In this document: in pieces, positions 1 through 64,000 of the stretch | How the letters are laid out: each line of letters starts with the position of its first letter | How positions within the stretch are numbered: the first letter of the stretch is position 1 | Assembly: GCA_947624785.1 (NCBI GenBank) | Contig: CANQLV010000013.1 | Location: forward strand, 17,791-81,790 | DNA from: Akkermansia muciniphila | Lineage (GTDB): Bacteria > Verrucomicrobiota > Verrucomicrobiia > Verrucomicrobiales > Akkermansiaceae | Reading direction: 5' to 3' | Length of the DNA stretch: 64,000 nucleotides | Made by a program: the position numbers and the translations under genes | The notes under the pieces: model-generated | The model's database searches: none | What the model saw: only the letters and a program-made list of their open reading frames with translations | What the model was told of the DNA's origin: nothing

Positions 1-56
1 CGTTTTTCCGCGCTTCCCCTTCCCTTCCATATCAAAAAGCAACCCGGTTTAACGGC

Positions 57-656
57 CTATGCCGGAACATGCCTGCCGGGCATTTCTTCCCGCGCCCGGC
101 GGGTCATGGCGGCAATCAGCTCCGTCTTTCCCTCCGTATAGGCGTCCCGGTTGAATTCGAACTTCTCTTTTAAAGAGCGTTTTAGGGCGGCGTACCTTTC
201 CGCCTCATCCGGATGCGCGGCCAGGTAATCCCGGAAGTATAATTCATCCCAATCCAGGCAGGGCCGCACATGCAGATGGAACGCCTGGCCCCGGAAGCCG
301 TCCGCGGCATAGCCCTTCACCAGAACCAGGCGCATCCGCGCTTCGTCCCGGTGCATTTCCCGGTAGCCGCACCTTTCCAGCAGCGGAAGCGCTTCAAGGA
401 CGAATGAATCGGGCCGCACTTCCAGCAGAATGTCAATGGTGGGTTTGGCCGCCAGGCCGGGAACGGACGTGCTCCCGAAGTGGGAAAGGCGGCCAATGCG
501 CGAGACGGGCACCACTGATTCCAGCATCTTTTTCTCCCTCCGGTAGATTTCCGCCCACTCCGGCCTGGAATCGCTCAAGATGACGGGAAACAAGCGCCAG
601 AGTTCTTCAAGGCTCATGGCGGACAGGGCGGCTTCATCCGAAACACGGCGGGACAT
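57..656 (-). CDS. GrpB/UPF0157 family nucleotidyltransferase-like protein
   Basis: ORF with family-typical 'RIGRLSHFGSTSVPGLAAKPTIDILLEV' motif. Confidence 0.85.
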   Translation of the reverse strand: MSRRVSDEAALSAMSLEELWRLFPVILSDSRPEWAEIYRREKKMLESVVPVSRIGRLSHFGSTSVPGLAAKPTIDILLEVRPDSFVLEALPLLERCGYREMHRDEARMRLVLVKGYAADGFRGQAFHLHVRPCLDWDELYFRDYLAAHPDEAERYAALKRSLKEKFEFNRDAYTEGKTELIAAMTRRAREEMPGRHVPA

Positions 657-886
657 TCCCGGAAGATAAGGGAGACGGAGCCGTGAGTCAACCTCCCCGG
701 CGTTCCTGCCCCTCCTGTAGCCGGGGAACCGCGGCCCTTTTCCTCCCGTTCCCTATTTTCTCCGTTTGCGGCGGCCCTGCGGACGGCAGCGCAGGGCCTG
801 GTACCCGGCCACGACAAAGGCGAAGGTGGTCACCGCCAGAAAGGAGCGGAACAGCCACGCCAGAAGTTCCCAGTAAATCTCCTGAG

Positions 887-1099
887 TCATGCGGAAGGTT
901 TTTTACCGGAGTCCGGGACGTTGCCCAGATCTTCCCGGAGACGTTTGACGGCACAGGCAATCAGGGTGGCTTTATCCAGCTGACAGCGTTCCACGTTCAG
1001 AGCGGCCGCTTCCGCATCCCGGAAGAAATGGACGGATAACGGCATTTTCCCCTTGATTTGAATTTTTTTCTGACTCTTTTTCTTATTTCCCGTCTTCAT
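887..1099 (-). CDS. small basic hypothetical protein
   Basis: 70-aa ORF, Lys-rich N-terminus, not overlapped by a better ORF; no family recognised. Confidence 0.4.
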   Translation of the reverse strand: MKTGNKKKSQKKIQIKGKMPLSVHFFRDAEAAALNVERCQLDKATLIACAVKRLREDLGNVPDSGKKPSA

Positions 1100-1255
1100 A
1101 AAAATCCTTCTTTTGGTGCAATAAGGGCTTCAATAACCCGCTTACGATGCGATAATGCACCTGAAACGGTATTCCAGTCAACGAAAATATACCGTTAAAA
1201 TGATATTATGCAAAAAAGGTTGAAAAATCGCACCATTTTCGTTACAAAGAGATGC

Positions 1256-1756
1256 ATGAGTGAGAATCAGGATGAACTCAAAGTGCAGATCAAGGCATGG
1301 CTGAAACAGCAGAACATTTCCCGCAACGCATTTGCGGAGGAATGCTTCGTGTCTCCCAATACGGTCCGCAACTGGCTTGCCAAGGTAGCCATTCCCAAAG
1401 ACAAGGAAGCTCTCATCCGGCTCATGATGGAAAAGACGGAAAGGGAGAAAAAACTGAAGGAGGCGGCAAGAGCCCATTGGAAACCCTTCGCCGTCATGCT
1501 GAGCGCCGAGGATTACAAACTTATCGAAGAAGCCGCCAGAAGAGACAACATGACGGTGGAGGAATGGGCGGAAGCCACCCTGATCAAGGACGCCCAGAAG
1601 AGGATGAAGAATTATTACGACGACGAAAGCAGCCTCCCGAACGACATCCCTCTGGCAGCGGAAATTCCGGAGGAGTACGGCGCTCCCAGGCCTTCCTCCT
1701 CTTCCAGTTCTTCTCCCTCCGAACCTTCTCCTCCCCGCCGCAGGCCGCGGCAATAA
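1256..1756 (+). CDS. putative HTH DNA-binding protein with disordered Ser/Pro/Arg C-terminus
   Basis: 'WLKQQNISRNAFAEECFVSPNTVRNWLAK' resembles an HTH; followed by a terminator at 1824. Confidence 0.65.
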   Translation: MSENQDELKVQIKAWLKQQNISRNAFAEECFVSPNTVRNWLAKVAIPKDKEALIRLMMEKTEREKKLKEAARAHWKPFAVMLSAEDYKLIEEAARRDNMTVEEWAEATLIKDAQKRMKNYYDDESSLPNDIPLAAEIPEEYGAPRPSSSSSSSPSEPSPPRRRPRQ

Positions 1757-1823
1757 ACCATGGCGGATATGGCAGGCGCGCCCGTGCAGAAACGCCGCCG
1801 CCCGCGAATTCCCCCTTTGGCTG

Positions 1824-1858
1824 AAAACCCCCGGCTCCCTGCGGTTCCGGGGGTTTTT
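1824..1858 (+). terminator. rho-independent terminator
   Basis: aaaacccccgg-ctccctgcggtt-ccgggggttttt. Confidence 0.8.
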
Positions 1859-2045
1859 CCTGCCAAGGCATCGGGAACGGCGCAAACACTTGCGGCAGCC
1901 GGAACCGGGATGAGCTTCCGCAAACGATTGAAATCACGCGTGACCAGCGGGCACGCTGGGGATATTAGCTGCCGCAGGGGCTTGCCCGCTCCAGTCCGCT
2001 CTTTTTTCTTGCCTGACGAGCTCAAGGAGTTCTATCATATTGACC

Positions 2046-3619
2046 ATGAGTCAACTACTCTGCCTATTGTTCATTTCCGCCTTCTGGCTCCCGCTTTCCG
2101 CCCGTGCGGAGGCGGCTCCGCCGGCCGTTCCCTCCATTGCCGTCAGGATGGTGCATCCGGACAGCCTGGAGCTGGACCGGGAAGGGAAACCGGTTCCGGA
2201 AGGATACACGCCTTATGTGTATGAATTCCGGGACCGCCACGGAAAAATGCATCGGGAACGGCTGTTTCTGAAAGACGAACCCGTCATTACGGAAACGGAG
2301 GTGGAACGTGCAGGCGTCGATCCGGGCACGCCGGGGCATCTTAACATCACCCTGAACACGCCGGGAGGGAGGGCCATGAAAACGGCTACATCCGCCATGA
2401 GGCTGGGACATGACAGGCTGGCTGTCGTCGTTCAGGGAAAAGTCAATTCGGCCCCGGTGGTTCAGGCCATTCTTTCCAATACCTTCGTCATCTCCGGACT
2501 GGACAAGGCGAATGAAGCTGAAAACCTGGCGGAATTGCTCAACCGCAGGGCTGCCGCCGGAAAGGTAGCTTCCTTTACTCCCCGTGACCTGGCCCTGTAC
2601 GCCGTTCATCCGGACAGTGACCGGCTGGTGAAGGAAGGGACGCTTTCCGTACCGGGCTACCGGCTCTGGAGCCGCCCGGGCGCGGGGGAAAGAAAAAACG
2701 CGGAGAAGGAATACCTGTTTTTGGGGAACGCTCCCATCGTCACCGGGGATTACGCCCGGTCCGCACGCCCTAATCTGGATTATCCGGGGCATCTGGACAT
2801 CGTTTGGAATGAAGAAGCGTACAGGAACCTGGAACAGGCCTGCGCCGCCCTCCGGCCCGGCAAGGACAGAATGGCCGTGCCATCCTGTCCACGCCCGTAT
2901 TCCATAAAATGCCTTCCCACGCCACCCTCATTCCCGTGCCGGATGATGACCGCCGGCTGGATGATCTCTGCACGGCCATCAATACCCAGATTCCGCCGCT
3001 CACGGAACAGCAGCAGAGGAAGGCGAAAGAGGAGCTGGCCGTTTATCCCGTGCATCCCCGCAGCACGGAGCTGGAACAGCGGTTCCTCCCGGAACTCCGG
3101 CAGGGGAAAACCATTCACCTGAAAAGCGGGTTCCGCTCCGTCCCCTACACCCGCCCTGATTTCCCGGAGCCTGTTCCATCCTGGGCCTTCATCCGGACGG
3201 AATCCCTGATCGGCCCGGAGGATGTCCGGCACGCGGCACGGGAGCAGGACGGCACGATTGTGTACAGCCTGCTGCCCCAGGCCTGGAAGAAGCTGCGTTC
3301 CTTCATGGACGGAAGCCCGGAAGGAACAGTAGCTGTGGCGATCGTCTTCCAGGGGAAGGTTTACCAGCTGTTCAAGATCAGAGACAGGTTGCTGCAGATG
3401 TGGAGAATCCCCGTGATTACAACCATTCAGCCCATTTCCGCCATTTACATCCTCACCCCGGAGGAGGAACGGCGCATGCACCGGGAATTCCTTTATTACG
3501 TCTTCAGGGACATGCTGTTCCCCGTCAGCCCGTGGTTCTTTAAAAACTGCGTTCCTTTCCGTACGCTGGGTGAACGGAAGCCTTTTTTAATGATTGATTC
3601 CGGCCTGGAGCGCCCCTGA
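2046..3619 (+). pseudogene. secreted protein with three SecD-P1/head-like repeats, interrupted by an apparent 1-nt frameshift near 2876-2884
   Basis: ORF 2040-3122 (frame 3) reads '...RPGKDRMAV' and homologous sequence resumes in the frame of ORF 2909-3619 ('AILSTPVFHKMPS...'); N-terminal signal peptide 'LLCLLFISAFWLPLSARAEA'. Confidence 0.7.
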
Positions 3620-3667
3620 TTTTTTTGCTCGAACCGGGGGCGGCGCTCCGCTATATTGCCTCCCGTT

Positions 3668-5314
3668 ATGGCAACACCGGATTTTCATTACCAGGATCCT
3701 TTTCCCATTGAAAAGGACGACACCCAGTACCGCCTCATCACGTCCGACTACGTGAGCGTGGGGGACTTTGAAGGACACCCCATGCTGAAGGTGGAACCGG
3801 AGGGCCTGCGCCTGCTGGCCGCGGAAGCCTTCCATGACGTGGCCTTTTTCCTGCGCCCCGCCCACCTGAAGCAGGTGGCCGCCATTCTGGACGATCCGGA
3901 AGCCAGCGCCAATGACAAGAGCGTGGCCCTGACGATGCTCCGCAACGCGGAGGTGGCCTCCGCCGGAATCCTGCCGTTCTGCCAGGACACGGGCACCGCC
4001 ACCATCGTGGGCAAGAAGGGCCAGCAGGTCTGGACCGGCTGCGATGACTGCGAACAGCTTTCCCACGGCGTTTACGACGCCTACACCCAGAACAACCTGC
4101 GCTATTCCCAGACCGTGGCGCTGGACATGTATACGGAGAAGAACACCGGCACCAACCTTCCCGCCCAGATTGACATTGAAGCCGTGGAAGGCATGAAGTA
4201 CTCCTTCCTCTTCGTCGCCAAGGGCGGCGGCTCCGCCAACAAGACCTACCTTTACCAGGAAACGAAGGCCCTGCTGAACCCGGCCACGCTGAAGAAGTTC
4301 CTGGTGGAGAAGATGAGCACCCTGGGCACGGCGGCCTGCCCGCCCTATCACATCGCCTTCGTCATCGGCGGCACCTCCGCGGAAAAGTGCCTGAAAACCG
4401 TGAAGATGGCCTCCACGAAGTATTACGACAACCTGCCGACCACGGGCAACGAGTACGGACGCGCCTTCCGCGACCTGGAGCTGGAAAAGGAATTGCATGA
4501 AGAAGCGTGCAAGCTGGGCCTGGGCGCCCAGTTCGGCGGCAAGTGGTACGCGCTGGACGTGCGCGTCATCCGCCTGCCCCGCCACGGAGCCTCCTGCCCG
4601 GTGGGCCTGGGCGTCTCCTGCTCCGCGGACCGCAACGCGAAGGCCAAGATCACGCCGGAAGGCATTTTCATTGAACAGCTGGAAACCAACCCCGGCCAGT
4701 ACATTCCGGAAGCCCTGCGCATGACCTCCAGCGAGGCCGTCTCCATTGACCTGAACCGCCCGATGAAGGAAGTGCTGGCGGAACTGAGCAAGTACCCCGT
4801 CACCACGCGCCTGAGCCTGAACGGCACCATCATCGTGGCTCGGGACATCGCCCACGCCAAGCTGAAGGAACGCCTGGAAAAGGGTGAAGGCATGCCCCAG
4901 TACATGAAGGACCATCCCGTGTACTACGCCGGTCCGGCCAAGACCCCGGAAGGGTATCCCTCCGGCTCCTTCGGCCCCACCACGGCGGGGCGCATGGATT
5001 CCTACGTGGACCTGTTCCAGGAAAACGGCGGCTCCATGATCATGATCGCCAAGGGCAACCGCAGCCAGCAGGTGACGGACGCCTGCCGGAAGCACGGCGG
5101 CTTTTACCTGGGCTCCATCGGCGGCCCCGCCGCCATCCTGGCCAAGAATAACATCAGGAAGGTGGAACTGCTGGAATACCCGGAACTGGGCATGGAAGCC
5201 ATCTGGAAGATTGAGGTGGAGGACTTCCCCGCCTTCATTCTGGTGGACGACAAGGGCAACGATTTCTTCGCGAAGATCCGCGAAGGCTGGGCCTGCGCCG
5301 GCTGCGCCCATTAA
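3668..5314 (+). CDS. fumA: class I (Fe-S) fumarate hydratase
   Basis: Full-length; '[17 protein letters not shown]', 'CPVGLGVSC', '[15 protein letters not shown]' class I fumarase motifs; likely start is ATG at 3668. Confidence 0.92.
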
Positions 5315-5343
5315 GCCGCCCGGACAGAGCGCCTGATTTTTAC

Positions 5344-5380
5344 CCCTGTTCCGCCATGCCGCGCGGAACAGGGATTTTTT
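5344..5380 (+). terminator. rho-independent terminator of fumarase gene
   Basis: ccctgttccgc-catgccgc-gcggaacaggg-attttttt. Confidence 0.85.
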
Positions 5381-5673
5381 ACGGTCCTTTACGGGAAAAC
5401 CCGTTTTATCTCCCCTCCTTTTTCCCTTGAGCTTTTGGATAGATTCTTCCGAATATCCCCGGCACGCTGTTTCAAGCATTCATTAAATCCGGAAGGAGGA
5501 AGAAGCGCAGATATAAATAGGTGGAATCCCCCACCCGTTACAGGCAGGATTTCCATCCTTCAAAAAACCGTTTGTAGGGCATTTTCCGGAGGTTTTCCCT
5601 CTTGACTATTTATGGAATTTTTCCATAGTAGTCCCAGTTAGTATCATACAGATTACATCAACCTCTAATAAAT

Positions 5674-5706
5674 CGCCCCGTCCTGCTGACACAGGACGGG
5701 GCTTTT
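5674..5706. terminator. strong GC hairpin, possible bidirectional terminator
   Basis: gccccgtcctg-ctgaca-caggacggggc-tttt. Confidence 0.65.
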
Positions 5707-5931
5707 CATCAGCTGAACATTAGAGCCTTCCCGTCCTTCCGCTCCATTCTCCCATGCCCGGGGCGGGCGTTTCAGGGAAAGAACGGCAATAGAGCACGTC
5801 CTTTCCAACAACTCCGGAGATGGCCGCCAGGCTGGCAGAGCAACGCGGTTCCCCCATCGCAGCAGGCGCCACGGAAAAGCCCCCGTCCACGGGAAGGCCA
5901 GGGACCACGCCGGATACACAGTGCGCCCGCT

Positions 5932-6438
5932 TCACGCAAGCAGGGAATAAAGCAGCATCAGCGCCAGATTGGCCGCGGCGGCCAGCAGCAGCCCGCCCGG
6001 CTTCAAATACCGCGCTTTTCCCAGGAAAACCGCCAGCACCGTGAAGACGGCATACAGGGATATCCACATCAGAAAGAATTCCGTCAGATTCCTTCCATTC
6101 CCGAGATTGTCCAGGGGCATTTTCCGGCCGGAAAAGAGGAGGGGCAACGCCGGAAGCACGGCATAAACGGCATATACCCAGTTCCTCACCTCCGGCCTGA
6201 AGACGACCGCCAGCGGGTCCCGGCCAAAGAGGATGTTCCGGGAATGGACGCTCTGCACCTTTTCCTTCCGCAGGGCGAAGGGGAGATAGAGGAGAAGAAG
6301 CATCGGCAGCAGAACAGGCCAGGCGTACCAGACCGTGGCCGCCCCCAGCATGAAGACGAAGAAGGCGGTAAAAATGATGGGAATGCCCGCCATGAGCAGG
6401 AAAAGGAGGCTTGTCCTGCGATCCGATTTTTCCCCCAT
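5932..6438 (-). CDS. multi-pass membrane protein, unknown function
   Basis: ~168 aa with several hydrophobic segments. Confidence 0.7.
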   Translation of the reverse strand: MGEKSDRRTSLLFLLMAGIPIIFTAFFVFMLGAATVWYAWPVLLPMLLLLYLPFALRKEKVQSVHSRNILFGRDPLAVVFRPEVRNWVYAVYAVLPALPLLFSGRKMPLDNLGNGRNLTEFFLMWISLYAVFTVLAVFLGKARYLKPGGLLLAAAANLALMLLYSLLA

Positions 6439-6641
6439 TTTCAGGAAGGACCATGAGAGGAAGGCCATAGGGTAAGAGGTTGGTTTTCCGAAGGTTGCCA
6501 GAAATCACAGCCGCCCGCAAGGAAAAGCCGCCCACGTCCGGCAGAATCCGCGACGAACCCCGTTCCGCACGCAGAAAGCCGGACCGCAGGCAGACTCTGA
6601 TTGGGATTGCCCCCCGCGCCTTCCCACGCTATCCTGCCTTC

Positions 6642-7094
6642 ATGGCCTACCGAATCTGCAAATCCATTGAACTGGAAAGCGGGCACCTTCTGTCCAAGCA
6701 CCCCGGCAACTGCAAATTCCCCCATGGCCACACGCGCTCCGTGGAGATGGTGTTCCGGGCGGATACGCTGGACGCCAACGATATGGTGGTGGATTTCAAG
6801 GCCGTCAAGCAGATGATGGGGGATTTTCTGCAGCAGTTTGACCATTCCCTGTGCGTGAATACGGAAGACCCCAATTACGCCGCCTTCGTGGCCGCGTACG
6901 GAGAGCGCATCATCCCGTTTGACCGGGAGGACCCCACCAGCGAGGTAATGGCCCGCACCATTTTCAACTTCGCCCGGCATGCGCTGGAAAAGGCCAGGGA
7001 AGGTTCCGGAGAATATCCCGTGCGGGACTGCGTCACCCTGGAACGCGTGCGCGTGTGGGAGACCAGCAGTTCCTGGGCGGAATACGGGGAATAA
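6642..7094 (+). CDS. queD: 6-carboxy-5,6,7,8-tetrahydropterin synthase (QueD/PTPS family)
   Basis: 'CKFPHGHTRSVEMVF' zinc motif, 'MVVDFKAVKQ', 'FDHSLCVN', 'RVRVWETSSSWAEY'. Confidence 0.88.
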   Translation: MAYRICKSIELESGHLLSKHPGNCKFPHGHTRSVEMVFRADTLDANDMVVDFKAVKQMMGDFLQQFDHSLCVNTEDPNYAAFVAAYGERIIPFDREDPTSEVMARTIFNFARHALEKAREGSGEYPVRDCVTLERVRVWETSSSWAEYGE

Positions 7095-7152
7095 AAGCGC
7101 AGGCCATTCCTCCGGTCCCGCGGTCCGCCGGCAATGCCGTTTCAACCGCATT

Positions 7153-7547
7153 TCACGGTTTGCCCTTCAGGTCGGTTACCCTGCGGACAGGCAGTTCCCA
7201 GGGGAATTCAACCAGGTAAAAATCCGCGCTTCCGGGCCATGTGCGGACGGCGTTTTCTTCCACGACGGGATGGCCGCCCTTCCGGCAGATCAGGACGCAG
7301 ACCGTATCCTTCAAGGCAAAGGTCATTTTCCCCACCGTACGGACGCTTCCCTCTTCCACGCAGGCGGGGAAAGGTATTTGTCCGGATTTCCCAGGCCCCC
7401 AGTCCTTTTCAATGGGAGCCAGAAGGTAAAGGTGTCCTGTATCACGCCGTTCCTGCGGCTCGGCAGGCTCAAGGGAATGCCTCCGTCCGGCAGTTTGACG
7501 CCCTTCCAGTTCCTCCCATGTTTTGCAGAAACCCGGTTGCCGGGCAA
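7153..7547 (-). pseudogene. hypothetical protein interrupted by an apparent frameshift near 7405-7425
   Basis: ORF 7323-7547 gives '...QDTFTFWL'; the other frame, open through the overlap, continues 'APIEKDWGPGKSGQIPFPACVEEGSVRTVGKMTFALKD...' into ORF 7153-7359. Confidence 0.55.
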
Positions 7548-7580
7548 TTCCCCCGGATAGCGCCCGTGGAGGCTTATCCC

Positions 7581-8339
7581 TTAAAAGGGGTTGAAGGAGA
7601 TCATGCGCTTCTGCGTCCTGTGCCCGTACGTGGAAGAATACACATCAGTAATTTCACGGGCCCATTCGTCAATGGTGCGCTGGTGGTGGGCGTATTTTTT
7701 AAAGTCCTTGGTATCCACGCCCAGCAGGGCGCTGTGGTCTTCTTCATAGTCCGCAAATTCGGAGACGATGCGGCCGTTTTCATCCCGCAGGCGTCCCGCC
7801 ATGGCGATGTGGCCCTTCTTGATGAACCGCTTGACCAGGCCGCCCCCCTTGATGCCGCTCAACGCCGTGACAAAAATGCCGGCTTTGGCGTTCGTGGGCG
7901 TGATGGAGATGATGGCGAGCTCCAGCGTATAGGCCCCCCTGGTTCCCGGAGGCACCATCTCAAAGTGCGGATTTTCAGCAACTTCCTTTTCCATGCTGGC
8001 CGTGACGCTCTTCCGGAAGTATTCCGCCAGACTGTGCAGGGCATCAAATCCTTCCGCGGTATCCGGCCTCACATCCATGTGCACCGTATCCACCGGAACG
8101 ACGGCCATCAGGACTTTTTTGCCGTCCACGCCGTTTACCTTGTCATTCCAGATTTTTTTATCATCAGCATTCCAGTAGGCGTCAAACGGGATATGGGAGT
8201 CGCAATTTTTTATCTGATGAGCCACAAAGCCCGTCCGGGGCACATGCTTGAAGTTATTGGAGCAAGCCACTACCGCCATGCCGCCAAGCAGCACGAGCGC
8301 CATCAGGGAAGCGAGGAACAGGAACCGGTGTTTCTTCAT
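7581..8339 (-). CDS. lipoprotein, DUF3313-like
   Basis: 'MKKHRFLFLASLMALVLLGGMAVVAC' lipoprotein signal. Confidence 0.7.
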   Translation of the reverse strand: MKKHRFLFLASLMALVLLGGMAVVACSNNFKHVPRTGFVAHQIKNCDSHIPFDAYWNADDKKIWNDKVNGVDGKKVLMAVVPVDTVHMDVRPDTAEGFDALHSLAEYFRKSVTASMEKEVAENPHFEMVPPGTRGAYTLELAIISITPTNAKAGIFVTALSGIKGGGLVKRFIKKGHIAMAGRLRDENGRIVSEFADYEEDHSALLGVDTKDFKKYAHHQRTIDEWAREITDVYSSTYGHRTQKRMISFNPF

Positions 8340-8704
8340 AAACAGGCAATCAGCTAGAATCATTTCATACATGACCGGGCATCCGCTGTCAATAAAACCC
8401 AGGAAACAAACCGCTCAAGACCGGAAAAGGGACGCCTTCCTTGTTGAGGCGGCAGGAGTGGGAGCGAAGATTTCCGGCATCCACCGGCCAGGAAGAACGG
8501 GAACGGAAGGAATTTTCCCCTCACTGCATCCGGAAATATCCCGGCAGGGGTGTTGACAAGGGTGGAAATTTTTTATCGGAAGCGCACGGGAGAAGGCACG
8601 GTTTTCCAGCATGTTTTCCCTGTTACCGTCCGGAGTGCCGCAAGGAAAAGGCGCGGCAGGTTTATGAAAATTCCTTTTTAAAGAACGGCCACCCGGGAGA
8701 GTCC

Positions 8705-10390
8705 CTAATTTTCTTCATCCATGGGGCGGTATTTCACGGCCAGTTTTTCCAGAAGCTTCAGGGCCAGGGCCGCGCGGCTGCGGAAGGATTTGTAGTCCCG
8801 CGGGTCGCAGTCGCTCCAGGCCCGTTCTGCCAGCGCCAGCGCGCGGGGCCACGCCATGTATTCCACCAGCCCCATGTCGTACAGGTATTCCGTCCAGATG
8901 TTGGCCTGGAGTCCGCGCACCCTGGAGGCCTCTTCCGGAGACAGTTCCGGCAGTTCATAGCCGTACACCTGCCTGAGAGGTATCAGGCCCCCGATGGCCT
9001 TCGGCTCCGTGGGAGCAGAAGACTGGTAGTAGTCAAAGTAGAAGTGGGAGCACGGGGACAGAATGACCGGATGCCCCTTTCTAACCGCCGCCGCGGCAAA
9101 GTCATTGCCGCGCCACGCCATGACGAAGATGTGTTTGTCCGCCTCCAGTTCCCCTGCCTCATCCCAGACGATGGCGTCATAACCGTCCTTCCGCACGTAG
9201 TCCGCAATCTGCTGCAGGAAGTCCCGGCTCAGGGCCTTGAGGTCCGTCTCGTTCAGGGCCTTCAAACGGTTCTGGCAGTACCTGCATTTTTTCCATGCTT
9301 CCGCGGATACCTCGTCATGGCCCAGATGAATGGGGGAGCCGGGCGGGAAGACGGCCTTGAGTTCATCCACCACGTCTTTCACGAAGCGGAGCGTTTCCGG
9401 ACGCCCCATGCAGACGGCGTCCCGGCCTTTTTTCCCTTCCACGGGAAAGTCCACCCCGTCGCAGATCAAGTCCCCATAAGCGTGCATGGCCGCATAGGAA
9501 TGGCCGGGAAGGTCTATTTCCGGCACAATGGCGACCTGGCGGCTGCGGGCATAGGCAATGATTTCCCTCATCTGCTCCTGGGTGTAAAAACCGCCGTAGG
9601 TGGCCTCCGGGTCATGCTCCTGAATGGCCAGCTTCACTTCCTGCCAGTTCCATTCCCCGTTGGCCAGCGGCACGCGCCACGCGCTCATGGAGGTGAGAAG
9701 GGGGTATTTTTTAATTTCCATCCGCCAGCCGGGGCCGTCCGTCAGGTGCAGGTGAAGCCGGTTGAGCTTGAAGAGGGACATGGCGTCAATCATGCGCTTG
9801 ACCTCCGCCATGGTGAAGAAGTGGCGGGAGACGTCCAGCATGATGCCCCTCCATTCAAAACGGGGAACGTCCCTGATGGAGAAGACGGGCACGGAGAAGC
9901 CTTCCCCGGTCCGGTTGGCGTTCAGTATCTGGACCATGCTCTGCCACGCGTAGAAGAGGCCCTGGGGGTCAGCCGCATTCAGATGCAGTACGCCCCGCCC
10001 TCCCTGCACGCCTTCCAGACGCGCCTCATATCCTTCTCCCGTTCCCGCCGGGGTCCCTCCCAGGGAGCACACCACGTCCGCAGAATTCCTGTCCCGCGTC
10101 ATGGAAAGCCCGGTCAGGACGCCCTGTGCGTTGAGCACATTCAAGAGGGCTTCCACTGCCGGAGCATCCTTTTCCGGGGCATAAACGGCCAGTCTCAATG
10201 GCAAGAGGACCAGGAAAGAAGCGTCCGACCTGCACTCGGAGGGAGCAGGCAGCAGCACGTCTTCCGCAGGGACGGCATGGCCTTTTTCCACCCCCAGGAA
10301 GGCGGCCATGGCCAGCACAGCCGTCCGCAGGTAAAACCGCCTTCCATTCATCATTCCCGGAATACGGGAACGCCACGAACGTTCTTTCAT
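8705..10390 (-). CDS. beta-N-acetylhexosaminidase, GH20
   Basis: 'FEWRGIMLDVSRHFF', 'NRLHLHLTDGPGWRMEIKKYP', 'IHLGHDEVSAEAW' (catalytic D-E). Confidence 0.93.
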   Translation of the reverse strand: MKERSWRSRIPGMMNGRRFYLRTAVLAMAAFLGVEKGHAVPAEDVLLPAPSECRSDASFLVLLPLRLAVYAPEKDAPAVEALLNVLNAQGVLTGLSMTRDRNSADVVCSLGGTPAGTGEGYEARLEGVQGGRGVLHLNAADPQGLFYAWQSMVQILNANRTGEGFSVPVFSIRDVPRFEWRGIMLDVSRHFFTMAEVKRMIDAMSLFKLNRLHLHLTDGPGWRMEIKKYPLLTSMSAWRVPLANGEWNWQEVKLAIQEHDPEATYGGFYTQEQMREIIAYARSRQVAIVPEIDLPGHSYAAMHAYGDLICDGVDFPVEGKKGRDAVCMGRPETLRFVKDVVDELKAVFPPGSPIHLGHDEVSAEAWKKCRYCQNRLKALNETDLKALSRDFLQQIADYVRKDGYDAIVWDEAGELEADKHIFVMAWRGNDFAAAAVRKGHPVILSPCSHFYFDYYQSSAPTEPKAIGGLIPLRQVYGYELPELSPEEASRVRGLQANIWTEYLYDMGLVEYMAWPRALALAERAWSDCDPRDYKSFRSRAALALKLLEKLAVKYRPMDEEN

Positions 10391-10449
10391 ATAAAGCCGG
10401 AAGGCTTGCGGCGCACCATACGCGCTCCGGTACTTCCGGCCCCTATTAC

Positions 10450-10480
10450 AAAAAAAGGCGCGGCCATGTTCAGCCGCGCC
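10450..10480 (-). terminator. rho-independent terminator of ffh
   Basis: minus strand ggcgcggc-tgaacatg-gccgcgcc-ttttttt, 22 nt after the ffh stop. Confidence 0.85.
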
Positions 10481-10502
10481 TCCGGGTCAAATCCGTTTCC
10501 GC

Positions 10503-11942
10503 CTATTTGCGGCCGCCAAAGAGACCGCCCAGGCCTCCTCCAAGCCCCCCAAGGCCTTTCAGGCCGCCAAGACCGCCGCCCATGCCGGGAAGGCCGGGCA
10601 TCCTGCCGCCCTTCCCCTTCATGGCGCCCATCTGTTTCATCATGGCGCCCATCTTGCCCTTGCCGGACATCATCTTGCGCATTTCGGAAAAGTTCTTGAT
10701 GAGCTTGTTCACCTCCATCAGGGAGCGTCCGCAGCCGGCGGCAATGCGGCGGCGGCGGGACGGATTCAGCAGGTTGGGGTTGCTTCGCTCCTTCGCCGTC
10801 ATGGAGAGCACGATGGCTTCCATGTGCTTCATCCTCCTGGGGTCCAGCGCACCGTCCGGAAGCTGCTTCTTGATTTTGCCGAATCCGGGGAGCAGGCCCA
10901 GCAGGCCTTCCAGCGGCCCGAGGTTCTGCATCATTTTCATCTGGTCCAGGAAGTCGTTGAAGTCAAATTTGCCGGACATCATGCGGTCCATGGACTTGGC
11001 CGCCTGTTCCTCGTCAATGCGGGCGGCGGCATGCTCCACCAGCCCCACAATGTCACCCATGCCCAGGATGCGGTCCGCCATACGGCCGGGGACAAAGGGG
11101 CCGAACTGGTCCAGTTTTTCCCCCTCCCCGGAAAATTTGATGGGCTTGCCCGTCACGGAACGCATGGAAAGGGCCGCGCCCCCGCGGGCGTCCCCGTCCA
11201 GCTTGGTCAGGACGATGCCCGTGACGTTCACGGCCCGGTCAAAGGTCTGGGCCACGTTTACGGCCTGCTGGCCCGTGGCGGCGTCCACCACCAGGAGGGT
11301 TTCACGCGGGGAGAGGAAGGCGTGCAGGTGGCGCAGCTCGTCAATCAGGGCTTCATCCACTTCCTGGCGGCCCGCCGTGTCAAAGATCATGACGGTCCCG
11401 TTCTGGGTGCGGGCCCATTCCAGGGCTTCACGCGCCACGGCCACCACGTCCCGGCTGCCGGGAGCGGGCTTGTACACGGGCACTTCTATCTGTTCCGCCA
11501 GCGTAGCCAGCTGGTCCACGGCGGCGGGGCGCACCAGGTCGCAGGCCACCAGCAGGGGGCGGCGCCCTTCGTTTTTCAGGCGCAGGGCCAGCTTCGCGCT
11601 GGTGGTGGTTTTACCGGCGCCGTTCAGGCCCACCACCATGATTCTGGCGGGGTCCGTCAGGTCCAGCCCCACGGCGTCGCCGCCCAGCAGGGAAGCGATT
11701 TCATCACGGAAGATTTTGACGATCTGCTCTCCGGGCTTGATGGATTTAAACACTTCCTGCCCCATGGCCCGTTCCTTCACGCGGCCGATGAAATCCCTGG
11801 CCACGCCGAACTCCACGTCCGCTTCCAGCAACGCCATCCGGATGTCGCGCAGGGCGTCCGCAATGTTCTTTTCAGAAATCTTGCCCAGGCCGCGCAGCCG
11901 CCGGAACGTGTTATCCAGTTTATCTGCTAAAAGTGAAAACAT
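10503..11942 (-). CDS. ffh: signal recognition particle GTPase Ffh
   Basis: SRP54 N, G ('GLNGAGKTTTSAKLA', 'DTAGRQEVDEAL', 'TKLDGDARGGAALS') and M domain with Gly/Met-rich tail; start at ATG 11942. Confidence 0.96.
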   Translation of the reverse strand: MFSLLADKLDNTFRRLRGLGKISEKNIADALRDIRMALLEADVEFGVARDFIGRVKERAMGQEVFKSIKPGEQIVKIFRDEIASLLGGDAVGLDLTDPARIMVVGLNGAGKTTTSAKLALRLKNEGRRPLLVACDLVRPAAVDQLATLAEQIEVPVYKPAPGSRDVVAVAREALEWARTQNGTVMIFDTAGRQEVDEALIDELRHLHAFLSPRETLLVVDAATGQQAVNVAQTFDRAVNVTGIVLTKLDGDARGGAALSMRSVTGKPIKFSGEGEKLDQFGPFVPGRMADRILGMGDIVGLVEHAAARIDEEQAAKSMDRMMSGKFDFNDFLDQMKMMQNLGPLEGLLGLLPGFGKIKKQLPDGALDPRRMKHMEAIVLSMTAKERSNPNLLNPSRRRRIAAGCGRSLMEVNKLIKNFSEMRKMMSGKGKMGAMMKQMGAMKGKGGRMPGLPGMGGGLGGLKGLGGLGGGLGGLFGGRK

Positions 11943-12053
11943 AATCGTATGGTGCGCCAGACTGTGCCACAATTCCCCGCCCCCGTCAACAAGTGCGCCC
12001 TGCATGGGACATGATGCTTGACTTGCCGGGGGCTTCCCCCCATCTTTTCCCGC

Positions 12054-12989
12054 ATGGCACCCTTTGACCTGAAAGAGGAAATTTTACGCCTGAAAAAAGA
12101 ACGCAACGCCATTATTCTGGCGCACAGCTACCAGACCGGAGACATCCAGGACATGGCCGACTACGTGGGCGATTCCCTGGGGCTGGCCTACAAGGCGCAG
12201 AATACGGATTGCGACGTGATTGCCTTCTGCGGCGTCCATTTCATGGCGGAGACCGCCAAAATCCTCAATCCGGACAAAACCGTCATCCTGCCGGACGCGG
12301 ACGCCGGCTGCTCCCTGGAAGCTTCCTGCGACGCCGGGGAACTGGAAGCCTTTCTGAAGGCAAACGCCGACAAGAATTATTACGTGGTGGCGTACGTGAA
12401 CTGCTCCATCGGCGTCAAGGCGCTGGCGGACGTGATCGTCACTTCCGGGAACGCCGTGAAGATCGTGTCCCAGGCTCCGGAGGGCCGCCCCGTCCTGTTC
12501 GTGCCTGACCAGAACCTGGGCGCCTGGGTAGGCCGCCAGCTGGCCCGCCCCATGGAGTTATGGAACGGGGCCTGCCACGTGCACATGGAGTTCACGCGGG
12601 ACCAGATTCTGGCCCTGAAAGAAAAGCACCCCGGCGCGCCGGTGGTGGCCCACCCGGAATGCACGGAGGCCGTGCGCCTGCTGGCGGACCACATCTGCTC
12701 CACGGAGAAGATGATTCCCTACTGCACGGAAAGCCCTGCCTCCTCCTTCATCATCGTCACGGAATCCGGCATCCTGCACCGCCTGCGCAAGCTGGTGCCG
12801 GGCAAGGAGTTCATTCCCGCCCCCACGGAGCAGTGCTCCTGCAGCACCTGCCCGTACATGAAGATGAACACGCTGGAAAAACTGTACCTGGCCCTGCGGG
12901 ACCTTTCTCCCGCCGTGGAACTGCCGGAAGACCTGCGCAAGAGGGCGGAAGCCCCGCTGCTGCGCATGCTGGAGCAGTCCAAATCCTGA
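12054..12989 (+). CDS. nadA: quinolinate synthase
   Basis: 'AIILAHSYQTGDIQDMADYVGDSL', 'CSCSTCPYMKMNTLEKLY'. Confidence 0.95.
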   Translation: MAPFDLKEEILRLKKERNAIILAHSYQTGDIQDMADYVGDSLGLAYKAQNTDCDVIAFCGVHFMAETAKILNPDKTVILPDADAGCSLEASCDAGELEAFLKANADKNYYVVAYVNCSIGVKALADVIVTSGNAVKIVSQAPEGRPVLFVPDQNLGAWVGRQLARPMELWNGACHVHMEFTRDQILALKEKHPGAPVVAHPECTEAVRLLADHICSTEKMIPYCTESPASSFIIVTESGILHRLRKLVPGKEFIPAPTEQCSCSTCPYMKMNTLEKLYLALRDLSPAVELPEDLRKRAEAPLLRMLEQSKS

Positions 12990-13004
12990 CCCGTTTTCCC
13001 CCGC

Positions 13005-14003
13005 ATGATACGCCTTTCCGACCACATCGCGGCCGCCGGCGGCTGGCTTTCCCTGGAAGCCTTCATGCAGCTGGCCCTGCACCACCCGCAGGAGGGGTAT
13101 TATTCCTCCTCCATTGAAAATATCGGGAGCCGCGGGGATTTTTCCACCACCCCCACGCTTTCCCCCATTCTGGCGAAAGCCGTCGCCGCGCGCTGGAAGG
13201 AGGCCTGCGCCCGTTGCGGCAGGCGGCTGCCCCTGCTGGAGATAGGCGCCGGGTCCGGAGCCCTGGCCGTCAAGATCCTGGAGCAGCTGGGATTCTGGAA
13301 CCGCCTGAACACGGATTACGTAATCGTGGAGGCTTCCCCAAAACTGCGCGAATTCCAGCACCTGCTGCTGGGAAGCCAGGCCAAGATTTATTCCACCATG
13401 GAGAAGGCTCTGAAGCATTGCGGCGGCAAGGCCTTCATTTTTTCCAACGAGCTGGTGGACGCCTTCCCGGCCCGCGTGTTCGAATACACGGAACAGGGCT
13501 GGCGGGAAGCGGGGCTTACCGTCAAGGACGGAGCCGTGCGGGAGGAATTGCGCCCCGTCCGTCAACAGCCGCTTTTTTCCCACATGCTGGAATATGATTC
13601 CCAGCCGGGGCAGCGCCTGGAGATTCACGATTCCTACGCGCGCTGGTTCACCGGCTGGCTGCCCTTCTGGAACATGGGCGTCATGACGGTCATCGACTAC
13701 GGGGACGAAATGGAGCGGCTGTACTACCGCCGCCCCCAGGGTTCCCTGCGCGGGTATAAAGGCCACCAGGTGCTGACCGGAGAGGAACTGTACCGGCACC
13801 CCGGCCTCACGGACCTGACCTGCGACGTGAATTTTACGGACCTGCTGGAGCTTTCCCGCAATTGCCTGGGGGATACGGTCACCCTGATGACCCAGCGGGA
13901 CTACCTGCTCCCTTACGCGGAGGACACGCCGCAGGACGCCTTCCTGACGGACGAACACGGCGCAGGCGGCCATTTCCATGTGCTGATTCAGGAGCGGCTG
14001 TAA
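13005..14003 (+). CDS. SAM-dependent methyltransferase, MidA/NDUFAF7 family (COG1565)
   Basis: 'HHPQEGYYSSS..GSRGDFSTTPTLSPILAKAVA', 'EIGAGSGALAVKIL', 'FSNELVDAFPARVFEY'. Confidence 0.85.
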   Translation: MIRLSDHIAAAGGWLSLEAFMQLALHHPQEGYYSSSIENIGSRGDFSTTPTLSPILAKAVAARWKEACARCGRRLPLLEIGAGSGALAVKILEQLGFWNRLNTDYVIVEASPKLREFQHLLLGSQAKIYSTMEKALKHCGGKAFIFSNELVDAFPARVFEYTEQGWREAGLTVKDGAVREELRPVRQQPLFSHMLEYDSQPGQRLEIHDSYARWFTGWLPFWNMGVMTVIDYGDEMERLYYRRPQGSLRGYKGHQVLTGEELYRHPGLTDLTCDVNFTDLLELSRNCLGDTVTLMTQRDYLLPYAEDTPQDAFLTDEHGAGGHFHVLIQERL

Positions 14004-14586
14004 GGTTGCCGCAGCGTGACCATTGAACAGAATTGCCGTCGCTGCGTTCCGGATAAGTTCGGGTACGAAGGCCAGGTGTCCTTCGCTCCCGGGGGAGGGT
14101 GTCTTTCAGCCAAACTGTGGAATATTGCCCTTTTTCCGTGCCCTTCTGATGACGTGCCCTGGGAATAAGGGGTTGATTCGTTCGCGTTGCAGGCCTCTCT
14201 CTCCCTGCGGGCTTCATGCTTGCATTCCGTCCAAACGGGTTTCCCCGGTTTCCCTGCCCTTGTAAATAATCCCTACTCCCCGGAACAGGGAGAGCCGCGG
14301 ATAACGCCTCCGCCGCTTTCACCAAAAGCCCCTTCCCCCAGAAACCTCATGGGGGAATAGCGCCCAACCCTATTTTGCCTTTAAAGACGGCAATTCCATG
14401 AGGCGTTCATGCTCAATGCCCGCCGGATTTTCTTCCAGCTTCCTGTCATAAAATTTTCTCCTTTTTGAACGCAAGCCCCCAACCGGGACTCTAACCTGCA
14501 TCAGTAACAAACCGGGCGGCGGGAGGTAGAGAGACCGCCACCCATTATGGGGAGTTCTGAGTTTCATAGGTAATATAGTTGGATAA

Positions 14587-14620
14587 AAACCCGCACGGGG
14601 GAGACCCTGTGCGGGTTTAT
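14587..14620. terminator. hairpin terminator, possibly bidirectional
   Basis: aaaacccgcac-gggggagaccct-gtgcgggtttat. Confidence 0.7.
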
Positions 14621-14750
14621 TCATCCCCGCTCCGGAGCGCCCGGAAAACAGGGCCGGAGCAGGCCGCAGAAAATCATGGCTGAATCAAATTAAGGCTTGA
14701 GAGTTGAAGGCATCTCGCTAATCTGGCTTCAGCAAGAATCATCTGTTATC

Positions 14751-15332
14751 ATGGTCACCACGAACGAACCGAATGTTTACGAAACAGGAGTACTGGACTC
14801 CAACGCGGAAGGCAATTTTGTCTACACCACCCTGGACGCCGCCATCAACTGGATTCGTAAAAATTCCCTCTGGCCCATGCCGATGGGGCTTTCCTGTTGC
14901 GCCATCGAGTTCATGGCCGTGGCCTGCTCCCGGTATGACCTTTCCCGCTTCGGTTCGGAAGTGACGCGTTTTTCCCCCCGCCAGGCGGACGTGATGATCG
15001 TGGCCGGCACCGTCACCTATAAGATGGCCCTGGCCGTCCGCCGTATCTGGGACCAGATGCCGGAACCCAAGTGGTGCATCGCCATGGGCGCGTGCGCCTC
15101 CACCGGCGGCATGTTCCGCTCCTATTCCGTGCTCCAGGGCGTGGACAAGATTATCCCCGTGGATGTTTACATTTCCGGCTGCCCTCCCCGCCCTGAGGCC
15201 ATTCTGGAAGCCCTGCTTACCCTCCGCAAGAAGCTGGACACCCAGCAGCCCGCACGCACGTTCTTCAAGAAGGAGGAACCGCGCGAAGCCAACGCCCCCG
15301 TGCCGGTCGAGACGGAAATGCCCCTCGAATAA
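14751..15332 (+). CDS. nuoB: NADH-quinone oxidoreductase subunit B
   Basis: '[11 protein letters not shown]', '[10 protein letters not shown]', '[12 protein letters not shown]' (N2 cluster ligands intact). Confidence 0.95.
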
Positions 15333-15380
15333 CCCTTTCCGACCGCTTTATTCCATTCCATCTTTTACCATTTCTTCTCC

Positions 15381-15965
15381 ATGCCTTCTCTAGAATCACA
15401 GATCAAGACCGCCGCAGACAACGCCCAGAACCGCTTTGGGAAAGACGTCATCACGGACCGCTACGAGTTCCGCGGCGACATCACGCTGACCGTCGCGCGC
15501 CATGCCGTGGCGGACGTCGTCCGCTGGCTGCGGGATTCCGCCGGGTTTGACATGATGGTGAACCTCTGCTCCGTGGACAACATGGGGGAAAGCCCCCGCT
15601 TTGAAGTCAATTATACGCTGACGCAGGCGGAAACGGGCGTGAACCTGAGCCTCAAGACGAAGGTGGACGACGGAGAGGAAGTGCCCAGCGTCACGGAAAT
15701 CTTCCAATCCGCCAACTGGCACGAGCGTGAAGTATGGGACCTGATGGGCATCAAGTTCTCCGGCCACCCGGATTTGCGCCGCATTCTGATGTGGGAAGGC
15801 TATCCTTATTTCCCCCTGCGAAAGGATTTCCCCGTTCAGGGCGTACCTACTGAACTGCCGGGCGTCGCCTTCACGGAGGCGGCCCCCACCCAGGGAGCGC
15901 CGTTCGCCACGGAACAGGGCCGCTGCCCCAGCGCCTGCCGCGAACCCCGGTCCCATAAATTCTAG
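15381..15965 (+). CDS. nuoC: NADH-quinone oxidoreductase subunit C
   Basis: 'ANWHEREVWDLMGIKFSGHPDLRRILMWEGYPYFPLRKDFP'. Confidence 0.93.
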   Translation: MPSLESQIKTAADNAQNRFGKDVITDRYEFRGDITLTVARHAVADVVRWLRDSAGFDMMVNLCSVDNMGESPRFEVNYTLTQAETGVNLSLKTKVDDGEEVPSVTEIFQSANWHEREVWDLMGIKFSGHPDLRRILMWEGYPYFPLRKDFPVQGVPTELPGVAFTEAAPTQGAPFATEQGRCPSACREPRSHKF

Positions 15966-16000
15966 CCCATTTTCCAGCCCCGCAAGGCGGGGTCCCTCCC

Positions 16001-16810
16001 ATGACCCGACTCCCCCTCATCCTGCCCGTATGTATCATCAGCCTGCTCAGCGGCTGCCAGGACGCCAACCCGGCAGAGCGGGAATGGAAGGACCAGTTAT
16101 ATAAAAACCTGGCGATCGTGGGAGCCAGAAACTGGATTGTCATTGCGGAGTCCTCCTTCCCGGCCTATACGGGAGCCGGCATCAAGACCATGGTCTCCGA
16201 CAAGACGTCCGATGAAGTGCTTCTGGACGTGCTGAACATGCTGGAGGAGGAAGCCCACGTGGTGCCCCGCATCATGATCAGCTCGGAATTGCGCAGTGTT
16301 ACGGAGGATTACGCCCCCGGCATCAAGCGCTACCGCAACAATATCAATAAAATGCTTCCGGGCCGCCAGCATTTTGAATTGATGAGCCGCACGATCAATT
16401 CCCTGATCGAAGACGCCGCCAAGCAGTTCAACGTGCTGGTTATCAAGACCAAGACGTCCCTCCCCTATTCCAATATTTACATTGAACTTGATTCCGGTTA
16501 CTGGAATTCGGAATCGGAGACGGCGCTCCGCAAATCCCTGGAGGCCAAGGATGCGGTCAACCGCCGCGCGGCCCAGGACAGGGTGCTGGACGTGCCCCTC
16601 ACGCCGGGAGCCGCACCCGCGCCGCAAGACCGCAAGGAGAATCCGCCGGCGCCCGGCGCGCCCGCCTCCACTCCCACGGACAATCTGCCGGAGCTTCCGA
16701 GGGAAAACCGCCAGCCGGCCTCCCCCGCCGGGAACCAGGCGCCCGGCGTGCCCCCGCCGCCCATCAGGGATCCGCTGGGCGGGAAGACCGCCATTGCCAG
16801 ATTTTCATGA
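16001..16810 (+). CDS. lipoprotein with a possible divergent RbsD/FucU-like fold
   Basis: lipobox 'LLSGC'; 'IVIAESSFPAYTG' and 'FNVLVIKTKTSLPYSNIYIELDSGYW' loosely resemble RbsD/FucU termini; Pro-rich C-terminus. Confidence 0.5.
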   Translation: MTRLPLILPVCIISLLSGCQDANPAEREWKDQLYKNLAIVGARNWIVIAESSFPAYTGAGIKTMVSDKTSDEVLLDVLNMLEEEAHVVPRIMISSELRSVTEDYAPGIKRYRNNINKMLPGRQHFELMSRTINSLIEDAAKQFNVLVIKTKTSLPYSNIYIELDSGYWNSESETALRKSLEAKDAVNRRAAQDRVLDVPLTPGAAPAPQDRKENPPAPGAPASTPTDNLPELPRENRQPASPAGNQAPGVPPPPIRDPLGGKTAIARFS

Positions 16811-17118
16811 ACCATCATATGGACAAGGCCACAGAAGAACGCCTCCGCGTGGAGGCATGGGTAGGGGACGCCATTCTGGCGCTGTACGTCAGGGAATGGA
16901 TTCTGGCGGAGGAAGGAGCGATCAACGGAAAGCTTTTCATCGAGTTCACCAGCAATGATTTCCTGCGCCGCACCGGCAACGCCACAGGCGTGGAAGCGGA
17001 AATAGGCCGCACCTTCAAGGCAGGCGGCCTGGAAGCGGCCTACGCCTGGATTGAGCACCATTTGAAGCCCCGCATGGAGGAACGCTGGCACACCCTGCGC
17101 AGAAAAGCCCTCCGGTAG
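16807..17118 (+). CDS. RNase III-domain-only (Mini-III-like) protein
   Basis: 'RLRVEAWVGDAILALYVREWIL' resembles the RNase III signature; no dsRBD; start overlaps the previous stop. Confidence 0.6.
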   Translation: MNHHMDKATEERLRVEAWVGDAILALYVREWILAEEGAINGKLFIEFTSNDFLRRTGNATGVEAEIGRTFKAGGLEAAYAWIEHHLKPRMEERWHTLRRKALR

Positions 17119-17130
17119 CCTGCCGCCGCC

Positions 17131-18258
17131 ATGTCCGCCTCCGGAACACCCCTGCCCTGGGACCGGGACAACGGCCCCTGCGTGATGGCGCCCCCCCATT
17201 TGAGGGATTGGGCGGAAGAGGCCGCCGCCTTCCTTTCCCGCCGGGGCATGGATGGGGTCACGGCCTTTGCCACGTCCGGTTCTTCCGGCTCACCGCCCAA
17301 AGCCATTTTATTCACCCGCCGCGCCCTGGACGTCTGCGCGCGCGGAGCCCTGGACCACCTGCGCGCGGAATATGGGGACTGGTGCTGCCCCCTGCCCGTC
17401 TGGCACGTGGGGGGTGCCATGATTTACCTGCGCGCGGCCCTGGCCGGGACCGCCGTCCATGCGCTTCACGGCAAGTGGAACCCGCAGGCCTATGCGGACC
17501 TGATGAAAAACTCCGGGGCCCGCTGGTCCTCCCTGGTTCCCACGCAGGTGGTTGACCTGGTCAATCTGCGCCTCCGCGCGCCTTCTACCGCCGGATGCAT
17601 CATCGTGGGCGGAGGGGGGCTGGACATGGAGACGGGCAGAAAAGCCCGCGCCCTCGGCTGGCCCGTGGTGCAGAGCTACGGCATGACGGAGTCCGGCTCC
17701 CAGCTTGCCACGGCTCTGCCCGGCGATCCGTACCACACGGACCGCCTTTCCCTGCTGCCCCATTGGGAGACGAAGACGGACGAGGACGGCCTCCTGCGCT
17801 TCCAGGGGGAAGGCAAGCTGTGCGGCCGCCTGCTGACGCGGCCCCATGGAGGTTTTCTGCTGGAACGGGTGGAGCCGCAGGAGTGGTGGCGCACCCGCGA
17901 CCTGGTGCGCCTGGAGGGGCGTTTGCTGACTTTCCTGCGCCGGGCGGACAGGCTCGTCAAAGTCCTGGGGGAACTGGTGGATCCGGACGCCGTCCAGGAC
18001 GCGCTGCGCCGCAGTGTTCCGGAGGCGGTCGTGGAGGCCGTTCCTCACCCTCGGGCCGGAATGGAGCTGGTCGCCTGCGGTCCCGCCGCTCCTCCGCTGG
18101 AACGCGCGTGCCGCGAATGGAATGCGGCGGCTCCCGGCCCCCAGCGCATCCGGGCCGTCATGGAAACGTCCATCCCCCTGACGGTGATGGGAAAACTGGA
18201 CCGCAGCCGGCTGCGCGCGCTACTGAAGGAACACCCGGAAAAACTGCGGGAGGTTTAG
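17131..18258 (+). CDS. AMP-binding acyl-CoA ligase, MenE (o-succinylbenzoate-CoA ligase)-like
   Basis: 'ATSGSSGSPPKAILFTRRAL', 'VQSYGMTESGSQLAT', 'RTRDLVRLEG..FLRRADRLVKVLGELVDPDAVQDAL'. Confidence 0.75.
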   Translation: MSASGTPLPWDRDNGPCVMAPPHLRDWAEEAAAFLSRRGMDGVTAFATSGSSGSPPKAILFTRRALDVCARGALDHLRAEYGDWCCPLPVWHVGGAMIYLRAALAGTAVHALHGKWNPQAYADLMKNSGARWSSLVPTQVVDLVNLRLRAPSTAGCIIVGGGGLDMETGRKARALGWPVVQSYGMTESGSQLATALPGDPYHTDRLSLLPHWETKTDEDGLLRFQGEGKLCGRLLTRPHGGFLLERVEPQEWWRTRDLVRLEGRLLTFLRRADRLVKVLGELVDPDAVQDALRRSVPEAVVEAVPHPRAGMELVACGPAAPPLERACREWNAAAPGPQRIRAVMETSIPLTVMGKLDRSRLRALLKEHPEKLREV

Positions 18259-18550
18259 TGAGAGGCATTCTCACGGGGCTCTTGTTAAACATAATCCGGA
18301 CTGGATGGACTGAATGGACGGAAGGGGCACAGGGGGGGTTAACATCCCTTGTTTATTTTGTCCATTCCACCTCTGCCGGCTATCATTATCCTCCACCTTG
18401 CGAGCTGCCGCACATGTGCCCGCAGCTTCCCGCCACAGCTTCATTTGCCTTCTTTAAAAAAAGAACGTGACATCATCAATATTTAAACATTCAGGCACGT
18501 GAAAAACGCTTGTAGGGCAGAGGTTTTTCCTGTTAGAAAAGAGTTGATCC

Positions 18551-21343
18551 ATGCGTGCCCGTCTTCTGCTTATTCCCTTTATTTTTTCCGTTCCGGTTCA
18601 TGCCCAGGACATTCCGTCCCAGGCAGGGGCAAATCCGCCCGTGCAGGTGGAGCAAGCCCAGGCCCGGGACCTTTCCCAGCTGCCCATGGACGGCGGCTGG
18701 ACGTATGGGGAATTGCTCGGCAAGGCGGCCGCGGGCGACTTCCGGGCCAATATGCTGGCCGGGGAGTACTGGATGGGGCTTTATTACCTGAACCGGGGGG
18801 ACCTGCCGCTGGCCTGCCTGGAGCACATGCAGCATTTTTTCCGTGAAGCGGCCGCCAAATCCGGACATCCGGCTCCCAGGCTCATGATGACGGACCCCTA
18901 CGGGATTTTCGGGATTTTCAAGGCGCAGCCCATGCAGCCGGAGCACGCGGAATGGCTGGACGCCTGCCGCAAGCTGGCCGAGAAGGGAGACATGGACGCC
19001 GTCACGGCGCTGTACACCGTTACGGATTTGCCGGAAGCCGAGTTGAAGCGCTACCTCTCCCCCCTGGAAAAGAAAGCCGCCTCCGGCGACCAGGACGCGC
19101 TGGCCCAGCTCGCCTTTATCAGGGTGGACTGGCTGAAGGAAGACCCCGGCAAGGTGCTTGAGTCCCTGGCGAAGCACCGGAAAGACGCCAAACCGGTTCT
19201 TCTGGCCCGGATGGGGGAACTGGCCCTTTCCCTGGGTGGAGGCCCCTCCGGCAACGATCCGGACGGCAGGGAGTGGCGGGACATGGCCGGCCAGCTCCTT
19301 TCCCAAGCTGCGGAGAAGGGGCACGCGGCAGCCATGCGCCTGCTGGCGGAGATGACGAAGGGAACTGCCGCGGAGCAGTCCGGGAAACTTCTGGCGGAAT
19401 TGCGTTCCAGAGGTGATCTGGAATCCCTGCTGGGCGGCCTTTCCGGCTGCATGAAGGAGAAACGGGGAAGCGTGGACGGGTACCTGCTCCAGACGCTGTT
19501 TGACCAGGCCCGCAAGCTGGGCAGCAACAACGCCTATGCCTGGTACGCCCAGTTGATTTCCGAAGCGAAGCCCCCCCAGGAGCAGGAGCTGCGCAAGGCC
19601 GCCCTGGACCTGCTGGCCCTTCATGACGAACGGGGCATGCCCTTCCTGAAGGAACCGCTTTCCTTCCCCCAGAAAAAGCTTAACCAGCTTCCCCCCTATG
19701 CCAAAACGCACAAGGAGCTGGAGCTGGCCTCCCAGCTTGGAGACGCGGATTCCAGCGTCCAGCTGGGCGAGCTGTGGAAGGAGGAACTGGCCAATACCAT
19801 GGACTCCATAGGAAAAGCCCATGAAGCGCAGGAGAACATGCGCACGTGGTACAAGCAGGCGGCGGAAGAGGGCCACCCCCTCGCCAGGCTGCGCCTGGCC
19901 CAGATGGAAAACCCGGATTTGATGGACAAGCCGGCCGCGGAACCCGCCAGAACGCTGCTGAACGACTGCCTGGTGAAAGCCGCCTCCGGGGATTTCATTA
20001 CGCTGAGAGGGATTTCCGAATACGTCACGCCGGAACAGTGGGAAGAGCTGACCGCCTCCCTCCGCAAAAAAGCCCAGGAAGGGGACGCCCGCAGCCAGGC
20101 GGACCTGGCCTACCTGATGCTGTTCAGCTACAGGAGCGAGGAATCCGGCTATCCGGAAGCCCTGGCCTGGGCCCGGCTTTCCGCCGGACAGGGGGATCCC
20201 TGCGGCATGTACGTGCTGGGCCGCGCCCTTATTTACGAATTCGGCCTGGAAAAACGCATGGCGGAAGGGGATTCCTGGATGTTCCGGGGGGCCCTGAAGG
20301 GCCATGTGGACGCAGCGGACATGTGGAGCTCCAATAATGAAAATCTTCAGCCTTACAGCGCCATGATGCACGGCCTGGCGGCGCGGGGGCACATTCCCTC
20401 CCTGCTTTTCCTCGCCAACCAGGCGGCCTATCCCCAGCATACGGAGGAAACGGCGGCGCAGGACGCCAGACGAAATACCTCCCATTCCGCCTACCAGCAG
20501 GTCAAGCTGAGCTTGAATAGTGAGGAAGGAAACACCCCGCCGTGGCTCCGCAAGCCGGGGCAGAAGGATAACGCGGAAGATACGCTGACGGACGCCGGAG
20601 CCGTCCCCCCGTGGATGACGCCGTCCGGCAGGGAACGCCAGGCCCCTGCCCCGAAAACCATCAATCCGGAAGCCGTGAAGTTCTGGGAACAGGCCGTGGA
20701 ACTCGGCAGCCTGACCGCCCTGGACGAACTGGCCAATTATTATGAAACCGTGGCCGGAAACGTGCAGGACCCCGCGGAACGGCAGCAGCTTCTGGCCTCC
20801 GCCATGACGGCGGCCACCGCGCTGGTGAAGAAGGAGGACGTGCGCGGTCTCAAGAGGCTGGCCCGCTATTACGAGCAGGGAATCGGCGTGCAGGCGAACA
20901 AGGAGCTTCACAAGGATTATGTGCTGAAAGCCGCCGCAACCAAAGACCCGGAAGCCCTGGTGGAAAAGGCGCGCCTGCTCATCAAGGGAGAGGATATGGA
21001 GCCGGACCCGAAAACGGCGATGGACATTCTGACCAAGCTGGAACAGAACCAGACGCATGCCGTGCCCGGCATGTACTTCCTGCTCGGCTACCTGCACGAG
21101 GAAGGCCTCGGCACCCCTCAGGATATGGCCCTGGCCTACCAGTTTTACATCAAGGGCGCGGAACAGGACGACGCCAAGTCCATGAATAACCTGGGCTCCA
21201 TGTACGAACGCGGAACAGGCGTAGCCAAGGACCTGGCGGAAGCCCGGAAGTGGTACGAACAGGCGGCTGAGCTGGGGAATGAAGACGCCCGTGCGAATGT
21301 GGAGCGGGTGAAGGAAAAGATTAAGAAGAAGGCGGGGAAATAG
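18551..21343 (+). CDS. secreted Sel1-repeat (TPR-like) protein
   Basis: signal peptide; Sel1 units such as 'AMDILTKLEQ..GMYFLLGYLHEEGLGTPQDMALAYQFYIKGAEQDDAKSMNNLGSMYERGTGVAKDLAEARKWYEQAAELGNEDA'. Confidence 0.85.
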   Translation: MRARLLLIPFIFSVPVHAQDIPSQAGANPPVQVEQAQARDLSQLPMDGGWTYGELLGKAAAGDFRANMLAGEYWMGLYYLNRGDLPLACLEHMQHFFREAAAKSGHPAPRLMMTDPYGIFGIFKAQPMQPEHAEWLDACRKLAEKGDMDAVTALYTVTDLPEAELKRYLSPLEKKAASGDQDALAQLAFIRVDWLKEDPGKVLESLAKHRKDAKPVLLARMGELALSLGGGPSGNDPDGREWRDMAGQLLSQAAEKGHAAAMRLLAEMTKGTAAEQSGKLLAELRSRGDLESLLGGLSGCMKEKRGSVDGYLLQTLFDQARKLGSNNAYAWYAQLISEAKPPQEQELRKAALDLLALHDERGMPFLKEPLSFPQKKLNQLPPYAKTHKELELASQLGDADSSVQLGELWKEELANTMDSIGKAHEAQENMRTWYKQAAEEGHPLARLRLAQMENPDLMDKPAAEPARTLLNDCLVKAASGDFITLRGISEYVTPEQWEELTASLRKKAQEGDARSQADLAYLMLFSYRSEESGYPEALAWARLSAGQGDPCGMYVLGRALIYEFGLEKRMAEGDSWMFRGALKGHVDAADMWSSNNENLQPYSAMMHGLAARGHIPSLLFLANQAAYPQHTEETAAQDARRNTSHSAYQQVKLSLNSEEGNTPPWLRKPGQKDNAEDTLTDAGAVPPWMTPSGRERQAPAPKTINPEAVKFWEQAVELGSLTALDELANYYETVAGNVQDPAERQQLLASAMTAATALVKKEDVRGLKRLARYYEQGIGVQANKELHKDYVLKAAATKDPEALVEKARLLIKGEDMEPDPKTAMDILTKLEQNQTHAVPGMYFLLGYLHEEGLGTPQDMALAYQFYIKGAEQDDAKSMNNLGSMYERGTGVAKDLAEARKWYEQAAELGNEDARANVERVKEKIKKKAGK

Positions 21344-21627
21344 CCTGCGCCTTTGCCCGGTGAATGCCGCGGAACGGGTTTGCGGGTGCACGGAGCGCCG
21401 CACCGGCTGGGAATGAGGTGAGGGAAGAGAGCGCGATTCTTCAAGGGGACCTTCCCTGTTTTCAAGGGGGGCATTCAAGGTTCGCGCATCCTGCGCATGC
21501 GTGGCCGTCCAGCCGCCCGCATGCGCATATGGAGTTCCCTGTTCCGGCCATACCGTGCCGGGATTGATTTTGCCTTCCGCGGAGGAAGCAGGGACGGAAA
21601 GGCGCTCCATAAGGAGTGCGGCTGAAG

Positions 21628-24600
21628 TTATTCCCGCGTGACTTTCAGGCGCAGGAAGCGCCGCTTCATGGAACTGTCCTGCACGGGCTCCTCATCCCGG
21701 AATTCGGCAGACGTTTTTCCGGCGGTTTCCACTTCCCCCAGGGAAGTCCAGTCGACCAGGTCCGGGGAGGCTTCCACTTCATGCTTTACCTCCGCCGCCT
21801 GCGGATTTACCGGCCACCGCAGTACCAGATGCCTGTTCCCGTCCGCGCCCTCTTCCACGGATACCTTCGTCACGCTTCCGCAGGGTTTCAGGGGATCCAG
21901 GCCCGTGGCGTATTTCATCAGGTTGGTGACGCCGTCCCCGGCGGGAGCGGCATCCGCAGCCGTCCGGTCCGCCGTGGCGTCCGGCGGGAAGGTTTCCTGC
22001 ACCCACTTGTCATAGCCTGCCAGGTCTGCCCCGGCCTGAGTCACGGTGACGGCGCATTCCTGCTTGTCGGAAGCGCGGAACACCACCGTTCCGGACCGTC
22101 CGGCGGCGGATTTGTTTTCCGACGCCGTCAGGATGACCGTGGTCCGGCCGATACCGGAAGCGGCGGAAACGGAAATCCATTCCGGGGATTCCGCCACCAC
22201 CCAGCCCAGGGCTTCCTCTTCCATCTGCACTTCCACATCCACCGCCCCTCCGGCGGCGGGAACGGATGCCCCCACGCGGGACAAGCAGAACGGCGAGGCC
22301 GTGACGGGGAACGACGTGGAAGATACGTAGCGGTTGGCGGCGCGCAGCAGGGAGCGGCGGTCAAAGTAGTTGTTGCTTCCGGAAGCGTCCGCCGCGTCCA
22401 GTCCCATGTCCCAGTACATGAAGCCGGCCAGCTTCTGGTCGCTGATGTATTTGGCTTTCTTCCTGACGGTGGTGACGCCGTTGTAATGCAGCGTCAGATT
22501 GAGACCGGAGTAGGAATAGACGGCCGTGTCATTGTCGGGGTTGTCCGCTTCCGGGCAATTGGCGGCAATGTCCCTGTAGCCCTTGATGTAGTCTCCCGGC
22601 TTTTTCCCGTCAGGCAGTCCGGAGGTTCCGGGAGTTCCCTGAAAGGGAGCGCTCAGGATGATTTTTTTATCCGGAAAGCCCTGATTCCTGAATTTTCCGC
22701 AGGCGGATACCATGCTGTTATAGGTATTCACGTCAATGGCCGGCCCATAATTCTGGAAGGTGAAGTAGTCCACATACTGCATGTAGGCGGCGGGGAACCA
22801 GTAGGCGACGGTATGCAGGGAGATGGAAAAGAACATGTCCGGATTCGTCTCCCGGATGGACTGGGCCAGTTGCCCGTAGCTGGTCCATTTTCCGTCCCCC
22901 TGGTACAGCCATTCAAAGTCCAGGTCCACTCCGTCCAGCGGGTATTTTTTCAACAGGTCCCTGATGCCGTCCGCAAACCTCTGGCGGGCGGCGGCATTCG
23001 TCAGCATGGTGCTCCACGCGCCGCCGGCAATGCCCAGGCGGATGCGCATGCCCCCCACCCCTTCCGTCATGCCGCGCAGGGTGCGCACATGCTCCGCCCA
23101 GGAGGCGGTATCACGGCCGAAGACACCGCTGTTCCCCCAGCGGGCCACCATGAGGCGGTCATTCCAGTTAGGCTGGACTTCCGTGCCCAGGCGGCCGGCC
23201 GGCCGGGCCAGGTGCCATACGCGCATTTCATCTATTTTCCCCTTCAGGTTCCGGCCCACGACGGCATTCGGCGTGCCGTTCATTTCCCCGGCGGCGACCG
23301 CTGCCGTTTCCAGGGGGGAACCGTTGACGTAAAAGACGCCCGTCCCCGCCGTGGAATTGCGGATGAACGCCAGCCAGAAGTATTCATGGAGGGCCACGGC
23401 GGGCAGGTGCGCTTCCCACGCGGCGGTGGAACCCACTTGCAGGCGCGCCTTGTAATGGCCGTCCGCCCACGCCAGCGTCATGGACACGCTGTCGTTTTCA
23501 AACAGGGTGACGTTCTGCTCCCCGGCGGATAGAGCCAGGTTCACTTCAATCGTGAACGCGTTGGCATTGCTGCCCGCCAGCAGTCCGTTGCCCACGTTCA
23601 TATAAGCGTCTTCTCCGGTGAATTCCAGAACGTTCGTCCGCGCGCCGTCAGCGGGGAGAAGCTGCACGCCCCGGCTTTCCGTCACGTCGTTGTCCGGGTA
23701 GGAAAAGCTGATGTCCCCATTGGCGGCGGCGGAAGCGGCGCCGATGTAAATGATATCCGAGTTATTGATCATGTGGGGCCGGGACGGCCAGTTCCACATG
23801 ATATGGCTTTCGCGGACGTATCCGGTCACCAGCATGTAGCGGAAGGTGTTGTTGTCCGTGACGATGGAGAATTCCGTGCCGGACGGCGTCACCGCCTGGT
23901 ACGGGCGGGTGAAGGAGCTGCCCGTTTTATCCGCGAATTCCGTCCACTTGGCGTCCCGGAAGTCTCCGTCCAGCCGCCACAGCCCCACCAGGCGGCCATA
24001 CCTGGGGTGGGCCATGGGCAGCGGCCCCGTCAGGAAAAAGTCGTCCTCCACAGTCCCCAGCTCCGCATTCCAGAACCGCAGTTCGTCCCTGGCGCCCTTG
24101 AACCGCGCCGCCAGCACCAGGCCTGTCCAGCCGTTTTTCATGGAGGCCAGGTAAGGCGCGGCGGGAGCGGTTCCCGCCAATGTTCCGTCCACATACAGGC
24201 TGACGTTTTCCGTTCCCAGGACCACGGCCACATGGTGCCAGGTTCCGGCGGCGAAGGGCTGGCCGGAAGCCTCCACGGAAGCGGGCGTTTCCTCATTCCC
24301 GGATTCCAGATGAAGACGGCCTCCGTTCAGGGAGAGCGTGGAAGCCCCCAGGGCAAGAATGGCGCCGGAGGCGGTGTCCTCATCCGGCCTGACCCACAGC
24401 TCACAGGTCATTTCCCCCGTTCCGGTCCAGGCATCCGCAGGAACGGGAAGCGCCACCGGAGAGGAAAGGACGGTGAGCGCCCTGTTGTGGAGCACGCTGA
24501 CGGGCCGCGGCTCCGGAGCGGAAGGAGCCGGGGTATCATCCGTGCGGACAGTCAGCGCATTCAAATTCAGTGCTCCGGTTCCGGCGGAGTTGCCTTCCTT

Positions 24601-25335
24601 CACCACGTCAAAAACGAGCGTCCCGGCCTCATCCGCCGCCGCAGTCCATTCCATCGCCATATAGGTATCCGCGTCCGCCGTGTTGACGCCTCCTTTCCAC
24701 GTGTCTTCCGTGCGGGAACCGGTGGAGGTCTGAAGCGCCTTCACGTCCACATGAGCGCCGGACACCAGGGAAATGGACTGGTACGCGGGCCTGCCGTTGC
24801 CCAGGAAAAAAGAAACGGCATATTCCTTGCCGGGCGCCAGTCCGGAGAGGGAAACGCGCACCGTGCCGGCCCGGATCGCCATGCCGTTAGTGAATAATTG
24901 CAAACTCGTATTCAGGGCTTCCCCATGATTAGGAAAGGAGAAAACACTTTCCGCCTCCAGCACGCCGCCCGGCTGAGCTCCGCGGGTTTCCCCCTTTTCC
25001 CGCCACGTTGAATTGGCGTTGTTATAGCACATGTTTCCCACGCTCGCTTCCGATTTGGCCGTTACCGCCAGATAAACGGAGCGTCCGAACAGCGTTCCGG
25101 CCAGAAGGGGGGAGGAAGAGGCTTCCAGATTATTCCTCCGCAGGGGCACGCTTTTCAGCGTGGAGGACGGCGTGACGGTCACCACCCCCATATTCGTCCA
25201 GCCCGGCTGCGCCGCAGAAGCCGCATTGCCGAAGTCCACGCCGAATGTTTCCACCGTTCCCGCACCCCGCACCGGATTTCCCAGAGCGGAGAGTACCACC
25301 GCCACAAGGACGCCGAAGAGAGATTTCTTTTTCAT
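21628..25335 (-). CDS. secreted multidomain GH18 glycosidase (endo-beta-GlcNAcase/chitinase type) with LamG-like and BACON-like domains
   Basis: GH18 'LDGVDLDFEWL' (DxxDxDxE); two LamG-like regions; BACON-like 'VPAAGGAVDVEVQ..WVVAESPEWISVSAASGIGRTTVILTAS'; signal peptide at MKKKSLFGVLVAVVLSALG. Confidence 0.85.
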   Translation of the reverse strand: MKKKSLFGVLVAVVLSALGNPVRGAGTVETFGVDFGNAASAAQPGWTNMGVVTVTPSSTLKSVPLRRNNLEASSSPLLAGTLFGRSVYLAVTAKSEASVGNMCYNNANSTWREKGETRGAQPGGVLEAESVFSFPNHGEALNTSLQLFTNGMAIRAGTVRVSLSGLAPGKEYAVSFFLGNGRPAYQSISLVSGAHVDVKALQTSTGSRTEDTWKGGVNTADADTYMAMEWTAAADEAGTLVFDVVKEGNSAGTGALNLNALTVRTDDTPAPSAPEPRPVSVLHNRALTVLSSPVALPVPADAWTGTGEMTCELWVRPDEDTASGAILALGASTLSLNGGRLHLESGNEETPASVEASGQPFAAGTWHHVAVVLGTENVSLYVDGTLAGTAPAAPYLASMKNGWTGLVLAARFKGARDELRFWNAELGTVEDDFFLTGPLPMAHPRYGRLVGLWRLDGDFRDAKWTEFADKTGSSFTRPYQAVTPSGTEFSIVTDNNTFRYMLVTGYVRESHIMWNWPSRPHMINNSDIIYIGAASAAANGDISFSYPDNDVTESRGVQLLPADGARTNVLEFTGEDAYMNVGNGLLAGSNANAFTIEVNLALSAGEQNVTLFENDSVSMTLAWADGHYKARLQVGSTAAWEAHLPAVALHEYFWLAFIRNSTAGTGVFYVNGSPLETAAVAAGEMNGTPNAVVGRNLKGKIDEMRVWHLARPAGRLGTEVQPNWNDRLMVARWGNSGVFGRDTASWAEHVRTLRGMTEGVGGMRIRLGIAGGAWSTMLTNAAARQRFADGIRDLLKKYPLDGVDLDFEWLYQGDGKWTSYGQLAQSIRETNPDMFFSISLHTVAYWFPAAYMQYVDYFTFQNYGPAIDVNTYNSMVSACGKFRNQGFPDKKIILSAPFQGTPGTSGLPDGKKPGDYIKGYRDIAANCPEADNPDNDTAVYSYSGLNLTLHYNGVTTVRKKAKYISDQKLAGFMYWDMGLDAADASGSNNYFDRRSLLRAANRYVSSTSFPVTASPFCLSRVGASVPAAGGAVDVEVQMEEEALGWVVAESPEWISVSAASGIGRTTVILTASENKSAAGRSGTVVFRASDKQECAVTVTQAGADLAGYDKWVQETFPPDATADRTAADAAPAGDGVTNLMKYATGLDPLKPCGSVTKVSVEEGADGNRHLVLRWPVNPQAAEVKHEVEASPDLVDWTSLGEVETAGKTSAEFRDEEPVQDSSMKRRFLRLKVTRE

Positions 25336-25468
25336 AGATATAAGATTATTAAATAATCTAACAGATAGATTCCTGCAAATAAAAAATACCGGAAAGGAGA
25401 GATGAAAAACATTGCCGGTTCCATCCCTTCTTTCCGGACATTTCGTCAAAGATAATATTGAATGCTCC

Positions 25469-26278
25469 CTAGTTTTTGCGCCGCCGCAACAACAGCGCCG
25501 TCAGTCCGAGCAATCCCAGGGACGCCGTGGCCGGTTCAGGAATGGGCTCCGTTGCCAGCATGAACCCGTTTAAATTGATATCCCCACTTAAAACGTCCGC
25601 GGCCACGCCGGCGGCGCGTTCATAAGTGAGCGTCACCTGGCCCGCACTGTTTGTAGTGAATGCCCATTCCATCCCCACGCCGGAAGAATCCGTCGTTCCC
25701 TGAAAGGTTGATCCGGCCACCGTTCCCGCTCCTTCATACCCGTCCATCAGGCTGCCGGTGACATTGCTGACACCGCCCGAGAGGGTCATGCTGGTTTTAT
25801 TGGTAGAGAAGCCGCTGTTGCCCAGAACGTAGAGATAATAGGTGGTATTGGCCGCCAGGCCGCTCAGCGTGAATTGCAGGCCGACGGTCTGCCCCTTCAC
25901 CCCGTTGCATTTGCCGGAGATGGAAGATTGCGCCATGCTGTCCGGAAACAGGGAGTTGAGGGAGGGGGATGTGCCTGTTGCGTCCAGGTAACCCGCATTC
26001 ATGGCGGCGGTGCTTTTATACGCCATGGTGAGCGTGACGTCCTGACCGTCCAGATTGCCGAGAACCACGGACGGGGAAACGTCTCCCCCGTTTTTGCTCA
26101 AGGAAGCAATGGAGGCGTAGGAGGTGGCTTTTCCTCCCGTGATGGAGGAAGCCTGGGTAGCCACACTGATCCAATCCGAATCCCCGGCAGAGGAAGAACC
26201 CAGATTAATTTTCAGGGAAGCCGCAGAAGCCGCGGAAACGGCGCCTGCCAATAATAGCAGAATGAATGATTTCTTCAT
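25469..26278 (-). CDS. PEP-CTERM sorting-domain surface protein
   Basis: C-terminus 'EPIPEPATASLGLLGLTALLLRRRKN'; N-terminal signal 'MKKSFILLLLAGAVSAASA'. Confidence 0.9.
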   Translation of the reverse strand: MKKSFILLLLAGAVSAASAASLKINLGSSSAGDSDWISVATQASSITGGKATSYASIASLSKNGGDVSPSVVLGNLDGQDVTLTMAYKSTAAMNAGYLDATGTSPSLNSLFPDSMAQSSISGKCNGVKGQTVGLQFTLSGLAANTTYYLYVLGNSGFSTNKTSMTLSGGVSNVTGSLMDGYEGAGTVAGSTFQGTTDSSGVGMEWAFTTNSAGQVTLTYERAAGVAADVLSGDINLNGFMLATEPIPEPATASLGLLGLTALLLRRRKN

Positions 26279-26414
26279 GGTTTTAGCCAATTCACAAGAT
26301 GTATGCCGGATTTGGAATCCGGAGTCAAGCCTACAAAACTGAAAGAAAAACGGTTTTGGAAGATTGGGCTTGCCAATATCGTGGGAATTGCCACAGGGAG
26401 TTCTTGAGGTGACG

Positions 26415-26745
26415 GGCTTTCTTTTCGTTCCCGCAATGGTTAGTAATCGTCTTTACACTTCGGCGGCGGTAGCCATCAGGGCGGGGAGGCCCCGGCTTCC
26501 AGACGATATGCGGCTGTGAAAGGGAACGGTGGAAATGTTGATGGCGGGCGGTTTTGCGGCTCCTTCTCCCGGAAATGAAAGGATCCCGTCTTTCGTTGTT
26601 GAAACTCTTTCTGTAGCGCAGTGGAAGCTCTCGTTTTTAATAGCCGTCACTACGTTCCGGCAGCAGTATTTATCAAGGACGGGAAGCCCTGGTTATCAGG
26701 GCGATATGCGACCGTGAAAAGGAAATGGGGAAATGGTGAGGAAGC
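26415..26745. repeat. degenerate direct repeat (two ~110-bp units)
   Basis: 'gcggtagccatcagggcggggaggccccggcttccagacgatatgcggctgtgaaagggaacggtggaaatg' vs 'gcagtatttatcaaggacgggaagccctggttatcagggcgatatgcgaccgtgaaaaggaaatggggaaatg'. Confidence 0.5.
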
Positions 26746-27010
26746 GTCAACTTGGAGCATCCCTGAGTATCGCGAAAGACAACTTTTCCCACCTGTAGAA
26801 TCCATACCGGATTCCAAATCCGTCCGTTTTATAATCCTATCCTGACCAATAAGTTATTTTTTATCATTTAAAGCCTGAATATTCATGATTTCCAGACTTG
26901 ACCAAATATTCCTTTTCCTCCTGTCCATGAATTCCTCTTGATTATTCCGTTTTTTCATGGAGGAAGACGTTTTCACCCATCTGCGATTCTACACCCGGAA
27001 CCAACAAAGA

Positions 27011-27034
27011 AACGGACGGTTTCCCGTCCGTTTT
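27011..27034. terminator. hairpin, likely terminator for the minus-strand gene at 27063
   Basis: aacggacgg-tttc-ccgtccgtt. Confidence 0.65.
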
Positions 27035-27062
27035 CTGGAAATCGAGGCGTTGAACCACCGGG

Positions 27063-28385
27063 TCAGTAGTCCAGTTCCCCTCTCATGACCCGGCGCTCGA
27101 ATTCGGCCACGTCCACCACCTGGCCGGTCAGCCGGGCGTGTTCCGTGGCAAAGGCCATGACATGGGAGTGGGCGGATTCTTCAATGGAGGTAGTCATGTC
27201 CGCCGGGGAGGGAACCGTCAGCATGTCATCGTAAAGGGCTTCCACCAGACCCCAGTCACCTCCGCCGTGGCCCTGGTAGCCGCCGGCCAGCTCCTCCAGC
27301 TCCACCACGCGGGTTTTCCCGCCAAAGTGGGGAGTGACGGTGATTTCACCGGGACCGTTTTCCTTGTAGAAGACTCCGGCGCGGATTTTGCCTTTGGTGC
27401 CGTATATTTCAATATGGCGTCCCTGTTCAAAGGCCGTCATCGTGAAGGTTCCCGTCAGGCCGCCTTCAAAGCGCATGATGGAGACCTGGTGGTCCGGCTG
27501 GTTGTTGTCGCACTGAAGGTAGTCCCTGCCCCACGGTGAGGTTTCAAGCCATTCGCAGATTTCCTCCGCAGTGGCTTCCTGAGCGCGGTCGTACACCATG
27601 CCCAGCCAGCGCTTGCATTCGTCGTCCGTAGCGTATTTGCGGGCGTCCCAGGGGTCTTCCCCTACCGGGGTGGCCCAGTCCGTGCAGCGTTCCGGCCGGG
27701 GAGCGGAGAGCGTTTTTTTCGTGAAGAAGGTGAGCTCCCCGAAGCTGGCGACGGAGAGGCATTTGCGCCGGCCCATGAGCCAGTAGAGGATGTCCATGTC
27801 ATGGCAGCATTTGGCCACGATCATGGGGGTGGAGGTTTTGCTGTTGCCCCAGTGCCCGCGCACAAAGGAGTGGGCGAAGTGCCACGCCCCCACGCCTTCA
27901 TTGGCGTTGAAGGTGATGACGTCCCCGATTTCCCCGCTGTCGATGATTTTTTTCAGGGTCCGGTAGAACTGGGTGTAGCGCAGCACGTGGCACACGGCCA
28001 CGCGGCGTTTCAGCAGCCGCGCCATGTCCCGCAGCTCCAGCGCTTCCTTCAGCGTCTTGGCGATGGGTTTTTCCAGCAGGACATGGTAGCCCAGCTCCAT
28101 GGCCTTTTTGCACGGGGCGTAGTGGTAGTCGTCCTGCGTGCCGATGACGGCCACGTCCGCCAGGCGCGGTTCCGCCAGCAGGGAGGCGGCGTCCTTGAAC
28201 AGGCGGATGGAGTCCCGCTCCTCCTCCGGGGCAAAGTCACGCACGGCTTCCACGCGCTGCTTCACGGGGTCCGCCGCGGCGGCGATGCGGTAGCGGTCTT
28301 TTTGTTCCATGGCCAGCTTCATGTAGGTGCGCGTGCGGGAGCCGCACCCGATGCCAGCGAGAGAGAGTCTTTTTTGTTCAGGCAT
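27063..28385 (-). CDS. Gfo/Idh/MocA family oxidoreductase
   Basis: 'LAGIGCGSRTRTYM' nucleotide-binding start, 'HVLLEKPIAKTLKEALEL'. Confidence 0.85.
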   Translation of the reverse strand: MPEQKRLSLAGIGCGSRTRTYMKLAMEQKDRYRIAAAADPVKQRVEAVRDFAPEEERDSIRLFKDAASLLAEPRLADVAVIGTQDDYHYAPCKKAMELGYHVLLEKPIAKTLKEALELRDMARLLKRRVAVCHVLRYTQFYRTLKKIIDSGEIGDVITFNANEGVGAWHFAHSFVRGHWGNSKTSTPMIVAKCCHDMDILYWLMGRRKCLSVASFGELTFFTKKTLSAPRPERCTDWATPVGEDPWDARKYATDDECKRWLGMVYDRAQEATAEEICEWLETSPWGRDYLQCDNNQPDHQVSIMRFEGGLTGTFTMTAFEQGRHIEIYGTKGKIRAGVFYKENGPGEITVTPHFGGKTRVVELEELAGGYQGHGGGDWGLVEALYDDMLTVPSPADMTTSIEESAHSHVMAFATEHARLTGQVVDVAEFERRVMRGELDY

Positions 28386-28409
28386 GAGGATTGTGTTAGA
28401 GAGATTGAT

Positions 28410-30512
28410 TTAAAGGACGCCGGATTTGACAAGCAGAGCTTCCGCGTCCGGATCACGGCCCATGAAGTCGCGGTAGAGTTCCGCGGCAGGCTTGCTGTTG
28501 CCCTTGCTGAGGATGCAGCGGCGGAAGTCGCGCCCGGTCTGCGGGTTCAGCACCCCTTCCTTCAGGAAGCGGCTGAAGGCGTCCGCTTCCAGCACTTCCG
28601 CCCATTTGTAGGAGTAGTAGCCGGAGGCATAGCCCGTGGGGTCCGCGAAGATGTGGGTCAGGCGGCGCGCCACGGAGGGACCGCGGTCCGTCATCGGCAC
28701 CCGGTAGTCCGCCAGGATGCGTTCATCCGTTTCTTCCAGCGGAGCGCCCTTGTACCGCGGCCAGTTCACGTGAAGCTCCAGGTCCAGCTTGCCGAAGCAG
28801 AGCTGGCGCATGAAGTCCGTGCCGCTCATGTAGTTGCGGGCGGCGCGCATTTTGGAGAACAGTTCGTTCGGGATTGTTGCACCCGTTTCATAGTGGGCGG
28901 CGAAGAGGTCCACGGATTCCCGCTCCCAGCACCAGTTTTCATTGATCTGGGAGGGCAGTTCCACAAAGTCCCAGGCTACGTTGGTGCCCGCCAGGGATTT
29001 CACTTCCACATCGGAAAGGAGCTGGTGCAGCAGGTGGCCGAATTCATGGAAGACGGTTTCCACCTCCCGGTGGGACAGCAGCGCGGGCTTGTCCCCCACG
29101 GGCTTGGTCATGTTGCCGACCATGAGGCCCAGATGGGGCACGCGGGGCTTGCCGCCGTGCGGGGGTTCCCCCACGCTGAGGTAGTTCATCCACGCTCCGG
29201 CGCGCTTGGAGTCCCGCGGATGCCAGTCCGCATAAAAGGAACCGAGATGTTCCCCGCTTTCCGCATCATGCAGTTCATAGAACAGGACGTCCGGGTGCCA
29301 TACTTCCACCGCGCCTTCCGGCACTTCCCCGGTTTCACCGGGTTTGAACGCCACCGTGGGGCGCGGCGTCACCGTGATGCCGTACAGGCCGGAGTAGATG
29401 GAGAAGAGGCCGTCCATCACCTTTTCCACAGAGTAGTACGGGCGCAGATCTTCCTCGTCAAAGGAGTACAACTCGCGGCGGCGTTTTTCAGACCAGTAGG
29501 CGGTTTCCCACGGGGAGAGCTTTTCCACGGGTTTTCCGGTTTTTTCCTCCTTGTACCGCCGTACGGCTTCCATGTCTTCCAGGAAGGAGGGCTTCACCTT
29601 GTCATGCAGGTCATTAATAAAGTTCAAGGCGTTGGCTCCGCTCCCGGCCATGCGGCGGGAGGTGGCGTAGTCCGCAAAGCAGCCATACCCCAGCAGATGG
29701 GCCTTTTTATCCCGCAGTTCCAGGATTTCCGCGATGAGGGCCTCGTTGTCATATTCCCCGTCCTTCCCTATGGAGCAGGAGCCTTCCCACATTTTACGGC
29801 GCAGACCGTCCGAGTCCGCAAATTGCATGACGGGCTGGAGGGAGGTGAATTTCTGCGTGAAGCGCCAGCGGGGGGCTTCTTCCGTGCCGTGGCCGCTGGC
29901 CAGGGCATCCAGGCGGGCGGCTTCCTTCGCGGAGTCCGGCAGGCCGGAGAGTTCCGCTTCATTTTCCACGATGAGTTCCCAGGCGTTGGTGGAGTCCAGC
30001 ACGTTTTCCGCGAATTTCTTGGTCTTCAGGGAGAGCCGGGCTTCTATTTCCGCATATTCCGGCTTTACCTCGTCCGGCAGGTCCGCCCCGCTTTCACGGA
30101 AGTCCGCCAGCGTTTCCTGAATGAAGCGCTGCCTGACGGGGGAGAGTTTTTTCACCCAGTCACAGGCCGCGGCGGCTTTCAGGACCGTCCAAAGGCACGG
30201 GTTCAGCGGAACGGAGGAGGAGAAGGCGACCACTTCCGGCAGCATTTCCCCGATGGCTTCCCGCTGGGCGGGTTCGTCATTGACGGAGTCCAGATGCATG
30301 ATGCGGCCCCAGCCGAGGTGCAGTTCCTCGGAGGCTTTTTCCAGAGCGCCGAAGGTGCTTTCATAGGTCAGGGAGTCCAGCGGCTGGTCGCAGATGGCCT
30401 GGATGTTCGCTTTGGCGCGGGCGATGGCTTCCGTAACGTCCGGCTTGATGGCGTCCGGCGTGAGCCGCGACCAGGAAACGAGGAAGGAGGGGTCCAGATA
30501 GGGATGGTTCAT
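28410..30512 (-). CDS. M3 family metallopeptidase (oligopeptidase A-like)
   Basis: 'ETVFHEFGHLLHQLLSDVEVKSLAGTNVAWDFVELPSQINENW' HEXXH. Confidence 0.92.
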   Translation of the reverse strand: MNHPYLDPSFLVSWSRLTPDAIKPDVTEAIARAKANIQAICDQPLDSLTYESTFGALEKASEELHLGWGRIMHLDSVNDEPAQREAIGEMLPEVVAFSSSVPLNPCLWTVLKAAAACDWVKKLSPVRQRFIQETLADFRESGADLPDEVKPEYAEIEARLSLKTKKFAENVLDSTNAWELIVENEAELSGLPDSAKEAARLDALASGHGTEEAPRWRFTQKFTSLQPVMQFADSDGLRRKMWEGSCSIGKDGEYDNEALIAEILELRDKKAHLLGYGCFADYATSRRMAGSGANALNFINDLHDKVKPSFLEDMEAVRRYKEEKTGKPVEKLSPWETAYWSEKRRRELYSFDEEDLRPYYSVEKVMDGLFSIYSGLYGITVTPRPTVAFKPGETGEVPEGAVEVWHPDVLFYELHDAESGEHLGSFYADWHPRDSKRAGAWMNYLSVGEPPHGGKPRVPHLGLMVGNMTKPVGDKPALLSHREVETVFHEFGHLLHQLLSDVEVKSLAGTNVAWDFVELPSQINENWCWERESVDLFAAHYETGATIPNELFSKMRAARNYMSGTDFMRQLCFGKLDLELHVNWPRYKGAPLEETDERILADYRVPMTDRGPSVARRLTHIFADPTGYASGYYSYKWAEVLEADAFSRFLKEGVLNPQTGRDFRRCILSKGNSKPAAELYRDFMGRDPDAEALLVKSGVL

Positions 30513-30660
30513 GTTGCTTGATGTATTTGTTATTGAAAATGAAGATGGCCTTATTCCGGGAATACAGGAGTTCATGGGAGCTCCGGCCTTCCCTGCGGCG
30601 GCCATGAAAAGATGAAGTTTACCATGTTTTAGGAGAATCCGGAGGAGCGGCGTTTGCCTG

Positions 30661-31215
30661 TTAAATATTTTTAATGAATGCCGCGGGGTTCCCGCCTACC
30701 AGGGTATGCGGACCGACATCCTTCGTTACGACGGAGCCGGCGCCTACGACAGCCCCTTCACCCACCGTGACGCCGGGACAGAGAACCGCCCTGGAACAGA
30801 TCCACGCCCCTTTTTTTATCACTACAGGCTTATTTTTCAAGATGAACAAGTTGCCGGCATCATGATTGGACGTCAGTATGGAGACCTGCGGCCCGATCAG
30901 CACGTCATCTTCTATCGTGACGCTTCCCGCGGCCATCACGTCCAGGCCTTCGTTGATGAATACGCGCTCGCCCACCGAGACGCAGTGTCCGCGGTCAATC
31001 TGGAAGGGGGGAGAGATGTTGGAGGATTCCGGGAACCTGCCCTCAAAGAGTTCATTCACGAGTGCCCGCACTTCCCCGTCAAACGGTGGGAGCGAATTGA
31101 TTTTCTGGCAAAGCGTGCGGCTTCTCACCGTTTCCGGCCACAGTATTTCCTTGAATTCCCTGGATTCCCGGGTGTTGATCGGTTCTCCGTTTTTCAGTCT
31201 TTCGTAAATATCCAT
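30661..31215 (-). CDS. sugar O-acetyltransferase, left-handed beta-helix (Maa/LacA family)
   Basis: 'MDIYERLKNGEP', hexapeptide repeats, 'GVTVGEGAVVGAGSVVTKDVGPHTLVGGNPAAFIKNI'. Confidence 0.88.
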   Translation of the reverse strand: MDIYERLKNGEPINTRESREFKEILWPETVRSRTLCQKINSLPPFDGEVRALVNELFEGRFPESSNISPPFQIDRGHCVSVGERVFINEGLDVMAAGSVTIEDDVLIGPQVSILTSNHDAGNLFILKNKPVVIKKGAWICSRAVLCPGVTVGEGAVVGAGSVVTKDVGPHTLVGGNPAAFIKNI

Positions 31216-31320
31216 GTTGTTCGCCTTTCCAAAGCTTTTATTCATCCCAGTCCCTTTCCCGTCTGCCGGGGACGGAGTCTCCAGTCCGTTCCATGAGAAA
31301 CGGCAGGATGGCAGGAGGGG

Positions 31321-32934
31321 TTATTTTCCGGCGGCGCGGGCCTGTTTCAGCGTGTCCAGCACTCCGGCATGGTTCGGGAAGCGTTTGAGCGCCTGTTCGC
31401 ACATGTCCGCGCATTCCCGGTATTTCCCGGCCTTCAGATAGGCACGGGCCAGCTTCCATTCCGCGGGGTACGGCACCACGGGGGGCAGCAGCAGGGAGGA
31501 GAAGCGCTGGCTCCCGATGGCCTCGGACATCCAGACGTTGGCGGAGTCCGGGAACATGAGGGAGCGGATTTCAGAGGAATACAGGCTTCCCATCTGGAGG
31601 CAGCGCGCCCAGTAGGAGACGCTCATCTGCCGCCGGGCGGCGTCCGCGCCGTCCATGAGCAGGCGCAGGACGCCGGACAGTTTGTCAAAGGCGGACGCCA
31701 CGGCGCCCGGCCTGCCCTGCCTGGCAGAGTAACAAGCGCCCATGTATTGGGCGACCACCGCCGCCATGCCGTTGCTCAAGTCCGGAAATCCCTTGGGCAG
31801 CGGCCCCGGAGAAGCCTTGAGCACAAGGGCCTGCGCGGGCAGGTCAGGCCGGGCCAGCATCAGGCGCGCGGGCAGTGTCCTGGCCTCCCATAGTTGCAGG
31901 AGGGTGCCGGGGGCCAGCGGATGCTTTTTGTCCAGGGGAACGGAGGCGGCGCGGGCGGCGACGGCGTTCGCCTGCCTGTAACGTCCGGCGCAGAATTCGG
32001 AAACGGCCCGGTAAAGGATGGAGCGGAACCAGGCGTCATCCAGCGCGGGGGGCACGTTTTCCGCCTTTTCCCAGGCCAGGCACAGGTTTTCAGAGTCCTT
32101 GAAGGCGGCGCATGCCCCTTCATAGTCTCCCGTGCGGAACAGGCAATGGCCCAGCAGATGATGGGCGGACGCGGAGAAGGGGTTGGCGGCCACGGCCCTG
32201 CGGGCGGTTTCCACCGTTTCCGGGGAAATGACGGGAGCCACTTCCTCCAGCAGGGCGCGCATGAACAGGGCGGCCTGGGAGCCGGGGCGTTCTTCCAGGA
32301 CGGCGTCCACCACGCGGACGGCCTCCTTCTGCCCCTCTCCGGGGTTGCCCTGCCCGTCAAAGCCGTCCCGCAGGAGCATGGCGTAAAAGAGGGGGGCGTA
32401 AGGGTCGCGCTTCCAGGTGGAGCAGATGGTTTTCCACGCTTCCTGCGCCTTCACGGGGCCGTTCATCAGCAGCACGGCCAGGGCGTCCGCATAGGCGCGT
32501 TCCTGTTCCGGACAGTCCGGACGCAGCGCCAGCTCCTTCATGCGCTTCATGGAATGGACGCGCTGGTCCTGAAAGGCGGGTCCGGCGCCCATCAGGCTCA
32601 TGCACCTGCCCCAGTGGGCCATGAGGCAGTCCGGGTCCAGACGGAGAGCGGCGTCAAATTTAAGGAAAGCCCGCATGTCCCCGAAGGTGAGCAGATGCGT
32701 CATCCCCTCCAGCACCAGCATTTGCGCGGAGGGAGAGGAGGAGCCCACCATCATCGGCTCCACGCCGGGCGGCAGCACGGCAGGCTGTGCCGGAACGCCG
32801 GCGCGGAAGACGGCCTCCCGCCAGCCGTTCAGGGACGGACTGCTCATCCAGTACCCGTGTTCCCCGCCCCCAGCGGCGGAACAGCATCCCGCCATGGCGG
32901 CGGCCAGCAGGATATGGCGGAAAGAGGCGTTCAT
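31321..32934 (-). CDS. secreted TPR-type protein
   Basis: signal peptide; 'FLKFDAALRLDPDCLMAHWGRCMSLMGAGP', 'HHLLGHCLFRTGDYEGACAAFKDSE'. Confidence 0.7.
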   Translation of the reverse strand: MNASFRHILLAAAMAGCCSAAGGGEHGYWMSSPSLNGWREAVFRAGVPAQPAVLPPGVEPMMVGSSSPSAQMLVLEGMTHLLTFGDMRAFLKFDAALRLDPDCLMAHWGRCMSLMGAGPAFQDQRVHSMKRMKELALRPDCPEQERAYADALAVLLMNGPVKAQEAWKTICSTWKRDPYAPLFYAMLLRDGFDGQGNPGEGQKEAVRVVDAVLEERPGSQAALFMRALLEEVAPVISPETVETARRAVAANPFSASAHHLLGHCLFRTGDYEGACAAFKDSENLCLAWEKAENVPPALDDAWFRSILYRAVSEFCAGRYRQANAVAARAASVPLDKKHPLAPGTLLQLWEARTLPARLMLARPDLPAQALVLKASPGPLPKGFPDLSNGMAAVVAQYMGACYSARQGRPGAVASAFDKLSGVLRLLMDGADAARRQMSVSYWARCLQMGSLYSSEIRSLMFPDSANVWMSEAIGSQRFSSLLLPPVVPYPAEWKLARAYLKAGKYRECADMCEQALKRFPNHAGVLDTLKQARAAGK

Positions 32935-32947
32935 ACGGAAGAAACGG

Positions 32948-34705
32948 TTACATCCTGTCCGGAAGCTGGATGCCCAGCAGGCCCAGCCCGTGCTTGAGGG
33001 TGCGGGCCGTCAGCTCGCACAGGGCCAGGCGGGAGTGCCGCACCGCCCCTTCCGATTTCAGGACCGGGCACGCCTCATAGAAGGAGTGGAAGGCCCGGGC
33101 CAGGTCAAAAAGGTAGGCGGCCAGCACGTTCGGGCGGCAGTCGTCCAGCACCTGGGGCACCACTTCCCCGTAGCGGGCCAGGAGCCGCGCCAGATGGATT
33201 TCCGCATCTTCCGAAAGCCGGATGGGAGCGGACCAGTCCAGCGGGCTGCCGTCCAGCTTGCGGAAGATGGAACGGACGCGCACGTAGGAGTTCTGGAGGT
33301 ACGGGGCCGTGTCCCCCTGGAGGGCCAGCATCTTGTCCCAGTTGAAGACGTAATCCGTCATGCGGTTCTGGGAAAGCTCCGCAAATTTTACGGCGCCTAT
33401 GCCCACGACTTCCGCCACGCGCTTCTTTTCCTCCTCCGGCATGTCCGGGCTTTTTTCCTCCACCACGCGGGCGGCGCGTTCAATGGCTTCATCCAGCACG
33501 TCCTGGAGGGAAACGGTGTCCCCGGAACGCGTCTTGAACGGCTTGCGGTCGTCCCCCAGGATGGAGCCGAAGGCGATGTGGCGGTAATCACCGTCCATGC
33601 CGCGGCGGCGCTGCGTGGAAAAAATCTGCCGGAAATGCAGGGCTTGCGGAGCGCCCACCACATACCAGATGGAATCCGCCCCCCACGTCCTGATGCGGTG
33701 GTCCAGCGTCGCGAGGTCCGTCGTGGCGTACAGGAAGCCGCCGTCCGCCTTCCGGATGATGCAGGGGTTGGCGCGCCATTCCCCCTTGTCCTGCACGAGG
33801 AAGGGGTCTTCACCAGGCGGCACGGAGCCGTCGGAGAATACGCAGATGGCGCCGTCGCTTTCCCGGGCCATTCCGGCGGCGATCATGCCGTCCACCAGCG
33901 GAGCCAGGGCGTCGTTGTAAAAGCTTTCCCCCAGCCAGTAGTCAAAGTGGATGTCAAGCTGGTCGTAGATTTTGGAAAGGCCGGATTTGGAGACCTCCAC
34001 GCAGCGTTTCCAGATCGCCAGGTTTTCCGCGTCCCCGGCCTGGAGCTTCACCAGCTCCGCCTTGCAGGTGTCCAGCAGTTCCGGCTTTTCCCTGCACATC
34101 AGGTTCACGTCCTTGTACACCCGCAGCAGCTCGTCAATGGGGTTGGCCTCCAGGGCCTGTTCGTCCAGAATGTTCTTCCAGCCCCAAAGGATCATGCCGA
34201 ACTGGGTGCCCCAGTCCCCGATGTGGTTGTCCGTAATCACGTTGTGCCCCACGAAACGGGCCACGCGGGAGAGGGCGTCCCCGATGATGGTGGAGCGGAT
34301 GTGGCCCACATGCATCGGCTTGGCGACGTTGGGCGCGGAAAAGTCAATGACGATGGTTTTGGGGTCTTGCACTTTTTCCACCCCCAGCCGGCCGTCCGCC
34401 AGCATGGACAGCAGCCGCGCGGCGTAAAATTCCGGCCTGATGCGGAAGTTGATGAAGCCGGGTCCGGCAATTTCCAGGGAACAGACGCCGTCCTGCCCCA
34501 TCCGGTCCACTACCTGCTGAGCGAGCGCGCGGGGGTTCGTGCGGCACCGCTTGGCAAGCACCATGGCGGCGTTGCTCTGGTAGTCCCCGAACCGCAAATC
34601 CGCGGAGGGCGTCACCGAGGCGCGAAAATCAGCGGGAAGCTCCTCCCCCAACACCGCCTTCAACGCGGCAGACAACTTTTCTTCAAGAATTCCGGGTATG
34701 GTCAT
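32948..34705 (-). CDS. argS: arginyl-tRNA synthetase
   Basis: 'FSAPNVAKPMHVGHIRSTIIGDALSRVARFVGHNV', C-terminal 'PVLKSEGAVRHSRLALCELTARTLKHGLGLLGIQLPDRM'. Confidence 0.95.
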   Translation of the reverse strand: MTIPGILEEKLSAALKAVLGEELPADFRASVTPSADLRFGDYQSNAAMVLAKRCRTNPRALAQQVVDRMGQDGVCSLEIAGPGFINFRIRPEFYAARLLSMLADGRLGVEKVQDPKTIVIDFSAPNVAKPMHVGHIRSTIIGDALSRVARFVGHNVITDNHIGDWGTQFGMILWGWKNILDEQALEANPIDELLRVYKDVNLMCREKPELLDTCKAELVKLQAGDAENLAIWKRCVEVSKSGLSKIYDQLDIHFDYWLGESFYNDALAPLVDGMIAAGMARESDGAICVFSDGSVPPGEDPFLVQDKGEWRANPCIIRKADGGFLYATTDLATLDHRIRTWGADSIWYVVGAPQALHFRQIFSTQRRRGMDGDYRHIAFGSILGDDRKPFKTRSGDTVSLQDVLDEAIERAARVVEEKSPDMPEEEKKRVAEVVGIGAVKFAELSQNRMTDYVFNWDKMLALQGDTAPYLQNSYVRVRSIFRKLDGSPLDWSAPIRLSEDAEIHLARLLARYGEVVPQVLDDCRPNVLAAYLFDLARAFHSFYEACPVLKSEGAVRHSRLALCELTARTLKHGLGLLGIQLPDRM

Positions 34706-34869
34706 GTCTGCCCAGATGAACGGACATTCCACCGCCGTAGTCAAGGCGCAACTGTCATGAAGACATACCTTTTCCGGTAAAAACAACAGGACGGAGATTC
34801 CATCCCCGTCCCTCTTGGCGAACCGGGCGTCCAGCACCCGAATCCGCCATTTCCGTCAGCAGGCCTTTC

Positions 34870-35013
34870 CTAGAAGGACCGCATTCTGGAAGATTTCAGC
34901 CATGCTTCCAGTTTCTTGGAGGCCCTGGCCTCTTTTTCCCGTTTCTTTTCCGGCACGGACTTTCCGGAGAAAGCCTTCGCCAGAACCAATGCCAGTTTTC
35001 TTTTCATTTTCAT
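34870..35013 (-). CDS. small basic protein, 47 aa (MKMKRKLALVLAKAFSGKSVPEKKREKEARASKKLEAWLKSSRMRSF)
   Basis: hand-translated minus-strand ORF below the length cut-off of the ORF track; lies between argS and a BamE-like gene. Confidence 0.35.
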   Translation of the reverse strand: MKMKRKLALVLAKAFSGKSVPEKKREKEARASKKLEAWLKSSRMRSF

Positions 35014-35186
35014 TCTATTTTTCTATAGGGTTTGCTCCACCGGGAGCGGACGAATTCAGGAAGAATCCCTGCCGTCTCCCTTCGGGGAACGCCGCCTGCT
35101 TACTGTAAGCAGTAAGTTTAGTCCAATAGAAAAAAACAATTCCTTGTCATACCTGATACAATAAGACATGAAAAGAACGCAATGCT

Positions 35187-35711
35187 TTAATCAAGAGACT
35201 TTTCCAGAAGCATTGCCTCCTTGGCGGCGTCCGGATCAAAGGGGCGGCCTATTTTTTTCATCTCCGCTTCCACGCGCCGGTGTGACGAATCGTCCTCAAT
35301 CATGCCGTCCAGAGTGCGTTTCAGGGAGGCCAGGTTGGACGTATACAGCTTCTGCCGCCCCTCCGAGCGGGAGGCCAGGATGCCCCGCCGGTCAAACAGG
35401 GCCAGCACCGTATAAACGTCTCCGTTTTTACCGCCGGCGATCAGGTTGACGCCAAAGAGGGGAATATTGCCCAAAACATCATTCTTGGCCTTCCGGTAGC
35501 GGAAGGTCCACAATACGCCGTTTCTCATGGTCACCACGTCGGAGGGCTGCCCCAGCGCGTCGTAAACGTCCGCCTTGGAGGATTTTCCCGGAACCAGGGT
35601 ACCGTATACCGCAGGAGACGCCACGGATTTGTTGCCGTATGTGACGGAACAGGCGGCCAGGGCCAGGCAAAGGGCTCCCAGGAAGGGCAAGAGGACATAA
35701 CGCATCTGCAT
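35187..35711 (-). CDS. SmpA/OmlA (BamE)-like lipoprotein
   Basis: lipobox 'LALAAC'; 'VPGKSSKADVYDALGQPSDVVTMRNGVLWTFRY'. Confidence 0.65.
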   Translation of the reverse strand: MQMRYVLLPFLGALCLALAACSVTYGNKSVASPAVYGTLVPGKSSKADVYDALGQPSDVVTMRNGVLWTFRYRKAKNDVLGNIPLFGVNLIAGGKNGDVYTVLALFDRRGILASRSEGRQKLYTSNLASLKRTLDGMIEDDSSHRRVEAEMKKIGRPFDPDAAKEAMLLEKSLD

Positions 35712-35820
35712 GGGGGAAAGGTACGTGGCCCGGATTCCAAGTCAATCCCGCAGCCCATCATTTCCCGTGGATGCACTGGAAAGGCCGCCCCGGGAAGAAG
35801 CTCCCGCCCGGAGGCCACCC

Positions 35821-36675
35821 CTACTTCTCGCCGAAATCATATTTCTCCGTCTTCCACAAGAACATGCGCCGGTACAGGTGGTATTCCGTCACGCAGAGGA
35901 CGGGCATGCCGATGATTCCGATGAAGGGAAGCAGCCGGAACAGGTGGCGGCACAGGAAAAGCACCACCATCAGGAAACTTTCCCTGAATACGGTCATGTA
36001 CAGGGAATACGGGTTGATGAGCGTCCTCTTGTACAGGGAGGAGGCCAGCAGCGGCCCCAGGATGGGAATGACCCCCAGCACGACCACGGCCGCGAAGGTC
36101 CAGCCCCTGCGGCGGCCCACATACGCATCATACCGGTCCACGGATTGTTCACCCTGGAGCACCGCCTTTCCGCAGGCGGGGCAGCGCTGGTTCAGCGTAG
36201 GCTCATGGAGCGGCTGGCCGCAGTAGAAGCACCGCCGGTAGCTGCGGAGGACTTCCTCATGCCTTTTCCATCCGGTGGACGGAATCACGGTGCGCAGCCT
36301 GGAATAACCGATCCAGTTCAGGGCGCGGGGAGAAGGGTTGGGCGTGCCGCACTTGGGGCAGTGCAGGCCGCACGGGTACATCATGGTGCCGCATTTGGAG
36401 CAGAAAATGCGGTGGTCGTATTCCCGGCGGCGGCAAAAGAGGTAGTAGGCCCCCAGGGCCAGGCCGCCCAGCAGACCCAGCGCGATCACCACCCACGGAT
36501 ACAGCAGGGAGTAGGCCACCAGGTATTCCGTCCAGGAGTGGTCGGACTGGTGCATGAGGGATTCCGGCCCGATGGGGTTCTGCGCCACGTCCGGAAGGCC
36601 GCTCACATATTTTTCACCCATGTCCCTCAGCGGCCCCGCGGGGAGCCATTGTTGTATGGGAATGGGTTCTCTCAT
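35821..36675 (-). CDS. membrane protein with two zinc-ribbon motifs
   Basis: 'CSKCGTMMYPCGLHCPKCGTPNP' and 'CFYCGQPLHEPTLNQRCPACGKAV' plus TM segments. Confidence 0.75.
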   Translation of the reverse strand: MREPIPIQQWLPAGPLRDMGEKYVSGLPDVAQNPIGPESLMHQSDHSWTEYLVAYSLLYPWVVIALGLLGGLALGAYYLFCRRREYDHRIFCSKCGTMMYPCGLHCPKCGTPNPSPRALNWIGYSRLRTVIPSTGWKRHEEVLRSYRRCFYCGQPLHEPTLNQRCPACGKAVLQGEQSVDRYDAYVGRRRGWTFAAVVVLGVIPILGPLLASSLYKRTLINPYSLYMTVFRESFLMVVLFLCRHLFRLLPFIGIIGMPVLCVTEYHLYRRMFLWKTEKYDFGEK

Positions 36676-36868
36676 GGTTTGGCATGCATGCAGGGTTCAC
36701 AATACAGACAGGATTTCCCCCCGGTTTCCGTCAAAAAAGCCTGTGTCATCCAGCATACGGCGTCCCCGGCGGAATAGGGAGGGGAAAGTGGGCCATGGAC
36801 GGGAATTTCCGCAGGGAACGTGGAAGAGGCCCTTTTCATCCGGGGCTTTTCCGTGTAATATCCCCGCC

Positions 36869-37369
36869 ATGCCAACACTCCGCCAAGCCGCCAAGGACGA
36901 CATCATGCTGATTCATGAACTGGCCCTCCAGGCTTTTCCGGCCACTTACCGGGACCTCCTTTCCCGGGAGCAGATGGATTTCATGATGGACTGGATGTAT
37001 TCCCCCGCCAATCTGGAGAAGCAGATGGAGGAAGGGCATGTGTATTTCATCGCCTCCCACGAGGGGGAGGACTGCGGCTACCTGTCCGTCCAGCCGGAAG
37101 GCCCCGGCATTTTCCATTTGCAGAAAATTTATGTTCTGCCCGGCTTCCAGGGGCTGCACATCGGCAGCTACCTGTTCCGCCAGGCCATCAGCTACATCAG
37201 GAGCATCCATCCGGAACCGTGCCTGATGCGCCTGAACGTGAACCGCTACAATACCCGGGCGGTGGAGTTCTACCGGCGCATGGGGATGCGGGAACTGGAA
37301 CGCGGGGATTTCCACATCGGCCACGGGTATTACATGACGGATTACATCATGGGGCTGGATATTGCCTGA
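36869..37369 (+). CDS. GNAT family N-acetyltransferase
   Basis: 'LQKIYVLPGFQGLHIGSYLFRQAISYI', 'LNVNRYNTRAVEFYRRMGM'. Confidence 0.88.
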   Translation: MPTLRQAAKDDIMLIHELALQAFPATYRDLLSREQMDFMMDWMYSPANLEKQMEEGHVYFIASHEGEDCGYLSVQPEGPGIFHLQKIYVLPGFQGLHIGSYLFRQAISYIRSIHPEPCLMRLNVNRYNTRAVEFYRRMGMRELERGDFHIGHGYYMTDYIMGLDIA

Positions 37370-37519
37370 AGCGTTTTCCCGCGTGAACGGGCCGCCGGGC
37401 TTCCCCGGACCGGAGGTCCGCAGCCCGTCGCGCAGGAACAGGCGGGACAGCCGGAGAGGGGTCCGCGGGCGCGCGCTTCCTTCTTGACACTCAATGCGGG
37501 ATTCTGCATCATCCATCCT

Positions 37520-38530
37520 ATGAAACCCTTTACCGCCCTCATTCTGTCCGGCTCCGTTGCCGCCATGACGGTCCCGGCTTTCCTCCACGCGGCAGAGAAC
37601 GGCAACGGCGCCAAAGTCACCTACCCATCCTTTGACGAAGGCAGCCACCTCCACGGGCCGAAAGTCAAGGCTTCCGACCTGAAGGGGAAGGTGGTGTTTT
37701 TTGAGTACTGGGGGATCAACTGCCCTCCCTGCATCGCCAGCATGCCGCATTTGCAGGAATTGCAGGACAAATTCCAGTCCAAGGGTTTCACCGTGGTTGG
37801 CAGCCACCGCCAGGGGCTGACCCCCAGGGTGAAGCAGTTCCTGGAGGAAAAGAAGATTACCTTCCCCGTCTATCAGGGGCTGGATATTCCGGCGGCCTCC
37901 TGCCCGGGCGGCCTGCCGCATGCGGTGCTGATCGGGGCCAACGGGAAGGTGGTGGCCAAGGGGCATCCCACCCAGCTTTACGACCTGGTGAAAAAGGAGG
38001 TGATGAAGGTGGAACGCGGCCTTCCCATCCTGGAAGGCGTGGAGCTGGACAAGTACAAGTCCCTCTCCAAGACAGTCGTTTCCAACGGCAGCAACATCGA
38101 GTCCAAGATCACGCCCCTGCGGAAGAAAACGGATGACGAGGAGGCCCAGGCCGTCTGCGCCGCTTTTGACGAATGGCTGGGAGACGCCAAGGACATGGTG
38201 CAGGCCCAGATCCAGTCCAACCCGCTGGAAGCGGTGGCGGCCATCACGCGCCTCAAGACGGCGGTCCCCTCCGTCAAGGAGTTCGACGAACCCCTGGCGA
38301 CCCTGAAGGCGAACAAGGACCTGCCGAAGCTGGCCGACCTGAACAAGAAGATTTCCGCCCTGGAACAGCGCAAGGCGAAAGGGCGAAAGGTATCCGAGTC
38401 CGACCTCAAATCCCTGACGCAGGCCGTGGACAAGTTTACGGAGTCCGACAACGAAGCCACTCAGACCGTTGCCGCCAATCTGAAGAAGAGCCTTTCCTCC
38501 CTGGCCGTGCCGGAAGCTCCCGAGAAATAG
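37520..38530 (+). CDS. secreted TlpA-like thioredoxin-fold protein
   Basis: 'KGKVVFFEYWGINCPPCIASMPHLQELQDKF' (CPPC), signal peptide. Confidence 0.85.
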   Translation: MKPFTALILSGSVAAMTVPAFLHAAENGNGAKVTYPSFDEGSHLHGPKVKASDLKGKVVFFEYWGINCPPCIASMPHLQELQDKFQSKGFTVVGSHRQGLTPRVKQFLEEKKITFPVYQGLDIPAASCPGGLPHAVLIGANGKVVAKGHPTQLYDLVKKEVMKVERGLPILEGVELDKYKSLSKTVVSNGSNIESKITPLRKKTDDEEAQAVCAAFDEWLGDAKDMVQAQIQSNPLEAVAAITRLKTAVPSVKEFDEPLATLKANKDLPKLADLNKKISALEQRKAKGRKVSESDLKSLTQAVDKFTESDNEATQTVAANLKKSLSSLAVPEAPEK

Positions 38531-38564
38531 CCCTTTCCGCCAAACGGCCATCCCTTCTTCCCCG

Positions 38565-38597
38565 GCAGGCGTCTACGGACGCCTGCTTCTTTTTTCT
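38565..38597 (+). terminator. rho-independent terminator
   Basis: gcaggcgtc-tac-ggacgcctgc-ttcttttttct. Confidence 0.75.
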
Positions 38598-38932
38598 CCA
38601 GACGTTTTTTTCTTCTTCCCCGCCAGAACCTCCGGAGCCGCCAGAACGGAACACGTCTCCCTGACCAAGGAGGAGAGAGCCCGGTCATTATCCAGTTCCG
38701 TCATCAGGAAATGCGGCCTTGCGCCGGGATAGGGGCTGCCTTGTTCCTGCCGCGGCAGCATGTTCAGACCCGGTTCCGTGATCTTGACATATAATTGGTT
38801 GTCACATACCAGTCCGAAAAACTTCCGGTCACAGTACAGGCCGTATTCCCCAAACATTTTTTTGAAGGATATATCCCCGGCATGCCGGAGCTGGAAACAG
38901 ATATATTCTACAACATCCGGGGAAGAGGCCAT
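38573..38932 (-). CDS. TfoX/Sxy N-terminal domain protein
   Basis: 'FQLRHAGDISFKKMFGEYGLYCDRKFFGLVCDNQLYVKITEPG'. Confidence 0.82.
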   Translation of the reverse strand: MASSPDVVEYICFQLRHAGDISFKKMFGEYGLYCDRKFFGLVCDNQLYVKITEPGLNMLPRQEQGSPYPGARPHFLMTELDNDRALSSLVRETCSVLAAPEVLAGKKKKTSGEKRSRRP

Positions 38933-39224
38933 GCCCCATGCTCTCATACCTGCCCCGCCTTCTGCAAGCAGCAAACCCCAGTGTGCGGCCCACCGGATCG
39001 GAAATCTCCGGCACGGCGCGGCCTCCCGCGCTCTTCCGCCGGGATTTCCGCATCCCGGAACGCTCCGTTTTCCACGGATTCCGGATCCGGAACCCTACAC
39101 CTTTTCCAGAGGCAGGCGCAGGAGCGGCCAAAAGACGGTTTTTACCCGTCCACGCGCATTTTTTCCCATCTTCCGGAATTCCGGCGGCGGTTCTAATAAA
39201 CATTGACACTGACGGCTAAAAACG

Positions 39225-39405
39225 CCATTAAACACGCCGAAGCAACGGGGAATTCCGTGAGAACCGGAAACAGTCGCGCTGCGGTATCGGGTTACAAACC
39301 CTCAAGGAACGCTTTTCCGCCAGCGTTCCGGTCAGCCAGTCCTCCCATTCCGGAGGGTGAAGGCGAGGGGGAGGTTGGAGACCCGGAGTCCGAATATCCT
39401 TGCTC
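39225..39405 (+). promoter_or_regulatory. probable cobalamin riboswitch (RF00174-type)
   Basis: 'acGGGGAAttccgtgagaaccggaaacagtcgcgctgcggta', hairpin ggaacgc..gcgttcc, 'gTCAGCCAGTCc', 'gggtGAAGGCGa', 'gttGGAGACCcgg'; directly upstream of cbiK. Confidence 0.82.
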
Positions 39406-39429
39406 CGGTTCACCATACCTTATCAACGC

Positions 39430-42339
<2,910 letters not shown>

Positions 42340-42345
42340 CTTTTC

Positions 42346-43008
42346 ATGACCGCCGAATTTAACATCCGCTGGGACATGCCCCCCGCCGCCATCGAGGCAG
42401 AGAGTTTTGCAACCATTGAACGGGAGTTCCGGGGCTGGAAAGAGCTGCCGCCTGCCGAATGGAAGGTCATGCGGAGGCTCATCCACACTACGGCGGACCT
42501 TTCCATAGGCACAGGGCTGGCGTTCCGCCATGACCCCATTCCCTCCGCCCTGGAGGCGCTCCGCAGGCACTGCCCCATCTTCTGCGATTCCAACATGATC
42601 CGCGCCGGACTTTCCGTGGAACGGCTGAGGCGCGCCCATCCCGGCTACGCCCGGGAGGACATCCACTGCCATATTTCCGATGCCGACATTGCGGAACAGG
42701 CCAAATCCACAGGCAGGACGCGCGCCATCTGCGCCGCGGAAAAAGCGCGCCCCATCCTGGACGGAGCCATCGTCCTCATCGGGAACGCCCCCCTTTCCCT
42801 GGCCCGCATCGCCCGGTACGCGCTGGAGGAAGGCGTGAGGCCCGCCCTGATCGTAGGCATGCCGGTGGGCTTCGTCAACGTGGTGGAGTCCAAGCTGCTG
42901 ACCGGAACGTGCCCCGTCCCTCAGATCGTGCTGGACGGGCGGCGCGGCGGCAGCGCCCTGGCCGTCACCACCCTGCACGCCATTCTGGAAAACCTGTCCG
43001 CCTCCTAA
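42346..43008 (+). CDS. cbiC: precorrin-8X/cobalt-precorrin-8 methylmutase
   Basis: 'RRLIHTTADLSIGTGLAF', 'IFCDSNMIRAGLS', 'IGNAPLSLARIARYALEEGVRPALIVGMPVGFVNVVESK'. Confidence 0.95.
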   Translation: MTAEFNIRWDMPPAAIEAESFATIEREFRGWKELPPAEWKVMRRLIHTTADLSIGTGLAFRHDPIPSALEALRRHCPIFCDSNMIRAGLSVERLRRAHPGYAREDIHCHISDADIAEQAKSTGRTRAICAAEKARPILDGAIVLIGNAPLSLARIARYALEEGVRPALIVGMPVGFVNVVESKLLTGTCPVPQIVLDGRRGGSALAVTTLHAILENLSAS

Positions 43009-43040
43009 GCTTCCCGCATTCCAAAAAGCCGTCCCCATCC

Positions 43041-44159
43041 ATGTCCGCCCCCCTCCGCCAGCCGCTCCGGAAAGGATTTTCCACAGGAGCCAATGCCGCC
43101 GCCGCCATCACGGCCGCGTGGAAAACGCTGAACGGGGAAAAAATCAACGGGCCTCTTCCCCTGCTTTTCCCGGACGGGGAGACGAGAATGCTTCCTCTGG
43201 CAGACAGCGCGCCGGGGTTCGCCCGCATCGTCAAGGACGGCGGGGACGATCCGGACTGCACCCATGGCGCCGTGCTGGAAGCACGCGTAAGCGCAGCCGT
43301 GCCGGAGCAGGCCGCCCCGGAAGATTATCTCCTGCCCATCGGCCGGGCCCTCCTCATCCTGCGCTCCGGCGGCGGCATAGGCCTGTGCACGCTGCCGGGC
43401 CTGGACTGCGAACAGCACAAATGGGCCATCAACCACGGACCGCGGCGCATGATGATGGACAACCTGGCCCGCGCCGGGATGCGGGAAGGGTGCTGGCTGG
43501 CGGAAATCACCGTGCGGGACGGAGAAAAGCTTGCCGGGAAAACGCTCAATCCCCTGCTTGGCGTGGTGGGGGGCATCTCCATTCTGGGCACCAGCGGCAT
43601 CGTGCGCCCGTACAGCCATGAAGCCTATATCGCCACCATCCGCATCTGCGTGCGCTCCACCCGGCTTTCCGGCTTCAGGAAGGCTGTGTTCTGCACGGGG
43701 GGGCGCACCGCCGCGCTGGCGAAGTCCCTCCTGCCGGAATACCCCTCCATCTCCTTCATCTGCATCGGGGACTTTATTGCGGAAAGCCTGCAAAGCGCGG
43801 GGGAGCAGGGGATGGAGGAAGCCGTGGTAGCCTGCATGCCGGGCAAGCTCTGCAAGTACGCCGCCGGATTCGCCAACACCCACGCCCACAAGGTGGCCCA
43901 GGACATGCCTCTTTTTCTCCGCACGGCGGAACGCCACGCGCCGCTCTCCGAGGAGGCGCGCCGGGGCATCCTGGCCTGTTCCTCCGTCCGCCAGGCGCTC
44001 GCCCTGACGCCGGAAGAGGCGCACCTTTCCATCTACCGCGGCCTCGCCGCAGAAGCGCAGCTCCAGTTCCAGCGCCACGTGCCCGGCCTTCCCGTCCGTT
44101 TCCTGATTTCCGGCTTCTCCGGCAACCTTCTTCTGGACATACCTCCATGCCTCCACTGA
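43041..44159 (+). CDS. cbiD: cobalt-precorrin-5B C1-methyltransferase
   Basis: 'LRKGFSTGANAAAAITAA', 'GGISILGTSGIVRPYSHEAYIATI'. Confidence 0.94.
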   Translation: MSAPLRQPLRKGFSTGANAAAAITAAWKTLNGEKINGPLPLLFPDGETRMLPLADSAPGFARIVKDGGDDPDCTHGAVLEARVSAAVPEQAAPEDYLLPIGRALLILRSGGGIGLCTLPGLDCEQHKWAINHGPRRMMMDNLARAGMREGCWLAEITVRDGEKLAGKTLNPLLGVVGGISILGTSGIVRPYSHEAYIATIRICVRSTRLSGFRKAVFCTGGRTAALAKSLLPEYPSISFICIGDFIAESLQSAGEQGMEEAVVACMPGKLCKYAAGFANTHAHKVAQDMPLFLRTAERHAPLSEEARRGILACSSVRQALALTPEEAHLSIYRGLAAEAQLQFQRHVPGLPVRFLISGFSGNLLLDIPPCLH

Positions 44160-45364
44160 CTATCTTTTCCTGCGGCACAGGCCCGCTTCAGCCGTCCCCG
44201 GCCCTGCTTGACAAACTGGCAGAGGCGCAGAGCATTTACGCTTCCTCCACCCTGCTGGAAGCCTGCCCCTCTTCCAATGCCCGGCTCATCCCCATCGGCA
44301 GGAACGCCAGGGAACAGGCGCGGGAAGCCCTGGAAGAAGCGCGGCACGGCAACAAGGTGGTGGTGCTGGCCTCCGGAGACGCCCTGTTCCATGGCATGGG
44401 CGGCACACTCCAATCCCTGGCCTGTGACGGAGACCGGCTGGAATTCATCCCCGCCCCCACGGCCTTCCAGGCCCTGTTCCACCGCCTGGGCATGCCGTGG
44501 GACCGCGCCCGCTGCTTCAGCGCGCACAGCACGGAATACATCCCGTGGGGGGAAATTCTGGCCCAGCCGCTCGCCGTCATCTACGGAGGCCATCCCTTCA
44601 CCGCCTGCCGCCTGGCCGCGGCGGCCATGGAGTTCCATCCGGCAGCGGCGAAGCGTTCCGCCGTGGCGGCCCAATGCCTGGGAACGCCTGACGAGCGCAT
44701 TATGCAAGGCCCCCTGGCGGAGCTGGCCAGGGAGGAATGCGCCCCCACCTCCATGCTCCTGCTGCTGCCGGACAAGCGCCCCGGAGCCGCGCCCGTCCTG
44801 CCGCTGGGACTTCCCGCGGATTTTTATGAAAAGGAGAACAACCTGATTACGGCGGAGGAAGTGAGGGCGGTCATCCTGTCCAAGCTGCGCCTTCCGGCCT
44901 GGGGGGTACTGTGGGACGTGGGAGCCGGGAGCGGCTCCATCGGCCTGGAAGCCGCCGCCCTGCGCCCCGGACTTTCCGTGTACGGGCTGGAACGGCAGGC
45001 TAGCCGCCTGGAACTGATGCGCCGGAACTGCCGGCGCCTGGGCTGCGTGAACTACACCTGCATGCAGGGAGAAGCGCCGGAGGCCCTGGACGCGCTGCCC
45101 AAGCCCGACCGCGTTTTCACGGGGGGAGGGGGCGCCGCACTGGAATCCATCATGCAGGCCTGTTTTAAAGCCCTGAACCCCGCCGGCCTTCTGGTAGCCT
45201 CCGCCGTGACCACGGAAAGCGAACACCTGCTTTACGGCTGGAACGCCGCCGCCCGCACGGGGATGTTCTCCCTGGACATCGCCTCCGAATCACCCATTGC
45301 CGGAACCTACCATCATCTGCGGCACGGCAACCGCATCACCCTTTTCACTTATTCCCGCACATGA
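44147..45364 (+). CDS. cbiET: CbiE-CbiT fusion (precorrin-6Y/7 C5,15-methyltransferase, decarboxylating)
   Basis: CbiE-type N-terminal half plus 'AVILSKLRLPAWGVLWDVGAGSGSIGLEAA' CbiT half. Confidence 0.92.
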   Translation: MPPLTIFSCGTGPLQPSPALLDKLAEAQSIYASSTLLEACPSSNARLIPIGRNAREQAREALEEARHGNKVVVLASGDALFHGMGGTLQSLACDGDRLEFIPAPTAFQALFHRLGMPWDRARCFSAHSTEYIPWGEILAQPLAVIYGGHPFTACRLAAAAMEFHPAAAKRSAVAAQCLGTPDERIMQGPLAELAREECAPTSMLLLLPDKRPGAAPVLPLGLPADFYEKENNLITAEEVRAVILSKLRLPAWGVLWDVGAGSGSIGLEAAALRPGLSVYGLERQASRLELMRRNCRRLGCVNYTCMQGEAPEALDALPKPDRVFTGGGGAALESIMQACFKALNPAGLLVASAVTTESEHLLYGWNAAARTGMFSLDIASESPIAGTYHHLRHGNRITLFTYSRT

Positions 45365-47979
45365 ATACCACCCGTTTTCCCATCCACTTCATAGGAGCCG
45401 GCCCCGGAGCCGAAGACCTGATTACCGAACGAGGCGCCGCCCTCCTGAAGGAGGCCGACGTAGTCGTGTATGCCGGGTCCCTGGTCAACCCGGGGCACCT
45501 CAAACGCTGCCGCCCGGAGGCGGAACTTCATGACAGCGCCAGAATGAACCTGGAGGAACAGGTGGAGGTGATGGCACGGAGCGTGCTGGAAGGAAAAAAA
45601 GTGGTGCGCCTCCACACGGGGGACCCCTCCATGTACGGAGCCGTCGCGGAGCAATTCGACCTTCTGGATAAAAAGGGAATTGAATCCATCGTGGTGCCGG
45701 GAGTCAGCAGCGTTTTTGCGGCGGCGGCGGCCCTGCGCACGGAACTGACCTATCCGGGAATCGCCCAGAGCCTGGTGCTGACGCGCACCCCGGGCAGAAC
45801 GCCCATGCCCGCGGGAGAATCCTGCGAGGCCTTTGCCGGGACGGGAGCCACGCTGGCGTTCTTTCTCAGCGCGGGCAAGCTGGACGAATTGGCCGCACGG
45901 CTGGTCGCCGCAGGGAAATCCCCCGATACGGCGGCGGCCGTGGTGTACCGCGCCACGTGGCCGGATGAAAAAATCATCCGCGGCACGCTGTCCACCATCG
46001 CCGCGGAAGCGTCCCGCGCGGGCATCGGCAGGCAGGCCCTTATCCTGGTGGGAGACGCCATCGGCGCGCATGACTGCGGGCAGTCCCTGCTCTACCACGG
46101 CCAGTTCAGCCACGGCTACCGGAATGAGAAGGAAGACGAACGGTTCGACGGAAGCTGCGCGTTTTACGCCTTCACGGAAAAAGGAGTCCGCAAGGCGCAG
46201 GAGATTTCCCGGTCCCTGGGGAAAGCCGTCATCCATTCCGTAGGCAGGGACGGAGAAACGGAAGGCGCCACGCGGGTTTCCCCGGAGGATTTCGACCCAT
46301 TGCTTGCCCGGCAATGGAACCTGTTTGACGCGCACGTTTTCATCGGGGCTACGGGAATTGCCGTCAGGAAAACGGCTCCCCTGCTCCGGGACAAGGCCAC
46401 GGACCCGGCGGTAGTCTGCTGTTCGGAGTCCGGCTCCCACCTCATTCCCCTGCTTTCCGGCCACCTGGGCGGCGGCAACCGCCTGGCGCGCAGGCTGGCC
46501 CGCATCAGCGGCGGGGAGGCCGTCATCACCACCGCCACGGACACGCGGGGAATCACCGCCTTTGACGAAGCGGCGGCCAGGGAAAAGGCCTGCGTTCTCA
46601 ACCCGGACGCCATCAAAACCCTGAACGCCGCCCTGCTTGCCGGAGACGCCGTCTCCTTTTACGGTCCGCAGGAAATTCACGAACGGTACTGGCGGGACTG
46701 CCCCCAGGTTATTCCGGCGCGGGCGAATGGAGCGGAAGCCGCGGAAAAGCCGCACTTCCCCGCCGTTTATTGGGATGAAGAGCCCCCGGAACCTGTGGAG
46801 GGAACTGCCGCCCTGCTCATTCAGTCAGCCTCCTTCGTGCTTGGGATAGGCTGTAAAAAGGGAACGGACCCCGGGCTGCTGCAACAATACGCGGAAGATT
46901 TTCTTGCCCGGCAGGGAATCTCCCGGTTCCGTATCAAAGCCCTTTCCTCCTGCACGCTCAAGGAGCAGGAACCGGCCATTCTGGCCCTGGCCGCAACATG
47001 GAACGTGCCTTTCCATGTCTTTGAGGCCGCCCAACTGGACGCGGTGGAAATCCCCTCCCCGTCGGACGCCGTCTTTGAAAAAACGGGGACGCATTCCGTT
47101 TCCGAGGCTTCCGCCGTTCTGGCCTCCGGGGGAAAAATCAGCACGCCCAAAACCGTCTGCGGCGGAAACGTCACGCTGGCCCTGGCAACGTGCCCGCACG
47201 GCAGCCGGAACACGGCCCGTCAGGGAGCCGGAAACGTCATCGTCATCGGACTGGGGTCCGGGTCTCCGGACCAGCTCACGCCGGAAGCGGCGGCGGCCAT
47301 GGACAGGTGCACCTGCATTGCCGGCTACACCAAATACCTGGATTTCATCCGGGAACGCATCCACGGAAAAAAGATGATCCAGACCGGGATGATGGGGGAG
47401 GTTCCGCGGTGCATGGCCGCGCTGGAAGCGGCGCTGGACGGGGAAAATGTCTGCATGGTCTGCTCCGGTGACCCGGGCATCCTGGCCATGGCCGGGCTGC
47501 TCTACGAAATGAGGAAGGAAAACGAACGCTTTTCCCCGGTCCGCATTGAAGTGCTCCCGGGAATTACGGCGGCCAGCATATCCGCCTCCGCGCTGGGGGC
47601 ACCCCTCCAGAACGGCTTCTGCCTGCTGAGCCTGTCCGATCTGCTGGTCCCTGCGGAGGAAATCCGGGCCAACCTGGAGCAAAGCGCCGGAACGGCCCTG
47701 CCCGTGGTCCTTTACAACCCCGCCGGACGCAAGCGCCGCCATCTGCTGGAGGAGGCCCTGGATATCTTCCGGAACCAACGCGGGGGGCAAACCCTCTGCG
47801 CCTATGTGAAGCACGCGGGACGCCCGGCCCAGAAGAAATGGGTGGGCACGCTGGACGAGTTCCCGCTGGAGGACGTGGACATGTCCACGCTGGTGCTCCT
47901 AGGCGGCCCCCGGACCATCAGGGACGGAGACGTTCTCTTTGAACGGAGGGGCTACGCCGATAAATACGGAATATCCTGA
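45361..47979 (+). CDS. CbiF-CbiG-CbiH triple fusion (C11-methyltransferase / precorrin-5A hydrolase / C17-methyltransferase)
   Basis: CbiF 'FIGAGPGAEDLITERGAALLKEADVVVYAGSLV'; CbiG 'DAHVFIGATGIAVRKTAPLL..HLIPLLSGHLGGGN', 'GIGCKKGT'; CbiH 'VIGLGSGSPDQLTPEAAAAMDRCTCIAGYTKYL'. Confidence 0.93.
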   Translation: MNTTRFPIHFIGAGPGAEDLITERGAALLKEADVVVYAGSLVNPGHLKRCRPEAELHDSARMNLEEQVEVMARSVLEGKKVVRLHTGDPSMYGAVAEQFDLLDKKGIESIVVPGVSSVFAAAAALRTELTYPGIAQSLVLTRTPGRTPMPAGESCEAFAGTGATLAFFLSAGKLDELAARLVAAGKSPDTAAAVVYRATWPDEKIIRGTLSTIAAEASRAGIGRQALILVGDAIGAHDCGQSLLYHGQFSHGYRNEKEDERFDGSCAFYAFTEKGVRKAQEISRSLGKAVIHSVGRDGETEGATRVSPEDFDPLLARQWNLFDAHVFIGATGIAVRKTAPLLRDKATDPAVVCCSESGSHLIPLLSGHLGGGNRLARRLARISGGEAVITTATDTRGITAFDEAAAREKACVLNPDAIKTLNAALLAGDAVSFYGPQEIHERYWRDCPQVIPARANGAEAAEKPHFPAVYWDEEPPEPVEGTAALLIQSASFVLGIGCKKGTDPGLLQQYAEDFLARQGISRFRIKALSSCTLKEQEPAILALAATWNVPFHVFEAAQLDAVEIPSPSDAVFEKTGTHSVSEASAVLASGGKISTPKTVCGGNVTLALATCPHGSRNTARQGAGNVIVIGLGSGSPDQLTPEAAAAMDRCTCIAGYTKYLDFIRERIHGKKMIQTGMMGEVPRCMAALEAALDGENVCMVCSGDPGILAMAGLLYEMRKENERFSPVRIEVLPGITAASISASALGAPLQNGFCLLSLSDLLVPAEEIRANLEQSAGTALPVVLYNPAGRKRRHLLEEALDIFRNQRGGQTLCAYVKHAGRPAQKKWVGTLDEFPLEDVDMSTLVLLGGPRTIRDGDVLFERRGYADKYGIS

Positions 47980-48023
47980 CCTGACCCGGAAAGACAGCAT
48001 CCGCAGAGTTTGCCTGTTTCCCA

Positions 48024-49906
48024 TGAATAAGCCTTTTCACGCCTTCTGCATCGCCTCCACCCAGTCCGGGGGAGGCAAGACCACGGTATCCCTCGCCCTG
48101 ATGGCGGCGCTCTCCGTCCGGGGATTACGCGTGCAGGCCTTCAAGTGCGGTCCGGACTACATTGACCCCTCCTTCCACCGGCAGGCGACGGGATTGCCTT
48201 CCTTCAATCTGGACACGTGGATGATGGGGAAAAACGGAGTCCGCACCCAATGGGCGCGGCACGCCTCCTGCGCGGACATCGCCATTTGTGAGGGGGTCAT
48301 GGGCCTCTTTGACGCCAGATCGCCGGAAAGCCTGGAAGGAAGCACGGCGGACTGCGCCCTTACGCTTGGCCTCCCCGTCCTGCTGGTGGTTCAGGCGCGG
48401 GGCATGGCGGGGTCCATTTCCGCCGTCGTCTGCGGCTTCTCCCAACACCATCCCGGCCTGAACATCGCGGGCGTGATTGCCAACGGCGTGGGAAGCGCCG
48501 CGCATGCGGACCTTCTGCGCCGGGCGCTGGACCGCCACGGCATGCCGCCGCTGGTGGCGGCGTTCCCCAACAACTCGGAGTGGACGCTCCCGGAACGGCA
48601 GCTGGGCCTTGTTCCCGCAGAAGAGGAGGCCCGGCAGCAATCCTGGTTCCACCGGATGGCGGCGGAAACGGAAAAGCGCGTCAACTGGGAACTGCTGATG
48701 AACATCACGGAAAGCAGACGTCCGGAGCCGCTGAAAGTTCCCCTGCCGTCCGCTCCTTCCCGCGGGATTCTGGCCGCAGCCCGAGACAATGCCTTCTGCT
48801 TTTACTACGAGGACAACCTGGAACGGCTGAGGCAAACGGGCTGGGACATCACCTGCTTTTCTCCGCTGGAAGACGCGGCCCTGCCGGAAGGTGCCAAAGC
48901 CCTTTACCTGGGAGGCGGCTATCCGGAAATCTTCGCGGACCGATTGGAAGGCAATGAAGCCATGCGGAAGGCCATCCTGGACTTTGCCCGGAACGGCGGA
49001 GAAATCTTTGCGGAATGCGGGGGGTACATGTACCTCTGCAAGGAACTGGTGCTCCCCGACGGAACACGCAGGAACATGTGCGGCGTCATTGACGGAACGG
49101 CCCAGATGGGACAAAAGCTCCGTTCCCTGGGATACCGGGAAGCCGTAATGGAAACGGAAGCCCCGTTCGGCCTGCCTTCCACCCGCATCCGCGGCCATGA
49201 ATTCCATTGGTCCCGAATTGAACTGAACCGGCCCTACCCGCCCCTTTACACAGTGGCGGACAAGAATGGAAATACGAGCCGGGAAGGCGTGGCGGATAAA
49301 AACGTGAAAGCCGGCTACGTCCACCTGTACTGGGGAACGGAAATCCCGGACCACCTGCAGGAGCCCGAGCCGGGGCTGGGGCGCGTCATCCTGCTCAACG
49401 GAGCCTCCAGCGCGGGAAAGAGCACGCTGGCCCGGACCATGCAGCGCCTGATGAAGGAGGAGGCCATGATTTTCTCCATGGATGACTATCTGGCCATGAG
49501 CCGGGGAAGGCATGAAAACGCCCTGGACGCCGTCCGGGAAACCGGTCTGCCTTTCATTGAATCCTTCCACGCCGCCATTGCGGAGGCCGCGCGGAAAGGA
49601 GCCCTGGTCATCGTGGACCACGTCATCGGCGAATCCAGCGTTTGGGTCCGGGACCTGCTGAACCGCCTGAGCGGCATTCCCCGCTCCCTCGTCAGGGTGG
49701 AATGCCGTCAGGACATCCTGCTGGGGCGCGAGCGATGCCGTACCGACCGGACTCCCGATCCGGCCCACGCGGAACGCCAGCATGGAAGCATCCACCGTCA
49801 CTTTCCGCATGATTTATCCATAGACACCTCCGAAGCCACGCCCCAAGAATGCGCCATGGAACTTATCAACCGCCTGCCACGTGAATTCCTGATGCCGCAG
49901 GAATAG
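48024..49906 (+). CDS. cbiA: cobyrinate a,c-diamide synthase CbiA fused to a C-terminal CPT-like P-loop kinase domain
   Basis: CbiA 'STQSGGGKTTVSLALMAAL', 'KCGPDYIDPSFH', 'FAECGGYMYLCKEL'; C-terminus 'RVILLNGASSAGKSTLARTMQ', 'VIVDHVI', 'RVECRQDILLGRERCRTDRTPDPA..DLSIDTSEATPQECA' like chloramphenicol phosphotransferase family. Confidence 0.88.
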
Positions 49907-49966
49907 ATATGGAACCTCCGGGCAAGGAGAAACAGGTTATTCCATGGGAGAAGAAGAAAGAAAATC

Positions 49967-50494
49967 CTAAAACTCCACCTTCCGCTGCGCCTTGATCCCC
50001 TGCTGGAAGGCATGTTTGACGCATTCAATCCGGCTCACGGTATCAGCCATGGCGGCAACTTCCCCAGGGGCATCCCGGCCTGTCAGCACCACCACCTTTC
50101 CGGGAGCGGTTCTTTTCAGCGCATCCACGACTTCCTCAACAGGGATGAATCCATAATTCAGAGGGTAAAAAATCTCGTCCAGAATCACGGTTCCCACGGA
50201 TTCGTCCTCCAGCCTCTGCCGGGCCAGCCGCCACCCGTCACGGGCGGCGGAAGCATGGCGTTCACGGGATTTTTCATCCCTAGCGCGGCCCGTAAACCCG
50301 GCGCCGGAACACACCACCTCCGCATTCGGAAACTGCCGGAGGGCCACAACCTCCCCATAGGAACCGTCGTGCTTGATAAACTGAACCACGGCCACTTTCC
50401 CGCCATGCCCCAAAGCGCGCAGGGCCATGCCGAAGGCGGAAGTCGTCTTTCCCTTGCCGGGCCCGGTCAGAACAAGAATGCGGGAGCCTTTCAT
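49967..50494 (-). CDS. cobO: cob(I)yrinic acid a,c-diamide adenosyltransferase
   Basis: 'RILVLTGPGKGKTTSAFGMALRALGHGGKVAVVQFIK', 'VILDEIFYPLNYGFI'; convergent to the cbi operon. Confidence 0.94.
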   Translation of the reverse strand: MKGSRILVLTGPGKGKTTSAFGMALRALGHGGKVAVVQFIKHDGSYGEVVALRQFPNAEVVCSGAGFTGRARDEKSRERHASAARDGWRLARQRLEDESVGTVILDEIFYPLNYGFIPVEEVVDALKRTAPGKVVVLTGRDAPGEVAAMADTVSRIECVKHAFQQGIKAQRKVEF

Positions 50495-50735
50495 GCCCGG
50501 CATTATACAGGCCCCAAGGGTAATACCCAACCCAAATTCCCATGGATCCCCGACGTAAAATGCACTACCAATCTCCGCATTCCACTGCTGTTCAGCGAAA
50601 AATCATTTCTCCCGGCAGCAGAAAAATTCATGAAGCACAGATTCTCATGCCATCTTCGCAAACCTATGGGCAGACGTGAATAGAGCTTTACACAACCGCC
50701 TTCTTCACGGTAGCTTATGCCCGCGCTTGTTGCAT

Positions 50736-50823
50736 GGAGAGATGGCAGAGCGGTTTAATGCAGCGGTCTTGAAAACCGCCGTGGGGCAACCCACCGTGGG
50801 TTCGAATCCCACTCTCTCCGCCA
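50736..50823 (+). tRNA. tRNA-Ser(UGA)
   Basis: acceptor ggagaga/tctctcc, anticodon loop cttgaaa (TGA), long variable arm, T-loop ggttcgaatccc, encoded CCA. Confidence 0.95.
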
Positions 50824-51059
50824 TCCCTTAACTATTGATTGTTAAAGAATATTGAATAAATATCATTAGTTTCCCGGGAGGTTTATTACCGGCATTTCCT
50901 TTCCCTATTTGTCCTGTGGAGGTGTTCGTTTCCACAATATGTTATTAGGGAATAAAAAATTACGTCCGTGATTCCAACGGAGCGGCAGCGGCCTCGGCAA
51001 AGGCCGGGGCGGTTCTCCTATCCCCAAGGGGCATATAAGAGGGTTGCCCCCTGAAATTT

Positions 51060-64000: not shown

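Follow-up and report, generated by a model that had tools for sequence, protein, structure and literature searches.

The window, the whole 64,000-nucleotide stretch of Akkermansia muciniphila DNA analyzed here, comes from a nearly complete, Akkermansia-like genome of 3.08 Mb (G000) and carries an anaerobic corrin-ring cluster on its + strand. The cluster begins with a CbiK-type cobaltochelatase (39400..40395; PF06180) and CbiL (40397..41104; TIGR01467), continues through a predicted membrane protein of 412 aa (41101..42339), CbiC (42346..43008; PF02570), CbiD (43041..44159; TIGR00312), a CbiET fusion (44147..45364; TIGR02467, TIGR02469) and a CbiF-CbiG-CbiH fusion (45361..47979; TIGR01465, PF11760/PF01890, TIGR01466), and ends with a gene that joins cbiA to a kinase domain (48023..49906). 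The CobA/BtuR corrinoid adenosyltransferase (49967..50530; TIGR00708) follows on the opposite (-) strand and is missing here in the type-strain lineage. Kirmiz et al. described the Akkermansia corrin-ring cluster without mention of the kinase, and the membrane protein whose gene separates cbiL from cbiC has been likened to a putative cobalt transporter (PMC6974653). This protein has no Pfam or NCBIfam match, is kept in another genome (G076) at 49% identity and is probably a cobalt transporter of no assigned family. Beyond cobA, the - strand at 51060-58069 holds very long open reading frames (969 and 1075 aa) that resemble multi-domain glycosyltransferase and sugar-nucleotide enzymes.

The fused gene lies in a frame that runs from 47939 to 49906 with no stop throughout. 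Its likely start is the ATG at 48023, giving a protein of 627 aa. The first part is a complete CbiA (cobyrinate a,c-diamide synthase; 48041..49339), with an NTP-binding CbiA domain (PF01656) and a GATase_3 domain (PF07685). The NCBIfam profile NF002204 covers residues 7-437 with a score of 483.6 bits (cut-off 254), and TIGR00379 spans residues 9-439. The 176 aa that follow contain a full-length kinase domain of the chloramphenicol phosphotransferase (CPT) type (49379..49873), in which Pfam PF07931 matches residues 453-617 over profile positions 1-170 of 172 at 107.8 bits (cut-off 22, E 6.8e-31), far beyond chance expectation. These matches confirm the original prediction of a complete CbiA followed by about 180 aa with CPT-family motifs, and every motif it quoted is found. 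The genome has no second CPT. A search for other CbiA-CPT fusions, which the prediction had proposed, places the arrangement in 8 Akkermansia genomes, and this recurrence shows that it is not an assembly artefact.

The kinase domain retains the elements expected of a P-loop kinase of this superfamily. In an alignment of 40 homologues, N8, G9, S11, S12, G14 and K15 are invariant in and around the Walker A motif GASSAGKS (49400..49423), as are Asp36 (49481..49483) and three arginines, R118, R122 and R125, of the lid motif RERCRTDR (49727..49750). Asp36 aligns with a conserved aspartate of the Streptomyces venezuelae CPT (1grq), which we take to be its catalytic base, Asp37. An AlphaFold2 model of the domain (pLDDT 92.1, pTM 0.88) finds as its top PDB match the S. 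venezuelae enzyme with chloramphenicol (1qhs), and together with the full-length profile match and the conserved Walker A, Asp and lid this makes the domain a member of the Pfam CPT superfamily. The two proteins share their fold (TM 0.78), Walker A motif, catalytic Asp and RxxxRxDR lid. They differ, however, in several respects: identity is 23%, the domain scores 62.7-67.7 bits against the chloramphenicol-phosphotransferase equivalog NF033114, well under the cut-off of 250, the acceptor-side segment from Asp36 to the next helix lacks about 10 residues relative to Streptomyces-type CPTs, and the gene context is that of cobamide synthesis. In a phylogenetic tree, all 12 cob-linked CPTs tested fall on one side of a branch with 100/100 support and a length of 1.06, whereas 43 other CPTs, including that of S. 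venezuelae, fall on the other. The second structural match, O-phosphoseryl-tRNA kinase (PSTK, 3adc), phosphorylates an amino-acid hydroxyl (seryl), but is larger, acts on Ser-tRNA(Sec) and shares 19% identity; this likeness is weak evidence, as the model gives comparable E-values with many P-loop kinases. Pfam and NCBIfam profiles give the domain no CobU match (PF02283, NF004469), and by profile, model and fold match it is a P-loop kinase and not a member of the GHMP fold.

Among 77 Akkermansia genomes, 17 encode a CPT. The same 17, and none of the other 60, encode a full-length CobD, fused to CbiP. The top matches of the CobD search in those 60 are ordinary aminotransferases and hisD-hisC-type fusions; long TIGR01140 matches were considered there as CobD and rejected, the two examined being hisD-hisC fusions. 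The 17 genomes are related and belong to a single part of the genus, and a small number of independent events may account for the 17/60 split. For one of them (G046), an assembly gap and a frameshift break the frame, so that only the presence of the kinase is stated. Eight of the 17 have the domain as part of a CbiA fusion, and nine have it as a separate protein. The 8 fusions coincide exactly with the genomes that have the corrin-ring marker CbiD, while all nine CbiD-less genomes keep an unfused kinase, and on a CobD-CbiP tree built without G045 this corrin-ring/fusion state requires three changes. Since nine of the 17 genomes have it unfused, the kinase is independent of CbiA, and the two share no reaction. 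The original prediction had taken the fusion itself as evidence for a cobalamin role; the role holds, but the fusion carries less weight than was thought, given these nine unfused copies. The predicted role of the kinase continues in cobamide salvagers that retain CobD, CbiP and CbiB.

Gene order points to the same part of the pathway. The kinase lies immediately upstream of cobD in four branches: A. glycaniphila, whose copy is a CbiA fusion as well, the genomes G001/G012/G046, G011 (UBA7331) and a contig, L087. In the first three, cobD is followed by cbiP and cbiB, and these neighbors (cobD, cbiP and cbiB) are those expected of an enzyme that makes the aminopropanol linker. In G045, the gene is located after cobA. 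A role in either the lower ligand or the linker had been envisaged for the kinase. The adjacency to cobD in four branches and its retention after corrin-ring loss favor the linker, and the lower ligand is disfavored.

Karcher et al. reported that cbiA is missing in A. glycaniphila and perhaps unnecessary for B12 (PMC8278651). Contrary to that report, A. glycaniphila does in fact have cbiA, as a CbiA-CPT fusion. In strain Pyt, the fused gene is split over the ends of scaffolds 92 and 114 (L084, L081), one of which carries a near-complete CbiA at 59% identity. Contig L087 likewise encodes a CbiA-CPT fusion (600-3749), which is 1049 aa long, has long Ala/Ser-rich insertions in its CbiA part and sits beside cobD. 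It is binned as Candidatus Bilophila faecipullorum; its CPT clusters with the Akkermansia copies, and it is probably a stray contig from an Akkermansia relative. A genome-wide scan found no other cob-linked CPT outside Akkermansia, although it used two Akkermansia-clade motifs that divergent cases could escape. CPT homologues in other Verrucomicrobiota have no cob context.

The remainder of the pathway was examined in the same genomes. A second cluster, on another contig of G000, encodes the fused CobD-CbiP, CbiB, CobS, CbiR and CobU, the last as a separate gene with an intact P-loop (G000:C9:92604). The equivalent cluster in G005, which we take to be a type-strain-like A. muciniphila genome, contains a CobT profile match; Mok et al. 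also reported CobT in the A. muciniphila cluster (PMC7733943). The steps that adjoin threonine phosphorylation are accounted for by CobD-CbiP, CbiB, CobS, CobU, CbiR and CobA in G000 and by CobT in the type-strain genome. The Salmonella L-threonine kinase PduX (EC 2.7.1.177) is a GHMP kinase, whereas the Akkermansia domain is a P-loop kinase. G000 has two GHMP kinases only, galactokinase and IspE, which leaves L-threonine phosphorylation as the known gap in the pathway. In the other 16 CPT genomes, the GHMP matches above cut-off are only galK-like and ispE-like, as assigned from frame length and score, with the galK-like match occurring twice in A. glycaniphila; in this search none of the 17 CPT genomes has PduX. 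A correlation of the kinase with missing cobU or pduX had been proposed: pduX is indeed absent throughout, but CobU is intact in G000.

Taken together, the sequence comparisons give good support to an ATP-dependent kinase that acts on a small molecule in the cobamide pathway, and not to an antibiotic-resistance gene, as originally predicted; the support comes from the exact co-occurrence with CobD, the adjacency to cobD and the retention after corrin-ring loss. With regard to substrate and reaction, we infer that the domain is a putative non-orthologous L-threonine kinase that replaces PduX and feeds CobD. We regard this assignment as likely, on the logic of consecutive steps (kinase and CobD), the operon context and the missing step. 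The association with CobD expected of an L-threonine kinase of cobamide synthesis (EC 2.7.1.177) is present here in both distribution and gene order. The domain would convert L-threonine and ATP to L-threonine O-3-phosphate, which CobD, encoded with CbiP in the other cluster, would decarboxylate to aminopropanol phosphate, and CbiB would then join this product to adenosylcobyric acid. Catalysis would resemble that of CPT, with the Walker A loop holding ATP, Asp36 activating the hydroxyl and the arginine lid closing. The fusion with CbiA looks like an arrangement for co-expression that derives from an operon of the order cbi...-cbiA-kinase-cobD-cbiP-cbiB. A. muciniphila requires L-threonine for growth (PMC5902328); its dependence on an external supply implies that the substrate is imported. 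The absence of PduX does not by itself point to a CPT, since other Verrucomicrobiota have CobD-CbiP but no CPT (e.g., G232, G351, G198; L188, L191, L193), and the GHMP matches examined there are galK-, ispE- and ThrB-like, among others, with no clear PduX. These lineages must use something else, and may hold another threonine kinase or a bifunctional CobD.

Several other kinase activities were weighed against these data. Of the substrates listed in the original prediction, threonine fits best. The main rival, because CbiR occurs in all 17 CPT genomes, is an alpha-ribazole kinase that rephosphorylates the alpha-ribazole released by CbiR for reuse by CobS. An enzyme of this kind is CblS, which stands in for a missing CobT and occurs with the transporter CblT. 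CbiR releases alpha-ribazole and Cbi-P (PMC7733943), but the CobT in the lineage's cluster makes alpha-ribazole phosphate de novo and serves that arm, and the kinase adjoins cobD, cbiP and cbiB rather than cobT, cobS or cbiR. As CbiR is present in all 17, its distribution does not discriminate. We consider an alpha-ribazole kinase unlikely. A kinase for (R)-1-amino-2-propanol would supply CbiB with the identical end product, directly from scavenged or endogenous aminopropanol and with CobD as a parallel route, and its association with a cobD-cbiP-cbiB cluster would be just as natural. CobD would then be dispensable, yet it is kept together with the kinase in 17 of 17 genomes, and the adjacency of the two genes in four branches fits consecutive steps, which makes such an enzyme quite improbable. 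A kinase retained by salvagers that lack corrin-ring synthesis could also act on adenosylcobinamide, but the intact CobU already combines this kinase with a guanylyltransferase, and the CbiR product Cbi-P is already phosphorylated (PMC7733943); there is very little chance that adenosylcobinamide is the substrate.

The family name, the S. venezuelae CPT as nearest solved structure and the unrelated contexts of CPTs in other Verrucomicrobiota would suit a kinase that really does act on antibiotics or xenobiotics and whose link to cob genes is accidental. It is hard, however, to reconcile this with an equivalog score of 67.7 against 250 bits, the separate clade behind its long and fully supported branch, the shortened acceptor-side segment and a distribution that tracks CobD exactly, and we regard it as very improbable. 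All of the association data are compatible with any late-pathway role, such as phosphorylation of L-serine to phosphoserine for ethanolamine phosphate and norcobamides, or regulation of either CbiA or CobD. Threonine phosphorylation is, though, the sole known missing step in these genomes, and a different late function of this sort has scant probability.

An L-threonine kinase of this type would resemble PduX in its proposed reaction and in its position upstream of CobD. The gap that it would fill is a general one, as most cobamide producers verified by experiment lack pduX (PMC6461909). Precedent for replacement exists in BluE of the Rhodobacterales, an L-threonine kinase described as a non-orthologous replacement of PduX (PMC8123684); its threonine kinase activity has been shown in a study that calls it a PduX homologue (PMC6249242), and the two accounts conflict. 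CbiA/CobB and enzymes of the aminopropanol arm also fuse readily, as in CobB-CobC type proteins (NF053748) and CobD-CbiP, but the partner of CbiA in Akkermansia is a kinase. What is new here is best explained as the apparent recruitment of a known fold, that of CPT, to a new pathway step. On balance, we favor a single recruitment of the P-loop kinase as a B12-linker L-threonine kinase, in the ancestor of the cobamide-handling Akkermansia, as a further unrelated solution to this reaction. An important gut bacterium thereby gains a named, testable threonine-kinase candidate. In a 2021 study, a cpt gene of A. muciniphila (COG3896) was counted as a defence gene and used to help account for a strain's protection in colitis (PMC8371549). 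This may be the same gene, and the assignment, if true, would correct a misleading cpt annotation.

The type-strain lineage preserves the kinase amid extensive gene loss. In four genomes (G005, G006, G007 and G044), the flanks of the locus align with the window, but cbiK through cbiFGH, most of cbiA, and cobA are deleted. What remains at the scar is an intact kinase, a degenerate piece of cbiA (aligned in G044) and about 70-88 bases from around the start of cbiC. The retained stretch corresponds to the end of the transporter gene and the start of cbiC (42285..42372, +), and in 4/4 genomes the former cbiC ATG lies in the frame of the kinase and opens it as a stand-alone gene. In G005, the stand-alone protein is encoded at 2,652,784-2,653,275. 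Stand-alone copies have dN/dS values of 0.14-0.30, similar to those of the fused copies (0.14-0.46, with the maximum from the closest pair), and are under purifying selection despite the loss of genes on either side. As an example of gene decay the lineage is instructive: the flanking genes are lost, yet one domain remains open behind a foreign start codon. Two independent losses of the corrin cluster have been proposed (PMC8278651). The type-strain-like genomes and G044 (contigs L051, L009, L011 and L057) have a common left breakpoint and scar, where window position 38975 meets about 42285. This suggests a single common deletion, unless recombination moved the scar.
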